Assembly: GCF_000147355.1 (NCBI RefSeq)
Contig: NC_014506.1
Span: forward strand, 620,001-684,000
Direction: 5' to 3'
From: Sulfurimonas autotrophica DSM 16294
GTDB lineage: Bacteria > Campylobacterota > Campylobacteria > Campylobacterales > Sulfurimonadaceae
Length of the DNA stretch: 64,000 bases
In this document: positions 1 to 64,000 of the stretch, one piece after another
How the letters are laid out: the number at the start of each line of letters is the position of its first letter
Numbering within the stretch: the first letter of the stretch is position 1
Made by a program: the position numbers and the translations under genes
Notes under the pieces: generated by a model
The model's database searches: none
Told to the model about the DNA's origin: nothing
What the model saw: the letters and a program-made list of their open reading frames with translations, nothing else

Positions 1-2688
1 AACACCCTCAGCTAAGGTCTTTAATCCAAGGCTTGATGCAAGCGCAATAATGGCTTTTACTATAGAAATATCATCTTTATTGTCTGGAAGTTCCACTACA
101 AATGATTTGTCTATTTTAATCTTACTAATAGGAAGTTTTTTTATGTATGACAAGGAGGAATATCCCGTTCCAAAGTCATCTATTGAAATTTTTATGCCTA
201 GCTCTTTTAGTCGATTTAGTTTAGCAATGGATTCTTCTGGTTTTTGCATTAGTCCACTTTCTGTGATTTCAAGTTCAATTTTCTCTGGGGGGCATTTACT
301 TGAAGAGATAAGATTACTTATAGATAGCTCAAAATCATCTTTTTGCAGTTGTTTCATAGCGAGATTGAGTGATAAGCTTCCCGTGAATATATTTTCATTT
401 CGCCATTGCATTACTTGTGCTAGAGCTTTTTTCATAACAATTCTGTCAAGTTCTACTATCATGCCTGTTTCTTCTGCAAAAGGTATAAACTCATCAGGAT
501 AAATCATATTTCCATTCTCATCAATCCATCGGACTAAAGCTTCAAGTCCTATGATTTCTTTAGTTTGAGCATTAATCTGAGGTTGAAAATAGACATCAAA
601 CACTTCATTTTTTATTGCATTTCTAAGTTTAGACTGCATAGAGATTCTTTTCATAGCTTTTTGTGTCATCTCTTGGGAATAAAATTGATAATTACCTTTT
701 CCTTCATCTTTTGCCTTGTACATAGCAGCATCAGCACACTTAAGAAGATTTTGTGCATCAGTGGAATCTTTAGGATACACGCTTATTCCCACACTTGCAG
801 AAATATATAATACATGTTCGCCGATATCTATGCCTTTGTTCGTTGTATCTAGAATTTTTTGTGTTAAAGTTGAAAGAGCTTCTATATTTTTATAATCATC
901 AACAATAATCACAAACTCATCACCTCCAATTCTTGCAAGTGTATCTTTTTCCCTAATGGCTTGCTTGAATCTTTGTGCAATAATTTTTAAAACTTTATCA
1001 CCCATATGATGACCTAAAGAATCATTAATCTCTTTAAACTCATCCAGATCAATAAATAGGAGTGCACAATCTTGAGAATTTCTTTTGGCATTATCAATAC
1101 TTAGTGCAAGCCTGTCTTGAAAGAGTGCCCTGTTTGGTAAAAGTGTCAGTTCATCATGTGTTGCTTGAAAATGAAGCTTTTTGGACTGTTGCACAATTTG
1201 TTGCTGCATGTTCTTTGTGTCGGTGATATCTTCATAAATACCTAGTATTCCAATATTTTCGTCATTTATCCCTACAAGTGGTACTTTTGAGGTGGAGAGT
1301 ATAATTGTTTGGCCATTCTCATCAGTCTGTTTTTCTTCAATTTGTAATTTTGCTATTCTTTCTTTGATTACTTCCTGATCATCATTCATATATTTTTTAG
1401 CATCAGTTTTTGCCCAAACCATATCTAAGTCAGTTTTTCCTAAAATTTCATCAATGGAGTTAAGTTTTGCATCCTGTAAAAAAAGATTGTTGGCGCCTAA
1501 ATATTTTCCATTTGTATCTTTCCAAAAAACCCGTACCGGCAAAGTGTTTATGATATTTTGAAGCAATTTAAATTGGTTTTGTACATTTATTTGTAAATTT
1601 TTTCTTTCGGTAATATCTATACTTATCTGAACAACACCTTGAATGTTTTTTTCACTGCTACTTATTGGAGAGAGTGAAAATTCTATGTATTTTCCAGAAG
1701 AGGTGTCTTCACTTTCATAATGTTCAATATATTTTTTTTGCTCTATTGCCTGACATATAGAACATTGGGATTTTTGTGAATTTTTTGGATGAAAAAGCTC
1801 GTGATTTGATTTACCAATTATGTCAATTTCTGCTAAAGATAAAAATTCACAAGCAGCATGATTGATTTGCCTTACCATACCTAATTCATCAACTACTGCT
1901 GCAGCAACAGGAATTGCATCATAGGTCGAAGCACCTTTTTGCATTAACGTAAAAGGCTCTTTTAGAGATGTTTTAATAATAGCCTGTAAAAGTACCCAAA
2001 AAGATAAAAATTTTAATATATGCCCAACTAGATTTAAAAAACCATACACATCATTATAGAGGGTAAAAGAAAGTTCTGAGAGAATATTAAATACAATGCT
2101 TAGCATAACGGCTGAGTAAATACCTTTGGAAAATTCTTGATTGTGTTTTTTATTTATATAAAGGGTAACTGCAAGTATGGCAATTATAAAATATTCAAAA
2201 TTTATTTTTAAGTCTGTAAGTCCTTGCCCCTGTATATAAAGCGAAAGAGGATGCATCGTTGCAAGGTAAGTAATAATAAGTGCTGTGGCTCCAAAAATTG
2301 AACTTACAGTAATATTACGAAACGTTCTATATCTCATAAATGGTGCTGTTAAAAGGATAACAGCACCAAGAGTTCTTGTTAAAACCCAAAATGTAAGCGT
2401 GTTATTTGGCGAATCTATCATAAATATTTGCATGCCAGGATACGTTTGTATATGAAATAAATCTAAGAATCCAATCCAAAAATATCCAAGACCTATAAAA
2501 AGAAGATATCTGTTTTTTGTAAAAGAATATGTGTAATAGGTGACGAGTGTAATGGAAAAACTGACAAAAACAGAGAAAAATTCAATAAAGGTATGAAAAA
2601 CCAAATAATTATAATTATACCTTACTATAATTAAAAATAGTGCCAGTAATACAGGGATTAAATAAGTGTTTGCTAAAAGTTTTTTCAC
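1..2688 (-). CDS. MASE3-PAS-PAS-GGDEF-EAL c-di-GMP turnover protein (C-terminus beyond window)
   Basis: A membrane-bound diguanylate cyclase/phosphodiesterase that would make and/or break cyclic di-GMP. The reading frame is open from a GTG at 2688 (preceded by AAGGAG) to the window edge, 896 codons. Residues about 1-225 are a string of hydrophobic helices resembling the MASE3 sensor, with a segment like YFWIGFLDLFHIQTYPGM. Two PAS domains follow, near residues 255-345 and 380-490. The GGDEF signature is intact near residue 588 (RIGGDEF). The EAL domain begins near residue 690 with an intact LEALVRW and is cut just after the KTLAEGV motif. Both catalytic signatures look intact, so the net activity cannot be predicted. 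The first PAS carries a CSIC pair; a redox or metal role for it would be speculation. Confidence 0.93.
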   Translation of the reverse strand, partial: MKKLLANTYLIPVLLALFLIIVRYNYNYLVFHTFIEFFSVFVSFSITLVTYYTYSFTKNRYLLFIGLGYFWIGFLDLFHIQTYPGMQIFMIDSPNNTLTFWVLTRTLGAVILLTAPFMRYRTFRNITVSSIFGATALIITYLATMHPLSLYIQGQGLTDLKINFEYFIIAILAVTLYINKKHNQEFSKGIYSAVMLSIVFNILSELSFTLYNDVYGFLNLVGHILKFLSFWVLLQAIIKTSLKEPFTLMQKGASTYDAIPVAAAVVDELGMVRQINHAACEFLSLAEIDIIGKSNHELFHPKNSQKSQCSICQAIEQKKYIEHYESEDTSSGKYIEFSLSPISSSEKNIQGVVQISIDITERKNLQINVQNQFKLLQNIINTLPVRVFWKDTNGKYLGANNLFLQDAKLNSIDEILGKTDLDMVWAKTDAKKYMNDDQEVIKERIAKLQIEEKQTDENGQTIILSTSKVPLVGINDENIGILGIYEDITDTKNMQQQIVQQSKKLHFQATHDELTLLPNRALFQDRLALSIDNAKRNSQDCALLFIDLDEFKEINDSLGHHMGDKVLKIIAQRFKQAIREKDTLARIGGDEFVIIVDDYKNIEALSTLTQKILDTTNKGIDIGEHVLYISASVGISVYPKDSTDAQNLLKCADAAMYKAKDEGKGNYQFYSQEMTQKAMKRISMQSKLRNAIKNEVFDVYFQPQINAQTKEIIGLEALVRWIDENGNMIYPDEFIPFAEETGMIVELDRIVMKKALAQVMQWRNENIFTGSLSLNLAMKQLQKDDFELSISNLISSSKCPPEKIELEITESGLMQKPEESIAKLNRLKELGIKISIDDFGTGYSSLSYIKKLPISKIKIDKSFVVELPDNKDDISIVKAIIALASSLGLKTLAEGV

Positions 2689-2713
2689 ATGAACTCCTTT
2701 ATATATATCCAGT

Positions 2714-3157
2714 TTATTTGCCGCAGCACTTTTTATATTTTTTACCGCTGCCGCAGGGACAGCTTTCATTTCTCTCTATTTTTGAGTTGTAAAGTTCTCC
2801 ATCTGCATATTTCCATAAACCATTTTCTTTAATAAAATTACTTTTTTCATGCAGGACTTTTATGCCCTCATTATCACGATAATATGCTTTAAATTCTACG
2901 CTGTCGATCTTTACATGTAACACATTGAGTCCCAGCCATTTGACAGAATTTGAAAACTCTTCTATAAGGGTAATATCATTCATATAACGGTTTTGTGCGG
3001 CACTGCTGTAAACCAGATACTCACCGTTTGCCAAAACATAAGCACTGTAACGGCTTCGCATTAATTCATCAGGCGTTTGCGCGGCTTTTTTTTGCTCAAT
3101 TACCGGACCGCAACATTCATTAAAATCTAAATCATTTCCACAAATACACATACTCAT
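2714..3157 (-). CDS. ychJ: YchJ-like SEC-C zinc-binding protein (UPF0225)
   Basis: A small cytoplasmic protein of the YchJ family, whose biochemical role is not known. It begins and ends with cysteine-rich SEC-C modules: CICGNDLDFNECC at the N-terminus and CPCGSGKKYKKCCGK at the C-terminus, each a likely zinc ligand set. The centre has the family's NTF2-like core, with the RSRYSAYVLANGEYLV segment. The frame is open upstream to 3268, but family alignment favours the ATG at 3157 (148 residues) or the one at 3151. The longer form would overlap the divergent pta start at 3217. No strong ribosome binding site is visible at either ATG. A copy of TTACATGTAA lies inside it at 2911. Confidence 0.85.
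   Translation of the reverse strand: MSMCICGNDLDFNECCGPVIEQKKAAQTPDELMRSRYSAYVLANGEYLVYSSAAQNRYMNDITLIEEFSNSVKWLGLNVLHVKIDSVEFKAYYRDNEGIKVLHEKSNFIKENGLWKYADGELYNSKIERNESCPCGSGKKYKKCCGK
2911..2920. repeat. TTACATGTAA palindrome, copy 1
   Basis: Perfect 10-bp palindrome inside ychJ, read there as Leu-His-Val-Lys codons. One member of the iterated palindrome set described in the findings. Confidence 0.9.
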
Positions 3158-3216
3158 CCGTTTTTTAGATAGAATTATACTATGTTTACAATAAGGTTTA
3201 TGACAAGGGTAGAAAA

Positions 3217-5301
3217 ATGAAAATAAAGTCACTCTATATATCTGCACAGGAAAAAAATGCCGGAACACTCTTTGTCTCTATGGGGATGATGGAAATTCTC
3301 AAGCGCAAACTGCATCGTGTCGCTTTTTTCCGTCCAATAATTTTTGATAAAAATATACGAAACGGTGATATAGACTTTATTTTACAGCGTTATAATTTAG
3401 ATATGAACTATGAAGAATGTTACGGTTTTGATATTAAAGAAGTCGAAGAGATGATTTCCAAAAAAGAGGACAATTCCCTTATAACCCAGCTCATAGATAA
3501 ATTTAAAAAACTTGAACGTGAGTATGATTTTGTTTTATGCGAAGGCATCAGGCGCTCTTTTTTAACCTCGACTATCAGTTATGATTTAAACGTGAAAATT
3601 GCCCAAAATTTCGCAGCACCGACGATAAATATCATAAAAGCGGATGATGCTACGGCAAAAGAGATTTATGAAAATATGTTAATTGAAAATGAGTACTTAA
3701 CCTCTGAGGGATGTACGCATTTTGCTACCTTTGTAAATCGGGTTGATGATGAAAAACATAAGCAGCTTCAAAAAATGTTTGAAAAAGTTTCTTATACTGT
3801 TTACCTTTTAAAAGAGGTGCAGGAGTTGAATCTGCCTACTATTGATGATGTTATTGAGTCTCTTGGAGCCAAAGAGGTTATGCTTGGAGCGTATGACCAT
3901 GCAAGGGTTATAAAAAATGTAAAAGTTGCCGCGCTGACGCTCGATAATTTTTTAGAACACATTGAAGAAGAAGATTTGATTATTGTTCCCGCTGACAGAT
4001 CAGACATAATATTGGGGCTTTTTGGAGCTTTGCATTCTTCAAGTTATCCAAATATCAGTGCTATTATTTTCCCGTTCAGCATGAAGCTTAACAAAAATAT
4101 ACAAAAACTTATAGCCGGACTGAACAGTTTTAAAGTACCTATTCTTTCCGTTGATACCGATACTTTTGAAACTGCGACAAATATAATGAACGTCCACTCA
4201 AAACTGCGCGTCAACGCACAGAGAAAAATTGCTCTTGCACTCGGGCTTTTTAATAGCAGTGTAAATATTCAAAGTATTGAAGAAAAAATTGCAACGACAT
4301 ACAATGACATTATGACACCGCAGATGTTTGAGTATAAACTTTTCTTTATGGCTTCACAAAATAAAAAGAGAATTGTTCTGCCAGAATCAAGTGATGAGAG
4401 AATTTTAAGAGCGGCGGAGATAATTTTGCGAAGAGATGTAGCAGACATCATTTTTATAGGGGACGAAAAAGAACTTAAAGAGCGTTATATGCGTCTGGGG
4501 CTTGATTTGTCAGCAGCCCAGATTGTCAATCATCTCACATCCCCCCTTATACAAAAGTTTACAGAGACTTTTTATGAGCTTAGAAAACACAAAGGGCTTA
4601 CAAAAGACGCTGCAAAAGATGCAATGTTACATGTAAACTATTTTGCAACAATGATGGTCTATCTTGATTATGCAGATGGTATGGTCAGCGGAGCCAACCA
4701 TGCAACGGCAGATACCATTCGTCCGGCTTTGCAGATTATAAAGACTAAGCCCGGTTTTTCTGTTGTTTCAAGCGTCTTTTTTATGTGTCTTAAAACTAAG
4801 GTGCTTGTTTATGGTGATTGTGCGCTTAATCAAGACCCGGATGCTCCCACACTTGCAGAAATTGCCATTGCTTCAGCACAAAGTGCAAAAATGTTTGGAA
4901 TTGAGCCAAAGATAGCTATGCTTTCTTATTCAACAGGGGAGAGCGGGCATGGCTTTGATGTAGATAAAGTGAGAGAAGCGACAAAAATAGTCCAGCAAAA
5001 AAGACTGGATTTGCTTGTCGAAGGTCCTATCCAATACGATGCAGCGATAGATAAAAGCGTGGCAAAAATCAAACTGCCACACTCAAAAGTCGCAGGAGAG
5101 GCAACGGTATTTATTTTCCCTGATTTAAACACCGGCAATAATACCTACAAAGCAGTGCAGCGTTCCAGCGGTGCAATTGCCATCGGACCTGTCCTGCAGG
5201 GACTCAAAAAACCGGTCAATGATTTAAGCAGAGGCTGTTTTGTGGAAGATATCGTTAATACCGTAGCTATTACAGCCATTCAGGCGGGAGAAAACGAATG
5301 A
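3217..5301 (+). CDS. pta: phosphate acetyltransferase, long form
   Basis: Interconverts acetyl-CoA and acetyl phosphate and works with the acetate kinase encoded next. At 694 residues it is the long, three-part form: an N-terminal BioD-like domain (about 1-210), a DRTGG-type regulatory domain (about 210-325), and the C-terminal catalytic domain (about 365-690). The catalytic domain shows LPESSDERILRAAEIILRR, DGMVSGANHATADTIRPALQ and LSYSTGESGHGFDVDKV. The N-terminal domain has AQEKNAGTLFVS where related domains carry a glycine-rich loop, so nucleotide binding there is doubtful. Its stop overlaps the ackA start by four bases (ATGA), indicating translational coupling. Confidence 0.97.
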   Translation: MKIKSLYISAQEKNAGTLFVSMGMMEILKRKLHRVAFFRPIIFDKNIRNGDIDFILQRYNLDMNYEECYGFDIKEVEEMISKKEDNSLITQLIDKFKKLEREYDFVLCEGIRRSFLTSTISYDLNVKIAQNFAAPTINIIKADDATAKEIYENMLIENEYLTSEGCTHFATFVNRVDDEKHKQLQKMFEKVSYTVYLLKEVQELNLPTIDDVIESLGAKEVMLGAYDHARVIKNVKVAALTLDNFLEHIEEEDLIIVPADRSDIILGLFGALHSSSYPNISAIIFPFSMKLNKNIQKLIAGLNSFKVPILSVDTDTFETATNIMNVHSKLRVNAQRKIALALGLFNSSVNIQSIEEKIATTYNDIMTPQMFEYKLFFMASQNKKRIVLPESSDERILRAAEIILRRDVADIIFIGDEKELKERYMRLGLDLSAAQIVNHLTSPLIQKFTETFYELRKHKGLTKDAAKDAMLHVNYFATMMVYLDYADGMVSGANHATADTIRPALQIIKTKPGFSVVSSVFFMCLKTKVLVYGDCALNQDPDAPTLAEIAIASAQSAKMFGIEPKIAMLSYSTGESGHGFDVDKVREATKIVQQKRLDLLVEGPIQYDAAIDKSVAKIKLPHSKVAGEATVFIFPDLNTGNNTYKAVQRSSGAIAIGPVLQGLKKPVNDLSRGCFVEDIVNTVAITAIQAGENE
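4627..4636. repeat. TTACATGTAA palindrome, copy 2
   Basis: Perfect copy inside pta, read as Leu-His-Val-Asn. Confidence 0.9.
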
Positions 5302-6350
5302 AAATTGCTGTCATCAATTCAGGCAGTTCTTCATTGAAGTTTAAACTCTTTGAGATGCCAAGCGGCAGAGTGATAATAAATAAACTGGTAGAACATATCG
5401 GCGAGCCGAACTCCTCTGTAAAAAATCATTTTGAGGCCATAGAGAGTTTACATGTAAACTTCGCAGACATTGACGCGGTAGGACACAGAGTCGTTCACGG
5501 CGGCGAGAAATTCAGAAATTCTGTATTGATAGATGATGAGGTAATTGAAGCAATAAAAGATTTGATTCCTTTGGCACCTCTGCATAATCCGGCAAATCTC
5601 GAAGGTATAAAAGTCATACGCCATAAAGCACCCGATACTGTGCAAATAGCTGTTTTTGATACAGCTTTTCATGCAACCCTTCCAAAAGAGGCATTTGTGT
5701 ACGCATTGCCTTATGAGATGTATGAAAAAAATCAAATCCGCCGTTACGGTTTTCATGGAACATCCCATGCCTATTTACTTCAAGAAGCGGCAGCACTATT
5801 AAATAAAAAAGTACAAGAGACTAATATCATCACACTGCATCTTGGAAACGGAGCGAGTGCCTGCGCGATTAAAAATGGAAAAAGCTGTGATACTTCTATG
5901 GGCTTTACTCCGCTTGAAGGACTTGTTATGGGAACGAGATGTGGCGATATTGACCCTGCTATAGCGTTATTTATGCAAAATGAGTTGGGTTTAAGTGCTG
6001 ATGAAGTCGATAATACACTTAACAAAAAATCAGGATTGCTTGGTTTATGCGGTGAAAATGATGTCAGAAATATAGAACGTCGCAGTGATGAGAGAGCAAA
6101 ATTGGCACTCGATATTATGGTGCGTCGTATTCAAAAATACATAGGAGCCTATATGATTGTACTTGAAGAGGTAGATGCCGTTGTATTTAGCGGCGGTATA
6201 GGAGAAAATTCTTCTTATGTACGGGAAAAGGTCATGAATAATAAAATATTGAAAAATATAAAATCATTGGTCATAAAAACAAATGAAGAGCTGCAAATTA
6301 TAAATGAGTGTTTGTGGGTTTTAAAGAATAGAAAAATTACACAGGCATAA
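5298..6350 (+). CDS. ackA: acetate kinase (short form)
   Basis: Makes ATP and acetate from acetyl phosphate, or the reverse. All core motifs of the ASKHA fold are present in order: NSGSSSLKF, GHRVVHGG, PLAPLHNP, FDTAFH, RRYGFHGTSH, HLGNGAS, DTSMGFTPLEGLVMGTR and GGIGEN, and TNEEL near the end. At 350 residues it is about 50 shorter than E. coli AckA. By comparison from memory, the missing length lies in the segment before GHRVVHGG and in the loop before the final TNEEL helix, neither of which carries the catalytic residues. It is therefore probably active. It is translationally coupled to pta. Confidence 0.95.
   Translation: MKIAVINSGSSSLKFKLFEMPSGRVIINKLVEHIGEPNSSVKNHFEAIESLHVNFADIDAVGHRVVHGGEKFRNSVLIDDEVIEAIKDLIPLAPLHNPANLEGIKVIRHKAPDTVQIAVFDTAFHATLPKEAFVYALPYEMYEKNQIRRYGFHGTSHAYLLQEAAALLNKKVQETNIITLHLGNGASACAIKNGKSCDTSMGFTPLEGLVMGTRCGDIDPAIALFMQNELGLSADEVDNTLNKKSGLLGLCGENDVRNIERRSDERAKLALDIMVRRIQKYIGAYMIVLEEVDAVVFSGGIGENSSYVREKVMNNKILKNIKSLVIKTNEELQIINECLWVLKNRKITQA
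5448..5457. repeat. TTACATGTAA palindrome, copy 3
   Basis: Perfect copy inside ackA, read as Leu-His-Val-Asn. Confidence 0.9.
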
Positions 6351-6358
6351 AAGCCTGT
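6341..6358. terminator. hairpin at the convergent ends of ackA and the cold-shock gene
   Basis: ACAGGC and GCCTGT form a 6-bp stem around a six-base loop that contains the ackA stop codon. On the minus strand it is followed by an AT-rich GTAATTTTTC, so it could end the cold-shock transcript. There is no clear T-run on the plus strand. Confidence 0.4.
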
Positions 6359-6380
6359 ATAAAGGGTGTGAAGTTAACTA

Positions 6381-6599
6381 CTAAAGTGGAGTTACGTTCT
6401 CAGCTTGTGGGCCTTTTTGACCTTCACCAACTTCGAAAGTTACTCTTTGACCTTCAGCAAGTGAAACACGTCCACCACCATTGTTATTTACTTGACGGAA
6501 GTGTACGAATACATCCTTTCCACCATTGTCTTGTTGAATAAAACCATAACCTTTTTCATCGTTGAACCATTTAACTGATCCGTCCTGTAATTCTGCCAT
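6381..6599 (-). CDS. CspA-family cold-shock protein
   Basis: A 72-residue single cold-shock domain that binds single-stranded RNA or DNA and acts as an RNA chaperone. The RNP1 motif (KGYGFIQ) and RNP2 motif (VFVHF) are both present, with the usual opening [14 protein letters not shown] and closing [10 protein letters not shown]. The length is typical of the family. The gene stands alone between the convergent ackA and a divergent small gene at 6817, with a 5' leader of about 110 bases if the upstream promoter at 6716 is used. Confidence 0.96.
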
Positions 6600-6721
6600 T
6601 GTCTAGCCTTTTATATAAATTTGTCAAAAAATTGGGAGAGTCTTTAGGAGGTTTTAACACATAGATCAAAAATCACACTAAAGATGAATTCACGCCTCAT
6701 CTTTCACTTGGCAACAGTATA
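6600..6721 (-). promoter_or_regulatory. candidate promoter and structured 5' leader of the cold-shock gene
   Basis: On the minus strand TGATATACT forms an extended -10 (TATACT at 6716-6721). The leader then contains an 8-bp perfect stem, AAAGATGA with TCATCTTT (plus coordinates 6679-6703), and an ATG about 110 bases downstream. A second possible -35, TTGACA, lies closer to the gene. Long structured leaders are typical of cspA genes; the function here is inferred. Confidence 0.45.
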
Positions 6722-6779
6722 TCAGCTTTTTTTAAAATAACCAAACAAATTTGCAAATTTGTATAATTTTTATTAATTT

Positions 6780-6816
6780 ATTAAGGTTTTTCCCCTGAAA
6801 AACCGATACTATAAGT
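6780..6816 (+). promoter_or_regulatory. possible FliA (sigma-28)-like promoter
   Basis: CCGATACT at 6803-6810 resembles the -10 of flagellar sigma-28 promoters, with a TTAAGG element about 17 bases upstream. It ends only six bases before the ATG of the next gene, which has no visible ribosome binding site, so the transcript would be nearly leaderless. Confidence 0.3.
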
Positions 6817-7131
6817 ATGAATGTAGCATCAAATAATGTAATTAAAAATTTATATACAAAAAAACTTTCTTCAGATGAAGTTAAAGGAATCAAAAAAGAG
6901 ATTGCTCAAAATCTAAAAGATATTTCTTTACATGTAAATGAAAAGCACAATAGTGTAGATGAGACAGTTGAAAAAATAGTTTCCAATTTTCAAGAGTTTC
7001 AAAAGTTTTTACAAGACGTTGGATATGACGGTAAAAAATCTATAGCTGATTTGTCAAAAGAAGATGGTGAACGTATACTTAAAGAGATGTTTGAAAAAAG
7101 GGATTATAAAAAACTCGATATAAAGATATAA
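6817..7131 (+). CDS. small coiled protein of unknown function
   Basis: A 104-residue charged, soluble and probably helical protein with no recognised domain. It has no signal peptide or membrane segment. The sequence is rich in Lys, Glu and Asp with regularly spaced hydrophobics, for example DETVEKIVSNFQEFQKFLQ, which suggests a short coiled coil or helical bundle. The only in-frame start is the ATG at 6817, and an in-frame stop lies at 6796, so the start is fixed. No Shine-Dalgarno sequence is seen. A sigma-28-like element directly upstream hints at co-expression with flagellar genes, but the protein does not match FlaG or another flagellar family I recognise. Confidence 0.7.
   Translation: MNVASNNVIKNLYTKKLSSDEVKGIKKEIAQNLKDISLHVNEKHNSVDETVEKIVSNFQEFQKFLQDVGYDGKKSIADLSKEDGERILKEMFEKRDYKKLDIKI
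6928..6937. repeat. TTACATGTAA palindrome, copy 4
   Basis: Perfect copy inside the small gene at 6817, read as Leu-His-Val-Asn. Confidence 0.9.
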
Positions 7132-7210
7132 GGGTTTTAACCTAAAAGAGAAGCAAAGCTTAACTAATATTGTTGTAAAATTCTCTCAACAATTTTAGAA
7201 GGTTTTGATT

Positions 7211-8581
7211 TTGAGCATTTATAGAGAATACGACATACGTGGAATATACGAAAAAGAATTAAATGAAGAAAGTGTCACGAAAATAGGATTTGCACTTTCC
7301 TCTAAAATAGATGGTGAATTTGTCGCTGTAGGCTATGATGCAAGAAGTCACTCACCGATTCTTTTTGAATATTTGGTAAAAGGTCTTAATGCCGGCGGGA
7401 AAAAAGTGCTTGATATGGGGCTTGTTCCGACTCCTGTAAATTACTTTACAAATTATCAGGAATGGGCAGTAGAAAATCAAATGATTACACCGTCTGCTTC
7501 GGTGATGATAACTGGCTCACATAATCCAAGTGAATACAACGGTTTTAAAATCACAGTAGACAAATCTCCATTTTTTGGTGAAGATATTTATGCGCTTGGA
7601 CGTGAGTGCGCAACTTTGGATATGCCAAAACCTGCACCAAGAGATGTGACAAAAATAAATGCAAAAGAGCGATACATAGACTTTTTGGTAAATGAATTTC
7701 AACATCTCAAAGGCATGGACACTAAAATAGTATATGACTGTGGGAACGGCGTAGGCGGTGTGGTTCTTCCAGAGATTTTTGAGAAGTTAGAACTTAATAC
7801 AAAAGGGCTCTATATTGAACCAGATGGAACTTTCCCAAATCATCATCCCGATCCTTCTGTAGAAGAAAATTTACAAGATGTAAAAGAGCTGCTTGAAAAA
7901 GAGGGAGACATTGCTTTTGCCTATGACGGTGATGCAGACCGCATAGCCGTTCTTACACACAAAAATAACATTAAAGGCGATATGCTCGCTCTTTTGTTTG
8001 CTATGAAAATGGATAAACCGACCATTGTCGGAGAGGTAAAATGCTCACAGGTGATGTATGATGAACTTGAGCGTCGCGGTGCCAAAGCTGTTATGTATAA
8101 AACAGGGCACTCAAACCTAAAAGTAAAAATGAAAGAGATAGATGCAGATTTGGCTTGTGAAGTCAGTGGGCATATTTTCTTTAAAAACCGTTACTTCGGG
8201 TATGACGATGCTATTTATGCGACGCTCAGAGTACTTGAACTTATAAAAGACGGTATAGATTTAGATGCAGAACTTGCCAAACTGCCAAAAGTTTATTCTA
8301 CCGAAGAGATAAAAGTAGAGACTACTGAGAACGAGAAATTTAAAATTATCGACAAGGTAAAAGAACTGCTTCAAAATCCACCATCAGATTTTCCTGCCAT
8401 CAAAGATATCATAGACGTGGACGGTGTGCGTATAAACTTTGAAAAAGGCTGGGGTCTTGTACGGGCAAGTAACACGACACCTGTTTTAGTTACACGCTTT
8501 GAGTCAACAGCAGAAAAAGAAGCAAAACATTATGAAAAAGCAATAAATGATTTAATAGTAAAAGCAAAAGAAAGTTTATAA
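7211..8581 (+). CDS. phosphomannomutase/phosphoglucomutase
   Basis: Alpha-D-phosphohexomutase that moves phosphate between C6 and C1 of mannose or glucose, feeding polysaccharide and LPS sugar synthesis. It has the opening YREYDIRGIYEKEL, the phosphoserine loop TGSHNPSEYNG, the metal loop DGDADR, a sugar-binding CEVSGH, and the phosphate-binding RASNTTPVLVTRFES at the C-terminus. Two in-frame TTG codons compete as start. The AGAAGG at 7197-7202 is 8 bases from the TTG at 7211 but only 2 from the one at 7205, so 7211 (456 residues) is preferred. Its motif order suits the dual-specificity ManB/AlgC group. Confidence 0.94.
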   Translation: MSIYREYDIRGIYEKELNEESVTKIGFALSSKIDGEFVAVGYDARSHSPILFEYLVKGLNAGGKKVLDMGLVPTPVNYFTNYQEWAVENQMITPSASVMITGSHNPSEYNGFKITVDKSPFFGEDIYALGRECATLDMPKPAPRDVTKINAKERYIDFLVNEFQHLKGMDTKIVYDCGNGVGGVVLPEIFEKLELNTKGLYIEPDGTFPNHHPDPSVEENLQDVKELLEKEGDIAFAYDGDADRIAVLTHKNNIKGDMLALLFAMKMDKPTIVGEVKCSQVMYDELERRGAKAVMYKTGHSNLKVKMKEIDADLACEVSGHIFFKNRYFGYDDAIYATLRVLELIKDGIDLDAELAKLPKVYSTEEIKVETTENEKFKIIDKVKELLQNPPSDFPAIKDIIDVDGVRINFEKGWGLVRASNTTPVLVTRFESTAEKEAKHYEKAINDLIVKAKESL

Positions 8582-8652
8582 TTTATAGCTATAATAAAGA
8601 TTAGTTAATCTTAATTAGATAAAATTCTTTTAAAAATTACGGAGTTCACCTA

Positions 8653-8994
8653 ATGCTTTACTATACTATGCTTTTTCTCGCTTTTTTATATTTTAAAATA
8701 GCCCGTGTTTATAAAAAAGAAGAACAATCAAATTTAAATATGAACATTCAAAATGCTATTGTTTTTGCTGCTATTGTCGCTCTACTGGTATATGGTTTGA
8801 CACACAAAACGTGGTACATAGTTTTACTCGCTTCTTATGGGTTTCTTATTCTCTCATCACTGCTTGTTTCCGCTGTTCAGCTTGGTATTTTCATAGATGG
8901 AAAGCCTTTTATTAAAATCAGCCATTTATACAAATTGCTTGCGTTTATCGGTATGATTATTACAGTAAGCGATGTATATTTATGGGGTATTTAA
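8653..8994 (+). CDS. small integral membrane protein
   Basis: A 113-residue protein with about four hydrophobic segments (about 1-14, 33-50, 53-75 and 90-112) separated by short charged loops. It has no motif I recognise. A GGAG lies about nine bases before the ATG. It stands between the phosphohexomutase and pyrC, with its own short intergenic gaps, so co-transcription is possible but not shown. Confidence 0.75.
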   Translation: MLYYTMLFLAFLYFKIARVYKKEEQSNLNMNIQNAIVFAAIVALLVYGLTHKTWYIVLLASYGFLILSSLLVSAVQLGIFIDGKPFIKISHLYKLLAFIGMIITVSDVYLWGI

Positions 8995-9042
8995 CAACGA
9001 TTTAGCTATAATAAGTCTACTGATAAAATTAAGGAAATCTCG

Positions 9043-10050
9043 ATGAAAACTCATACACTTTTAATGCCTTTGGATATGCACCTGCATCTTCGTGACGGTG
9101 TAATGCTTGAAAATGTAGCACCATTAACCGCCTATACTTACAGCGGGGCTATTGTAATGCCTAACCTTGTACCTCCTGTTGAAACTAGAGAAGATCTTTT
9201 GGCATATAGAGATCGTATTATGGCAGCGGTTCCAAATGATTATTTTGAACCATATATGACACTTTTTTATAAAAACTATGACAAAGCGTTTTTAGAAAGC
9301 ATAGTGGATGAAATAACAGCTATTAAGCTTTATCCTGCAGGAATTACTACAAACTCAGAGGAAGGTGTCAGCTCTTTTGATATTGAAGAGATGCGTACTA
9401 CTTTAGAGACAATGAGCAACTTAGGTATTCCTTTGTGTGTGCATGGCGAGACAGATGGCTTTGTAATGGACAGAGAAGCCGAATTTATGAGTATTTATGA
9501 ACTTTTGGCGCAGAACTTTCCTGATTTGAAAATCATTATGGAGCATATCACTACTAAAGAAGCTGTTGCAATGTTGGACAAATATCCAAATTTGTATGCA
9601 ACTATTACCGTGCATCATCTTTTACTGACACTTGATGATGTTATAGGCGGCTTAATGCGACCGCATCTTTTTTGCAAGCCGATTGCAAAAAGACCCGAAG
9701 ATTTGGATGCACTCTTAAGTGTAGCGCTTGAAGCCCATCCAAAAGTAATGTTCGGTTCTGATTCTGCTCCGCATCCACAGCATAAAAAAGAGTCTTGCGG
9801 TTGTGCTGCCGGTATTTTCACAGCACCTATTTCCTTGCAGCTTCTTGTAGAAATTTTTGAGCAGTTTGACAAGCTTGATAACCTGCAAGCCTTTGTAAGT
9901 GACAATGCGCAAAATATTTATGGAATTTGCCCAGAATTTAAAGAAGTTACATTGGAAAAAAGGCCGTTCTTAGTTCCTGAAAATTATGCGGGTGTCGTGC
10001 CTATGTACGCAGGTGAAGTGATTGGGTGGGCTATAGAGAGTGTCGATTAA
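9043..10050 (+). CDS. pyrC: dihydroorotase, PyrC type II
   Basis: Closes carbamoyl-aspartate to dihydroorotate, the third step of pyrimidine synthesis. The zinc-binding DMHLHLRDG is at residues 11-19. The lysine that is carboxylated in this family is in AIKLYPAG (about K95). Further metal ligands appear in LCVHGE and IIMEHITT, and the catalytic aspartate in FGSDSAPHP. At 335 residues it is near the usual length of the short, E. coli-like class. The next gene, a response regulator, begins inside its last codons (11-base overlap), an unusual coupling of a biosynthetic enzyme to a two-component system. Confidence 0.96.
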
Positions 10051-10699
10051 AATACTCCTGCTCGAAGATGACCTCTTGTTTGGGGAGACTTTAGTTGATT
10101 TGCTAGAGGAAGAGGGACATGATGTAGTCCATTTTCCAAATGGACAGGATGCACTTGATGCAACATATGACAATAAGTTTGATATCTACCTGTTAGATAT
10201 TAACGTGCCTCTTATTGACGGTATTTCACTCCTTGGTGATTTAAGAGGTGCCGAAGATAACACTCCCGCAATATTTTTAACCTCCCATAAAGAAAAAGAG
10301 ATGCTCCAACGCGGTTTTGTAAGTGGCTGTGATGATTTTTTGACAAAGCCATTTGACAATACTGAGCTTTTACTGCGTATGCAGGCTCTTATGAAAAGAA
10401 GCAAAGCAAAAGAAGCGGAATGTGTTGGACAACTATGCCATGATAAAGTTCACAAATGTATCTATTATAATGAAGAAGTTTTGGAACTTTCCAAAAAAGA
10501 GTATGAACTGCTTGTGTTGCTACTGAATCATAGTAATTCACCTGTGCCAAAAGAGCTCATTTATGATGAATTATGGACCAGTTCTGAGGGTGGAGGGAGT
10601 GATGGTGCTATACGGGTTTATATTAACAGGCTTAAGCAGTTACTTCCGACAATGAGCATAGAAAACATTCGTGGTATCGGGTATAAACTTGTTTCGTAG
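10040..10699 (+). CDS. OmpR-family response regulator
   Basis: A DNA-binding response regulator of 219 residues. The receiver domain (1-120) has the acidic pocket LLLEDD, the phospho-acceptor D53 in [12 protein letters not shown]81/S82 and K103 in TKPFD, so it should be phosphorylated. A winged-helix domain follows (about 128-218), with [11 protein letters not shown] and the closing [13 protein letters not shown]. It starts with GTG at 10040, inside the pyrC stop region. The next gene is a histidine kinase overlapping by 11 to 29 bases, presumably its partner. Confidence 0.93.
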
Positions 10700-11528
10700 C
10701 CTTCGTATTAATATATTTATCTATTATTTCTCAACGATTATAGGATTTTTGTTGCTTGCATATTATTTTTTAAATGTGTTACATGTAGAAAATCTCTACC
10801 TGTTTGCTGTAATCGTTCTTTGTTTTGTCATTCTTTCAGGTATATTTATATCTAAACTTGCAGTTGATCCTTTGGCTGAATATGTGCATGATTTGCAAAA
10901 TCTTTCAAAAGAGACCCTGCATGAATTGAATCTTCCCATCAGTACAATTACTACAACTACACAGCTTCTAAGTAAAAACAGCGATGATGAAAAAACACTC
11001 AAACGTATAGGGCGCATCGACTCTGCCTGTATGATGCTTAAAGAGCGCTATAATGAGCTTGATTATTTGATTAGAATGCAGACGAATCAGAATATAAAAG
11101 AGGCCTTTTTTGTTGATAAGCTGGTTGAACAAAGAGTGGCATTTGTAAAACAAATATATCCTCAAATGAACTTTAGTCTCTTTCTAGAAGAAATGCAGAT
11201 TTTTGGCGATAAAAAAGGCCTAAGTAAAGTAATTGACAATATTATTGATAATGGGGTAAAATACTCACAGAGTTCAAAAAATATAGATATTGAAGTTCAA
11301 AACAGTTCTATTACAATAAAAGATTATGGTATAGGCATGGATGAGGTAGAACTTATCCGTATATTTGATAATTACTACCAGTCAAATAAGAATATGCAGG
11401 GTTTTGGTATAGGGTTAAACCTTGTGAAGAGATTTTGTGAAAGAAATAATATAGAGTTGATATTTGAATCATCAAAAAATATCGGTACAACAGTAGAGTT
11501 AAAATTTAAAGAACAAACAGGAAAATAA
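10671..11528 (+). CDS. intramembrane-sensing histidine kinase
   Basis: Sensor kinase, probably partner of the regulator just upstream. Two transmembrane helices (about 12-32 and 40-60) are joined by only a few residues, so there is almost no periplasmic sensor and no HAMP domain. The H-box is LHELNLPISTITT, with Asn where many kinases have Arg or Lys. The N-box is DNIIDNGVKY, the G1 box KDYGIGMD and the G2 box GFGIGLNLVKRF, so an ATPase domain is complete. The start is ambiguous: GTG at 10671 or TTG at 10689, neither with a strong ribosome binding site. Its stop abuts the exbB ATG. Confidence 0.9.
   Translation: MVSGINLFRSLRINIFIYYFSTIIGFLLLAYYFLNVLHVENLYLFAVIVLCFVILSGIFISKLAVDPLAEYVHDLQNLSKETLHELNLPISTITTTTQLLSKNSDDEKTLKRIGRIDSACMMLKERYNELDYLIRMQTNQNIKEAFFVDKLVEQRVAFVKQIYPQMNFSLFLEEMQIFGDKKGLSKVIDNIIDNGVKYSQSSKNIDIEVQNSSITIKDYGIGMDEVELIRIFDNYYQSNKNMQGFGIGLNLVKRFCERNNIELIFESSKNIGTTVELKFKEQTGK
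10779..10788. repeat. one-mismatch TTACATGTAA copy (TTACATGTAG)
   Basis: Near-perfect copy inside the kinase gene, read as Leu-His-Val-Glu. Confidence 0.6.
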
Positions 11529-11978
11529 ATGCAAATAACAAATGATTTTATGGCATATGCAGAACAGGCACTTGACTACGGTGTTATGGGAACTTTAATA
11601 CTTATGAGTATTGTTACTTTATGGCTTTTTATAGAGAGAATGATGTTTTACAAGAGTGTACGCATAGACGATTATAAACACAGAGATAATCTGGAACTTG
11701 ATTTAACAGACAATATTAATGTTATCAGTGCCATAGGTGCAAATGCTCCTTATGTCGGACTTCTTGGAACGGTTATAGGTATTATGATTACTTTTTATAG
11801 TCTGGGTGATTTGGGTGCTGTGGATGCCAAAAAAATCATGGTAGGACTTGCCCTTGCGCTTAAAGCAACGGCAATGGGACTTGTTGTAGCTATTCCGGCA
11901 ATTGTAGCCTATACAATTGTACTGAGAAAAGTCGAAAGAATCTTAACAAAGTTTGATGTTGCTCATGAAGAAGTGTAA
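11529..11978 (+). CDS. exbB: ExbB/TolQ-type proton channel subunit
   Basis: Part of the inner-membrane motor that uses the proton gradient to energise TonB (or TolA). It has a first transmembrane helix (about 18-37), then a cytoplasmic loop, then two helices bearing the family core GANAPYVGLLGTVIGIM and KATAMGLVVAIPAIVAYT. At 149 residues it is a short ExbB form common in this phylum. The ATG directly follows the kinase stop and the gene overlaps exbD. No tonB is adjacent; a TonB-like gene lies at 30318. Confidence 0.93.
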   Translation: MQITNDFMAYAEQALDYGVMGTLILMSIVTLWLFIERMMFYKSVRIDDYKHRDNLELDLTDNINVISAIGANAPYVGLLGTVIGIMITFYSLGDLGAVDAKKIMVGLALALKATAMGLVVAIPAIVAYTIVLRKVERILTKFDVAHEEV

Positions 11979-12357
11979 AAAACATTTTAAAAAGTTTGAC
12001 CAGATAAATGTAATACCTTTTATAGATATTATGCTTGTGTTGTTAGTTATGGTTCTTACAACGGCAACTTTTATAAAGCAGGGTGTTATTCCCGTGAATT
12101 TACCAGAAGCAAAAGCGACAGAAAAGCAAGATACAAAAAAAGAGGTCACGGTTTATGTCAATGCAAAAGGTGAGATGTATTTTGATAAAGAAAAAGTCGA
12201 TTTAAAAGCCCTGCAACAAAAACTCTCCGCTGTTGCAAAAGACCAAACAGTAGTACTTAGAAGTGATAAAAATTCAAAATTTCAGGATTTTGTGAGTGTG
12301 ATGGATATCTTGAAAAAACTGGGGCATGAACAATTGTATATTGTTACTAAAGAGTAG
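11965..12357 (+). CDS. exbD: ExbD/TolR-type biopolymer transport protein
   Basis: Partner of ExbB in the proton-driven motor. It has one transmembrane helix (about 18-37) carrying the essential aspartate in VIPFIDIMLVLLVMVL, then a periplasmic domain with VTVYVNAKGEMYFD and VVLRSDKNSKFQDFVSVMD. In-frame ATG codons at 11956 and 11965 overlap the end of exbB; neither has a clear ribosome binding site. The one at 11965 gives the usual short cytoplasmic tail (MKKCKKHFKKFDQ). Confidence 0.92.
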   Translation: MKKCKKHFKKFDQINVIPFIDIMLVLLVMVLTTATFIKQGVIPVNLPEAKATEKQDTKKEVTVYVNAKGEMYFDKEKVDLKALQQKLSAVAKDQTVVLRSDKNSKFQDFVSVMDILKKLGHEQLYIVTKE

Positions 12358-12372
12358 TTTTATACTTTAGTA
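12345..12372. terminator. hairpin between convergent exbD and the 12367 gene
   Basis: TACTAAAG (12345-12352) and CTTTAGTA (12365-12372) form an 8-bp stem around a 12-base loop spanning both stop codons. It could stop transcription from both sides; there is no strong T-run. Confidence 0.4.
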
Positions 12373-12603
12373 TGCTTTGTCAAGCAGTTTGAACTTTTTT
12401 TCTTTTTTAGGAGTATTTTTTTCGGATGTTTGCAGTTTTTTTATCGTAGAAACATCTGTATTAAAACTCTTTTTTTCTACTTTATCTACATCATTAAAAA
12501 GTGTTGTAGCGATAAAAAATAATACCATAATAACGACAACACTTGCATATAACAAAATATAGTTTTTTATATGCCCTGATTCAAAAGGATTTTCAATTTT
12601 CAT
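12367..12603 (-). CDS. small single-pass membrane protein, unknown function
   Basis: A 78-residue protein with one transmembrane segment (about 15-37, YILLYASVVVIMVLFFIAT) and a lysine-rich C-terminal tail. The charge pattern suggests the tail may be exported, but its orientation is uncertain. It begins immediately after the stop codon of the gene at 12604 (TAA then ATG), so the two are translated together. No family recognised. Confidence 0.65.
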   Translation of the reverse strand: MKIENPFESGHIKNYILLYASVVVIMVLFFIATTLFNDVDKVEKKSFNTDVSTIKKLQTSEKNTPKKEKKFKLLDKAY

Positions 12604-13053
12604 TTACGAAACAACTCTCATCGCTTTGAGGCTTTCATTTTCAAGAGAGACCTTTTCTATATGGAAAAGAGTCTCTTTGTCTAAAAGTGCTTGAGAACTT
12701 TTTTGTACTAAAGCAATAAGAGTAGAATAAGAACTTAAATCAACTTTTTTCCCTCTCAAGGCAGATTGCGCTAAAAAATCAACAATATCTTTCTCGTTTA
12801 CTGTTTTGAGAGTTTTGACAATGTTGTGAGCCATTATAGCATTGAGTTCATCGTCATGCATAAGTGAATTTTTTACTTTTGCTTTGGCAATATGTTTTTC
12901 AAGCCCGCGATTAAAAAGCTGTGTACTTATCTTTGTAGTAAGTTTGTTTGTACTTTTAGTGTTTACTACTCTTTGCAGGTCGATTTTTGGCAGAACGGAA
13001 CCAAACGCAATGTTACTTATAAAAACTGTTATGATAAAAATTTTGTTACTCAT
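12604..13053 (-). CDS. exported protein of unknown function
   Basis: A 149-residue protein with an N-terminal signal sequence (about 1-18, KIFIITVFISNIAFG) and a basic, helical mature part. It has no recognised domain. The upstream region (13054-13080) carries an AAGGAC before the ATG. It forms a tight pair with the small membrane protein downstream. Both lie opposite exbBD, and a joint envelope role would be only a guess. Confidence 0.65.
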   Translation of the reverse strand: MSNKIFIITVFISNIAFGSVLPKIDLQRVVNTKSTNKLTTKISTQLFNRGLEKHIAKAKVKNSLMHDDELNAIMAHNIVKTLKTVNEKDIVDFLAQSALRGKKVDLSSYSTLIALVQKSSQALLDKETLFHIEKVSLENESLKAMRVVS

Positions 13054-13128
13054 ATGCTAGTCCTTTTTGTTTTCTAAGTGTAGTGACATTTGGATAATCA
13101 ATTATAAACAGGCTGCAAAAGGTTGTTT

Positions 13129-13680
13129 TTACTTACAGTTCTTATGTGTTTGCAACTCAAATTTTATTGTAACATCTTGCCATGTTTTGCCTTTATGTTT
13201 TGAAAAACAGGCTTTGTTGATGCCCGCAAGAGATGGAAGCATATTAAAGTCCGCAAGGTCAATATAGCCTTGTGCTTCTATTTTATCAGAAGTATTGAGT
13301 TTCATAGGTATATTTTTTGTTACTCCGTTCATTGTGATATCTATATTGATAATTTTATCACTGAGTGAGACAACTTTTGCAGTGATGTTTTTGACACCTT
13401 GCACGGCAAAAAAGTATTTTACGAGCTTTGCATCACGTCCTTTGTTCTTTGAATTTATAGAGGATGTGTCTATGATTACAGTACTCGTTTTTAAAAATGA
13501 CTTTTCAGATTTTGTATCTGCAGCTTTAATCGAAATATTGTCAAATGTTCCTCCTACACCGATTTTCAGGGGTGTTTTATAAGCTTCCCACGTTACATGT
13601 AAGGTTTTTGCATCATATCTGCATTCATTTGCAAAGACAATAGTCGCCAGCGTGAGAAGTATAAGTATTACTTTTTTCAT
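13129..13680 (-). CDS. YceI-like periplasmic protein
   Basis: An exported protein (signal peptide about 1-18) with a YceI/lipocalin-like beta-barrel pattern, a fold known in other members to bind isoprenoid-type lipids. It shows LHVTWEAYKTPLKIGVGGTF early, a central STVIIDTSSINS strand, and VTKNIPMKL. The frame is open from a TTG at 13692, but that TTG is part of TTGGAG, a good ribosome binding site six bases before the ATG at 13680. The ATG is therefore the start, giving 183 residues. The mature part has Cys residues near both ends. The ligand is unknown. Confidence 0.8.
   Translation of the reverse strand: MKKVILILLTLATIVFANECRYDAKTLHVTWEAYKTPLKIGVGGTFDNISIKAADTKSEKSFLKTSTVIIDTSSINSKNKGRDAKLVKYFFAVQGVKNITAKVVSLSDKIINIDITMNGVTKNIPMKLNTSDKIEAQGYIDLADFNMLPSLAGINKACFSKHKGKTWQDVTIKFELQTHKNCK
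13593..13602. repeat. TTACATGTAA palindrome, copy 5
   Basis: Perfect copy inside the YceI-like gene, read as Leu-His-Val-Thr. Confidence 0.9.
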
Positions 13681-13772
13681 AGTATGCTCCAAGAGTTAGT
13701 TAGAAGCATTGTAACATAGATATTTTTTATAAAAATAAGATAATTATTTTATAGAAGAGATTAAAAGGGAGA

Positions 13773-13844
13773 AAAAGGTTAGTCCTCGATGGTCCTTCGG
13801 ACATCATCTGTGGTTCCGACGCTAAAAACGAGAAGAAGTTCTCG
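13773..13844. repeat. 72-nt structured tandem repeat, unit 1
   Basis: First of two ungapped 72-nt units between groEL and the YceI-like gene. It contains an inner hairpin, GTCC-TTC-GGAC, and a terminal hairpin, CGAGAA-GAAG-TTCTCG (13829-13844). On the minus strand the terminal hairpin is followed by five T residues, like an intrinsic terminator. Confidence 0.8.
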
Positions 13845-13845
13845 T

Positions 13846-13917
13846 AAAAGGTAAGTCCTCGTCGGTCTTTCAGACAACGCTTCCGGTTCCGACACTAAAA
13901 ACGACACGCAGGTGTCG
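13846..13917. repeat. 72-nt structured tandem repeat, unit 2
   Basis: Second unit, alignable to unit 1 without gaps. The inner hairpin is GTCT-TTC-AGAC, a C-G to T-A pair change relative to unit 1. The terminal hairpin CGACAC-GCAG-GTGTCG replaces most stem bases while keeping six pairs. The conserved blocks are AGTCCTCG and GGTTCCGAC. Confidence 0.8.
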
Positions 13918-13925
13918 TTTTCTTT
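13897..13925 (-). terminator. groESL intrinsic terminator (second hairpin of the repeat)
   Basis: The stem CGACAC/GTGTCG at 13902-13917, eight bases beyond the groEL stop in the direction of transcription after an AAAGAAAA stretch, is followed on the minus strand by TTTTT. On the plus strand it is followed by TTTTCTTT, so it can act both ways. A second terminator of the same design follows in repeat unit 1. Confidence 0.7.
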
Positions 13926-13932
13926 ACGTGTC

Positions 13933-15576
13933 TCACATCATACCCGGCATTCCCATTTGTGGAGGCATTCCTGCTCCCATATCCGGTGCTGGAGTTTCTT
14001 CTTTTGGAAGTTCAAAAATTGCCGCTTCCGTTGTAAGAAGTAGACTTGAAACTGACGTAGCATTTGTAAGTGCAACACGCTCAACTTTGAATGGATCGAT
14101 GATACCTGCTTCAAACATGTCTACGTATTCACCTGTTGCAGCATTGAAACCAATGTTTTCATTGTCTGCATTTTCGATTGCATTGACAACAACACCAGTA
14201 TCAAATCCTGCATTTTGCGCGATTTGTTTTACAGGAGCTTTTACAGCGCGTAATATGATTTCAGCACCGATTTTTTGATCACCTTCAAGGTCATCTATAC
14301 TTACTTTTGCAGCAGCGCGAACAAGTGCCGCTCCACCACCGATGACAATGCCTTCTTCAACAGCTGCTTTTGTAGCTGAAAGCGCATCATCAACACGGTC
14401 TTTTTTCTCTTTCATTTCAGTCTCAGTTGCAGCACCAACTTTGATTACTGCTACACCACCGCTGAGTTTTGCAAGACGTTCTTGCAGTTTTTCTTTGTCA
14501 TATTCGCTTGAAGTGGCTTCGATTTGCGTTTTGATTTCAGCAATACGAGCTTTTACCGCTTCTTCGCTTCCTGCGCCGTCAACTATGACACTGTTGTCTT
14601 TGTCTATAACAATACGTGCTGCTTGACCGAGCATAGAAATTTCTGCACCTTCTAGTGTATAGCCTGTCTCTTCTGAGATAACAGTACCACCTGTAAGTGT
14701 TGCGATGTCTTGAAGCATAGCTTTTCTTCTATCTCCAAAACCTGGCGCTTTTACAGCAGAAATGTTAAGCACACCACGAAGTTTGTTTACAACTAAAGTT
14801 GATAATGCTTCACCCTCTACATCTTCAGCGATGATAAGTAAAGGACGGTTTGTTTTTTGAACCTGTTCTAACACCGGAAGCAAATCTTTGAGTGACGCTA
14901 TTTTACTGTCAACAAGTAAAATCCAAGGATTTTCAATCTCAGCTGTCATTTTTTCAGTATTTGTAATGAAATACGGGCTTAAATATCCACGGTCAAACTG
15001 CATACCTTCAACAACATCAAGCTCATCAACAATACCTTTTGCTTCTTCAACAGTGATAACACCGTCTTGCCCGACTTTTTCCATAGCCTCAGCAATCATT
15101 GCACCGATCTCTGCATCAGAGTTTGCCGAAATAGTTGCAACCTGTGCAATTTCACTTTTGTCTTTGATAGACTTAGAAGCTGCTTTTAAGTTCTCTAAAA
15201 TTGAGTCACAGGCTTTGTCCATACCGCGTTTTACTTCGACAGGGTTCGCACCGGCTGTAATGTTTCTAAGCCCTTCGCTAAATATGGCATTTGCAAGAAC
15301 TGTTGCAGTAGTAGTACCGTCACCCGCTTCATCAGCAGTATTTGAAGCTACTTCTTTTACAAGTTGTGCTCCCATGTCTTCTAGTTTGTCTTGTAACTCA
15401 ACTTCACGAGCAACTGAAACACCGTCTTTAGTGATTACAGGTGCACCGTAGCTTTTTTGTATTAAAACATTACGACCGCGAGGTCCCATTGTCACTTTTA
15501 CCGCATCTGTGAGTTTTTCAACTCCGCGTGCGAGTTTGTTTCTTGCATTATCTGAAAATATTATCTCTTTTGCCAT
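13933..15576 (-). CDS. groEL: chaperonin GroEL (Hsp60)
   Basis: ATP-driven folding chamber, 547 residues, the usual length. It shows the nucleotide-binding [16 protein letters not shown] and [26 protein letters not shown], and the Gly-Met-rich tail ending GMPGMM. AAGGAG precedes the ATG by eight bases. It is the second gene of groES-groEL (35-base gap) and ends just before a hairpin terminator that belongs to a tandem structured repeat. Confidence 0.99.
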
Positions 15577-15611
15577 TTGTTAAACTCCTTATATCTTTTT
15601 AATTTTTTTAC

Positions 15612-15872
15612 TTAACCAATGATTCCGAAAACATCATCAACATCTAACACTATATACAGCTCGCCATCGAGTGTAGCTTCATTTCCGGAGTATTTACCAA
15701 AAATAATTTCATCTCCATTTTTTAGTTCATTTACTTCTGAACTTACCGCTACAACTTCTCCGCGAGAAGGTTTCTCTTTCGCATTATCCGGGATAATAAT
15801 ACCTGAACTCGTAGTATTAGTCTCTTCAACACGCTTAACCAATACTCTTTTTCCTAAAGGTGTAAAATTCAT
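15612..15872 (-). CDS. groES: co-chaperonin GroES (Hsp10)
   Basis: The lid of the GroEL chamber, 86 residues. It opens [17 protein letters not shown], has the mobile loop [19 protein letters not shown], and closes with a [14 protein letters not shown] strand. An AAGGAG precedes the ATG. It is the first gene of the groESL operon, behind a near-consensus sigma-70 promoter and a perfect inverted repeat. Confidence 0.98.
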
Positions 15873-15909
15873 TATATCTCCTTACAAATATTATTAATTT
15901 ATGAGAAGA

Positions 15910-15938
15910 ATATTACAAAAAAAAAGTAAAAATGTCAA
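15910..15938 (-). promoter_or_regulatory. groESL sigma-70 promoter
   Basis: On the minus strand the -35 is TTGACA (15933-15938), a consensus match. It is separated by exactly 17 bases from the -10 TAATAT (15910-15915). Such a strong promoter for a heat-shock operon implies a repressor. Confidence 0.8.
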
Positions 15939-15943
15939 TACCT

Positions 15944-15960
15944 TTAGTCATATTGACTAA
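15944..15960. promoter_or_regulatory. inverted repeat beside the groESL -35, candidate operator
   Basis: TTAGTCA-TAT-TGACTAA, 7-bp perfect arms with a 3-bp spacer, five bases upstream of the -35. It does not match CIRCE (TTAGCACTC-N9-GAGTGCTAA) or the HspR HAIR site (CTTGAGT-N7-ACTCAAG) as I know them. Confidence 0.55.
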
Positions 15961-15971
15961 GCTTATCTTAT

Positions 15972-15985
15972 GTTTACATGTAAAC
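15972..15985. repeat. TTACATGTAA palindrome, copy 6, extended to 14 bp
   Basis: GTTTACATGTAAAC, the longest perfect copy and the only perfect intergenic one, lies about 35 bases upstream of the groESL -35. Confidence 0.85.
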
Positions 15986-16061
15986 TTATTTGATAAATTT
16001 TTATTTGAGTTTAAATTACTAAAAAAAAGCCTATTTTAGTAAAAATAAAGTTTAATATATG

Positions 16062-16067
16062 TATAAT
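16062..16067 (+). promoter_or_regulatory. -10 element of the tRNA-Met-Asn-Asn cluster
   Basis: A consensus TATAAT, preceded by TATATG, starts 24 bases before tRNA-Met. No good -35 is visible at 16-18 bases. Confidence 0.5.
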
Positions 16068-16085
16068 TCCACCCTCTTAAACGAT

Positions 16086-16162
16086 GTCAGGGTAGCTCAG
16101 CTGGTTAGAGCACTGGTCTCATAAGCCGGGGGTCGGGGGTTCAAGTCCCCCCTCTGACACCA
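16086..16162 (+). tRNA. tRNA with CAT anticodon (elongator Met, or Ile2)
   Basis: A 77-base cloverleaf with encoded CCA. The acceptor GTCAGGG pairs with CTCTGAC, the anticodon loop is CTCATAA and the T-arm loop is TTCAAGT. A paired first base (G1-C72) and no GGG/CCC anticodon stem argue against the initiator. Elongator Met and lysidine-type Ile cannot be separated by eye. Confidence 0.9.
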
Positions 16163-16186
16163 TTTATTAAGAGTGTTTATAAATAT

Positions 16187-16261
16187 TCCGGATTAGCTCA
16201 GCGGTAGAGTAGGTGACTGTTAATCACTTGGTCACTGGTTCGAATCCAGTATCCGGAGCCA
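16187..16261 (+). tRNA. tRNA-Asn (GTT), copy 1
   Basis: A 75-base cloverleaf. The acceptor TCCGGAT pairs with ATCCGGA, the discriminator is G, CCA is encoded, and the anticodon loop CTGTTAA has anticodon GTT. Confidence 0.95.
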
Positions 16262-16286
16262 TATTTTTTAAACAACTTTTTTATAT

Positions 16287-16361
16287 TCCGGATTAGCTCA
16301 GCGGTAGAGTAGGTGACTGTTAATCACTTGGTCACTGGTTCGAATCCAGTATCCGGAGCCA
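16287..16361 (+). tRNA. tRNA-Asn (GTT), copy 2
   Basis: Identical to copy 1 along its 75 bases and offset by exactly 100 bases. The unrelated 25-base spacer ends in the same ATAT, so the pair is a recent or gene-converted duplication. Confidence 0.95.
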
Positions 16362-16440
16362 CATTCCTTTCAATATAATATATTTTAAAAATAATCTAAT
16401 TTTACTTAGTCCTGTCAAAAATAAAAAGAGGATAGAATCA

Positions 16441-16938
16441 ATGAAAACACTTTACATAATCAGACATGCAAAATCAAGCTGGAAAGATTTGAATTTAGAC
16501 GATTTTGAAAGACCTTTAAATAAACGAGGTAAAAATGATGCTCCCCAAATGAGTAAACGCCTGAAACAACAAGGCATTTATCCTGATATTATACTCTCCA
16601 GTCCTGCAAAAAGAGCAAAACAGACAGCTAAAGCAATAGCTAAAGAGATTAGCTATGATGAAAAGATTAGATATATAGAAGATATATATGAAGCATCGCC
16701 GAATACTTTAGAAAATATTTTACACTCACTAGATGATAAATATGAAACAGTTTTTTTGATAGGGCACAATCCCGGACTGAATATGCTTGTTGAGAAGTAT
16801 GTTGACTTTGAAGAAAACATACCTACAGGCGGTGTTGTTAGTATAAAATTTGATACAAAAGAGTGGAAAAATATTAGTCGTAAATATGCTGAGTTGCTAT
16901 GGTTTGATTATCCTAAGAAGTCTAATAAAATATCATAA
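16441..16938 (+). CDS. SixA-like phosphohistidine phosphatase
   Basis: Histidine phosphatase superfamily member of 165 residues, without signal peptide. The catalytic RH motif is at the start (IIRHAKSSW, H9). The second active-site His is in LIGHNPGLN, and LSSPAKRAKQTAKAIA matches the SixA pattern. Known SixA enzymes remove phosphate from histidine phosphotransfer proteins. A target here is not evident: no HPt protein is in the window. AGAGGA precedes the ATG. Confidence 0.85.
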   Translation: MKTLYIIRHAKSSWKDLNLDDFERPLNKRGKNDAPQMSKRLKQQGIYPDIILSSPAKRAKQTAKAIAKEISYDEKIRYIEDIYEASPNTLENILHSLDDKYETVFLIGHNPGLNMLVEKYVDFEENIPTGGVVSIKFDTKEWKNISRKYAELLWFDYPKKSNKIS

Positions 16939-16960
16939 AATTATAAAAAAAGGCCAAAAA

Positions 16961-17167
16961 TTGTACAAACTCTTTTTTTCTATCGGATTTTTATTTATTG
17001 TTTTAGGAATCTTGGCTTATCTATTTAATGGACATCTCTTCAGGTTACCTGGTGACATAGTTGTTGAAAAAGAGAATTTCAGTTTTTATTTTCCAATAAC
17101 AAGTATGATATTGATAAGTGTAGTTTTAAGTATCCTGTTTTCACTCTACTCTAAATTTTTTCATTAA
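16961..17167 (+). CDS. DUF2905 small membrane protein
   Basis: A 68-residue two-helix membrane protein of the DUF2905 family, function unknown. The family signature is clear: GHLFRLPGDIVVEKENFSFY followed by FPITSMILISVVLSILFSLY. The frame is open further upstream, but TTG at 16961 sits seven bases after an AAAAGG and yields a proper N-terminal helix, so it is the likely start. Its 3' end overlaps the convergent Na/Pi symporter gene by 17 bases. Confidence 0.8.
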   Translation: MYKLFFSIGFLFIVLGILAYLFNGHLFRLPGDIVVEKENFSFYFPITSMILISVVLSILFSLYSKFFH

Positions 17168-18821
17168 GACCATCTCCATTGACATTAATTTTTAATTTTA
17201 ATATATTGTACATTGCTTTTGAAAAACTTTTGATTGAATGCATATCATTAATTGCCATTGTTGTTACGTCAGACTTGATGCTATGGTCCTTCGCAATATC
17301 TTTTATAATGAGTGTGCTTTTTTTATAAGCATCTGAAATTCTTTTATAAATTTCATCCATTTCTTTGATTGAGTTTTCATCACCTTGCATTGCTTTGTTG
17401 AAAGCTTGTATATTTTTAAGTATCTGGTAGCGTATATTTTTATAAAATTCCTGCTCTTCTTTTGTGTTGGAATTATAAAAATAGTCCAAATCATACAGCA
17501 TATCTTTTATGACTTTAGCAGCGGTGGCGAGGTGATTTACCTCTTCAGTTAGCTTGTTTAAATCCTTATTGTATTCTTCATCATTATTCACAGTTGAAAG
17601 TTCAGAAGCATAACGATATGTTTCACCTTCTAAAAGACGTATTTTTTCATATACCTTTTCATATTCAACATTAAAATTACTGGTGTATTTATCTAAAATT
17701 TTATCTATTGCCATATTCTCATCAAGAACTTTTGGCGGCGGTACATTTATAGCAAGCAGTGCAAATTCTTCAACTTTTTTTGAGAGGTTTTTTATCTCTT
17801 TTTTTAGTGCTTCTATTGCAATTTCGGGTACCTCTGTAGATACATTACATATAAATTTTGTCACCTTGTCTTGTGTTTTATGAAAATATTTTTGTGTAAA
17901 AGCAGTTAAAAATGCAATAAACGGGTACCATATTAGAACCCCTAAAACATTAAAAAGTGTATGAAAAATTGCAATTTTAATAACTCCGTTTACGTGGGAA
18001 AATGCAATGTTTACCAGAGTAATTAATTGGTATAAGAAGAGTAGACTCACAATTCCTGTTGAGAGATTAAACAATAAATGGGCAAAGGCTACTCTTTTTT
18101 TGTCAGGAATTCCTCCAATGGCACCAAGAAGAGCAGTTATAGTTGTCCCAATATTGGCTCCAACAACAAAAGCAGCTGCCGCTTCAAAACCGATTACATG
18201 TGTAAACAGGGCACTTTGTGCTATGGCAATAGAAGCAGAACTAGATTGAATTACAGCAGTAAGTGTCAGCCCTATTAAAGCATACCAGTAGGGAGTGGAA
18301 AACGCATATACTGATATATCAAAGTTTTGGGCTACATCGCCAAAACTCTCTTTCATGCCTTCAAGTCCTAAAAATATAAGACCAAAACCGACTAAAATAC
18401 CAAAATAATTTTTCCATTTTGATGCATCAGAACTTAAAACCTGTCCTAACCCTCCTATGCCTATAACAGCATATGAGAGGAGTTTAATGTTCATACTAAA
18501 GCCGACAATAGCAACAATCCAAGCCGTGACTGTTGTACCGATATTACTGCCAAGTATAATGGCTATACTGCTTTCTAAGCTCATGAGTTGTGCTCCGACA
18601 AGAGAGAGGGCCATAAGTGTCACAATGGAAGAACTTTGAAAAAGTGCAGTAGAGAAAATACCGGTTAAAAGACTTTTAAAATGTGTTTTTGTTGCATTTT
18701 GAACGATTTGTTTGAATGCATGCCCTGCAGAAAACTTTATCTGCTCTTCAAGGTAGAGCATCCCAAAGAGGAAAAGCCCTAAACCGGAAAATGCTTCAAT
18801 CCAAATCTGATAATGCTCCAT
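17151..18821 (-). CDS. Na/Pi-cotransporter family protein with PhoU-like tail, paralogue 1
   Basis: A sodium-phosphate symporter-type membrane protein of 556 residues. The two inverted halves each carry the QSSS repeat signature (FQSSSIVTLMALSLVGA and IQSSSASIAIAQSALF), with GSNIGTTVTAWIVA and GANIGTTITALLG. About 330 residues of membrane domain are followed by a roughly 200-residue helical PhoU-like cytoplasmic domain. Its ATG directly follows the stop of the radical SAM gene. A second paralogue lies at 31062. Phosphate is the presumed solute, by family only. Confidence 0.92.
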   Translation of the reverse strand: MEHYQIWIEAFSGLGLFLFGMLYLEEQIKFSAGHAFKQIVQNATKTHFKSLLTGIFSTALFQSSSIVTLMALSLVGAQLMSLESSIAIILGSNIGTTVTAWIVAIVGFSMNIKLLSYAVIGIGGLGQVLSSDASKWKNYFGILVGFGLIFLGLEGMKESFGDVAQNFDISVYAFSTPYWYALIGLTLTAVIQSSSASIAIAQSALFTHVIGFEAAAAFVVGANIGTTITALLGAIGGIPDKKRVAFAHLLFNLSTGIVSLLFLYQLITLVNIAFSHVNGVIKIAIFHTLFNVLGVLIWYPFIAFLTAFTQKYFHKTQDKVTKFICNVSTEVPEIAIEALKKEIKNLSKKVEEFALLAINVPPPKVLDENMAIDKILDKYTSNFNVEYEKVYEKIRLLEGETYRYASELSTVNNDEEYNKDLNKLTEEVNHLATAAKVIKDMLYDLDYFYNSNTKEEQEFYKNIRYQILKNIQAFNKAMQGDENSIKEMDEIYKRISDAYKKSTLIIKDIAKDHSIKSDVTTMAINDMHSIKSFSKAMYNILKLKINVNGDGLNEKI

Positions 18822-19778
18822 CTAACGCTCTTTACTATTATTACGCTTTCTTTTTAGATTGTTTGCAGGTATATAAAACTCTAAATTTCCGACTTTTTTG
18901 ATTGCTATCTCGTTACATGTAAGCAAATCATTTAAATTTTCTTTGCTTTTTTCATCGAAAAGTAAATTGATATCTTCCATTGTTAAAGGTCGTTTATCAA
19001 GTGTGTTGAGTATTTCCTCTTTTGTATGATATACATTATTTGGTTCGGCATGTATTCTTGAAGCTATATGTATAGGCAGAGTAGAATCAAATTTAAGAGC
19101 GATGTCATGTAACTCTTTATAGCTTACCCCCATAACCGGATACGCAGGCGGTCTGTCTATGGTGCCGATGTCTACTCTTTGACATTTTATTTTATGTAGC
19201 ACTTCGTTGAGTTTTTGTATTTCCTCTTTTGTATCATTCAAACCATGTACAAAAAGTATCTCAATAAAAAGTTTTCCTTTATAGGTCTGGCTGAATTCTA
19301 TAACTTTTTGTACAACATTTTCTACTGTTATAGAGGGATGCGGTCTGTCTATTTTTTTGAAAATGTCACTGCTTACGGCATCTAGTGAGAGTTTCACTTC
19401 ATCAAGTTTTAAGAGTGAAGCAAATACTTTTTCATCAACCAAACTTGCACTGTTTGTGAGTATCAGCGTTTTTGTTTCACCTTTTATTTTATTGATTGCA
19501 TCAATGAGTTCATCAAGGTAAGGGTAAAGTGTAGGCTCACCGTTTGCCGTGAGTGTTATCACATCAATTTTATCATGGAGATGTTTTGTAAGCTCATTTA
19601 TGATTTCATCGACTGAGACAACCTCTGTTTGTTTATCTACAGTCGCACTTGGAGCGAGTTCACAGTAAAGACAGTCAAAATTACATTGTTTATTTGAGGG
19701 AGAGAGGTCTATGCCTAAACTCATGCCGAAACGGCGTGAGTTTACAGGGCCGAAAATTATATTATTTTTTGCTGACAC
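18822..19778 (-). CDS. radical SAM protein, COG0731 group
   Basis: A radical SAM enzyme with the Fe-S motif CNFDCLYC. It opens with [20 protein letters not shown], the signature of the group related to archaeal wyosine (TYW1-like) synthetases. The bacterial members have no assigned reaction that I know of. [17 protein letters not shown] gives the GEP motif. The frame is open to 19877 and inside hemE. The GTG at 19778, with AAGAG seven bases upstream, places the start at the end of hemE and fits the family (319 residues). An ATG at 19808 is the alternative. The C-terminal third is not recognised. Confidence 0.85.
18913..18922. repeat. TTACATGTAA palindrome, copy 7
   Basis: Perfect copy in the radical SAM gene, read in the other codon frame (Leu-Thr-Cys-Asn). 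Confidence 0.9.
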
Positions 19779-20799
19779 GATGGCACTCTTGTATGAAGTG
19801 CTTTGCATTTTCAACAGGAACATCAGGAAGAATTCCATGACCCAGGTTGAATATATGGCGTTTACCCTGCATAACATTTTGAATATCTTCTACCGCTTCA
19901 GTTGTCGCTTCTTTAGAATAAAGACGGCATGGTTCCATATTTCCTTGAAGAACATATTTGTCTCCGAGTTTTTCTTTTGCTAACTCCATTGGAGTAGACC
20001 AGTCGACACCGAAAACATCAAAATTACCATACACGTTATCTAAAAATGCAGGAATACCTTTAGGAAACATAATGATAGGAATATGTGGGTATTTCTCTTT
20101 TAGATACTCGGCAATCTCTACCATATATTTCCAAGAAAATTCATCATATTTGTTTGGCTCAATTGCAGCAGCCCATGAGTCAAAAATCTGCACAACATCT
20201 ATGCCAGATTCTATCTGCTTTTGCATGTAAAGTTTTACAACTTCTGTTACTTTTGCCAGAATTTTATGCAGGAGTTCAGGGTTTGCGTACATCATTTTTT
20301 TACATACATTGTATGTTTTTGTTCCCTGTCCTTCTATCATATATGTTGCAAGTGTCCAAGGTGAACCTGTAAAACCTATGAGGGCTTTATCATCAGCAAG
20401 CTTTGTCTTAATAAGCTTTATTGTGTCATATACATATGTAAGTTTGCTTGCCGCTTCTTCGCCGCCTATAAGTCTGTCAATATCTTCTTCATTTTTAATC
20501 GGGTCTGAAAATTTCGGACCTTCTCCTTTTACAAATGATAAATTCATTCCCATTTCATCAGGTATGACAAGAATATCGCTAAAAAGTATAGCAGCATCAA
20601 CACCGACAATATCTACTGGCTGAAGCGTAACTTCACATGCCATTTCAGGGTTATGGCAAAGGTTTAAAAAATTTCCGGCTTTCGCGCGTACTGCCATATA
20701 TTCCGGCAGATAACGACCAGCCTGTCTCATCATCCATACGGGTGTGTACGGTGTCTCTTTACCAAAACATGCATCTACAAATATTTTACGAGTCGGCAT
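19762..20799 (-). CDS. hemE: uroporphyrinogen decarboxylase
   Basis: Removes four carboxyl groups from uroporphyrinogen III to give coproporphyrinogen III in heme synthesis. At 345 residues it has the standard length. It shows the N-terminal signature [46 protein letters not shown] and the closing [16 protein letters not shown]. It lies in the minus-strand run between a UPF0114 gene and the radical SAM gene. Confidence 0.98.
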
Positions 20800-20848
20800 T
20801 TAGTGCCTCCCTGCATTGAATTTTAATTCTTATTCCCATTATTATTCC

Positions 20849-21364
20849 TTAATGATTATGTCCAACTTTACCCAAAAAGTATAAACCAACGGATACAGCT
20901 GTGATTGAAAGCGCAAGATAAAGCATCTCTAGTGCGCCGTTAAATTCGGTATGACCGACTTTTTGAAAGAAACTTACTACCAACACCATAACAATAACTT
21001 TCGAAATTTTATCTTTGAGCTGGTCAAGTGAGTGAATTGCAAGAATTTTGTTCTCTTTTTCATTCCCTTTTGCAGGGTCAATGTCTGAAATGAAAAGCTC
21101 ATACAGACCAAATGCAAAAAGGAGCATCACAACACCTATAAGATATAAATCTACCGCTCCGATAATACCGCCGACTACATCTTCATGAAAATGCTGTGGA
21201 TGTTCGTGGTTAATGTAAACATTGAGTACCATCTTAGCTGTATCATATATATCAAAACTAGCGACTATAAAAAGTGCAATAGCCCCGATAAGTCCAAAGA
21301 TAACGGCCAGAATGACCATAAATCTTGAACCCCAAAGTCCATTTTCAAAGAGTCTTTCAAGCAT
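20849..21364 (-). CDS. UPF0114 (YqhA-like) membrane protein
   Basis: A 171-residue membrane protein with about four helices (11-37, 66-90, 115-135 and 145-165) and the UPF0114 pattern: LWGSRFMVILAVIFGLIGA, VGGIIGAVDLYLIGVVMLLF and LFISDIDPA. Function unknown. Its ATG follows the asd stop directly (TAA then ATG). Histidines cluster in the first loop and at the C-terminus. Confidence 0.85.
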   Translation of the reverse strand: MLERLFENGLWGSRFMVILAVIFGLIGAIALFIVASFDIYDTAKMVLNVYINHEHPQHFHEDVVGGIIGAVDLYLIGVVMLLFAFGLYELFISDIDPAKGNEKENKILAIHSLDQLKDKISKVIVMVLVVSFFQKVGHTEFNGALEMLYLALSITAVSVGLYFLGKVGHNH

Positions 21365-22396
21365 TTAGGCCCCTTCTTCCATTTCTATCCATTTTTGGGC
21401 AATTCTTACAGCATTTGTAGCAGCACCTACTCTTAAATTATCTGCAACAACAAACATATGCAGCATATTATTTGAAAACAAATCATTTCTGATACGTCCG
21501 ACAAATGTTTCATTCCTGTCTATACATGTAGCCGGCATAGGGTAGAGCGCTTCATCCGGGTTGTCTAAAATTACTATGTTTGGCGCTTTGCTTAGTATTT
21601 GCCTTGCTTCATTGGCTTCAACCTGAGAATCAAAAGTCATAGTGATTGATTCCGCATGACCGCGAAGTGTCGGTACACGAACACAGGTAGCACTGAGTGC
21701 TACTTCTTTGTGCATGATTTTTGTTGTTTCATTAACCATTTTCATCTCTTCTTTTGTATAGCCATTATCGGTAAAAACATCAATTTGAGGGATGACATTG
21801 AGTGCAATTTGCTGGTTAAATGCTTTGTGCTCCGCTTCATCAAGTTTAAATGCAAAAAATGCCTGCATCTGATTGACTAGCTCTTCCATAGCAGATTTAC
21901 CTGCACCACTGGTTGCCTGATATGTATCAACATCAACACGAACCAAATCATAAGCTTCATCAAGCGGTTTGAGTGCCTGTACCATCTGTATGGTTGAACA
22001 GTTAGGATTGGCAATAATTCCTGATTCTCTCCATCGCGCTATATCTTCAGGGTTTACTTCAGGCACAACAAGAGGAACGTTTGGATCCATTCTAAAGTGA
22101 GAAGTGTTGTCAATAACAACAGCACCTGCGGCAACTGCAGAGGGAGCAAATTCAGCACTTACGCTGCCGCCTGCACTAAAAAGGGCAATTTCTACCTCTT
22201 CTTGCTCAAAAACATCATGTGTAAGTTCTAAAATGTCAAAATTTTGGTCATTATAGTGCACTTGGAGCCCTACGCTTCGCGCACTTGCAAGCGGAACCAG
22301 TTTGTTAAGAGGAAAATCTATCTCTTCTAAAACTCTTAAAATTTCTTCACCGACAGCGCCGTTTGCACCGACGACTGCTACATTATATTTTTTCAT
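21365..22396 (-). CDS. asd: aspartate-semialdehyde dehydrogenase
   Basis: Reduces aspartyl phosphate to the semialdehyde, the branch point to lysine/diaminopimelate, threonine and methionine. It has the NADP-binding start VVGANGAVGEEILRVLEE, the catalytic cysteine in NPNCSTIQM (about residue 131), the substrate-binding TYQATSGAGKSAMEEL, and VRVPTLRGHAESI. At 343 residues it has the usual length. It sits directly after flgR, as in C. jejuni. Confidence 0.97.
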   Translation of the reverse strand: MKKYNVAVVGANGAVGEEILRVLEEIDFPLNKLVPLASARSVGLQVHYNDQNFDILELTHDVFEQEEVEIALFSAGGSVSAEFAPSAVAAGAVVIDNTSHFRMDPNVPLVVPEVNPEDIARWRESGIIANPNCSTIQMVQALKPLDEAYDLVRVDVDTYQATSGAGKSAMEELVNQMQAFFAFKLDEAEHKAFNQQIALNVIPQIDVFTDNGYTKEEMKMVNETTKIMHKEVALSATCVRVPTLRGHAESITMTFDSQVEANEARQILSKAPNIVILDNPDEALYPMPATCIDRNETFVGRIRNDLFSNNMLHMFVVADNLRVGAATNAVRIAQKWIEMEEGA

Positions 22397-22411
22397 TAAT
22401 TTTCTCCTGTT

Positions 22412-23551
22412 TTATTTTCTGACATCTAAAAAGAGTTCATCTTTTTGAATTTCATTGTTTTCACTCAGTATTACAGAACGTTCAACTACTGAAAGAAGTT
22501 CTCGGATATTTCCGGGCCAGTTATAAGATAAAAGTTCACTTTTTGCTTCGGGCGACAATGTTTTAACATCAAAACCGTACTTTTGACAGTTCTGTGCGAT
22601 CATTGCCTCTGCTATTTCGAGTATTTCGTCTTTTCTTTCTCTTAAAGGCGGAATGTTGAGCGGAATCGTATTGAGTCTGTAGTACAAGTCTTCCCTAAAT
22701 TCTCCATTTTTTATTTTTTCATCCAAATTTGCATTTGTGGCAGAAATAACCCGTATATCTATTTTTATAGCTTTTGAAGAGCCGAGTCTGCGAACTTCTT
22801 TTTCCTGTAATGCCCGAAGAAGTTTTGCCTGAACACCATAAGGCATCTCTCCTATTTCATCTAAAAACAGAGTGCCTCCGTTTGCCAGTTCAAACTGTCC
22901 GGTTTTAGCTTCAATTGCATCGGTAAAAGCACCTTTTTCAAAACCGAAAAGTTCGCTCTCTATCAGGTTTTCAGGAATTGCCGCCATATTGATAGCCACA
23001 AATGGTTTTTTGGCTCTTGGAGAATTTTTGTGTATATAAGAAGCAAAGACCTCTTTTCCCACACCGCTTTCACCAAGAAGTAAAATGCTGGCATCTGTTT
23101 TGGATGCTTTATCCGTAATCGCTAAAACTTTTTTGAGTGCTTGTGATGAACCCAAAAAATCATTTGCTGTTTTTTTTGTTTTCGCTACTGATTTTTTTAC
23201 TTTTTGCACCACTTCTTCACGCTTGATTGCATCAACCAGCGTATCAACATCAAAAGGCTTCAATAAAAAATCTTTGACACCTAAATGTATAGATTCAATA
23301 GCCCGGCTGAGTGTTGCATTTCCGGTCATTATAATGACTTCATATCTGCCGTTTAATTCTTTAACAAATTCAATACCGTCCATACCAGGCATATTGATAT
23401 CTGTAATGACTAAATCAAAACTATCATCAAGACCTTTGAGTGCATCTTTGGCATTTTTAAATGTTTTTACTTCAAACTCTTTGTAATCGCTCATAGCAAT
23501 TTCAAGAGATTTACGCATATTAATATCATCTTCTACTATGGCTATTTTCAC
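22412..23551 (-). CDS. flgR: FlgR-like sigma-54 activator lacking a DNA-binding domain
   Basis: NtrC-type response regulator that would activate RpoN-dependent flagellar genes. The receiver (1-115) has D51 in VITDINMPGMDG and K98 in LLKPF. The AAA+ domain has Walker A LGESGVGKE (159-167), Walker B GGTLFLDEIGE, and a sigma-54 contact loop read as GAFTDA (207-212) rather than the usual GAFTGA. The protein ends at residue 379, shortly after NWPGNIREL, with no Fis-type helix-turn-helix. H. pylori FlgR is known to lack it too. Assignment rests on this architecture and on its place in gyrA-flgP-flgQ-flgR-asd. Its sensor FlgS is not in the window. Confidence 0.92.
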   Translation of the reverse strand: MKIAIVEDDINMRKSLEIAMSDYKEFEVKTFKNAKDALKGLDDSFDLVITDINMPGMDGIEFVKELNGRYEVIIMTGNATLSRAIESIHLGVKDFLLKPFDVDTLVDAIKREEVVQKVKKSVAKTKKTANDFLGSSQALKKVLAITDKASKTDASILLLGESGVGKEVFASYIHKNSPRAKKPFVAINMAAIPENLIESELFGFEKGAFTDAIEAKTGQFELANGGTLFLDEIGEMPYGVQAKLLRALQEKEVRRLGSSKAIKIDIRVISATNANLDEKIKNGEFREDLYYRLNTIPLNIPPLRERKDEILEIAEAMIAQNCQKYGFDVKTLSPEAKSELLSYNWPGNIRELLSVVERSVILSENNEIQKDELFLDVRK

Positions 23552-23573
23552 AAAAAGTCCTATTTATATTCGG

Positions 23574-23984
23574 CTATTTTAGAACTGAAATTTTAGCAAA
23601 ATTATCATTAAAATCGACTTTGAAACATGTTGTTTTTAGTATGAGAATCGTTGTGGAGGTGTTTTGAAGGTTTGTTGTACATTCTTTATGTTCTACATTA
23701 AGCCCTAGTTTGTAAATATAGTCTATGAATTTTTCATTATTTAGGGCAATGATTTTTTTTAAATTTTTACTATTGTGTGATTCTAAAAGAAGAGTGTTGG
23801 ATGGAGTGCCTTTACATTTATGCATGGCTTTAGAGATATCTAATGTTTCATTGTAGACTATCGTATCTTTTACAAGATATCGGTAAGAAATAAGATATTC
23901 ACCTGCATGAAGTGCAAGTGAATGAAAAAATATTATTGTGCAAATTGAGAGTGAGAAAGTGTGATTTCCATCTCTACTTCGCAT
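23574..23984 (-). CDS. flgQ: FlgQ-like exported protein (by position)
   Basis: A 136-residue protein with an N-terminal hydrophobic segment (about 10-26, LSICTIIFFHSLALHAG) that looks like a signal peptide. Sequence similarity to FlgQ could not be judged by eye. The assignment is from gene order: it lies between flgP and flgR, as Cj1025c does in C. jejuni, where FlgQ is needed for motility with FlgP. AGAGGG sits five bases before the ATG at 23984, which supports this start although it overlaps flgP by 52 bases. Two cysteines, in HKECTTN and TTCFK, could pair. Confidence 0.65.
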   Translation of the reverse strand: MRSRDGNHTFSLSICTIIFFHSLALHAGEYLISYRYLVKDTIVYNETLDISKAMHKCKGTPSNTLLLESHNSKNLKKIIALNNEKFIDYIYKLGLNVEHKECTTNLQNTSTTILILKTTCFKVDFNDNFAKISVLK

Positions 23985-24457
23985 AATCCCTCTTTAAAAG
24001 TTGTTTCTACTACATTGGCATTTCTTACCATTGCATCTACTGATGTTCTTACAGTAGAACGTTTTACCATCATATTTTTAATGAGGTCCTGGCCATCTAC
24101 TCTAACACCTTTGACTTTTTCAGCGATAAGTCTATATGCATCTGCAACGGCGGCACGCTTTGCCAATGCATAGGCTTGAGCCGGTGAAGTTGTATTCATA
24201 GGTGCAACCCCTTGTCCTAGTACACTGATGAGTAATGGTTTGTCTTGTGCAAGAACAGCAGCATTTGTTTGCGGCATACTTGGTTGTACTACTGCAGGTT
24301 CTTTTTTCTTGTTGGCAGTATGATGAGGGCATACTACATGAATTGTAGTTTCAGTGGGTGCAGCAATTGTTTGCTCAGGTTGCATTTTTTGAATTGTTGC
24401 ATCAGCTGCAAAAGATGCAACACTCAGCAATGTTAGTAATACTACAGAGTATTTCAT
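23933..24457 (-). CDS. flgP: FlgP-like flagellar protein (LPP20 fold)
   Basis: Exported protein of 174 residues with a signal peptide (1-18, ending SFAA). The C-terminal half has the FlgP/LPP20 pattern: AYALAKRAAVADAYRLIAEK, then VKGVRVDGQDLI, a TSVDAMVRNANVV strand and CEVEMEITLS. In C. jejuni FlgP forms the basal disk around the flagellar motor. No lipobox cysteine follows the signal peptide here, so it may be soluble or differently anchored. It is followed by flgQ and flgR and preceded by gyrA, matching Campylobacter order. Confidence 0.85.
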   Translation of the reverse strand: MKYSVVLLTLLSVASFAADATIQKMQPEQTIAAPTETTIHVVCPHHTANKKKEPAVVQPSMPQTNAAVLAQDKPLLISVLGQGVAPMNTTSPAQAYALAKRAAVADAYRLIAEKVKGVRVDGQDLIKNMMVKRSTVRTSVDAMVRNANVVETTFKEGLCEVEMEITLSHSQFAQ

Positions 24458-24520
24458 AGAATATCCTTACAGGAGGAGCTTTTACAGCTCCAGATTTTAT
24501 AACTTTTTATTAAGCAACTA

Positions 24521-27001
24521 TTATTCCAAGTTTAAAGATGAAGATGTTTCTTCATTTTCATCTTCATTTTTTTCTTCTTTTGGACAGCGTGAAATACTTA
24601 CAACTTCATCACCTTTTACTATATATACGCCGGAAGTGTTTCTGCTTGACTTTGAAATAGTCTGCATATCAACACGTATCATTTTACCGGCTTTTGTAAG
24701 AGCCATCATATCCATGCTCTCATCAACCATTAAACAGCCTACTATATATTTACCTGTCTTAGCTGTCATTTTCATTGCTATTACACCAGAACCGCCACGG
24801 TTTGTAAGTCTGTACTCTCCGGCATCAGTACGTTTACCTATACCTTTTTCTGCGACGATTAAAATCTCTTGATCATCACTTGCTATGATGTTTGCATCAA
24901 CGACTTCATCGCCTTCATGTTTAAACTTAATACCTCTTACTCCACGTGTGCTACGTCCTTGTTCACGAGTTTTTTCTATTTCAAATTTTATACATTGTGC
25001 AAGTTTCGTAACAATGAAAAGGTATTTAATACTTTTATCGGCAATTTTTGCAGTAATAAGTGCATCATTATCGTCAAGAACAATCGCTCTTACACCGTTG
25101 CTTCTAATGTTGCTAAATTCACTTAAATTTGTACGTTTGACAATCCCATTTTTTGTAAAGAAGACTAATGATTTGTCTTCACTAAAGTCTGTTGTCGGAA
25201 TGATAGATTGGATTTGTTCATCTGCTTGTAAATTGATAAGATTTACAACTGCTTTACCTTTTGCAGTACGACTGCCCTCAGGAATTCTATATACTTTTAA
25301 CCAATGAAGCTGTCCACGATCGGTCACAAAAAGAAGTGTATCATGCGTGTTACATGTAAAGAAGTTTTCTATAAAGTCATCTTCATATGTTGTTACGGCA
25401 GTTTTGCCTTTGCCTCCACGCTTTTGTTTTTCATAACTTGCTAGTGGTACACGCTTAATGTAGCCTCTATGAGTAATAGTAACAACCATTGGCTCGTTTG
25501 GAATTAAATCTTCTATATCTATGTCATCATAGTCATCTTCGATTTCTGTTCTTCTTTTTGTTGTATAAGTAGTAAGCACTTCATCAAATTCTTCTGCGAT
25601 AATACCATGAAGTACATCTTCACTTTTTAAGATTGATTCAAGATACTCGATAAACTTCATTAACTCTGCAAGTTCGTTTTCAATTTTTTCTATTTCAAGA
25701 CCGGTTAAACGTCCAAGTCTCATTGCAACAATGCTTGCTGCTTGAATTTCTGAAAAATCAAATTCAGATACAAGATTTTCTTTTGCCGCTTCTTCAGTTT
25801 TTGAAGCACGAATAACACGGATAACATCGTCAATGATATCTATAGCTTTTTTCAAACCTTCAAGGATATGTGCACGTGCTTTTGCTTTTTCAAGGTCAAA
25901 AATCGTACGACGGATAATAATAGTTTTACGGTGATTGATAAAATGCTTGAGAATATCAATAAGACCAAAAATTCTCGGTTCTTGATTTAATATAGATAGC
26001 ATGATAATACCAAATGTCGTTTGCATTGATGTTTGTTTAAACAGATTGTTTAAAACTATTTCACTTATTGCATCACGCTTAAGCTCAATGACAACACGCA
26101 TACCGTCACGGTCTGATTCGTCTCTAATTTCGCTGACACCGTCTATCATCTTGTCTTTAACAAGATTTGCTACATTTTCAATGAGACGTGCTTTATTGAC
26201 TTGGTAAGGCAGTTCATCAATGACAATGACATCCCTGTTTCCTTTTTTCTCAATATGCGTCTTAGCGCGTACTTTTATACGTCCACGCCCTGTTTCATAG
26301 GCATCCATGATACCTTTTTTACCAAAAATAATACCGCCGGTTGGAAAATCAGGTGCTTTGATATGTTCCATAATCTCAGGCAGAGTAATATTTGGGTTTT
26401 CCAAGAGTGCTTTTAAACCGTTCATAATTTCCGTAGGGTTATGCGGAGGAATGTTTGTCGCCATACCAACGGCAATACCGGAAGAACCGTTTATAAGGAG
26501 ATTCGGTACACGAGTAGGCATGACATCTGGTTCTTTTGTTGTCCCGTCATAGTTATCTATCATATTAACTGTGTTCTTTTCTAAGTCTTTAAGAAGTTCT
26601 CCTGCATACTTTGTCATACGTGCTTCCGTATAACGCATTGCTGCTGCAGAATCGCCATCAACAGAACCGAAGTTTCCTTGTCCGTCAACAAGTTCCATTC
26701 TCATAGAAAAATCTTGTGCCATACGTACGAGTGCATCATATACTGCCGTGTCACCATGTGGGTGATACTGACCAATTACATCACCGACTATACGTGCTGA
26801 TTTTTTGTATTTTGCACCGAAAGAAAGATTGAGTTTGTCCATTGCATAGAGGATTCTTCTGTGAACAGGTTTTAGTCCGTCTCTTACATCAGGTAAAGCA
26901 CGACCGACTATAACACTCATCGAGTAGTCAAGATAGCTGTTTTGAAGAGTTTCTTCTATATTTATACTTTGTACATCGCCATTGTTTAACAAGTTGCTCA
27001 T
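24521..27001 (-). CDS. gyrA: DNA gyrase subunit A
   Basis: Breakage-rejoining subunit of gyrase, 826 residues. The catalytic tyrosine is Y124 in [11 protein letters not shown]. The quinolone-determining region reads [20 protein letters not shown], with Thr85 and Asp89, the unmutated Campylobacter-type residues. The C-terminal part has six beta-pinwheel blades and a GyrA-box-like QKRGGKGK (about residue 535). The C-terminal tail is acidic. A copy of TTACATGTAA lies at 25350. Confidence 0.98.
25350..25359. repeat. TTACATGTAA palindrome, copy 8
   Basis: Perfect copy in gyrA, read as Phe-Thr-Cys-Asn, the alternative codon frame. Confidence 0.9.
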
Positions 27002-27199
27002 TGAAACACCTAAAATTTAAATTTATACATATTATCTTATTTTGGCTTAATAAAATGTTTAAAGATGATGAACTTTTATACAATTTATGGAAAAAAGGAA
27101 GAATTGTTAAAGCTGCTTAAAAATTAATCAGTTAAATTTAAATTACAGTCCTTTTTTATTCTATACTTTGCCTTGAAAATATTCAATTAAAGGATTCAC

Positions 27200-28528
27200 A
27201 TGAAGAAATGGTTATTGGCACTATTATTTGCCATACCGGCATTTGCTGAAGAAGTGGTAGAGGTTGTTGCAGAGGCTGCACCGACATTAGATACAGGAGA
27301 TACAGCATGGATGATGATATCTACTGCATTAGTATTACTTATGACACCTGCAGGTCTTGCACTTTTTTACGCAGGTATGACAAGAAGTAAAAATGTACTC
27401 AATACATACGCTATGGTATTTGGGGCATTTGTAGTTGCATTTGTTGTTTGGATTGCTGCTGGTTATTCAATAGCATTCGGTACAGCGGAATCTGCTGCTG
27501 TGCAAAATGTTATGGGTGGATTTTCAAATGTGTTTTTAAATGGAATCAGCTGGCATGATCTAAGCGGGACATACCCTACTTATGTATTTGTTGCTTTTCA
27601 AGGTACATTTGCTGCTATTACTGTAGCTATTGCTGCGGGTTCAGTTATTGAGCGTATCAAATTCTCAACTTGGTTGGTATTTGTAGCTATCTGGGGACTG
27701 GTAGTTTATGCTCCTGTTGCTCACATGGTATGGGGTGGAGACGGTGCATTTCTTTTTGATTTAGGTGCTCTAGACTTTGCCGGTGGTACTGTTGTACATA
27801 TGAATGGTGGTTTAGCAGGTCTTGTTCTTGCTATATTAGTCGGTAAACGTGCCGGATATCCTAAGTCTGCTATGAAACCTGCTACTGTGCTTTTAACTGC
27901 TCTTGGTGCGGCTCTTTTATGGTTCGGTTGGTATGGATTCAATGCAGGGAGTGCATTCGGTGCAAATGCAATTGCCGGTGTAGCAATGCTTACTACTACA
28001 ATTGCAACAGCAGCAGCTGCTATTACTTGGATGCTTGCTGAATGGGCTGTGTATAAAAAACCTACTCTTTTAGGAATTGCTACAGGTGCTGTTGCAGGTC
28101 TTGTTGCTATTACTCCTGCTGCAGGTTTTGTTAGTGTTGGCGGAGCATTCATTGTTGGTATCGTTGGTACACTATTCGCATTCTGGGGTGTTACAGTACT
28201 TAAAAAGAAACTTGGTTATGATGATTCTCTTGATGCATTTGGTGTTCACTTCTTAGCAGGTCTGTTTGGTGCACTTGCAACTGGTCTTTTAGCGTTAAAA
28301 GACAATGATTTACTATGGGACGGACCGTTGAAAGAATCAGGTGACAGAATGGGACAGTTTATCGTTCAAATAGAATCTGTTGTAATCGTTGGTCTGTTTA
28401 CTCTTGTAGGTACTGTTATTGTTTACTACATTGCAACTGCATTAACGGGTGGTTCACGTGTAAGTGAAGATGAAGAAGTAATGGGTCTTGATGAATCTAT
28501 TCAAGGTGAAAGATACATGAACAACTAA
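27200..28528 (+). CDS. amt: ammonium transporter Amt, paralogue 1
   Basis: Ammonium channel of 442 residues with a signal-like first helix (MKKWLLALLFAIPAFA) followed by 11 helices. It has the pore motifs LMTPAGLALFYAGM, FDFAGGTVVHMNGGLAGLV-type sequence (with the first pore His) and GVHFLAGLFGALATG (second pore His). FGWYGFNAGSA is the family signature. Just downstream is glnK, the usual partner that plugs the channel when nitrogen is plentiful. AAAGGA precedes the ATG. Confidence 0.97.
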   Translation: MKKWLLALLFAIPAFAEEVVEVVAEAAPTLDTGDTAWMMISTALVLLMTPAGLALFYAGMTRSKNVLNTYAMVFGAFVVAFVVWIAAGYSIAFGTAESAAVQNVMGGFSNVFLNGISWHDLSGTYPTYVFVAFQGTFAAITVAIAAGSVIERIKFSTWLVFVAIWGLVVYAPVAHMVWGGDGAFLFDLGALDFAGGTVVHMNGGLAGLVLAILVGKRAGYPKSAMKPATVLLTALGAALLWFGWYGFNAGSAFGANAIAGVAMLTTTIATAAAAITWMLAEWAVYKKPTLLGIATGAVAGLVAITPAAGFVSVGGAFIVGIVGTLFAFWGVTVLKKKLGYDDSLDAFGVHFLAGLFGALATGLLALKDNDLLWDGPLKESGDRMGQFIVQIESVVIVGLFTLVGTVIVYYIATALTGGSRVSEDEEVMGLDESIQGERYMNN

Positions 28529-28565
28529 TCTCTTTTTGAGATTAGTGTCTTGATTTTGTAATCAA
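28525..28565 (+). promoter_or_regulatory. two hairpins in the amt-glnK gap
   Basis: CTAATCTC/GAGATTAG (28525-28545, five-T loop, covering the amt stop) is followed by TTGATT/AATCAA (28550-28565). The second is a 16-bp palindrome resembling, but not matching, an FNR box (N6 instead of N4). Either could set the amt:glnK ratio. Confidence 0.4.
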
Positions 28566-28581
28566 AAATGGTTACAATTGA

Positions 28582-28950
<369 letters not shown>

Positions 28951-28959
28951 TTATATAAC

Positions 28960-29039
28960 GCCAAAGGAATTCATCCCTTTGGCTTCGCTAGCCGCTCAGA
29001 CACTTAAGCTAACTCCTTGACAAGGAGTAGAAAATCTAC
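28960..29039 (+). other. run of hairpins between glnK and the second amt
   Basis: GCCAAAGG/CCTTTGGC (28960-28983), then GGCT/AGCC (overlapping it), then CTCCTT-GAC-AAGGAG (29013-29027), then GTAGA-AAA-TCTAC (29027-29039). The first could terminate glnK mRNA, although no T-run follows. The dense structure suggests an RNA element or processed 3' end. Confidence 0.45.
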
Positions 29040-29135
29040 ATATTTACTTCTTTAATACCTAAAAACAACTATTTAATTTTTAAAATATCTAATTTTTGAT
29101 ACACTCAATACTTAATTTACTTTAAGGATTTATTT

Positions 29136-30311
29136 ATGTCAGAAGCTGATATTAAATATATAATAGACACATTTTTTACACTTTTTGCGATGGTGCTCAT
29201 CATTTTTATGGTTCCAGGTTTTGCTATGTTGGAGGCTGGTCTTGTTCGAACTAAAAATGTTTCATCTGTTTTAACTGTCAATACTATGATTTATGCTGTT
29301 GCTTCAATGGCATTTTTACTCATCGGTTACACTATAGCATTTGGTTCTTGGGAAAATTCATCTATGAGTATCTGGGCTGCATTTTTGTTTCAAATGGCTT
29401 TTGTCGGTAAAACTATAAATATTATGAGTGGAGGAGTAAGCGAAAGAGTGAAAATTCTTCCATTGATGCTTTTTACTGTTGTTATGGGTGCAGTGATTTA
29501 TCCATTAATAGTAAATGTAAGCTGGGGAGCAGATTTACTTGCAGGGACAATGTTTGACATAAATATGTATGATTTAGCAGGTTCTACGGTGATTCACTCA
29601 ACCGGCGGTTGGGCATTACTTGCTGCTATTTTGATTATGGGTCCTCGTAAAGGTAGATATAAAGATGGAAAAATAAAAGTTATTCCTGCTTCAAACGTCC
29701 CTCTTGTTGTGCTTGGTGCATTGCTTTTATGGATAGGATGGTTTGGCTTTAACGGTGGGAGTGTTGGTTCTATATCTTCTGTTGAAAATGCCAATGCTGT
29801 CGCAAAAACAATTATGAATACAAATACGGCAGGACTAGCCGGTGCGATAATTGCCGCTATTATTATGTATGCACGATATAAGCTTTTGGATATTACTATG
29901 ATTCTTAACGGTGCACTCGGAGGACTTGTAGCAATTACTGCAGGGCCGGACCTTTATGATATGTATACGCCGATACTTATCGGTGCAATCGGTGGAACAC
30001 TTGTAGTTTTTGCTGTACCTATGTTTGATAAATTAAAACTTGATGACCCGGTTGGAGCGCTTTCTGTGCATCTTGTTAACGGTATTTGGGGAACATTAGC
30101 GGTAGGTATTTTTGTTGATAAAGTATCATTACTTGCACAGCTTAAAGGTATAGTGGTTATCGGTATTTTTGCATTTATCAGCTCTTTTATCGTGATTTAT
30201 GTCATAAATAAAATTATTGCATTTAGAGCAGAAGATGATGTACAAGTCGAAGGACTTGATGTCAATGAAGTAGGAGTTGAAGCATACCCAGAATTCAAAC
30301 GGGCTATTTAA
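29136..30311 (+). CDS. ammonium transporter Amt, paralogue 2
   Basis: A second ammonium channel of 391 residues, clearly diverged from the first and lacking a signal-like leader. It has VPGFAMLEAGLVRTKNV, the first pore His in STVIHSTGGWALLAAI, the signature WIGWFGFNGGSVG, and the second pore His in GALSVHLVNGIWGTLAVG. The C-terminal tail is acidic, ending with EVGVEAYPEF. AAGGA precedes the ATG. The TonB-like gene begins six bases after its stop. Confidence 0.95.
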   Translation: MSEADIKYIIDTFFTLFAMVLIIFMVPGFAMLEAGLVRTKNVSSVLTVNTMIYAVASMAFLLIGYTIAFGSWENSSMSIWAAFLFQMAFVGKTINIMSGGVSERVKILPLMLFTVVMGAVIYPLIVNVSWGADLLAGTMFDINMYDLAGSTVIHSTGGWALLAAILIMGPRKGRYKDGKIKVIPASNVPLVVLGALLLWIGWFGFNGGSVGSISSVENANAVAKTIMNTNTAGLAGAIIAAIIMYARYKLLDITMILNGALGGLVAITAGPDLYDMYTPILIGAIGGTLVVFAVPMFDKLKLDDPVGALSVHLVNGIWGTLAVGIFVDKVSLLAQLKGIVVIGIFAFISSFIVIYVINKIIAFRAEDDVQVEGLDVNEVGVEAYPEFKRAI

Positions 30312-30317
30312 TGATTT

Positions 30318-31046
30318 ATGCATAATCACTCAAAATCTCTTTTACTTTCTTTATCCATTCATGTTCTAATTTTGCTGAGCCTGTTTGGAATCTATAAGTA
30401 TGCTTTTTCATCTGTTAAACCTATAGAAAAAGAGAAGAGAATTTGTGTGAACTTGACGCGTATAAAGCAAAAAGCAGTAGTTGCGCAAAAACAAAAAGTA
30501 CAGAAATCAAAACCTCTTCACAAAAAAATAGTCAAAAAACCTGTTATACACAAAAAAGCTCCTGCAAAAAAGCCTAAGAGAGTAAAGAAAAAAGTTCCTC
30601 TTAAAAAAGAGATTAAAAAAGAAGAGCCCAAAGTTATAGAAAAACCAATTGAACCGATAAAATCTGTCGAACCTGCAGAACAACCACCACAAATAGAAAA
30701 AAAAACTGAAGTTGTTGCAAATAAAATTGTTGCAAACGAAATTCCTCAAAAGAAGATGAGTGATGAAGAACAGTATTTAGAAAATAATTTGGCAAAAATT
30801 TCCCAATTGATAAAAGAAAATTTATATTATCCGAGAATGGCACGTAAACGTGGCATACAAGGCTCTGTCACAGTCCGTTTTATGTTACTCAAAGACGCTA
30901 CCGTGACACAAATAACTACGATATCTTCCAACAGTGGAATTTTAACACGTGCTGCAATTAAAACAATCGCCGAACTTTCAGGAAAATTTCCAAAGCCAAA
31001 AACAGATCTAATGTTAACTGTACCTATACAATATTCTTTGCACTGA
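30318..31046 (+). CDS. TonB-family energy transducer
   Basis: A 242-residue TonB-like protein. It has an N-terminal transmembrane helix (about 9-28, SLSIHVLILLSLFGIYKYAF) with the SxxxH motif of TonB, a long Lys/Pro-rich periplasmic spacer (about 45-130), and a C-terminal TonB domain with YYPRMARKRGIQGSVTVRFM. It would carry energy from ExbBD to outer-membrane receptors. ExbBD genes lie 18 kb away, and no receptor is in the window. Its place right after the second amt suggests shared transcription rather than shared function. Confidence 0.92.
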   Translation: MHNHSKSLLLSLSIHVLILLSLFGIYKYAFSSVKPIEKEKRICVNLTRIKQKAVVAQKQKVQKSKPLHKKIVKKPVIHKKAPAKKPKRVKKKVPLKKEIKKEEPKVIEKPIEPIKSVEPAEQPPQIEKKTEVVANKIVANEIPQKKMSDEEQYLENNLAKISQLIKENLYYPRMARKRGIQGSVTVRFMLLKDATVTQITTISSNSGILTRAAIKTIAELSGKFPKPKTDLMLTVPIQYSLH

Positions 31047-31061
31047 TTCATTGCTGATGTC

Positions 31062-32657
31062 TTATTTTCCTGCGCTTAGTATTGCCTGTTCAAGGTGGTA
31101 AGCAATACGGGCAATATGTGCAGATGAACGTTGTAGCCATCGAATTGCTTCTAGCTGATAAGTTCCCTCATCTATATTAACAGTTCCATCTGCCATTAAG
31201 GATGTTATGTTTTGTCTTTTTTGTTTCACAGTTTTTACTACGTTTGTATCATTGTTTTGTGCAAAATTTGACATTTGTTCAAGAGATTCTTTTTCTAAGA
31301 GCTGAAGTATTGTTTGAATGAGTTGAATAAATTGATTTTTTTCTTTTGTCAGTAAACTTGATGACTTAAGCAACAAAATTCTATGTTCATCTTCACTGCA
31401 TCTGTCAAAAAGTCGCTGAAGATGATCAATAACGTGAATGAGATTGATTAATCGTTGCCAATTTGCATCTTGCGTATTTTTTAAATTAATCATATCTAAA
31501 AAATCTTGTGTCTCGTCTAAGAGTTTATCAAACGCATGTATATTAATTTTGTTTGCATTTTTCTTCTCTCCAAGTAAATACAGTATATGTTGTAGTAATG
31601 TTTTAAACTCATTTTCAAGAGATTTTTGAACAACACTTAAAGCCAAAGGTATATTTTCAAGCAATGCAGGATCAAAATTTTGTATATATTTTTGTTTTGG
31701 AGTGGGTATAATTTTTTGCATAAGATGTGCGAATGATTTTGTAAAGGGAATAATTACAATAACACCTAAAAGATTGAAAAATGTGTGAAATAAAACTAAG
31801 ACTATTTCAGCTTGCTGCATTAAAAAAGCGGGTGCAAGTGACTGAAACAGCATTGTATATGGTGCAATCAAAAACAACGCTGCAGTGCCGGTAAATATAT
31901 TATACACAACATGTGAGAAGCCAGTTCTTTTTACTTCTGTAGAACCTCCAATAGTTGCAATGGCGGCTGTAAAGCTTGTTCCAACATCCATGCCGACAAC
32001 CAAAGCTGCCCCTTGTTCAAAACTTATAGCACCGCCGTAAATCATAGTAAGTGTTGCAGCAACACCTGCGCTTGATGATTGCGTGATAATTGTAACAAGA
32101 ATTCCGAGTAAAAACAGTTCAAAGCGGCCGACAAAAGAATCCCCTGGAAAGTTTTGCACAGAAATAATATCTTTAAAGACAGACATACTGTCTTGCATAA
32201 AACTAATACCTACAAAAATTAAACCAAAGCCGGCAACTGCAAAACCGATGTCTGCTATTTTTCCCTTTGAAAAAAGTTTTAAGCTTGAACCCAAGAGTAT
32301 AAAAGGTAAAACTATAGTGCCGAGTTTGAGTTTAAATCCAAGCAGGGCTACCATCCAACCCGTAATTGTAGTCCCGACATTTGCACCAAATATGATGCCG
32401 AGTGCTTCAGGGAAGGCTAACAACCCAGCGGCTACAAACCCCACAGCAGCAACTGTTGTAGCACTCGAAGATTGCAAAATGGCAGTACTGATTGCCCCTG
32501 TCATGACTCCGCTAGTCGGTGTCTTTGTAAAGCGCACTAAAGCATTTCTAATAGTATCTCCGGCAAGGGCATGTAACCCTTGTGTCATGATAATCATACC
32601 TAGTATAAAGATACCAATGCCCCCAACTGCCTGGGAAAGAGTGATCCATGAATTCAT
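31062..32657 (-). CDS. Na/Pi-cotransporter family protein, paralogue 2
   Basis: A 531-residue homologue of the protein at 17151. It carries the paired signatures LQSSSATTVAAVGFVAAGL and TQSSSAGVAATLTMIYGG, with GANVGTTITGWMVALLG. About 310 residues of membrane domain are followed by a helical PhoU-like region. It is convergent with the TonB-like gene. Nothing nearby points to its solute; phosphate is assumed from the family. Confidence 0.92.
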   Translation of the reverse strand: MNSWITLSQAVGGIGIFILGMIIMTQGLHALAGDTIRNALVRFTKTPTSGVMTGAISTAILQSSSATTVAAVGFVAAGLLAFPEALGIIFGANVGTTITGWMVALLGFKLKLGTIVLPFILLGSSLKLFSKGKIADIGFAVAGFGLIFVGISFMQDSMSVFKDIISVQNFPGDSFVGRFELFLLGILVTIITQSSSAGVAATLTMIYGGAISFEQGAALVVGMDVGTSFTAAIATIGGSTEVKRTGFSHVVYNIFTGTAALFLIAPYTMLFQSLAPAFLMQQAEIVLVLFHTFFNLLGVIVIIPFTKSFAHLMQKIIPTPKQKYIQNFDPALLENIPLALSVVQKSLENEFKTLLQHILYLLGEKKNANKINIHAFDKLLDETQDFLDMINLKNTQDANWQRLINLIHVIDHLQRLFDRCSEDEHRILLLKSSSLLTKEKNQFIQLIQTILQLLEKESLEQMSNFAQNNDTNVVKTVKQKRQNITSLMADGTVNIDEGTYQLEAIRWLQRSSAHIARIAYHLEQAILSAGK

Positions 32658-32837
32658 AATAATTGAACTACCTTATGAAAGATAATGCTATTATGGCATA
32701 AGTTTCTAATGATTATTTTTAATCTGAGTTAACTTGGCAAGCTTGAGGAGAAATACATTAATGACGGTAAAATTATTTCATAATCTTATTTTAAATATAA
32801 TATTATACAATTTATAAATATTAATAAAGGTTGGGTA

Positions 32838-33206
32838 ATGCATTTTTTAGATGAAGATATTTATGAGGCTGTGAAAAATTATCTTCCAAAAGTGAGTGAA
32901 TATGTGAATTCTCATGGTGGAGATATCAAACTTCTTGGAGCAAAAGAGGGCACTGTTTACATAGAACTAACTGGTGCATGTGGTGGCTGTTCTATGAGTC
33001 TGATGACGACAAAAATAGTTGTACAAAAAAAATTACGAGAGCTCATACACCCTGAACTTGTAGTTACAAACGTCGATGGAACTCCTGAAAATAAGATGCC
33101 CGAAGATGCTTATATCGGTACTAAAAAAGATGATGAAGATCATGCGAGTATGGAAGAAGAAAAACATGGAATGCTCGATAATATTAAAAATATGATAGGA
33201 CTTTAA
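32838..33206 (+). CDS. Nfu-type iron-sulfur carrier (NifU C-terminal domain)
   Basis: A 122-residue protein whose first 75 residues are the NifU C-terminal domain: VNSHGGDIKLLGAKEGTVYI and TGACGGCSMS, with the CxxC ligands at C48 and C51 that hold a [4Fe-4S] cluster across a dimer. The acidic tail is not part of the domain. It is the usual solitary form that delivers clusters to apoproteins. A flavin reductase remnant follows within two bases. Confidence 0.92.
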   Translation: MHFLDEDIYEAVKNYLPKVSEYVNSHGGDIKLLGAKEGTVYIELTGACGGCSMSLMTTKIVVQKKLRELIHPELVVTNVDGTPENKMPEDAYIGTKKDDEDHASMEEEKHGMLDNIKNMIGL

Positions 33207-33207
33207 G

Positions 33208-33509
33208 ATGCTTATAGATTATGCAGACAAAGAACTTATGCAGTGTTACCAGCTTATGGCGCAGACAATTATTCCTAGACCGATTGCCTGGTAACATCGC
33301 ACCTTTTAACTATTTTATGGGGTTTAGTTCTGAACCTGCTACCATGATAGTGAGTATAGGGCATAAAAGTGACGGAAGCGAAAAAGACACCCTTAGAAAC
33401 ATTAAAGAGAGTGGTAAATGTACTATATGTATGGTCGATGAAGCGCATCTCAATAGGAAAAAGTTATGCACTTCTTGGTAAAAAAATTACTCCGCCAATA
33501 AGTAAATAA
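33208..33509 (+). pseudogene. decayed flavin reductase-like gene
   Basis: Remains of a flavin reductase/flavoredoxin-family gene. The start (ATG 33208) encodes MLIDYADKELMQCYQLMAQT and IIPRPIAW, then hits TAA at once. In another frame the family continues as NIAPFNYFMGFSSEPAT, MIVSIGHKSDGSEKDTLRNI and CMVDEAHL. A third frame ends the gene with YALLGKKITPPISK and a stop at 33509. The gaps fit a deletion of about 29 bases after PIAW and a larger internal one of a few hundred bases (estimated from family length). The next gene begins directly after the stop, so it once shared an operon with it. Confidence 0.85.
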
Positions 33510-34154
33510 ATGCTAATGCATGATTATGTACTTTATTTACTTATTACTCTTATTCTCTCTGGCATATTTTCGATGGGTGGAGCGGAAGCTGGTTTAGCCC
33601 TTATCCCTATATTTAACTTTTTAGGGCTTGGATTTACAGTAGCAAAAGCAGTCGGTCTTTTTACCGGAGCATCTACTACTATTACGTCTAGTGTTATGAA
33701 TATCAAAAGAAAGGCAGTTGATTTTAAATTTGTTTTTCCTATTGCTTTAATGATGGTTATTTGTGCACCGCTTGGTGCTTACAGCAGTAGTTTTATAGAT
33801 GAAAATCTTGTAAAATTTATCTATATGCTTTTACTCTTTTATTCAGCTGCTATGATGATGTTTAGCGAGAAAAAAAGACTTTTTCATGCAGAATCGAAAT
33901 TTACTCTTTTTACAGTAAGGGCAGCTGTAGGTTGTATTGTGCCTTTTTCGGCACTTGGCTCCTTCTTTACTTATGCGACGTATGTCCCACTTGATTGGGT
34001 ATTACTCAGTGTTGTTGCATTTTCAGCGATTGTTGGTGGATACATCGGGGACTATTTTATGCACTTTAAATTAAAACAAAGCCATATAAAAAAACTTATG
34101 GCTGGGCTTTTATATCTTTTAGCGCTTAAGCTACTGTGGCACTTTATCATTTAA
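33510..34154 (+). CDS. TSUP (TauE/SafE) family transporter
   Basis: A 214-residue membrane protein of the TSUP family, whose members export sulfite, sulfonates or other anions. It has the repeated signature GIFSMGGAEAGLALIPIF (first half) and the weaker second copy IVPFSALGSFFTYATYVPLD. About seven helices; somewhat short for the family. Its ATG (33510) is fused to the stop of the decayed reductase gene. Substrate unknown; sulfite would fit a sulfur-oxidising host but is speculation. Confidence 0.85.
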   Translation: MLMHDYVLYLLITLILSGIFSMGGAEAGLALIPIFNFLGLGFTVAKAVGLFTGASTTITSSVMNIKRKAVDFKFVFPIALMMVICAPLGAYSSSFIDENLVKFIYMLLLFYSAAMMMFSEKKRLFHAESKFTLFTVRAAVGCIVPFSALGSFFTYATYVPLDWVLLSVVAFSAIVGGYIGDYFMHFKLKQSHIKKLMAGLLYLLALKLLWHFII

Positions 34155-34163
34155 AGGACGTTT

Positions 34164-34691
34164 ATGAAAATCAATACCTCTTTATCCGTTGTTATCCGCA
34201 TTACTTTGTGGCTTATTATACTGCTGGGCGGTGCAATGTATGCTTACTCATTTGATAAAAATAACCTGCTCTTTCACTCTCCTCTTTTTCATATCTTATC
34301 TGCCCCCATTGGTCTTTTTATTTTACGTCTTGCATTCCGCGCTGCTGCAAATGGAGGTAAAGAGCTTGCAAAAGGCAGAGGTAAAGATATGCCGCGTTTA
34401 GAAACGAACAGACTTATCACAACAGGCATTTACAAATGTATGCGTCACCCTATGCTTTTTGGTCTGACTCTATTACCTATTGGCTGGGCTTTACTTTTAG
34501 GAATGCCTACTTTTATTACTATTATTGCTCCTTTGGAAATGCTCTTTATCATTTTTATGGTGATAATTTTTGAAGAGATGGAAGTGAAGAAAAAATTTGC
34601 TAATGAGTATAAAGACTATGCAAAGAAAGTTCCTATGGTCTCTTTTAAACGTAGTTGTTTAAGAAAAGTCTTTAGAAAATATAAAAGATAA
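34164..34691 (+). CDS. isoprenylcysteine methyltransferase-like membrane protein
   Basis: A 175-residue protein with about four helices and the PEMT/ICMT-type core: LITTGIYKCMRHPMLFGLTL, then a hydrophobic pair, then FEEMEVKKKFANEYKDYAKK. This motif marks integral membrane methyltransferases and NnrU-like proteins; the methyl acceptor is unknown. It follows the TSUP gene by nine bases with GGACG upstream. The end overlaps a possible remnant on the other strand. Confidence 0.75.
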   Translation: MKINTSLSVVIRITLWLIILLGGAMYAYSFDKNNLLFHSPLFHILSAPIGLFILRLAFRAAANGGKELAKGRGKDMPRLETNRLITTGIYKCMRHPMLFGLTLLPIGWALLLGMPTFITIIAPLEMLFIIFMVIIFEEMEVKKKFANEYKDYAKKVPMVSFKRSCLRKVFRKYKR

Positions 34692-34787
34692 ACGCCAATT
34701 CTAAATCTTGAAGTCCATCAATATATTCTTCTTTAAAAATAATGTTAGCGCAAACTTCTTTTGCTCGGCAAAATAATAATGTAAGTA
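34672..34787 (-). pseudogene. possible remnant of a TrmO-like gene
   Basis: A short open stretch encodes CRAKEVCANIIFKEEYIDGL and then QDLELAFIFYIF before a stop at 34672. The pattern resembles the GL-DLE-type segment near the start of TrmO/YaeB tRNA methyltransferases. No start, no SAM-binding part and no continuation can be seen. Low confidence. Confidence 0.25.
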
Positions 34788-34848
34788 GTTAATAACTGTA
34801 ATTAAAATATAGTCTAATGTTTTTTTATGATGATGATTTTATGAAAGT

Positions 34849-34923
34849 TGGTGACCCCGAGGAGAATTGAACTCCTGTAACATGGATGAAAACCATGGAT
34901 CCTAACCGCTAGACGACGGGGCC
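34849..34923 (-). tRNA. tRNA-Glu (TTC)
   Basis: A 75-base cloverleaf. The acceptor GGCCCCG pairs with CGGGGTC, the anticodon loop is TTTTCAT with anticodon TTC, and ACCA is encoded. Confidence 0.95.
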
Positions 34924-34937
34924 AACAAATGTATATA

Positions 34938-35013
34938 TGGTGTCCTGTGATGGATTCGAACCATCGGCCACATCATTAAAAGTGACGTGCTCTACCAGCT
35001 GAGCTAACAAGAC
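34938..35013 (-). tRNA. tRNA-Lys (TTT)
   Basis: A 76-base cloverleaf. The acceptor GTCTTGT pairs with ACAGGAC, the anticodon loop CTTTTAA has anticodon TTT, and ACCA is encoded. It lies 14 bases upstream of tRNA-Glu, so the two are co-transcribed. Confidence 0.95.
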
Positions 35014-35167
35014 GTTTGCCTCTTATTGTTAAGAGGTCGAAATTATAGACAAATAGAGATGATATGTCAAGAAAAAAGAGTGTAAATTTACAAATTTTAT
35101 TTTAAGCAATAGATTTATTTATAATTCAATGCTTTTTAACTACAATCTCTTAGCAAAGAGGATTGTT

Positions 35168-36169
35168 ATGAGGAAAAAAATATATATAATATTGGCTTTT
35201 TATGTTCTTTTGATGAGTGGATGTTCTCAAAAAGTCGGGGTTAAAGCACTTGTACCTGCCCAGGTTGACAGAATATCGCAAACGAAAATAATAGCTGTAA
35301 CTGATTTCACACATGACAGAGTTGGACTCTCTCGAAAGATTGAAGCGAAGTTATCTAATTATCAAATAGATAATAAGAAATATTTTACTATTGTGAGTCG
35401 AAATGATATTAATAAGGTCATTGAAGAACAAAAATTGCAAAACAGCGGTCTTGTTAATGATGAAAATATTGTCAAAGTTGGAGAGTTCATAGGCGCACAG
35501 GCCATAATTTCGGGAAATGTGAGCCCTGTAACAAAGCAGGACAGTTATTTTTATGAGCCTCGTGTACGTTGTGCCAATAAAAAGTGTTCGGAACTTGAAA
35601 CATATAATGTTCGTTGTATGAAACGGCTGGTAGGACTTTCAGCTGAGATTAAAATTGTTGACGTTACAAAAGGTGACATAATTTATGCAGATACCCTAAG
35701 CAGATCTACTTCATTTAAACATTGCGCGGATGATTCACGGGCGATTCCCTCTAAAACAATGGTGGCACAGAAACTCGCAGAAGATATAGCAGATGAATTT
35801 ACTTATAAATTAACTCCGCATTATAGGCGTTTTAATGTAAAACTTTTAGAGGATCCTGATTTGGATTATACGGATGAGCAGGAAAAACTGTTAGAATTTT
35901 CTTTAAAATACATTGAAAAAGGGCGTTATAGCAAGGCAGAACAATTGTTAAAGGAACTCGTTGATTCGACAAATATGAAGAGTTATGTTCCATTTTATAA
36001 TTTAGGTGTTATTAAAGAAGCCCAGGGAAAATATAAAGAGGCAAAAGAGTATTATGAATATGCAGATAATTTGATGCTAGAACCGGTGGATGAGATAAAT
36101 GAAGCAATGGTTCGTATTAATTCATTAATTGCCAACAAACAAAAAACACTTGAGCAGCTAAGCAGATGA
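35168..36169 (+). CDS. CsgG-like lipoprotein with TPR segment
   Basis: An outer-membrane-type lipoprotein with lipobox LLMSGCSQ. Residues about 35-210 follow the CsgG/curli-assembly pattern: IIAVTDFTHDRVGLSRKIEA, FTIVSRNDINKVIEEQKLQ, VGEFIGAQAIISGNV and VDVTKGDIIYADTLS. A TPR-like helical region follows (about 235-320). The frame is open from 35129, but AGAGGA six bases before the ATG at 35168 and the signal peptide starting there fix the start (333 residues). It overlaps the next lipoprotein by four bases (ATGA). No curli-type substrate is nearby. Confidence 0.85.
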   Translation: MRKKIYIILAFYVLLMSGCSQKVGVKALVPAQVDRISQTKIIAVTDFTHDRVGLSRKIEAKLSNYQIDNKKYFTIVSRNDINKVIEEQKLQNSGLVNDENIVKVGEFIGAQAIISGNVSPVTKQDSYFYEPRVRCANKKCSELETYNVRCMKRLVGLSAEIKIVDVTKGDIIYADTLSRSTSFKHCADDSRAIPSKTMVAQKLAEDIADEFTYKLTPHYRRFNVKLLEDPDLDYTDEQEKLLEFSLKYIEKGRYSKAEQLLKELVDSTNMKSYVPFYNLGVIKEAQGKYKEAKEYYEYADNLMLEPVDEINEAMVRINSLIANKQKTLEQLSR

Positions 36170-37152
36170 GTAAATTTAGCATAATTTTACTTGTCTTTGG
36201 TTTGCTTTTAAGCGCTTGTGCCTCAAAACAAAAAGTTGTAGTGCCAAAAAAAGAGCTGCCGTCTTGGTATGTGCATCCTCCTAAATCTGATGCATATGAG
36301 CTTTTTGCCCTTGGAGAGGGGGGAAATCAACAAGATGCCATTAATAATGCGCTGAGTCTTGTAGTCTCCACATTAAGTGTCTCTATCTCATCGAGTTTTA
36401 GGGCAAAAACAGTTGTAAAAGAGGGCAGTGTAAACAGTTCTGATGCAACCTATATAAATAAAACACAGAGTAATGTTCAAAAGATACGTATAAGCCAATA
36501 TGAAATACTACATGTAACAAGACTCGGTTTTAAAAGATATGCCGCTGTTATAAAAGTAAATAAGCAAAAATTATTTCAGGGTTTAAAAAATGAAATAGAT
36601 CAAAAATTTGAAATTTACAGGAATGATATAAAAAATATTCAACGTTTAAATGCGCTCAAGCAATTGGCATATTATAAAAATATGAAAAAAGCTTTTGGAT
36701 ATATAAAAAATGCACTTATTGTTATGAAAGTACTTAATAAAGGATTTGATGATAAAAAATACCTTGCAGCAATGAATGAAATCAATACAAAACATCAATA
36801 TCTTTTAGAGCATATAAGTTTTTGGGTATATTCTAATGTAAAAAGTCTTACTAAACCTGTCATAAGTGCTTTAACACAGCAGAAGTTCATCATTAAAAAA
36901 ATGAAATCAAAAATGCATTTTGATATTTACATCAAAGTAAAAATTCAAAAGGCAAATGCATACGGCTTTTCTCTTGCCCGCAGCGAAATATCATTTATAA
37001 CCAAAGACTACAAAAAAGAAGTTTTGGCATCGAATGTCATACATGTAACGGGACAATCTTCGCAAGGCTACGCCATAGCCAAGCAAAATCTTGTAAAAAG
37101 GCTCAATGATTTGATACATAAAGAGGGCATTTCGAAAGTGTTAAATTATTAG
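36166..37152 (+). CDS. LPP20-family lipoprotein
   Basis: A 328-residue lipoprotein (lipobox LLLSACAS). After a linker it has the LPP20 pattern: LPSWYVHPPKSDAYELFALG, GGNQQDAINNALSLVVSTLS and a RISQYEILHVTRLGF strand. The remaining half is lysine-rich, with an AYGFSLARSEISF strand, and is not recognised. It is coupled to the CsgG-like lipoprotein upstream; such pairs occur together in outer-membrane contexts. A near-copy of TTACATGTAA lies at 36508 and another at 37039. Confidence 0.8.
   Translation: MSKFSIILLVFGLLLSACASKQKVVVPKKELPSWYVHPPKSDAYELFALGEGGNQQDAINNALSLVVSTLSVSISSSFRAKTVVKEGSVNSSDATYINKTQSNVQKIRISQYEILHVTRLGFKRYAAVIKVNKQKLFQGLKNEIDQKFEIYRNDIKNIQRLNALKQLAYYKNMKKAFGYIKNALIVMKVLNKGFDDKKYLAAMNEINTKHQYLLEHISFWVYSNVKSLTKPVISALTQQKFIIKKMKSKMHFDIYIKVKIQKANAYGFSLARSEISFITKDYKKEVLASNVIHVTGQSSQGYAIAKQNLVKRLNDLIHKEGISKVLNY
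36508..36517. repeat. one-mismatch TTACATGTAA copy (CTACATGTAA)
   Basis: In the LPP20-family gene, read as Leu-His-Val-Thr. Confidence 0.6.
37039..37048. repeat. one-mismatch TTACATGTAA copy (ATACATGTAA)
   Basis: In the LPP20-family gene, read as Ile-His-Val-Thr. Confidence 0.6.
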
Positions 37153-37246
37153 ACTGTATGAAGTCTATAGTATTTAGTAATCGTTTACTTCTTAGGAATA
37201 TACTTACATAAATAATAAAAAGAAATATTAATATGAGGTATAAATT

Positions 37247-38194
37247 ATGATTAATAAAATACAGAATGTAAAAAATGAAGTTTCAAAAGTTGTTGTCGGT
37301 CAGGAGAAAATGATAGATTCATTGCTCATTGCACTTTTATGTGAGGGGCACATACTCATAGAAGGTGTTCCCGGACTTGCAAAAACAACAACAGTCAATG
37401 CTCTTTCAAAGGCTTTAGGGCTTGATTTTAAACGTGCACAGTTCACACCGGATTTACTTCCATCAGATATTTTAGGGGCCGAAATTTATGACCCGCAAAA
37501 CAACCAGTTTAAAATTAAAAAAGGTCCGATTTTCACAAACCTTTTACTTGCAGATGAAATCAACCGTGCTCCGGCAAAAGTACAATCTGCACTTCTTGAA
37601 GTAATGCAGGAGAAACAGGTAACAATCGGGGATACAACTTTCAAACTTGATCTGCCGTTTTTTGTAATGGCGACACAAAATCCGGTAGAACAAGAAGGTG
37701 TTTATCAGCTTCCGGAAGCACAGCTTGATCGTTTTATGCTCAAGCTTGTTGTCGGGTACAATACAAAAAAAGAAGAGCTTGAAATCGCAAGAAGAATCTC
37801 AAGCGGTAATTTTGAGACAATCAATCCTGTACTCAATAAAAGTGAATTAGAAGCGCTTAAAAAGGCTGTAAGAGATATACATGTAGATGAAGAAGTCGAA
37901 GAGTATATGATAGAACTTGTCAACGCTACAAGGCATCCTGAGGAGTATGGACTGGATGATATCAAAGAGTATATACAGTTTGGAGCATCACCTCGTGTAA
38001 GTATTGATATGTTTAAAGCAGTCAAAGCAATGGCATTTATGCGCGGTAAAGATTTTGTAACACCTGTAGATGTTGCATACATTGTAAAAGAGCTGATGCG
38101 TCACCGTATTGTGCTGACATATGAGGCTGAAGCTGAAGGTATAACAACGGATGAAATCATTCAAAAAGTGCTTGAAACTGTAGCGATACCATAA
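37247..38194 (+). CDS. MoxR-family AAA+ ATPase
   Basis: A chaperone-like AAA+ ATPase of 315 residues acting with the vWA proteins encoded downstream. Walker A is GVPGLAKTTT, Walker B LLADEINRAP, sensor 1 MATQNPVEQEG, and the MoxR signature YQLPEAQLDRFMLK. The C-terminal lid carries GASPRVSIDMFKAVKA. It is the first gene of a tight Bat-type cluster (37247-43683). It is preceded by about 95 bases that may carry the promoter. Confidence 0.95.
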   Translation: MINKIQNVKNEVSKVVVGQEKMIDSLLIALLCEGHILIEGVPGLAKTTTVNALSKALGLDFKRAQFTPDLLPSDILGAEIYDPQNNQFKIKKGPIFTNLLLADEINRAPAKVQSALLEVMQEKQVTIGDTTFKLDLPFFVMATQNPVEQEGVYQLPEAQLDRFMLKLVVGYNTKKEELEIARRISSGNFETINPVLNKSELEALKKAVRDIHVDEEVEEYMIELVNATRHPEEYGLDDIKEYIQFGASPRVSIDMFKAVKAMAFMRGKDFVTPVDVAYIVKELMRHRIVLTYEAEAEGITTDEIIQKVLETVAIP

Positions 38195-38204
38195 GGTCGT
38201 TGTA

Positions 38205-39035
38205 ATGAGTAAATTACAAAAAATTCTTGTACGGGCCCGCCGTCAAGTTTTTAGTGAGATGGTTGGAAACAATCCGTCAATCTTTCAAGGCGAGGGCTAT
38301 GACTTTATAGAACTGCGCGAGTATATGCCGGGTGATGATATTCGTCATATAGACTGGAACATTACGGCAAAACTCCAAAAGCCTTACATTAAAATCTTTC
38401 GTGAAGAGAGAGAACTCAATGTTGTCATTGCTTCAATGTTAAACGGCAGCGTCTATTTCGGTTCTAAAAGATTCAAGCAGGATGTTATAGCAGAAATTAC
38501 GGCTATGCTTAGTTTTTCTACCATTAAAAATGGAGATTTACTGAGTTCATATATTTTTAGTGACAAGATGGAGTCTTTTTTGAAACCGAGTAAAAAGCTG
38601 TTCTCGGTACATAAAAGTACGGATGAAATTCTAAACTTTGATCCGCTGAACAAAAAGGCAGACTATAAAGTTTTGGCAGATACTCTGTTTAAAAGACTTA
38701 AAAGAAAGTCGTTAATTGTCATTGTCGGTGATTTCTTTGAAATTCCTGATTTTAAAGTATTGGCAAAAAAACATGAAGTTGTTGCCGTCATAGTTCGAGA
38801 CAGACTTGAAGAGACCCCGCCTGAGATGGGATTTACATCGTTAGTAGACCCTGAGAGTGGTGCTGTATTAGAAGGTGATTTTAACGCACAAACTGTAAAA
38901 GAGTATGCAAAAAAAGTTTTAGTACATGACAGAAAACTCTATGCAACATTTAGAAAACACCAGATTAGATTTACAAAGATTTATACAGACGGAAAAATCG
39001 GTGTTTCATTAAGAAGATTATTTGAAGGCAGATAA
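38205..39035 (+). CDS. DUF58 protein (Bat cluster)
   Basis: A 276-residue soluble protein of the DUF58 family, with a vWA-like fold. The family hallmark, FIELREYMPGDDIRHIDWNI, is near the N-terminus, followed by IKIFREERELNVVI. The role is unknown, but members nearly always pair with MoxR ATPases. AAGG lies eight bases before the ATG. The next gene begins directly after its stop. Confidence 0.92.
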   Translation: MSKLQKILVRARRQVFSEMVGNNPSIFQGEGYDFIELREYMPGDDIRHIDWNITAKLQKPYIKIFREERELNVVIASMLNGSVYFGSKRFKQDVIAEITAMLSFSTIKNGDLLSSYIFSDKMESFLKPSKKLFSVHKSTDEILNFDPLNKKADYKVLADTLFKRLKRKSLIVIVGDFFEIPDFKVLAKKHEVVAVIVRDRLEETPPEMGFTSLVDPESGAVLEGDFNAQTVKEYAKKVLVHDRKLYATFRKHQIRFTKIYTDGKIGVSLRRLFEGR

Positions 39036-39443
39036 ATGCAAAATATAAACCAAAACGAAATTCCTTTGCATGACATAAAGCCGCTTATAGAGATACATGA
39101 GTACTCTTTATACTATTTTATCGGAGTGAGCCTATTGGTTGCGCTGATACTTATGGGCTTTTTATATTTGGCATACAAATGGGTTAAAAGTAAGAAAAAA
39201 TTTAATAAAAGAGCAGAACATTATAAATTACTCAACACTGTTGATTATTCAAATCCGAAAAAAGCAGCGTATGATTTGACATTTTACGGCGTAACATTTA
39301 AGGATGACAGCGAACGTCACCATAAAGCGTACGAAGAAATGATAGAAAAACTAGAAAAATATAAATATAAGAAAAATGTAGAAGATTTTGATGCGGACAC
39401 TTTACATGTAATAGATTTATATAAGGGAATGATAGATGTTTGA
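39036..39443 (+). CDS. small membrane protein of the Bat cluster
   Basis: A 135-residue protein with one transmembrane helix (about 25-48, YYFIGVSLLVALILMGFLYL) and a cytoplasmic helical tail of the kind seen in DUF4381-like Bat-cluster proteins. It starts directly after the DUF58 stop and overlaps the next gene by eight bases. It has no catalytic motif. Confidence 0.75.
   Translation: MQNINQNEIPLHDIKPLIEIHEYSLYYFIGVSLLVALILMGFLYLAYKWVKSKKKFNKRAEHYKLLNTVDYSNPKKAAYDLTFYGVTFKDDSERHHKAYEEMIEKLEKYKYKKNVEDFDADTLHVIDLYKGMIDV
39402..39411. repeat. TTACATGTAA palindrome, copy 9
   Basis: Perfect copy near the 3' end of the small Bat-cluster gene, read as Leu-His-Val-Ile. Confidence 0.9.
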
Positions 39444-40368
39444 CGGCATATATTTTGAATTTCCAAAATTATTATTTGTAATATTCTTTTTTATAGCATG
39501 TGAATCCTTATGTAAAATGAAGCTGCCTTCAATTTACTTTCCGCATGCATCACAGTTTATGAAAAGCAATGTTGCCGCATCAAAATTACTTTTCTTTTTA
39601 AAATGGCTGACAATAATTATGATGATTTTAGCTTTGATGTCTCCTGTAAAAGATGAACCTTATGAGTTGAAACCAAAGCACGGGCATGAAATAGCCCTTA
39701 TATTGGATGCATCAGGTTCTATGAAAGAGAGAGGGTTTGACCCTGTGAATCCGGCTGCATCACGTTTTGATGTTGTCAAGTCAATAGTAAAAGATTTTAT
39801 AAGTCAGCGAACAAATGACAATATGGGGCTTGTAGTTTTTGGCTCTTACTCATTTATAGCTTCACCGCTGACATATGACAAGCATATACTCTCACGTATA
39901 GTCTCTCAGCTTGAAGTGGGCATGGCAGGTAAATATACGGCTTTATATGAAGCATTGGCACAGGGTGTGAACCTGTTGAAAATGAGCAAGGCAAAGTCAA
40001 AAGTAGCCATTTTACTTACAGACGGGTACTCGACAGCAGGTGCAGACAAGATCCCTCTTGACGTAGTGCTTGATATGGCGAAAAAAGAGGGTGTAAAAGT
40101 TTACCCTATAGGCATAGGCGGTCCTGATGAATACAACAGAGCAGTACTGCTAAAAATTGCAAAAGAGACAGGAGGGGTTGCCTTTGGTGCTTCAAATGCC
40201 TCACAATTAAAAGAGGTGTATAAAAAAATAGATGAATTGGAAAAATCAGAGATAAAAAATGAAACATTTTCATATAAAAATTATTACTATTTTTATCCGT
40301 TGTTTATAGCATTGTTATCATTGCTGTTGTATGTATATATACGAAATAAAAGAGGGAGTGCGATATGA
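39436..40368 (+). CDS. batA: BatA-like von Willebrand A membrane protein
   Basis: A 310-residue protein with N-terminal membrane helices (about 7-22 and 50-67), a vWA domain (about 85-265) and a C-terminal helix (about 283-303). The metal-binding MIDAS motif is intact as DASGSM, with the downstream aspartate in LLTDGYSTAG. It is a BatA homologue by order and architecture. It overlaps batB by four bases (ATGA). Confidence 0.9.
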   Translation: MFDGIYFEFPKLLFVIFFFIACESLCKMKLPSIYFPHASQFMKSNVAASKLLFFLKWLTIIMMILALMSPVKDEPYELKPKHGHEIALILDASGSMKERGFDPVNPAASRFDVVKSIVKDFISQRTNDNMGLVVFGSYSFIASPLTYDKHILSRIVSQLEVGMAGKYTALYEALAQGVNLLKMSKAKSKVAILLTDGYSTAGADKIPLDVVLDMAKKEGVKVYPIGIGGPDEYNRAVLLKIAKETGGVAFGASNASQLKEVYKKIDELEKSEIKNETFSYKNYYYFYPLFIALLSLLLYVYIRNKRGSAI

Positions 40369-42260
40369 GTTTTTTACATTCGGAATTTTTATATTATATG
40401 CTGCCGCTGATATTTATACTTTTTGGACTTTTGCTCACGCAAAAAGAGTCTCATGCGACATTTTTTTCAGATGAGGTCATTCAAAAACTGAGAGTCTCAT
40501 CAAATACTTTGACACTCAAGGCAAGAAATGCACTTTTTATGCTTATTGCTGTTTTGATGACCATAGCCTTAGCGGGCCCTGTTATAAAAGACGGAAAAAT
40601 CGAGATCAAAGCAAAAAGTGCTGACATAATGATAGCCTTGGATATATCGGATTCGATGTTGGCTGAAGATGTTTACCCGAATCGTTTGAAACTGGCAAAG
40701 CAAAAAGCATTGGAGCTGTTGCGCCTGGCTCCAAATGAGCGTATAGGTGTGATAGCATTTGCAAAAAACTCTTATTTGGTTTCTCCTCTGAGCTTTGATC
40801 ATGAAGCAGTAGCGTTTTTGCTTAAAAAGCTCGATACTAATTCAATAACCGAGCAGGGAACAGACCTTATGTCAATGCTGCAGGTTGTTGATAAGAGTAT
40901 AAAAAAGGACTCTAAAAAGTACCTGCTGATTTTAAGTGACGGCGGAGATAAAAAAAATTTTTCAAAAGAGATTACCTTTGCAAAAGAAAAAGACATAGCG
41001 GTTTTTGTATTGGGCGTCGGTACACCGCAGGGTGCGCCTATAAAACTTGAAGATGGTGAGTTTATAAAACAAAACGGAAAAATCATTGTCTCCAAACTCA
41101 ATGATAAAATTGCTGACTTGGCAACAAAAACAGGTGCTGTGTACATTCAAGGTGTAAATTCAGATGCAGATGTCAAAGCGATGCTTAGCGAGATAGAACG
41201 TCACAGCAAGAAAAAAGAGCTCAAATCCGAAGAGATTGAAAAATATATACCACTCTTTTACTATCCGTTAGGATTGGCACTCTTACTTCTTTTAATAGCA
41301 ACATCTTCTATGAGCAAGCGTGTAAAAGTTGAGGTGCCTGGCTTGTTTATTTTGGGATTGTTATTGTTTAACAGTTCTTCTTCATATGCAGGACTGTTGG
41401 ACTTTATGCATCTTGATGAAGCGAAAAAAGCGTATACACAAAAGAATTATGCCAAATCTGCCGAAATTTATGATGCATATGCAAAAAAGGCTAATCATAA
41501 TGAGAGTTATTATAATGCGGGAAATGCCTTGTATAAGCAAAAAAAATATAAAGAATCGATAAAAAATTATGAAAAAGCAACATTTAGTGACAAAATCTCG
41601 CGTGCGAAAAATTTTGCAAATATGGGAAATGCCTATGCAAAAATAGCTGATGAGAAAAGCTTGAAAAAAGCGATAGAATCTTATGAAAAATCCTTAAAAC
41701 TGCATGAAGATAAAGATACAAGAGAGAATTTGGAAGCTGTGAAAAAAGCGTTAAAGAAAAAAGAGCAGAAAAAACAGCAACAGCAGAAAAATAAAAACCA
41801 AAAAAATAAAGACAATAAGAAAAACAAGGATAATAAAAACCAAAAAAACAAACAAAACCAGAAAAATCAGCAGAATCAAAAAAATAAACAAGATTCTCAA
41901 GATAAAAAAGCTTTTAAGGGTTCCAAGAAAAAAGATCAAAATAATGAGCAAAGAAAATCCAAAAAGCCGAGTGAAGAAGAGAAAAAACAGCAAAAGCAGC
42001 AAGCTGATAAAAATAAGCAAAAAGATAAGAAAAAGCAAGAGGCCCAAAAAAAGAAAGAAGCTGCTGAGAAAAAACAGAAAAAAGATAAAAAGAAGCCTGC
42101 TTCCGGATCAGCTGCAAAGGCGGCAAAAATGAAAAATAAAATGAGTGATGCAGAAGAGGCTAAATGGCTTAAAGCATTAAACAATAATCAAAATACGTAT
42201 TTATACAGACTAAACCAAAGTAGTAAGAAAAAGGAAAACAGTAATGAAAAACCTTGGTAA
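40365..42260 (+). CDS. batB: BatB-BatC fusion: vWA domain plus TPR and Lys/Gln/Asn-rich tail
   Basis: A 631-residue protein joining what are two genes in many bacteria. Two membrane helices (about 10-22 and 57-72), a vWA domain with MIDAS motif DISDSM (about 85-270), and another helix pair (about 292-345) make BatB. TPR repeats follow (about 350-460, including SYYNAGNALYKQKKYKESIK), as in BatC. From about residue 465 to 585 the protein is a low-complexity tract of Lys, Gln and Asn. The tail then has KMSDAEEAKWLKALNNNQNT, a BatC-like end. The frame is unbroken, so the fusion is real in this sequence. It overlaps batD by 17 bases. Confidence 0.88.
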   Translation: MSFLHSEFLYYMLPLIFILFGLLLTQKESHATFFSDEVIQKLRVSSNTLTLKARNALFMLIAVLMTIALAGPVIKDGKIEIKAKSADIMIALDISDSMLAEDVYPNRLKLAKQKALELLRLAPNERIGVIAFAKNSYLVSPLSFDHEAVAFLLKKLDTNSITEQGTDLMSMLQVVDKSIKKDSKKYLLILSDGGDKKNFSKEITFAKEKDIAVFVLGVGTPQGAPIKLEDGEFIKQNGKIIVSKLNDKIADLATKTGAVYIQGVNSDADVKAMLSEIERHSKKKELKSEEIEKYIPLFYYPLGLALLLLLIATSSMSKRVKVEVPGLFILGLLLFNSSSSYAGLLDFMHLDEAKKAYTQKNYAKSAEIYDAYAKKANHNESYYNAGNALYKQKKYKESIKNYEKATFSDKISRAKNFANMGNAYAKIADEKSLKKAIESYEKSLKLHEDKDTRENLEAVKKALKKKEQKKQQQQKNKNQKNKDNKKNKDNKNQKNKQNQKNQQNQKNKQDSQDKKAFKGSKKKDQNNEQRKSKKPSEEEKKQQKQQADKNKQKDKKKQEAQKKKEAAEKKQKKDKKKPASGSAAKAAKMKNKMSDAEEAKWLKALNNNQNTYLYRLNQSSKKKENSNEKPW

Positions 42261-43683
42261 AAAAATCATAATAATTTTTAGTTTACTTGCGACTGCCATA
42301 TATGCAAATGTAGTTGCAAAAGTGTATCCCAAAAATGTTGTCAGCGGAGAAGTGGCAACATATACTTTAACTATAACCGGCGGTGAAGTGAATAAACCGG
42401 TTATCAGTACAATATGCGGCAGCAATGTACTGGGTACGAGTTCTCAGACAAGTATTCAAATGATAAATAATGACTATAAAAAAAGTTATGTATTGAGTTA
42501 CCAATTTATGCCGCAAAAAAATTGTGTGATTGCCCCTGTTAATGTTGAAGTTGATGGTAGAATGGAGCAGTCAAACAGTGTAAAAGTGACAGTAAAACCG
42601 GCTGTACAAGATAAAAATGCAGATTTTGTAGTCAATCTCATTCCCTCAAAAACGAAGCTGTTTGTAGGTGAACCGTTTAATTTACAGCTTGTTTTGAAAC
42701 AAAAAAAAGATGCAGAGGCAGTTGACAGTAAGTTTATAGCACCGGATTTTAAAGGCTTCTGGGTGAAAGGCGAATCACAAGCGACAAGAACTGAAGAAGG
42801 TGATTTTATCATCACCAAAGCGATGTATAGACTTGCTCCCCAAAGAGAAGGTAACCTGACGATTCAACCGGCACAATTAAAGATAGCAACAAGGATTTCT
42901 TCACGAGATGTCTGGGGTGGTTTTATGCCTCAGGTAAAATGGAAAAGTTACTTTTCAAATGAAGGGCACATAAAGGCAAAGCCTCTGCCAAATAATGCAA
43001 AAATTGTCGGAAATTTCACGATTTCTGCCACTGCTGATAAATTAGAGATTAATCCAAATGAAGCTGTTAATGTTACTGTAAAAGTTGTAGGCGATGGAAA
43101 CTTGGAAGATATTAAAAGTTTTAAGCCTTATATACCGGATGTGAATGTTTTTGATGAGAAAATAAATATCAAAGGCAATACGCTTACACAAAAACTAGCT
43201 TTTGTTTCAGATAAAGATTTTACTATTCCTCCTTTTTCACTAGCTTTTTATAACCTTAAAACAAAAAGAGTAGAAAAAATTTCTACACAGCCGATTCATA
43301 TTAAGGTGAATGGTGCTGTTAAAAAAACTGAGCTTAAAATACAAAGAGATGATTCTATAAAAACTTCTGAAAAATCATTACATGTAACACAAAAGCGAGA
43401 AGTACTCAGTAAAGTATGGATAGTGGCAGCATTTGTCGCAGGACTGCTCATAGGTATCTTAATTATGTTGTTTGTGAAGCCTGTCAAGTTCCTTAAAAAA
43501 GAAAAAGCATTGAATTTAAATGATGAGAAGCTATTGCTTATAAAACTACTGCCGTATAAAGATAAAGATGAAGAAGTGAAAAAAATAGTAGATGTTTTAG
43601 AAGCAAACTTGTATGCATCTAAAAAAGAAAAAATTGATAAGAAGATTTTAAAAGAGATATTGAAAAAGTACGATATATCCTAA
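42244..43683 (+). CDS. batD: BatD-like protein
   Basis: A 479-residue exported protein with a signal peptide (about 1-21), a large beta-rich extracytoplasmic region (about 22-395) of BatD/oxygen-tolerance type, one transmembrane helix (about 400-422, VAAFVAGLLIGILIMLF) and a short cytoplasmic tail. BatD opens with VVAKVYPKNVVSGEVATYTL and has VNLIPSKTKLFVGEPFNLQL. It completes the cluster. Its last codons overlap the convergent tyrA, and a hairpin sits at the junction. Confidence 0.88.
   Translation: MKNLGKKIIIIFSLLATAIYANVVAKVYPKNVVSGEVATYTLTITGGEVNKPVISTICGSNVLGTSSQTSIQMINNDYKKSYVLSYQFMPQKNCVIAPVNVEVDGRMEQSNSVKVTVKPAVQDKNADFVVNLIPSKTKLFVGEPFNLQLVLKQKKDAEAVDSKFIAPDFKGFWVKGESQATRTEEGDFIITKAMYRLAPQREGNLTIQPAQLKIATRISSRDVWGGFMPQVKWKSYFSNEGHIKAKPLPNNAKIVGNFTISATADKLEINPNEAVNVTVKVVGDGNLEDIKSFKPYIPDVNVFDEKINIKGNTLTQKLAFVSDKDFTIPPFSLAFYNLKTKRVEKISTQPIHIKVNGAVKKTELKIQRDDSIKTSEKSLHVTQKREVLSKVWIVAAFVAGLLIGILIMLFVKPVKFLKKEKALNLNDEKLLLIKLLPYKDKDEEVKKIVDVLEANLYASKKEKIDKKILKEILKKYDIS
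43378..43387. repeat. TTACATGTAA palindrome, copy 10
   Basis: Perfect copy in batD, read as Leu-His-Val-Thr. Confidence 0.9.
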
Positions 43684-43695
43684 TCTAGGATATCG
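43671..43695. terminator. hairpin at the batD/tyrA junction
   Basis: ATATCCTA and TAGGATAT form an 8-bp stem with loop ATC, extended by CG pairs with a two-base bulge. It spans both stop codons and has no T-run, so its activity as a terminator is uncertain. Confidence 0.35.
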
Positions 43696-44510
43696 TGCAG
43701 TTTATTTGCATTTGCCATTTCTTGATGAACTTTGTCCCACTCTTCATTTTGAATATTTTGTTTGAGGTTTGTTAATTCTGCTTCAAAGAGTTCTATCGCT
43801 TCAAGCAGATTCTCTTTATTTTGTCTGAAAATATCTTCCCACATATAAGGTGAACTCTTCGCAAGACGACTCATTGAACGAAATCCACCGGCTGCAAGAG
43901 CCAAAATATTGTGCTTGTTCTCCTGTTTTAAAACAGTATTTGCAATTGAGTAAGAGATAGCGTGAGGCATATGAGAAATAAAAGCCGCATGGCGGTCATG
44001 CTCATGGGACTTCATAAAATACTTTTTCATATGGAGTGATTTAAATATTTTTTTTGCAGTTTTGCTTTGAATCTCTCCACTGTCTTGTAAATCACATAAA
44101 ACGACAACTTTATCATAGTAAAGATTTTCAACAGCAGCATGGGGACCAAAGTTTTCCGTTCCTGTCATAGGATGTGCGGCTACAAAGTTTTTACGTATTT
44201 GAGGTGGGACAGAGGCAACGATTTTTTCTTTTGTACTGCCAAGATCGATGATAGTAGTATCAGTATCCACATCAGTAAGTTCTTTTAAAGTATTGATGAC
44301 ACCATTGACAGGAATAGCAAGAAAGATAACGTCACATTTTTTGACCTCTTCAAAAGAGACTGTTTTATCAACCAAACCAAGACAAAGGGCATCTTTTTTA
44401 TGCTTTTCATTATGGTCATACCCCACAATCGAGTCAACATAATTTTGTTTTTTTAAAGACAGAGCAAGCGAACCACCCATTAAACCTAATCCAATAATTG
44501 CAATGTTCAT
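43680..44510 (-). CDS. tyrA: prephenate dehydrogenase
   Basis: Oxidises prephenate to 4-hydroxyphenylpyruvate for tyrosine synthesis. It has the NAD-binding IIGLGLMGGSLALSLK, the catalytic-region AAHPMTGTE, and HAAFISHMPHAISYSIA. At 276 residues it is a monofunctional form without an ACT or chorismate mutase domain. It is divergent from bamA, a neighbour it also has in C. jejuni (from memory). Confidence 0.95.
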   Translation of the reverse strand: MNIAIIGLGLMGGSLALSLKKQNYVDSIVGYDHNEKHKKDALCLGLVDKTVSFEEVKKCDVIFLAIPVNGVINTLKELTDVDTDTTIIDLGSTKEKIVASVPPQIRKNFVAAHPMTGTENFGPHAAVENLYYDKVVVLCDLQDSGEIQSKTAKKIFKSLHMKKYFMKSHEHDRHAAFISHMPHAISYSIANTVLKQENKHNILALAAGGFRSMSRLAKSSPYMWEDIFRQNKENLLEAIELFEAELTNLKQNIQNEEWDKVHQEMANANKLHDILD

Positions 44511-44608
44511 GTTTATTCTTTATGTTAATTTGCAAAATTATACTAAATTTACTTAATATTAACCTCATAATGGGTAAAATCTTTACTAATTTTTTAAATG
44601 GAATATGA

Positions 44609-46870
44609 ATGAAAATACTTTTATCTTTTTTATTGGTTGTTTTTACAACGAACATATACGCGCAAGTAGTTAAAACAATTGAATACAATGGTCTTGTTCA
44701 TCTCTCTAAGCCAGTTGCATTGAGAATGCTGGGTTTTGGAGAGGGTGATGATGTTGACAAAGAGGTAGTTGATAAAGCAATCAAAAAATATTTTGATCAA
44801 GGTTATTTTAATGATATATGGACAGAATTTGATGGAAATGGGAAATTAACTTTTTATTTTAAAGAAAAAGCGATTATTTCTCAAGTAGAACTCAAAGGTT
44901 GGAAAGAGAGTGATGAAGAAGTAAAAGATTCGGTCATACAAATTAAAAAGGGAACGTTGTATGATGAGAAAAAACTTGAAGCTGCTAAAAAACGCATCAT
45001 CGACGCAATTTCACAAGAAGGTAAAATTGACAGTGTTGTAGAAGTTGAGACAACATACTTGGAAAATGGAAGTGTAAAAGTTACATTTATTGTCAATGAA
45101 GGTGAAGAAATTATCATTAAAAAGCTAAAGTATAGCGGTGTTTATGGCTTAGATCCAGATGATTTTGATGATGTATTAGCAAATAAAGAACAAGAATTTA
45201 TGGGCTGGTTCTGGGGTCAAAATGACGGAAAAATGAGCCTTAGAGATTTAGAATATGATAACTTGCGAATTCGTGACTATTATATGCAGTATGGGTATTT
45301 GGATGCCAAAGTAGATGAACCTCTTGTAAGAGTTGACTTTGATAACTACAGTGCTGATATGAGTTACCTGGTTTCTGAAGGGAAACCTTATATAATCAGT
45401 AAAGTTTCCATTAATCAAGTGAAACATGTAGCTGATGATGAAAAACTACAAGAGGTTATATCTCTTGAACCAGGCGAAGTATTTAACATAAAAACTTTTA
45501 GAGATGATTCTAAAAAGATTAAAACACTTGTAGCGGATTTGGGTTATGCTTTTGTTCAGGTTGTGCCAGATTTGAAAAAAGACAAAGAAAAACATACAGT
45601 TGAAGTAGTATTTAAAGTCATGCCGGGTGATAAGGTCAAAATTAGGAATGTATTGATTTCAGGTAACAACAGAACACTTGACAGGATAATTCGTAGAGAA
45701 TTGTATTTGGGTCCAAATGATATGTATTCTTTAACTGATTTAACTGATTCTCGTACAGCCCTTGGAAGACTTGGATTTTTTGACGGCAATACAATAGAAG
45801 AAAAAAGAATTGACAATAAAACTATGGATTTAATTGTCAAAGTAAAAGAAGCTCCGACTGGTAATATTCAACTTGGTGGTGGATATGGAAGCTATGGCGG
45901 TCTTTTGGTGAGTATAGGAGTGAGTGATAGAAATATTTGGGGATCAGGTATTAATGTTGGAGTAAAAGCTGAAAAATCTCAAACAACACAAAACTATTCT
46001 TTTAATATTTCGAATCCACGTTTAAATGATAGTGACTTTAGTGGAAATTTTTCTATTTATCATTCAGCATATGATTATATTGATTATTCTGTTTTGAGTA
46101 ATGGTTTAACAATGGGATTAGGACATAGATTTACCCGTCATATAAGTGGATATGTAGGTTATGGTTATTCAAGCAACAGCTATACTTTTGGAAATGATTT
46201 TAATGCAAGTGTATATGGCGGAGTAAATCCATTCGAATCTTATACAAAAAGCGGTGTGACAATAAGTGCAAAATGGGATAATACAGATGATTATTATCTT
46301 CCGCGTAAAGGATTTGAACTAACACAGAGTCTTGAAAAATCAGGCCTTGGCGGTACAGCTGATTTTATAAAAGCAAGAACTAATTTTGCTAAATATTATG
46401 GACTTCAGGATTTACTGGGGGTTGATGCTATTTTTAGATATAAAGCAAGATATTATGCTGTGATTGATAACGGCTATATTCCATTAGCTGAAAAATTTTA
46501 TATGGGTGGTATTGGAAGTGTGAGAGGGTATCAATCATATTCCCTTTCGCCAACAGTAGCTGACTCAACAGCAACAGACGGCATTAGAAGAGTCGGCGGA
46601 ACACAAACTTTTTCAAATAATGTAGAACTGAGTTTGCCTTTAATTCCAAAAGCAAAAATGCGAGTGGTGGCTTTTGTAGACTGGGGAACGATTTCAGATA
46701 ATATTACAAACAATTTATTGACAAATAATATATCAAGAGCCGGATATGGTGCGGGGATAGAATGGTTTTCACCTGTCGGACCTATTCAGTTGATGTTTGC
46801 TCGTCCAATAAGCCCTAAAGAAGGGGATCAAACATCAAGCTTTGAATTTACAATGGGACAGAGATTTTAA
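44609..46870 (+). CDS. bamA: outer-membrane assembly factor BamA
   Basis: Omp85 protein that inserts beta-barrels into the outer membrane; 753 residues. It has a signal peptide (1-18, ending NIYA), POTRA repeats (about 20-420), including GWKESDEEV-type turns and VLISGNNRTLDRIIRREL, then the barrel (about 425-753). The barrel has the conserved loop-6 VRGY in GSVRGYQSYSLSP and the terminal FEFTMGQRF, ending in Phe as outer-membrane proteins do. The gene stands between tyrA and a convergent ppx/gppA gene with a four-base overlap. Confidence 0.97.
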   Translation: MKILLSFLLVVFTTNIYAQVVKTIEYNGLVHLSKPVALRMLGFGEGDDVDKEVVDKAIKKYFDQGYFNDIWTEFDGNGKLTFYFKEKAIISQVELKGWKESDEEVKDSVIQIKKGTLYDEKKLEAAKKRIIDAISQEGKIDSVVEVETTYLENGSVKVTFIVNEGEEIIIKKLKYSGVYGLDPDDFDDVLANKEQEFMGWFWGQNDGKMSLRDLEYDNLRIRDYYMQYGYLDAKVDEPLVRVDFDNYSADMSYLVSEGKPYIISKVSINQVKHVADDEKLQEVISLEPGEVFNIKTFRDDSKKIKTLVADLGYAFVQVVPDLKKDKEKHTVEVVFKVMPGDKVKIRNVLISGNNRTLDRIIRRELYLGPNDMYSLTDLTDSRTALGRLGFFDGNTIEEKRIDNKTMDLIVKVKEAPTGNIQLGGGYGSYGGLLVSIGVSDRNIWGSGINVGVKAEKSQTTQNYSFNISNPRLNDSDFSGNFSIYHSAYDYIDYSVLSNGLTMGLGHRFTRHISGYVGYGYSSNSYTFGNDFNASVYGGVNPFESYTKSGVTISAKWDNTDDYYLPRKGFELTQSLEKSGLGGTADFIKARTNFAKYYGLQDLLGVDAIFRYKARYYAVIDNGYIPLAEKFYMGGIGSVRGYQSYSLSPTVADSTATDGIRRVGGTQTFSNNVELSLPLIPKAKMRVVAFVDWGTISDNITNNLLTNNISRAGYGAGIEWFSPVGPIQLMFARPISPKEGDQTSSFEFTMGQRF

Positions 46871-48333
46871 AATAATACTTTAAAGTCTTGGTGCCCGCAT
46901 TCTAATTTTGCCACTGCTTCTTTGGAAAGATAAAGCTTTTTAGTGGAGCTTACATGTAAAGCATTCCCCTTAAAATTCAATTCAAAATCTAGATTTCTTG
47001 GCCTATGGCTCAAAAGTGCAATACTTAATGAGAGCAGAAAACTCAGTGTTTTTGTGACTTGTTCTTTAGGCAGTAGTTGTTTATAAAGCTGCAAATGTGT
47101 ACTTGAAGGCAGTTTGTTCTTAGCATATTTTGTCAGTGTGGCTATCAGCATGATGTCATGATGTGTAAATCCATATTCCAGGGCACTCTGTATCAAATAA
47201 TATGTATGCTTATTTTGTGAATAAAAGTGTACACTGCTCCCCGCAGGATAAAGCTTCGCTGCTATGGCAAGATTATATCTGTATTTATAGTCTATACCAA
47301 AATATTCATATGTTAAATCAAATATCTTTTTACTGAGTAAATTTAAATTATTTGAAAATTGCTTATCCTGCACATGTGTGTCTATGAGATATCGTACTGA
47401 AGTATTGTAGTTGTGGGGAAATTTATGCTTAGAGTTTCTTAACAAATCTGCTAAATAAACACCCTCTCTTACACCAACACCGCTGGTAATAATTTTTGAG
47501 ATATTTATTTTTTTAAGCACTCTTTGTAAAATGAGCGTACCGGGTTTTATAACATCAAATCTATTGTTGTCAATAAAAAGATTTTTTAACTCTTTATTGT
47601 TTTTTGTATGTAAAAGCTCTTCTATAAATTGCTTTAGTGTTGTTGCATCATACTCGTATGCATGCAATTTGTTCAGAGGATATGTTGTACGTTTCATTAT
47701 GGAGTTTGAAATTGCTCGAAATGTTCCACCAATCCCAATAAGGGTGTTGATTTTTTCAATTGGCAGCATTTCTAGCTGTTTATCAATATATTTAACCGCA
47801 CCCTTAATATCATTAGAGTCGAAATAAAGCTCTTTAAGGCGGACAGTTCCAAGTTTTAAAGATAAAGGATGTGAAACATTGTTTTTGTCTATATAGGCAA
47901 GCTCAGTAGAACCTCCTCCTATATCTATACTAAGCGCATTGTGTTGCTGGGGTAAAAGATTTGCACAGGCAATAGCCCCAAAATAGGCCTCTTTTTCACC
48001 GCTTATAATTTTGATATTGAGTTTTAACTTTTGTTTTACTTTTTGCAGGAAATCTTTTTTGTTGGGAGCATCTCTTAATGCTGAAGTCGCGACACATAAG
48101 AGTTTGTTTACTTTGAACGAATTACTGATTTGTATAAAATCACTGAGTGCATCAAAAGTCCTCTGCATTGGAACTTCCTGCAGGGATCCATTGTGTTTGT
48201 AGGCATCTTCAGAAATTCTGACTTTTGATTTTGCTTCATGAAGTAGATGAAACGCAAAACGGGATACTTTCTCGTATATCACCATTCTAACTGAGTTAGA
48301 ACCAATGTCTATGATTGCAACACGTTTTGCCAA
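46867..48333 (-). CDS. Ppx/GppA-family exopolyphosphatase/pppGpp phosphohydrolase
   Basis: A 488-residue member of the ASKHA superfamily. The N-terminal half has the phosphate loop AIIDIGSNSVRMVIYE and the second motif LSIDIGGGSTELAY. The C-terminal half is an HD-type helical domain, with YLIDTHVQD and EYGFTHHDIMLIATL. It hydrolyses polyphosphate and/or pppGpp; which one cannot be told from sequence. The ferredoxin gene lies five bases upstream. Confidence 0.93.
   Translation of the reverse strand: MAKRVAIIDIGSNSVRMVIYEKVSRFAFHLLHEAKSKVRISEDAYKHNGSLQEVPMQRTFDALSDFIQISNSFKVNKLLCVATSALRDAPNKKDFLQKVKQKLKLNIKIISGEKEAYFGAIACANLLPQQHNALSIDIGGGSTELAYIDKNNVSHPLSLKLGTVRLKELYFDSNDIKGAVKYIDKQLEMLPIEKINTLIGIGGTFRAISNSIMKRTTYPLNKLHAYEYDATTLKQFIEELLHTKNNKELKNLFIDNNRFDVIKPGTLILQRVLKKINISKIITSGVGVREGVYLADLLRNSKHKFPHNYNTSVRYLIDTHVQDKQFSNNLNLLSKKIFDLTYEYFGIDYKYRYNLAIAAKLYPAGSSVHFYSQNKHTYYLIQSALEYGFTHHDIMLIATLTKYAKNKLPSSTHLQLYKQLLPKEQVTKTLSFLLSLSIALLSHRPRNLDFELNFKGNALHVSSTKKLYLSKEAVAKLECGHQDFKVLF
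46950..46959. repeat. TTACATGTAA palindrome, copy 11
   Basis: Perfect copy near the 3' end of the ppx/gppA gene, read as Leu-His-Val-Ser. Confidence 0.9.
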
Positions 48334-48337
48334 GGTA

Positions 48338-48589
48338 CTATTCTTCTATTTCTAAGTTTTTATACTTAAATTGAAGTTCTGCTATTGTCTCAACATTATC
48401 TTTGTCTGGAACTATACAGTCAACCGGGCAAACAGATATACAAGCAGGTTCATCATATATTCCGACACATTCGGTACATCTATCAGGATCAATATAGTAA
48501 ATTGGATCACCTTCTTCTATTGCCAACGTAGGACATTCTTCTCTACATGCATCACATGCGATACATTCATCATTAATTATTAGAGCCAT
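48338..48589 (-). CDS. YfhL-type 2[4Fe-4S] ferredoxin
   Basis: An electron carrier with two cluster motifs: CIACDACREECP and CTECVGIYDEPACISVCPVDC. The second has the eight-residue insertion typical of the Alvin/YfhL ferredoxins, and there is a short C-terminal helix. The frame is open to a TTG at 48595, but the ATG at 48589 follows an AAGG by eight bases and gives the normal MALIIND start (83 residues). Confidence 0.93.
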   Translation of the reverse strand: MALIINDECIACDACREECPTLAIEEGDPIYYIDPDRCTECVGIYDEPACISVCPVDCIVPDKDNVETIAELQFKYKNLEIEE

Positions 48590-48667
48590 ATTCAAAAACC
48601 TTATATTCTATACTTATTTTTTATCTGACGATTTATATCAAATTAAAGCTTTATTATTTTTGAAACG

Positions 48668-49969
48668 TTATCGATTTCTTGGAATTATGCAAGAGAGTTT
48701 AGAATTTAGCTGTAATGATGCAATTGTTCCATCAATTCCGTCTTCTCTGTTTTTTATACTTATTCTAGCACCTAAGGCATCTGCAGCACTTTTTGCTAAA
48801 AACAGACCAAGTCCGACACCTGATTTGTTTCCTTGTCTCTTAAACGGAGCAAATAAATCAATTGTATCATCAATTCCGCATCCTTCATCTATGACTTCTA
48901 TAAGAAGCCCGACATCATCTTGAGAGCTTCTGAGCGTAACCGATTTCTCTTTAGGTGTGAATTTAAGAGCATTTTGCAAAAAGTTTTGAATGATTTGATT
49001 TAAAAGGCTGAGTTGCAGCGTTGCCATAAATCCATCCGGCTCAAAATGCATCTGCAGTACTTTGCCTTCATTCTCTGCAAGCAGTTTAAAATCATTCGCT
49101 TTTTGTTTTAAAAATGCTATAACATCTACTTCTACCGGTTTGTCAAGCTGAGCACCTTCTTGGCGACCTATATTTAATATATTTGAAACGATTATGTTCA
49201 TCTCGTCAACAGTTTTATTTGTTGTTTTAATTGCTTCTATATACTCCTCTGGCGTTCGTTTTTTAATGAGTGTAACTTGGTTTTTTAATTTTATGACAGC
49301 CAAAGGGGTTTTGAGCTCATGTGCTGTTCCGATAAAAAGTTCTTTTTGGTATTTGACAAAGTTTTGAATTCTAGAAATCAGGTGATTAAGTGTTTCTCCC
49401 AAAGGTTCAAACTCTGCAGGAAGTCTTTGTGTATCAATCTCTTTTATAAGATGTTCATTCATATTTGCCAGTTTTTTTGTAAGTGTTTGTATCGGAGCAA
49501 CGAGCATTTTTGACAATGCTATAGCATAAATTATGACTAGAAGTACACCGGCTATATTTATTATAAAGATATATCTTAAAATTTTTTTTAGCAATCGTTT
49601 TGTCTGCGTAATATCTTTTGTAATTTTAAGATAACTCTTGTCATCAAGATTAAAAGGGTATACAAGTGTTAAGTAGGTATGCTTATGATCTGTTTTTTCA
49701 TATACATCCATCTGTGTATCGGGATTTTTTAAATAAATTATTCCGACATTTAGGGAGAAAAAATTTTCAGGAATAGACTCATCGGCCTGAAACACTGATT
49801 TGTAGGCAGAAATATTTTTCGCATACTGTATAAGCTCTGCTTTTTTATCATCATAAATGGATTTTTCTATATAAAAATATAAGAGAGATGAAAAGATAAT
49901 TATGAGTGTTACTGATGAAAAAATCAGTTGAATAAGAAAGCTAGTTCGAATACTTCGCTTGGAAAACAT
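48668..49969 (-). CDS. ArsS-like sensor histidine kinase
   Basis: Sensor kinase of 433 residues, two helices (about 11-31 and 135-160) around a periplasmic domain of about 100 residues. It has a HAMP-like linker (about 155-210), the H-box GTAHELKTPLAVIKL, the N-box IIQNFLQNALKFTP, the G1 box DEGCGIDDTI and the G2 box GVGLGLFLAKSAADAL. It lies 50 bases downstream of the HsrA-like regulator on the same strand, so the two probably form a pair. Known HsrA homologues in Helicobacter lack a partner. Confidence 0.93.
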   Translation of the reverse strand: MFSKRSIRTSFLIQLIFSSVTLIIIFSSLLYFYIEKSIYDDKKAELIQYAKNISAYKSVFQADESIPENFFSLNVGIIYLKNPDTQMDVYEKTDHKHTYLTLVYPFNLDDKSYLKITKDITQTKRLLKKILRYIFIINIAGVLLVIIYAIALSKMLVAPIQTLTKKLANMNEHLIKEIDTQRLPAEFEPLGETLNHLISRIQNFVKYQKELFIGTAHELKTPLAVIKLKNQVTLIKKRTPEEYIEAIKTTNKTVDEMNIIVSNILNIGRQEGAQLDKPVEVDVIAFLKQKANDFKLLAENEGKVLQMHFEPDGFMATLQLSLLNQIIQNFLQNALKFTPKEKSVTLRSSQDDVGLLIEVIDEGCGIDDTIDLFAPFKRQGNKSGVGLGLFLAKSAADALGARISIKNREDGIDGTIASLQLNSKLSCIIPRNR

Positions 49970-50019
49970 GATATAACCTCATAATTGTATTTATGTGATT
50001 ATATCATTTTAGAGTTTAA

Positions 50020-50691
50020 TTAAACTTCTTTTGGAAAACAAAAACGATAACCGCGACGGCGTACAGTTTCTATTGTTGTGATAGATAAAGGTTTATCCAT
50101 TTTTTGTCTAATCTGATTAATGGCAACTTCGATTACATTTGGAGTAACGAGTTCAGGTTCTTCCCAGATAGCATCAAGAAGCTGCTCTTTAGAAACAATT
50201 TGATCACGGTGACGAGCTAGATGGGTAAGCACTTCAAAAGGTTTCCCTTTAAGTTCTATTTCTGTCTCTTTGTATGTAATCTTTTCTTCTTCAGGGTTAA
50301 TTGTTAAATCTTCTATTTCGATAATATTACTTCCGCCAAAACGAAGACGTGCTTCAATACGAGCAATTAAGACATCAAAATCAAATGGTTTTCTAATGTA
50401 GTCATCAGCACCGGCACGTAATGCCTCGATTTCACTTTCATTGTCATCTCTTGCTGAAATAACAACAACTACTGTTTTTGGTGTATTTGCTTTAATATCA
50501 CCTATAATATCAACTGAGTTTCCATCCGGAAGCATCCAGTCCATAAGAACTAAATCGTAGTTACGGATGTCAAGATAGTATTCACCGTCTTTTAACGTTT
50601 CAACAACATCACTTTGATAACCAAATTCTTTGAGTCCTTCTGCCAACATTTTGTTTAATGTAACTTCATCTTCTATAATGAGAATACGCAT
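50020..50691 (-). CDS. HsrA/CosR-type OmpR-family response regulator
   Basis: A 223-residue regulator. Its winged-helix half matches the HsrA/CosR group very closely: KGKPFEVLTHLARHRDQIVS, KEQLLDAIWEEPELVTPNVI and TIETVRRRGYRFCFP. H. pylori HsrA (HP1043) is an essential orphan whose receiver lacks the phosphorylation site. Here the receiver is canonical: D8/E9, D51 in LVLMDWMLPDG, S79 and K101. A kinase gene follows. A TATTAT at 50723-50728 may be its -10. Target DNA should be close to the Helicobacter one, by domain identity. Confidence 0.93.
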   Translation of the reverse strand: MRILIIEDEVTLNKMLAEGLKEFGYQSDVVETLKDGEYYLDIRNYDLVLMDWMLPDGNSVDIIGDIKANTPKTVVVVISARDDNESEIEALRAGADDYIRKPFDFDVLIARIEARLRFGGSNIIEIEDLTINPEEEKITYKETEIELKGKPFEVLTHLARHRDQIVSKEQLLDAIWEEPELVTPNVIEVAINQIRQKMDKPLSITTIETVRRRGYRFCFPKEV

Positions 50692-50790
50692 TCATTTTTC
50701 CTGTGCTTAAATATTTGGTGGAATAATAGCATAATTTTAGGTTACTTTAAAGTTTTTTTCAATTTTTTTTAAAAAAAAATGAAGTTAGGA

Positions 50791-51120
50791 TTAAGAATTG
50801 AAGTGTGTAGTATCGCTTACACTGACCATACAATCGGGCAATATTGAGGGTTTTGTGATTTTTAGATAGAGGGTGTTTATTTTTGAAAATTTATTTTTGA
50901 GTTGTACACTTAAATATTGAAGAGCATCTTCAATAAGTAAAAACTTTTGATGAATCATAGCTGCTCTAATAAAATCTGCTACTTCTGCATAATTAATAAA
51001 TTCATCATCATATGCATATTTAATTTCTACATTGATGATAACTTCTTGTGCATTGTTTCTCTCAAATTCCAAAATACCTATGATACATGTAAAGGTTAAA
51101 TTTTCAATGTGGATTTTCAA
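50791..51120 (-). CDS. folB: dihydroneopterin aldolase-like protein FolB
   Basis: Folate-pathway enzyme of about 109 residues. It shows the family start IHIENLTFTCIIGILEFER, DEFINYAEVADFI, and FLLIEDALQYL with the catalytic-region Glu, and ends with ITKPSILPDC. The frame is open to 51156, but TTG at 51120 just past the plsY stop gives the usual N-terminus. A near-copy of TTACATGTAA at 51083 is inside it. Confidence 0.83.
   Translation of the reverse strand: MKIHIENLTFTCIIGILEFERNNAQEVIINVEIKYAYDDEFINYAEVADFIRAAMIHQKFLLIEDALQYLSVQLKNKFSKINTLYLKITKPSILPDCMVSVSDTTHFNS
51083..51092. repeat. one-mismatch TTACATGTAA copy (ATACATGTAA)
   Basis: In folB, read as Phe-Thr-Cys-Ile in the gene direction. 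Confidence 0.6.
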
Positions 51121-51121
51121 A

Positions 51122-51736
51122 TTATATGACTCTTTTTTCTTCACCCTTGATAACACGGATGATATTTGGAATATGTTTGTAAAAGAGAATTGCTACAATG
51201 AAAACAACCGGTGCATGTGCCATATTCGGATGAATTATAAAACTTGAGATGAGCAGGGCAAGCACACCTGTAAGGGATGAAACTGAAGAAATACGGACAG
51301 TTTTTGCCATAACTAGCCAGACTATTAATGCAATAGTCGTCTCAACAGGCAGCATAAACATCATCACACCCATTCCCGTTGCGATGCCTTTACCGCCTTC
51401 AAATCCAAGATAAGGAGAGAAACAGTGTCCAAGAACTGCCAGTACCGCTACAGCCCATAAAACAGATTCATCAAGTCCCATAAAATAGGCTGCGCTCAAA
51501 ACTGCAACACCTTTAAGCGCATCTAAAACAAGTGTCGCAATGCCAAGTTTCTTGGCCAAAGCCGGATTTGTCTCTTTTACAACTCTGAGTACATTTGTTG
51601 CACCTATACTACCGCTTCCTGCTGATTTTACATCAACACCTGCAAATTTTTTTGCGAGTAAAAGACCAAACGGAATACCGCCTATGAGATATGCCGCAAT
51701 GTAAAAATCAACATTGATATTAAATAAAAAATCCAT
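51122..51736 (-). CDS. plsY: glycerol-3-phosphate acyltransferase PlsY
   Basis: Integral membrane enzyme that transfers an acyl group from acyl-phosphate to glycerol 3-phosphate, the first step of phospholipid synthesis. It has 204 residues with about six helices and the three motifs AYLIGGIPFGLLLAK, GSGSIGATNVLRV and FEGGKGIATGMGV. It is transcribed with folB. Confidence 0.96.
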   Translation of the reverse strand: MDFLFNINVDFYIAAYLIGGIPFGLLLAKKFAGVDVKSAGSGSIGATNVLRVVKETNPALAKKLGIATLVLDALKGVAVLSAAYFMGLDESVLWAVAVLAVLGHCFSPYLGFEGGKGIATGMGVMMFMLPVETTIALIVWLVMAKTVRISSVSSLTGVLALLISSFIIHPNMAHAPVVFIVAILFYKHIPNIIRVIKGEEKRVI

Positions 51737-51829
51737 AAATTACCTTAAATTATTTGAATGATGACATTCTACAATTTCTATACTAAATTTTTGATATAAT
51801 TGCATAATTATAAAATACAGGATGATTTT

Positions 51830-52828
51830 TTGCAGTTAACAAATGATGAATTAAAAAAAAGAATTAATGAACTCAAAGAAAAGCTGAGTGTGACTGTTGT
51901 TGCACACTTTTATCAGCGTGATGAAGTATTTGAACTTGCTGACATTACAGGTGACTCGTTGGAGTTGGCTATGAGAACAATAGCTGATGATGCCGAATAT
52001 GTACTCTTTTGCGGTGTTGGATTTATGGGGCAGAGTGTAAAAGTACTCTCTCCAAACAAACGTGTAGTTATGCCAAAGATTGCCTGCTGTGCAATGGCTC
52101 GAATGATTGACTCAATGTATTATGATGATTCTGTGAAGTATTTACAAGACAACGGTATTGCCAAAGAAAATATTTTACCGATTACCTATATAAATTCAAA
52201 TGCTGATGTTAAAGCGAAAGTCGGAGAGATGGGCGGAATGGTGTGTACAAGTTCCAATGCAAAAAAAATCATCACTACCGCTTTGGATGAAGGTAAAAAA
52301 ATACTTTTTGTACCTGACAGATGTCTAGGACAAAATATTGCCAACCAAATGGGTCTTAAATCAATGGTAATCGGACAAGAAGGCGATCCTAAAGAAGCTG
52401 ATATCATATGTTATGACGGATTTTGTTCAGTGCATCAGCTTTTTACGCTTGAAGACATAGAGTTCTATCGTAAAAAATTTCCGGGTATCTTAATAGCAAC
52501 ACACCCTGAATGTGATCCTGCAATTTGTGAAGCGAGTGATTTCGTTGGTTCAACATCGCAGCTTATTAAATATATAACAGAGTTACCTGAAGAGCAAAAA
52601 GTGGCTGTTGGAACAGAGTTTAACATGGTAAACCGCTTGCGATCGAAAAATACTTACGTGCTGAGTTCTACAAAACCGGAATGCCCGACAATGAATGAAA
52701 CGACACTCGAAGATGTTTATTTGACACTCAAGGCTATAGATGAGGGTGAGCCGATAAATGAGATAGAAGTAGATCCAAAAACGCAAAAATGGGCGAAAGT
52801 CGCATTAGAGAGAATGTTGGCATTATGA
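51830..52828 (+). CDS. nadA: quinolinate synthase A
   Basis: Condenses iminoaspartate with dihydroxyacetone phosphate to quinolinate, using a [4Fe-4S] cluster. It has VVAHFYQRDEVFELADITGD, LFCGVGFMGQSVKVLSP, VPDRCLGQNIANQMG and TKPECPTMNETTLEDVY. The frame opens at a TTG at 51800, but the TTG at 51830, seven bases after AGGA, is the likely start (332 residues). nadC overlaps its end by four bases. Confidence 0.95.
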   Translation: MQLTNDELKKRINELKEKLSVTVVAHFYQRDEVFELADITGDSLELAMRTIADDAEYVLFCGVGFMGQSVKVLSPNKRVVMPKIACCAMARMIDSMYYDDSVKYLQDNGIAKENILPITYINSNADVKAKVGEMGGMVCTSSNAKKIITTALDEGKKILFVPDRCLGQNIANQMGLKSMVIGQEGDPKEADIICYDGFCSVHQLFTLEDIEFYRKKFPGILIATHPECDPAICEASDFVGSTSQLIKYITELPEEQKVAVGTEFNMVNRLRSKNTYVLSSTKPECPTMNETTLEDVYLTLKAIDEGEPINEIEVDPKTQKWAKVALERMLAL

Positions 52829-53640
52829 TAGAGCAATTTGTAAAAGAAGCATTGGCAGAAGACGTCGGACGCGGAGATTTATATGCTCTGGTTGAAGCCG
52901 CTATGCCTGCAAGTGCTAAAATAATTGCAAAAAGTGACGGTGTTGTTGCGGGGAGAAAATATATAGATGCTATGGCAAAATTGGAAAATTTTTCAGTTAC
53001 ATGGCTCAAATCTGACAAGCAGACATTTTTAAACGGCGAGACGATAGCAACTGTTGAAGCAGATTCTCATACACTGCTTCGCTGTGAAAGAACACTTTTA
53101 GACATGCTTTTACATGCGAGCTCTATAGCAACACTGACAAGAAAATATGTTGATATTGTAGAGCCGTACAATGTAAAATTACTTGATACGAGAAAAACGA
53201 GGCCTTTGCTCCGGGTATTTGAAAAGTATGCAACACGCTGCGGTGGTGCTGTTAATCATAGAATGGGCCTTGATGACTCTTTAATGATAAAAGACACACA
53301 TTTAAAAACCATCAAAAATTTACAAGATTATATAGAAGATGCCAGAAAGGTTATTCCTTTTACGGCAAAAATAGAAGTAGAAGCCGATACACTTTTTATA
53401 GCCCAAGAGGCTATGGCGGCACAGGCTGATATAGTGATGTGCGACAATATGGCACCTGCTCAAGTTGAAGAAGTTGTTGCTTTTAGAAATGAAAATTATC
53501 CGCATATACTTTTGGAAGCTAGTGGAAATATCTCTTTAGAAACTATTGAATCTTATGCAAAAACAGGTGTTGATGCTATCAGCTCAGGAGCACTTGTGCA
53601 TCAGGCAAACTGGATAGACCTCTCAATGAAAATGGATTAA
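52825..53640 (+). CDS. nadC: quinolinate phosphoribosyltransferase
   Basis: Turns quinolinate into nicotinate mononucleotide. It shows EDVGRGDLYALV, LLDTRKTRPLLRVFEKYA, GGAVNHRMGLDDSLMIKDTH, and ASGNISLETIESYAKTGVD with the family's ISSGALVH. The frame extends upstream to 52789, but the ATG at 52825 overlaps the nadA stop as ATGA and fits the family length (271 residues). Confidence 0.96.
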   Translation: MIEQFVKEALAEDVGRGDLYALVEAAMPASAKIIAKSDGVVAGRKYIDAMAKLENFSVTWLKSDKQTFLNGETIATVEADSHTLLRCERTLLDMLLHASSIATLTRKYVDIVEPYNVKLLDTRKTRPLLRVFEKYATRCGGAVNHRMGLDDSLMIKDTHLKTIKNLQDYIEDARKVIPFTAKIEVEADTLFIAQEAMAAQADIVMCDNMAPAQVEEVVAFRNENYPHILLEASGNISLETIESYAKTGVDAISSGALVHQANWIDLSMKMD

Positions 53641-53652
53641 AGGTCATAATAT

Positions 53653-54705
53653 ATGGCTGATGATCAGGAAAAAACGGAAGAACCCACCCCCAAAAAAATA
53701 GAAGATGCCCGAAAAGAAGGCAATGTTCCGAAATCTCAGGATGCTTCGGGAGTTCTTACTCTTTTTGTAGCAATATTGGGCGTGTTAATGCTTTTTCCTT
53801 TTATGGCAGAGCACATGATTCATCTTTTTCGGTACTATTTCTCTCTTATCGGTATGCCTGTTGATAAATTATTTGCAATGGATATTGCAATAGTCACAAT
53901 CAAAGAATTTTTACTCATGGTTCTTCCTTTGGCTACTGCAGTTGCCATTTCAGGTGTGATCGCCGCATTGGCACAATTTGGATTTTTATTTACTACAAAA
54001 GCTATTATGCCGGATTTTAAAAAGATTGACCCGATTAAAGGAACAAAAAATCTTTTTTCCTTAAAAAAATTAATTGAAGGCGTCAAAGTAACGCTGAAAT
54101 CTTTCACAACCTTGGGTGTGGGTTTTATATTTTTCTTTTATTTTATTCAAGAACTGCCGACGGTCGCACTTTTTGGACTGCATGATCAGCTAATGTGGCT
54201 TAAAGATAAAATGATAATTATCGCTTTTGTGATGCTTTTTATTATTTTTATTTTTGCGATTATAGATGTGATTATTGTAAGAAAACAGTATTTTGACGGC
54301 TTGAAAATGTCTAAGCAAGAGATTAAAGATGAGATGAAAAATATGGAAGGTGATCCGCTTATTAAATCTAAAATTCGACAAATTCAGATGGAAGCATCAA
54401 AAAAAAGAATGATGGCAGAAGTACCAAACGCCGATGTGGTTATAACAAACCCTACGCACTATGCCGTCGCCATAAAATATGATGAAAGCAAATCACATGC
54501 ACCTTTGGTCGTTGCAAAGGGGATGGATAATATAGCCCAGCAAATTAAGAAAATTGCAAGAGAAAACAGTGTGCATATTGTTCAAAATCCTCCTTTGGCA
54601 AGAAGTCTTTATAAAGAAGTTGACGTGGACAAGCCCATACCTGAAGCATTGTTTAGCGCAGTAGCCGAAGTTTTGGCATATGTTTACAAGATGAATAAGA
54701 AATAG
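53653..54705 (+). CDS. flhB: flagellar export apparatus protein FlhB
   Basis: Membrane component of the flagellar type III exporter that switches substrate from hook to filament. It has 350 residues with an N-terminal EKTEEPTPKKIEDARKEG, four helices (about 32-55, 85-110, 150-168 and 187-207) and a cytoplasmic domain with the self-cleavage motif NPTH at 266-269. AAGG precedes the ATG. It is followed by a degenerate DHH-like gene; no other export genes are adjacent. Confidence 0.97.
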   Translation: MADDQEKTEEPTPKKIEDARKEGNVPKSQDASGVLTLFVAILGVLMLFPFMAEHMIHLFRYYFSLIGMPVDKLFAMDIAIVTIKEFLLMVLPLATAVAISGVIAALAQFGFLFTTKAIMPDFKKIDPIKGTKNLFSLKKLIEGVKVTLKSFTTLGVGFIFFFYFIQELPTVALFGLHDQLMWLKDKMIIIAFVMLFIIFIFAIIDVIIVRKQYFDGLKMSKQEIKDEMKNMEGDPLIKSKIRQIQMEASKKRMMAEVPNADVVITNPTHYAVAIKYDESKSHAPLVVAKGMDNIAQQIKKIARENSVHIVQNPPLARSLYKEVDVDKPIPEALFSAVAEVLAYVYKMNKK

Positions 54706-54734
54706 TATATAATTTGATTTAAAAAAGTAGACAT

Positions 54735-55403
54735 TTGATAGCTTTTAATGATATAGACAATGCAAAGCATATTGTAATTAGGACTGATGCCAACTCATTT
54801 GCAAACGCAAATGCCCTGTATTCTTATATATTGAGCAAACACAAAAAAGTTTCTTTAGTCATAACACAAAAGATTGATGCTAGGGTTTTATTTTTACCCT
54901 GGTATGCAAAGCAAAGAGAGAGTCTTCCTGCCTCAGCTGATTTGATAATTGAAGCGCAGCCTGATACTATCGCTCTTTTTGATACATTGAAAAAAAATGA
55001 TATTACAATAAATCAAAAAATGGCAACAGCGCTGTTTGCAGGTCTTTTAGAGTTTACTGAAGGCTTTTTAAATGATACATGTAATGGTACAGCTTTTGCT
55101 GTTGCTAGTGAATTGATAGAGCTAAAAGCAGAGTATCTTACATGTAAAGAGTTTTTGCAAAAAAGAGAGTCGCTGGCGCTGTTTCGTTTGAAATCTTTGA
55201 TGTATAAAAACATGGTGCAGAGTTCTAATGCACAGATTGTAAATATGTATATATCAGATGAAGATTTGAAATGCAGCGGTGCGACCCAAAAAGATGTCCA
55301 AAAAGTACTAAAAGAAGTGCTTAAAATAGTACATGTAAAAGAAGTCAGACTTTATAAAAGTGACGACAATAACAAAATTTTAAAATCAATTAAGGAAATA
55401 TAA
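54735..55403 (+). CDS. degenerate DHH-phosphoesterase-like protein
   Basis: A 222-residue soluble protein. Its start (KHIVIRTDANSFANANALYS) and middle (ALFAGLLEFTEGFLND) follow the layout of DHH/RecJ-like phosphoesterases, where one expects SHxxPDGDA and GIxxDTxxF. The metal-binding aspartates and histidines are missing, so it is probably catalytically dead or only distantly related. It starts with TTG at 54735, with no strong ribosome binding site. It is followed after one base by the M23 peptidase gene. Three copies or near-copies of TTACATGTAA are in it. Confidence 0.65.
   Translation: MIAFNDIDNAKHIVIRTDANSFANANALYSYILSKHKKVSLVITQKIDARVLFLPWYAKQRESLPASADLIIEAQPDTIALFDTLKKNDITINQKMATALFAGLLEFTEGFLNDTCNGTAFAVASELIELKAEYLTCKEFLQKRESLALFRLKSLMYKNMVQSSNAQIVNMYISDEDLKCSGATQKDVQKVLKEVLKIVHVKEVRLYKSDDNNKILKSIKEI
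55075..55084. repeat. one-mismatch TTACATGTAA copy (ATACATGTAA)
   Basis: In the DHH-like gene, read as Asp-Thr-Cys-Asn. Confidence 0.6.
55138..55147. repeat. TTACATGTAA palindrome, copy 12
   Basis: Perfect copy in the DHH-like gene, read as Leu-Thr-Cys-Lys, the alternative codon frame. Confidence 0.9.
55329..55338. repeat. one-mismatch TTACATGTAA copy (GTACATGTAA)
   Basis: Third copy in the same gene, read as Val-His-Val-Lys. Confidence 0.6.
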
Positions 55404-55404
55404 T

Positions 55405-56772
55405 TTGAGAAACAAGAGAAATAAATCTTCATTTGGTGCATTATTCCTAATGACATTATTTGTAGGAGCTGGATTATACGTTTATTTTTCTGTAACATTT
55501 GAGCGTAATGCGCCTGTAATTACACTGCAAACGAACGGTTACTGGAATCTTAAAAAGCCACTGCAGTTAAAAATAGAAGATGGCAGCGGGATAAAATCAT
55601 ATAAAGTGATAGTGCGAACAAAAAGCGGTGATAGTGAACTGCTATATAACCGACTGCTTACTCCTCAAAAAGTAATTAAACTGGAATTACAACCGCCACG
55701 AGGTGCATATGCAATTAAAGACAAAGATATTGAAATTATTGTACAGGCACAGGATGCTAGTAAATGGAATTTTCTTAATGGCAATGTAGCACTGAAATCC
55801 TTTAAACTTAAAATTGATAAGAAAAGACCTCAGGTTAGTATTGTTAACAATTCATACAAAATATCTCGTGGAGGTTCTGCTCTCGTTATTTTTAAAGCAG
55901 AAGATGAAAATTTAAAAGAGTTGTATATAGAATCAAATCACAACAAACATTTTAAGGCTGAACCTTTTTACAAAGAGGGTTATTATATAGCTTTACTTGC
56001 GTGGCCTGTGCAGGATGAAAGCTTTAAAGCGACAGTTGTGGTAAATGATGCTGCAGGAAATATGACAAAATCGTATGTTCCATTATATTTAAAAAACAAA
56101 GCATACAGACTTTCAAAAATTACACTTTCTGATAAATTTTTAAATGGAAAAATTGCCGAGCTGGCTGAACAGTTTGATGAGACACAAGGAATAGAAGTTC
56201 CGCTGGAAAGATTTAAAATAATCAATGAAGATGTACGAGCAAAAAATGAAAAATTGATTCATAAACTTACCTCAGATGTACCCGAGGAAATGATTAGTGA
56301 TTTTAAAATTAAAAAAATGTATCCTCTGAAAAATGGACAAGTAGTTGCATATTTTGGAGATCATAGAAAATATTATTATAAGGGCCACTTTATCAGTGAA
56401 GCATATCATTTGGGATTAGATATGGCAAGTCATGCTATGGCGCCTATAAAAACACAAAACGGTGGAAGTGTTATATTTGCAAATTATAATGGATTATATG
56501 GAAATTCACCTATCATTGCGCATGGTTTAGGTTTGTATACGCTTTATGGACACTGTTCAAGTTTAGAAGTTACCACGGGCGATGAGGTGGCACCAAATAT
56601 AGTTATTGCAAAAACAGGTAAAACTGGTTATGCAATGGGAGACCACCTGCATTTTGGCGTATTGGTCCAAGGTATAGAAGTACGTCCTCAAGAGTGGATG
56701 GATAAGCAGTGGATAAAACTCAATATTAATGATATTATTAAGCGTGCTAAAAAAATTATTGATGGCAAGTAA
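55405..56772 (+). CDS. M23 (LytM-type) peptidoglycan endopeptidase
   Basis: A 455-residue membrane-anchored hydrolase. It has an N-terminal signal anchor (about 9-28, FGALFLMTLFVGAGLYVYF), an Ig-like beta region (about 33-245) and a C-terminal M23 domain. The zinc ligands are in EAYHLGLDMASHAMAPI and GDHLHFGVLVQG, with YTLYGHCSSL between. It would cut the peptide cross-links of the cell wall; cell-shape peptidases of this kind are known in Campylobacter and Helicobacter. The start is TTG at 55405, with AGGA upstream. Confidence 0.9.
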   Translation: MRNKRNKSSFGALFLMTLFVGAGLYVYFSVTFERNAPVITLQTNGYWNLKKPLQLKIEDGSGIKSYKVIVRTKSGDSELLYNRLLTPQKVIKLELQPPRGAYAIKDKDIEIIVQAQDASKWNFLNGNVALKSFKLKIDKKRPQVSIVNNSYKISRGGSALVIFKAEDENLKELYIESNHNKHFKAEPFYKEGYYIALLAWPVQDESFKATVVVNDAAGNMTKSYVPLYLKNKAYRLSKITLSDKFLNGKIAELAEQFDETQGIEVPLERFKIINEDVRAKNEKLIHKLTSDVPEEMISDFKIKKMYPLKNGQVVAYFGDHRKYYYKGHFISEAYHLGLDMASHAMAPIKTQNGGSVIFANYNGLYGNSPIIAHGLGLYTLYGHCSSLEVTTGDEVAPNIVIAKTGKTGYAMGDHLHFGVLVQGIEVRPQEWMDKQWIKLNINDIIKRAKKIIDGK

Positions 56773-56782
56773 AGGATAGCAA

Positions 56783-57667
56783 ATGTATCAGACAACAATT
56801 AAAAAAAGCGTAGAACTTGTTGGAATAGGCTTGCATAAAGGTTCTCCTGTAAGATTAAAGTTAGAACCTTTAGAATCAAACAGCGGTATCGTCTTTTACC
56901 GAAGTGATGTGGACGTTTCTATTCCCTTGATTCCAGAGAATGTTGTTGATACGAAAATGGCAACAGTTATAGGTAAAGATAATCATGTTATCTCTACAAT
57001 CGAGCATCTTTTATCGGCTGTATATGCTTACGGAATTGATAATCTGCGCGTTATTGTTGATGCTGATGAGGTTCCTGTAATGGACGGAAGCAGTGCAAGT
57101 TTTTGCATGCTTTTGGATGAAGCCGGCATTAAAGAACTAGATGTGCCTAAAAAAGTTATGATGATTAAAAAAGAGGTCAAAATAAAAGAGGGAGAAAAAT
57201 ATGTCAAACTCTCACCTTCGCCTGATTTAAATTATGATTTTACTATTAAGTTTCCTCATCCGGTTATTCAAAAACAGGCATATGTTTTGAAGTTTACCAA
57301 AGAAAGTTATAAAAATGAAATATCTCGGGCAAGAACATTTGGCTTTTTGCATGAAGTTCAATATTTGCGTTCAAAAGGGTTGGCTCTGGGAGGTTCACTT
57401 GAAAATGCAGTAGTTTTGGATGAAAAAAAAATATTAAATCCCGAAGGACTGCGTTTTAGTGATGAATTTGTAAGACATAAAATTCTCGATGCAATTGGTG
57501 ATATGAGTCTGATTGGCATGAATTTTATAGGAAACTATGAAGCATTGGCAGGCAGTCATGATTTAAACCACAAACTAACGCTGGAACTGCTTAAAGATGC
57601 GGATAATTACGAGGTTGTTGAACTCGTAGGCGAAAAAACAAGAGAGTTAGAAAAAGCATATGCCTAA
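56783..57667 (+). CDS. lpxC: UDP-3-O-acyl-N-acetylglucosamine deacetylase
   Basis: First committed enzyme of lipid A synthesis, a zinc amidase. It has the start [20 protein letters not shown], the zinc-region [35 protein letters not shown], and [20 protein letters not shown]. The C-terminal zinc ligands are in [13 protein letters not shown], and the HDLNHKLTL motif follows. At 294 residues it has the usual length. Confidence 0.97.
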
Positions 57668-58118
57668 AGTTGATGTTTTATGTATAACACTTTCATCGCC
57701 GATAAAAATTGGTGTTTATGAAAATAATAAAATTCTTGAAGTGATAGAGAGTAATGAAAAAAGCTCTGATGTTCTGCCTTTGATTTTTAAAAATATACTC
57801 AATAAATATGATGTAGAGAAATTATTTTATGCTAATGGACCAGGCAGTTTTATGGCTATAAAAGTTGCTTATATATTTTTAAAATCATTAAGTATTTTAA
57901 AAAAAATACCTCTTTTTGCGACAGATGCCTTTTATTTTAATAAAAATCAACCCATCAAAGCGATTGGAAAGCTATATTTTGTTAAAATCAATCAAGAGAT
58001 AAAAACTCAAAAAATAGAAACAGCACCACAGGCAGATTTTAGATTGCCGGATGTGCTGGATTATAATGAGTTTAGTACAAATACAACACCCTTGTATATG
58101 ATAGGGGCTGTTGGATAG
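57660..58118 (+). CDS. TsaB-like protein, short form
   Basis: A 152-residue protein resembling the N-terminal half of TsaB, the partner of TsaD in making the t6A base of tRNA. It opens [18 protein letters not shown] and has [19 protein letters not shown], matching the GPGSFTGLR region. Usual TsaB proteins are about 220-230 residues, so the C-terminal lobe is largely missing. The position between lpxC and thrB matches the Campylobacter order. It overlaps lpxC by eight bases. Confidence 0.72.
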
Positions 58119-58126
58119 GATAATCA

Positions 58127-59008
58127 GTGACAATAAGCGTACCGGCAACGTCTGCAAACCTAGGACCAGGTTTTGATACTTTGGGTTTGGCAGTAGATTT
58201 AAGAAACAGAGTTGAGTTTCACCCGTCAAAATTTTTTAGTGTAAGCATCAAAGGTGAAGGTGAAAATAATCCAAGATTAAAAGGGAACAACCTTTTTATT
58301 AGTATTTTTAATGAGCATTATTCAAGACTGACAAAAAATAAACAAAATTTCAAGTTTACATTTTATAATCAAATTCCAATGTCCCGCGGTCTTGGAAGTT
58401 CTTCTGCTGTTATAGTTTCAGCAATTGCTTCTGCACATGAAGCAGCAGGCATTCGTGTTTCAAAGCGTAGAATTCTCAATCATGCACTCGTCTATGAATC
58501 CCATCCTGATAACATTACACCTGCTGTTATGGGCGGATTCAATGCGGCTACTATTGAAAAGAACAAGGTGTTTTCTCAAAAAAAACACCTTCCTGATTAT
58601 TTGAAAGCTGTAGTGGTTATTCCAAACAAACAGATGAATACCTCAAAATCAAGGACAGTCCTGCCAAAATCATATTCGAAAGAAAATGCAGTCTATAACC
58701 TTTCTCATACTGCACTAACCGTAGCAGCATTCTTTAATGAAGACTGGGAGATGCTAAAACTTGCCGCACAAGACAGATTTCATCAAAAAGCTAGAATGAA
58801 AACATTGCCGGAACTCTTTAGTGTGCAAAAAGTTGCGTACGAAAGCGGTGCTTTAATGAGTACACTCTCAGGAAGCGGTTCTACATTTTTTTCACTTGTC
58901 TATGATGATGATTCTGCGATGATTGCAAATAGAATGAAGCAGAAATTTCCTGACTTTGGTGTGAAAGTTTTGGATTTTGACAACGATGGCTTAATAATAG
59001 AGCGATAA
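58127..59008 (+). CDS. thrB: homoserine kinase
   Basis: GHMP kinase that phosphorylates homoserine for threonine synthesis, 293 residues. It has [20 protein letters not shown], the phosphate loop [18 protein letters not shown], and the C-terminal motif [14 protein letters not shown]. The start codon is GTG (58127). Confidence 0.96.
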
Positions 59009-59039
59009 GCCCTATTAAATAAAGTAAGATTTAGATATA

Positions 59040-59303
59040 ATGGCAAAAAAATTTCATCAACCAACTAGAATGTGTGTTTCTTGCAGAACAAGAGAGCCGC
59101 AATATAATTTATTAAGACTACAGTGTCTTAATGGTGAATTGACATCATTTGACGGGATTGGAAGAAGTTTTTATTTATGTCAAAGTTGTCTACAAGAAGA
59201 TAAAAAACTTTTTAGAGCTTTAATGCGTCAATGTAGAAGCTCAGATAAAGATAAACTTATGAATAAACTAAAGGAGATCATCACTGATGATAGAAAAAGT
59301 TAG
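59040..59303 (+). CDS. ylxR: YlxR-family (DUF448) RNA-binding protein
   Basis: An 87-residue protein, typically encoded just before infB. It has the family start [20 protein letters not shown] with the two cysteines and [10 protein letters not shown]. It is thought to bind RNA. It overlaps infB by 17 bases. Confidence 0.9.
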
Positions 59304-61926
59304 AGTACACGAAATTGCAAAAGAGCTAGGAATAGCTTCTAAAGATGTTTTAGATAAAGCAAAAAAAATGGGTCTTGAAGTAAAATCTGCACAAAGTGTA
59401 GTGACGATGGAACAAGCAGAAAGCATAGCAAATTACATAATGAATGGTGATGAGAGTGCCCAAGTGCAAAAACCTAAAGTTGTAAAAAAGACATCTAAAA
59501 AAGTGAACGAAGATACTCCTGAAGAAACAAAAACAGATGTAAAAGAGACAGCTAAAGCATCAGAAGAAGCTCCTGCAAAAAAAGAGGAAGCGCAACCTGA
59601 AGTAAAACCTGCAGCAGAAGAAAAACAAGAAGCAAAAGCTCCTAAAGTTGAGGCAAAAAAAGAAGAAAATGCTTCTGCCCCCAAAGCACCTAAAAAAGAA
59701 ACTGCTAAAAGTACACTAAAAGTTGTACAGCCTACTGTAAGACCCGTTATTAAAAAATCGGGATTAAAGATTGTTAAAAAGAAAAAGCCAAAAGTTGAGG
59801 AGAACTATTCTATTCCTCAAAAACAAGCGTCTGTTTCATCATATGGAAAGATGAGTGCAGAAGCACTTGCAGAATTATCAAGAAAAAAGAAATCAACAAC
59901 AAAACAGTCACCGACATCAAAGAAAGATCAGGGAACAAAGCTTGATATATTCGGTGGTTCTCTGTCTGACGTGTCTATGGATATGGATGACCAGGTAACT
60001 CTTTTAGATTTGAACTCAACTGAACGTGCTCCAATAGCTCCAGAAGAACCAAGAAAACCAAGAGCACCAAAGCCGGCAGGTAGAAATGCAAATAAAAAGC
60101 AAGCACCACGCGGTAGAAAAGTTTCTCGCGATAAAAGAAAAAAATATGCTAAAGTAACACATGAAGAGGAAGTTGTAACACATGTAGAAATTCCTGAAGA
60201 TATTCGTGTTTATGAGTTTGCAGAAAAATTGAAACGCCCGATGTCAGATATTATCAAAGTTCTTTTTGACCTTGGTATGATGATGACGAAAAATGACTTT
60301 TTGGGTGCCGATGAGATTGAAATATTATCTGAAGAGTTTGGTGTAGAAGTTACTATCGTAGATCCTAAAGATGAATTTAACTATGTTGAAGAAACTGAAG
60401 TTGAAGATATTAATGCAGTTGAAAGACCACCGATTATTACTATAATGGGACATGTCGATCATGGTAAAACGTCATTACTTGATGCTATTAGAAAAGCAAA
60501 AGTAACAGAAGGCGAAGCCGGTGGAATAACACAGCATATCGGTGCATATACAGTTGAACAAAATAATAAAGCTATTACATTTATAGATACTCCTGGTCAT
60601 GCTGCATTTAGTTCTATGCGTCAACGCGGTACAGATATTACAGATGTTGTTGTTATAGTTGTTGCTGCAGATGACGGTGTGAAACCACAAACACTAGAAG
60701 TTATAAATATTGCAAAAGAGTCAGGCGCGCCGGTTATTGTTGCCTTGACTAAAATGGATAAAGAGACTGCAAACCCTGACCTTGTCAAAGGTCAAATGGC
60801 AGAACATGGCATCTCTCCTGTTGATTGGGGCGGAGATGTGGAGTTTGTACCTGTTTCATCAAAAACAGGCATGGGCATTGACGAATTACTGGAAAATATT
60901 CTTTTAACCGCAGAAGTACTTGAACTCAAAGCAAATCCTGAGGCACCGGCAAAAGCTGCAGTTGTTGAATCATCTTTAGAAAAAGGCCGCGGTCCTGTTG
61001 CAACTGTAATAGTTCAAAACGGTACACTGAAAGTCGGAGACAATGTTGTGTGTGGTAGTTCATACGGTCGTGTAAAAGCACTTGTCAATGAAAATGGCAA
61101 ACAAATTAAATCAGTTGGACCATCACATACATCTGTTGTCGTAGGACTTAATGAAGTGCCTGCTGCAGGTGAAATTATGATGGCAATGAACAGCGATAAA
61201 GAAGCAAAAGAGTACGCACATAAACGTTATGAATATGAGCGAAATAAAGAGCTTTCAAAATCAACGAAGTCAACGTTAGAAGATATGACTTCTATGATTG
61301 CAGAGGGCAAACTTAAGTCTCTTAAAGTAGTTCTTAAAACTGATGTTCACGGTTCACTTGAAGCAATTAGAAGTTCATTAACAGAACTCAGAAATGACGA
61401 AGTCAAAATTGATGTTATTTCAAGCGGTGTCGGTGGAATTACAGAGAGCGATGTAGAACTGGTGAGCAACTCTGAAAACTGTGTTCTTCTCGGATTTAAT
61501 GTTCGTCCTACAGGTTCGGTAAAAGCACTTGCAAAACAAAGAAATGTAGATATTAGAACATACTCTATAATCTATCAATTACTCGATGACATGACCGGAA
61601 TGTTAACAGGTATGATGGCACCGAAATTTACTGAAGAAAATACAGGTCAGGCAGAAGTAAAAGATGTCTTTAAATCACCAAAAGGCATGGTTGCAGGATG
61701 TCTTGTAGTTGATGGGAGACTTATCCGCGGTGGACTTGTTCGTGTTATTCGTGAAGGTGTTGTTGCATATGAAGGTGAACTTGTATCACTTAAACGCTTT
61801 AAAGAAGATGTTGAAGAAATCGGAAACGGCTATGAATGTGGTGTGATTATATCTAACTATAATGATGTAAAAGTCGGTGATGTAATTGAAACATTCAAAA
61901 AAGTTGAGCAAAAAGTTTCACTATAA
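59287..61926 (+). CDS. infB: translation initiation factor IF-2
   Basis: GTPase that brings initiator tRNA to the small ribosomal subunit. The N-terminal 300 residues are a low-complexity Lys/Glu/Ala/Pro region typical of IF-2 after a short [10 protein letters not shown] domain. The G domain has [30 protein letters not shown] and [11 protein letters not shown]. Domains II to IV follow to the end, 879 residues in all. It overlaps ylxR at its start. Confidence 0.98.
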
Positions 61927-61935
61927 AGAAAACAG

Positions 61936-62304
61936 ATGAATGAAGCACAAATAAAGCTAAAAAGAACAGAGGCTCTTTTGGCTGAACTAATTCCTGAAGC
62001 ACTGAGTCAGCTCAATGACAACCGTTTGCATGAACTTGGCGTGATTGAGGTAAAGTGCTCTCGCGGAAGAAGTGATGCAAAAGTTTATATTGACCCGAGT
62101 AATTTCACTGAAGAAGAAAAAAGAGCATATCTTAAACAGTTAAGAAAAGCACGTCCTTTGGTTGAAGATTTTTGCTTAAAAGACCAAGGCTGGTACAGAT
62201 GTCCGAAACTGGCATTTGAATTTGACGAGCAGTTGAAAAAATCGCAAAATATCGAAGATTTATTTAAAAAGATAGCAAAAGAAAAGACGGGAGATGAATC
62301 ATGA
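61936..62304 (+). CDS. rbfA: ribosome-binding factor A
   Basis: Small KH-like protein needed for 30S maturation, 122 residues. It shows RTEALLAELIPEALSQLND, IEVKCSRGRSDAKVYIDP and CPKLAFEFDEQLKKSQNIED. It overlaps rimP by four bases (ATGA). Confidence 0.92.
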   Translation: MNEAQIKLKRTEALLAELIPEALSQLNDNRLHELGVIEVKCSRGRSDAKVYIDPSNFTEEEKRAYLKQLRKARPLVEDFCLKDQGWYRCPKLAFEFDEQLKKSQNIEDLFKKIAKEKTGDES

Positions 62305-62753
62305 GTTTACAAAGTGATATAGAGTCAGTCGTTAAATCAGTTGGTTTAGTACTTTACGATACAGTTATTGTAAATGAAAATGATGAAACTATTTTTCGTG
62401 TGAGTGTCATATCAAATGATGTTGAAGAGGGTAAACAAAAAGGTGTGAGTCTTGATGAGTGTGTTGAACTGACACATTTAATTTCTCCTTTACTTGATGT
62501 TACACCGCCTATTTCAGGTGAATACAGACTAGAAGTAGGAAGCCCAGGTATAGAACGAAAACTTACTACATTGGATCATTTTAAAAAATCAGTGGGTGAA
62601 AATGTCTCTTTACTTTTAGATGAAAAAGAAAAACTCAAAGGTAAACTCGTTAAAGTTGAGGGGAATAAACTTTTTGTAGAAAAAGAGGGACAAATACACG
62701 AAGTTGATTTTAATGCTGTGAAAAAAGCAAAAACCTACTTTGAATGGAAATAG
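62301..62753 (+). CDS. rimP: ribosome maturation factor RimP
   Basis: Acts in 30S subunit assembly, 150 residues. It has the signature YRLEVGSPGIERKLTTLDHF with the preceding VELTHLISPLLDV and a C-terminal SH3-like part. It overlaps rbfA and ribD. Confidence 0.95.
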   Translation: MSLQSDIESVVKSVGLVLYDTVIVNENDETIFRVSVISNDVEEGKQKGVSLDECVELTHLISPLLDVTPPISGEYRLEVGSPGIERKLTTLDHFKKSVGENVSLLLDEKEKLKGKLVKVEGNKLFVEKEGQIHEVDFNAVKKAKTYFEWK

Positions 62754-63763
62754 ATCATAACTTTTATATGAACCTCGCAATTAGCGAGGCTTGGAAGTAT
62801 CAAGGTCTGACATACGCAAATCCTGCAGTCGGCTGCAGCATTGTAGGCGAACACGGTGAACTCTTAGCCGTTGAAGCGCACCATAAAGCCGGAGAGCCTC
62901 ATGCTGAAGTAAATGCTATTAAGGCTGCATATTATAAGCTTACACAAGATGAAAAAATTTTGCAACTTATATCTTCTTCACAGATACATATATATTTACT
63001 GCAAAATCATAACAATATTTTTAAAAAATGTTCTCTTTATTCGACCTTGGAACCTTGCTCGCATGTAGGGAAAACACCGTCATGCGCCAATTTAATAGCA
63101 GAGCTGGGTATCAAGAATGTTTTTGTCGGTGTAGAAGATTTTAACACCGACGCTGCAAATGGCAATACTGTTTTAGAAAAAAGCGGTGCAAATATAAGTT
63201 TACATGTAGAGCAACAAAAGTGCGAAGATCTGCTTTTTCCATTTAAAAAGTTTATGAGCGATAAGTTTGTTTTTTTTAAATGGGCGCAAAGGCTCAACGG
63301 CACAACAGATGCAGGCATTATAAGTTCTGCAGAGTCAAGAAAAAATGTACATGCCATGCGTGATGTATGTGACCTGCTTGTTATCGGAGGCAATACAGTC
63401 CGCAATGACAGACCGACACTTGATGCACGGCTGGTAAATGGCAAAGCCCCTGATATTTTAATACTTTCACGCGAAAAAGAGTTTGACACTGCCATTCCTC
63501 TTTTTCATGTAAAAAACAGAAAAGTATATATAGAGAGTGATTTTTCAAGAATGAATGACTATAAAAATATTATGATTGAGGGTAGTGCAAAAATGTATGA
63601 ACTCAGTCGTGATATTGTAGATTATTATCTATGTTACCTTGCCCCTGCTTTTGGCGGGCATGATGGATTTAAAAACATTGAAGATAAATTTCAAATTTTA
63701 AATGCGGACAAAGAAGAGGAAGATATAATAATGTGGATGAAAAGGATAGAAGATTATGAGTAA
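62744..63763 (+). CDS. ribD: bifunctional riboflavin deaminase/reductase RibD
   Basis: Catalyses two steps of riboflavin synthesis. The N-terminal deaminase (about 1-150) has the zinc motifs HHKAGEPHAEVNAIKAA and TLEPCSHVGKTPSCANLI. The C-terminal reductase (about 165-339) has FFKWAQRLNGTTDAG, LLVIGGNTVRNDRPTLDARL and ILILSREKEF. At 339 residues it is slightly short of the 360-370 usual. It overlaps rimP by ten bases and the next gene by eight. Confidence 0.93.
   Translation: MEIDHNFYMNLAISEAWKYQGLTYANPAVGCSIVGEHGELLAVEAHHKAGEPHAEVNAIKAAYYKLTQDEKILQLISSSQIHIYLLQNHNNIFKKCSLYSTLEPCSHVGKTPSCANLIAELGIKNVFVGVEDFNTDAANGNTVLEKSGANISLHVEQQKCEDLLFPFKKFMSDKFVFFKWAQRLNGTTDAGIISSAESRKNVHAMRDVCDLLVIGGNTVRNDRPTLDARLVNGKAPDILILSREKEFDTAIPLFHVKNRKVYIESDFSRMNDYKNIMIEGSAKMYELSRDIVDYYLCYLAPAFGGHDGFKNIEDKFQILNADKEEEDIIMWMKRIEDYE
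63200..63209. repeat. one-mismatch TTACATGTAA copy (TTACATGTAG)
   Basis: In ribD, read as Leu-His-Val-Glu. Confidence 0.6.
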
Positions 63764-64000
63764 TGCAAAGGCACAAAAACAAGAAAATATTGTATCAATG
63801 TTTGATGATATCGCCCCTACATATGACACTGCAAACCGTGTAATGAGTATGGGTGTAGATATTTCATGGAGAAAAAAAGCTTGTGATTTGGCTTTTGACT
63901 ACTATGGGAAAGAGAATATAGAAAAAATCGTTGATGTTGCATGCGGTACCGGTGATATGATGGGTTATTGGAAAAAGCAGGCACAAAAAGCAGATTTACA
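63756..64000 (+). CDS. ubiE: UbiE/MenG methyltransferase (partial)
   Basis: C-methyltransferase of quinone synthesis, cut by the right edge after about 81 codons. It starts with ATG at 63756 inside the end of ribD. The N-terminal motif FDDIAPTYDTANRVMSMGVD and the SAM-binding VDVACGTGDM are present. In this phylum the product would be a menaquinone-type quinone, by established knowledge. Confidence 0.9.
   Translation, partial: MSNAKAQKQENIVSMFDDIAPTYDTANRVMSMGVDISWRKKACDLAFDYYGKENIEKIVDVACGTGDMMGYWKKQAQKADL

Follow-up and report, generated by a model that had tools for sequence, protein, structure and literature searches.

A two-hairpin repeat family, found behind groEL and elsewhere in Sulfurimonas and its relatives, looks like a tiny mobile element without a gene of its own

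Downstream of groEL in Sulfurimonas autotrophica lies a pair of short structured repeats, and the locus raises the question of which molecule folds there and how the repeats came to occupy the site. The window, the whole stretch of DNA that was analysed, is 64,000 nucleotides long and covers positions 620001-684000 of the 2.15-Mb genome (G000). A sequence-only reading had placed two tandem units behind groEL at 13773-13917 and taken their compensatory changes for the mark of selected RNA structure, offering a double terminator with extra structure, a small RNA or a dispersed repeat family as explanations. The two units are there, both on the - strand between groEL and a YceI-like gene (the names groEL, YceI, hisF, CZB, dnaA and ruvC are read from translations), with starts at 13781 and 13854 and thus a spacing of 73 nt instead of the proposed 72. 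Also present are the changes from GTCC/GGAC to GTCT/AGAC in the inner stem and from CGAGAA/TTCTCG to CGACAC/GTGTCG in the terminal stem, together with the blocks described as conserved in both units. The groEL-proximal copy runs 17 bases past the end of the proposed extent, into the groEL stop codon. The parts of the pair are given below, with scores from R1, a covariance model built from 22 BLASTN-found copies, one each from 22 genomes of the genus; by these scores the pair stands above chance.

13854-13934, - strand: groEL-proximal copy, complete; R1 98.7 bits over 13854-13936, a score that is not independent, the copy being one of R1's 22 source sequences
13781-13853, - strand: second tandem copy; R1 52.8 bits, from outside the R1 source set
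13928-13932, - strand: outer arm, first half, GACAC on the - strand, pairing with 13891-13895 (covarying helix 2)
13891-13895, - strand: outer arm, second half, GTGTC on the - strand (covarying helix 2)
13898-13921, no strand assigned: terminal hairpin, 10 bp, A/T foot, 4-base loop (covarying helix 3)
13861-13881, no strand assigned: core hairpin, 3-base loop, 2-base bulge at 13876-13877 (covarying helix 1)
13788-13808, no strand assigned: core hairpin of the second copy, read from coordinates
13829-13844, no strand assigned: terminal hairpin of the second copy, read from coordinates
13933-13935, - strand: groEL stop codon TGA, made of T from groEL and GA from the element; TAA or TAG in empty relatives
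13935-13938, - strand: putative target ATGT directly before the junction, from junction comparison

Read in the groEL direction, the unit is ~83 nt long and has two hairpins, one of them seated on a 5-bp arm. It opens with GA and a 5-nt arm; CGTAAAG then leads to a 10-bp hairpin that has an A/T foot, after which come AG, the second arm and GGAACC. NNAG, a core hairpin (3-nt loop, 2-nt bulge) and GAGGACT complete it. The groEL-proximal copy has this order on the - strand (GA-arm-hairpin-arm-GGAACC-core hairpin-GAGGACT), with two of the four outer pairs of its core hairpin imperfect, and the second copy has the core and terminal hairpins and an outer arm without its second half. Probably the pair goes back to an old insertion at groEL, next to which stands a second copy in tandem that is truncated in part. 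Among copies from other genomes, L199, L217 and L224 are decayed, with most of the terminal hairpin gone and the core hairpin and junction kept.

Neither BLASTN nor R1 found a further copy in G000 beyond the pair. Plain BLASTN matched 32 of 135 genomes of the genus at E ≤ 1e-5, the own genome included, many of them with several or tandem copies. R1 matched 54 of the 135 (E ≤ 0.001), 22 of which had supplied the model, as well as 105 of 228 family genomes (53 inside the genus and 52 outside it, spanning 12 of 18 genera; E ≤ 0.001) and 74 of 397 genomes in a Campylobacterota sample (33 of 68 genera; E ≤ 1e-6). These scans used stricter filters and capped scoring; only two copy-rich genomes, G140 and G170, were scanned without them, giving 27 and 20 R1 matches. 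Copy pairs in G140 are 87-92% alike between unlike flanks. The covariance-model search of genome and relatives suggested in the sequence-only reading thus returns many copies in relatives and none elsewhere in G000. The guess of a dispersed repeat family was right and reaches far past the window; the idea of no other copies anywhere falls, and so does that of an isolated double terminator, as the pair belongs to a family dispersed in Sulfurimonas and its relatives.

An Rfam search, also suggested there, gave only tRNAs in the window at gathering score, and the best sub-threshold matches to the element reached 15.6 and 13.9 bits against cut-offs of 100 and 49, so that no known Rfam family matches it. 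Across genomes from 84,980 species the genus-type core pattern occurs in 14 stretches; Sulfurimonas MAGs account for 13 of these and a Helicobacteraceae MAG for the other. Carriage by viruses or plasmids was considered and set aside, the core pattern having no occurrence in IMG/VR, and one genus-type copy used as query had no match in 72,556 plasmid and 50,697 phage records. No longer element with a gene of its own was seen. In G036, pairwise alignments of four copies (L177-L180) extend over 122-179 nt and take in flanks that contain another hairpin-like stretch, and there may be a longer version of the element in that genome.

Imperfect folded hairpins in which unpaired bases are conserved, and head-to-tail tandem arrays with short variable spacers, would also be expected of tyrosine-recombinase sites such as integron attC or XerH/dif, whose copies would be swapped by site-specific recombination. 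Integron attC boxes read RYYYAAC ... GTTRRRY, and by eye these are absent from the element consensus; moreover the spacers seen are gene-free, and the plasmid and phage records hold no match to the genus-type copy. We regard this explanation as highly improbable.

The pairing itself is well preserved. In the BLASTN-found set (22 sequences, 21 distinct), 97.9% of cells pair; shuffles reach 82.5% and slid structures 31-51%, in a test that favours the structure, which was drawn from these same sequences. Double changes occur in 15 of 23 pairs, and 76 cells are changed on both sides versus 6 on one side. A larger set of 124 copies (120 distinct) shows double changes in all 23 pairs and 95.5% of cells paired against 70.1% in shuffles, counts that lean towards the structure since this alignment (A3) was fitted to the model. 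Behind the smaller set stand 27 listed terminal units, of which 25 form alignment A1 (L010, which did not fit the end pattern, and L029 were excluded) and 22 form A2, the source of both R1 and the pairing test, without L003, L015 and L017, whose core stem is two bases longer.

Which molecule folds can be approached through the mismatches. Among 2521 cells in the copies there are 42 G-T, 36 A-C and 77 other mismatches, whereas 26 distinct tRNAs from the window and the fetched loci have 63 G-U (11%) and no A-C in 553 pairs, the zero being not fully independent because ARAGORN selects tRNAs for pairing. An RNA made from one strand would tolerate one kind of wobble more than the other, and hence the symmetry speaks for DNA hairpins; wobble that is both rare and strand-symmetric suggests that the structure is kept on the DNA level. 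The earlier claim of selected RNA structure does not agree with G-T and A-C being about equally rare, and the data point to folded DNA rather than RNA. DNA hairpin repeats of this kind could be mistaken for non-coding RNAs, and the strand-neutral wobble count offers a simple discriminator between the two in covariation data.

Paired changes, and wobble counts like these, could also arise by mutation alone. Template switching in hairpins during replication corrects imperfect palindromes and produces Watson-Crick double changes, and the copies could accordingly be old, immobile, REP-like relics whose pairing is kept by this process and not by selection. The 76 to 6 excess of two-side over one-side changes fits such an origin, as do the decayed copies and the failure to find an enzyme, yet correction should also have removed the 2-base bulge and the arm-side asymmetric loop, both of which persist in the alignments, and the 87-92% likeness of copies at different places in G140 points to later spread. 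We think it decidedly unlikely that relics account for the family.

The junctions were more informative about how copies reach their sites. Occupied and empty sites share a sharp common junction at which the element starts with GA after an ANNT-like site; often this point lies within a stop codon (T|AA or T|AG), which is remade as T|GA. The flank profile, in which several of the 118 rows are one site in different species, comes close to background a few bases beyond the TGA and, at the opposite end, beyond GNNGG; A stands three bases ahead of the junction T in 72%. From the 124 rows of A3, 118 entered this profile and 111 distinct places entered an ORF count, rows being dropped for a gap at the anchor column, a contig start or a repeated junction.

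At groEL, a script count of 22 occupied loci, which are not a random sample and include two (L013 and L046) from one genome, gave 16 ending in TGA and 6 in TAA:

TGA: L002, L003, L004, L007, L008, L010-L015, L017, L025, L026, L046, L156
TAA: L029, L031, L087, L148, L184, L195

For comparison, groEL was sought in 30 genomes, 25 lacking an R1 match and 5 having one, and 29 of them gave the locus. Twenty-seven of these have no visible element, and their stop codons are TAA in 22, TAG in 5 and TGA in none. The difference in TGA between occupied (16/22) and empty (0/27) loci has a Fisher p of 2e-8 with related genomes treated as independent. A second gene, which we label by its protein end SKHM, matched in 123 genomes, and 30 of these were read. 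Five have the element or a remnant of it in the stop codon, all five with TGA, and the remaining 25 have TAA or TAG. One genome, G124, is empty though its flanks are 93 and 91% identical to those of the occupied G104. In three of the 25 TAA or TAG genomes, an element follows another ATGT 24 nt downstream; for one spacer to have two insertion points, at least two events are needed. Insertion between T and AA or AG, with the element supplying GA, explains the change of stop codon. At single sites gain and loss cannot be told apart.

TGA stands at the junction in 84 of the 111 distinct places. An ORF of 100 or more codons closes exactly at the junction in 33 (31 with TGA, 2 with TAA), runs into the element and stops inside it in 5, runs through it in 1 and ends 4-120 nt upstream in 25; the other 47 have no ORF of that length ending nearby, some of these loci being cut by contig ends.

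Placement at gene ends would be expected of a structured RNA at 3' ends, whether terminator, 3'-UTR element or small RNA, that is inherited vertically and occasionally duplicated. Besides the 33 places that start exactly at a stop codon and the 25 with an ORF end just upstream, the A/T-footed hairpin and the groEL copies of many species, which change sequence yet keep pairing, would suit such an RNA. However, the two strands show wobble that is rare and nearly equal, ~40 conserved nt follow the hairpin in the gene's direction, some copies do not follow genes but lie upstream of dnaA or at a palindrome resembling parS, a consensus scan of the window copy shows no terminator-like site, and Rfam has no match. 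An RNA of this kind is in our judgement unlikely. A terminator and nothing else was likewise set aside, since the scan, empty over 13600-14000, found none, probably because the A/T run is absorbed by the stem, and the conserved part behind the hairpin would stay unexplained. Of the earlier proposal of a double terminator with extra structure, what survives is a possible terminator role as a side effect. Several species share the copies at groEL, beside hisF and upstream of dnaA, which still covary, so some are perhaps kept for a job; such a local job may be the ending of transcription.

We consider it probable that the repeats are a family of ~83-nt non-coding, non-autonomous elements of the REP or IS200/IS605 kind that would move as single-stranded DNA. 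Observation supplies the family, its pairing, its junctions, the occupied and empty orthologous sites and the similar copies between unlike flanks; the rest is conditional. Single-stranded element DNA would fold into two hairpins and insert precisely, with no target duplication, immediately 3' to an ANNT-like site that in many cases is ATGT. Insertion would often fall between a stop-codon T and AA or AG, where the element's GA would restore a TGA stop, and movement would take the single-strand route of IS200/IS605 and REP elements with an enzyme supplied in trans. We infer that insertion and not another process made the junctions, and that the active strand is the groEL-sense strand. Against this reading stand the six occupied groEL loci with TAA, the 47 places that lack a nearby ORF end and the one ORF that continues through the element. 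Sharp insertion with no duplication, two hairpins and structure at the DNA level would, by analogy, fit single-strand transposition of these types.

Known systems share some of these traits. Cut-and-paste MITEs are likewise short, gene-less and dispersed, but the element consensus has no terminal inverted repeats and by eye the sites read show no target duplication. BOX and similar repeats are modular, tandemly variable and stably folded, with many copies, and the element is so too; junctions in stop codons are not known for them. Closer are non-autonomous IS200/IS605 elements (IS608 and ISDra2 type), which have hairpins and insert 3' of a short sequence with no target duplication; here the junction follows ATGT at both groEL and the SKHM gene, with empty relatives for each. 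The element differs from them in that no autonomous partner was found, in its loose target, merely ANNT-like over all copies, and in the extra covarying arm at the insertion point. GTAG-class REPs, defined in PMC6006769 by a GTAG or GTGG lying 0-2 nt 5' to a hairpin whose stem has 7-20 bp, are also short dispersed palindromic DNA frequent at gene 3' ends, some with a bulged long hairpin, and are believed to move in single-stranded form (PMC6006769 and PMC3733652). The element, in contrast, is ~83 nt long with two unlike hairpins in fixed order and a sharp stop-codon junction, and within the family its presence does not go with that of RAYT-like genes. By eye, the consensus has AGTCCTC, NNAG and TAAG/AAAG at the hairpin feet in place of the GTAG/GTGG tag, and its sole GTGG lies 4 nt from the 5-bp arm. 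CGTC-class REPs (PMC3733652) consist of one hairpin of 8-9 bp that bears a CGTC tag and a short tail and, like the element, are palindromic repeats without a dedicated transposase; by eye the consensus differs from them in tag, stem size and tail. By analogy, then, the element would work like a REP or a non-autonomous IS200/IS605 element, a likeness that stops short of membership in either. The portions seen of PMC12306157, PMC3733652, PMC2817692 and PMC6006769, all from the open PMC literature, contain no description of the family. One Sulfurovum strain is reported to have both REP classes, GTAG and CGTC (PMC3733652), and RepRanger tabulates generic palindrome counts for Sulfurimonas gotlandica (PMC12306157); copies or halves of the element could be among the repeat counts in these two sources, unrecognised as one unit.

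Searches for Y1 genes in the family and phylum genomes identified no mobilising enzyme. Taking both counts as from the same 397 phylum genomes, Y1 genes occur in 124, that is in 45 of 74 element genomes versus 79 of 323 others; weak matches occur in 36 of 74 versus 55 of 323 (odds ratio 4.6, kinship ignored). A RAYT partner suggested by this association was rejected for the family, where the association vanished after stratification by six genus groups: in the 228 family genomes, of which 59 have a best E ≤ 1e-60 and 101 E ≤ 1e-10, RAYT-like genes do not track the element for strong matches (Mantel-Haenszel odds ratio 0.94, p 0.98) or for any match (0.78, p 0.50). R1 found no copy (E ≤ 1) in 30 Y1-gene loci, up to 1.5 kb on each side, and four complete or nearly complete element-bearing genomes (G003, G012, G224, G226) have no match to the Y1 query (A4), which pools several Y1 types, so that a partner restricted to one type could escape it. 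G000 has a sole, weak Y1-transposase match at G000:C1:1500039-1500317 (open frame of 175 aa), of a type also present in other members of the genus.

A bolder version, which we rate as unlikely, would make the family a still-active, gene-less single-strand system across the order in Campylobacterota, served by a host enzyme other than Y1 and using stop codons as a safe harbour. The attraction of the safe-harbour idea is that the element's own first two bases remake the stop codon, which suggests a route to harmless insertion in a dense genome. With a widespread family and a sharply defined junction, mobility, polarity and the responsible enzyme are testable. On polarity, the T|GA strand is the lagging-strand template for 67 of 88 copies (52 of 71 clusters, 28 genomes) among those listed, with the origin set at dnaA, the terminus placed across from it, genome lengths mostly rounded to 0.1 Mb and copies common to related genomes counted separately. 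This excess is above 50% but would not go beyond a gene-orientation bias of 65-70%; the window's own pair lies on the opposite strand.

Several copies sit at or within other short sequences. A full copy comes after a partial one that ends in GTGA in both L076 and L129; we did not accept this nesting as proof of insertion, since the rest of the partial copy is absent behind the full one. A second tiny repeat around TTTCTTTAGAAAGC interrupts or adjoins copies in L068, L190 and L192, with a variant in L131. Nine copies (L009, L016, L018, L019, L021, L022, L024, L027 and L030) have their first bases within TGTTTCACGTGAAACA or a near variant of it, a sequence that we take to match the parS consensus; they lie in a spacer beside a CZB-like or ksgA-like gene, plus hisF where in view, and the element's first bases GAAAC finish the parS-like palindrome. 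Five others (L020, L023, L057, L061 and L185) are at or beside TTATTCACA-like sites, presumably DnaA boxes, and in L020, L057, L061 and L185 the copy is in the dnaA-ruvC spacer. Finally, the element adjoins tRNA-Asn in L186, L189, L196 and L138, lying between two tandem tRNA-Asn genes in L186 and L189.
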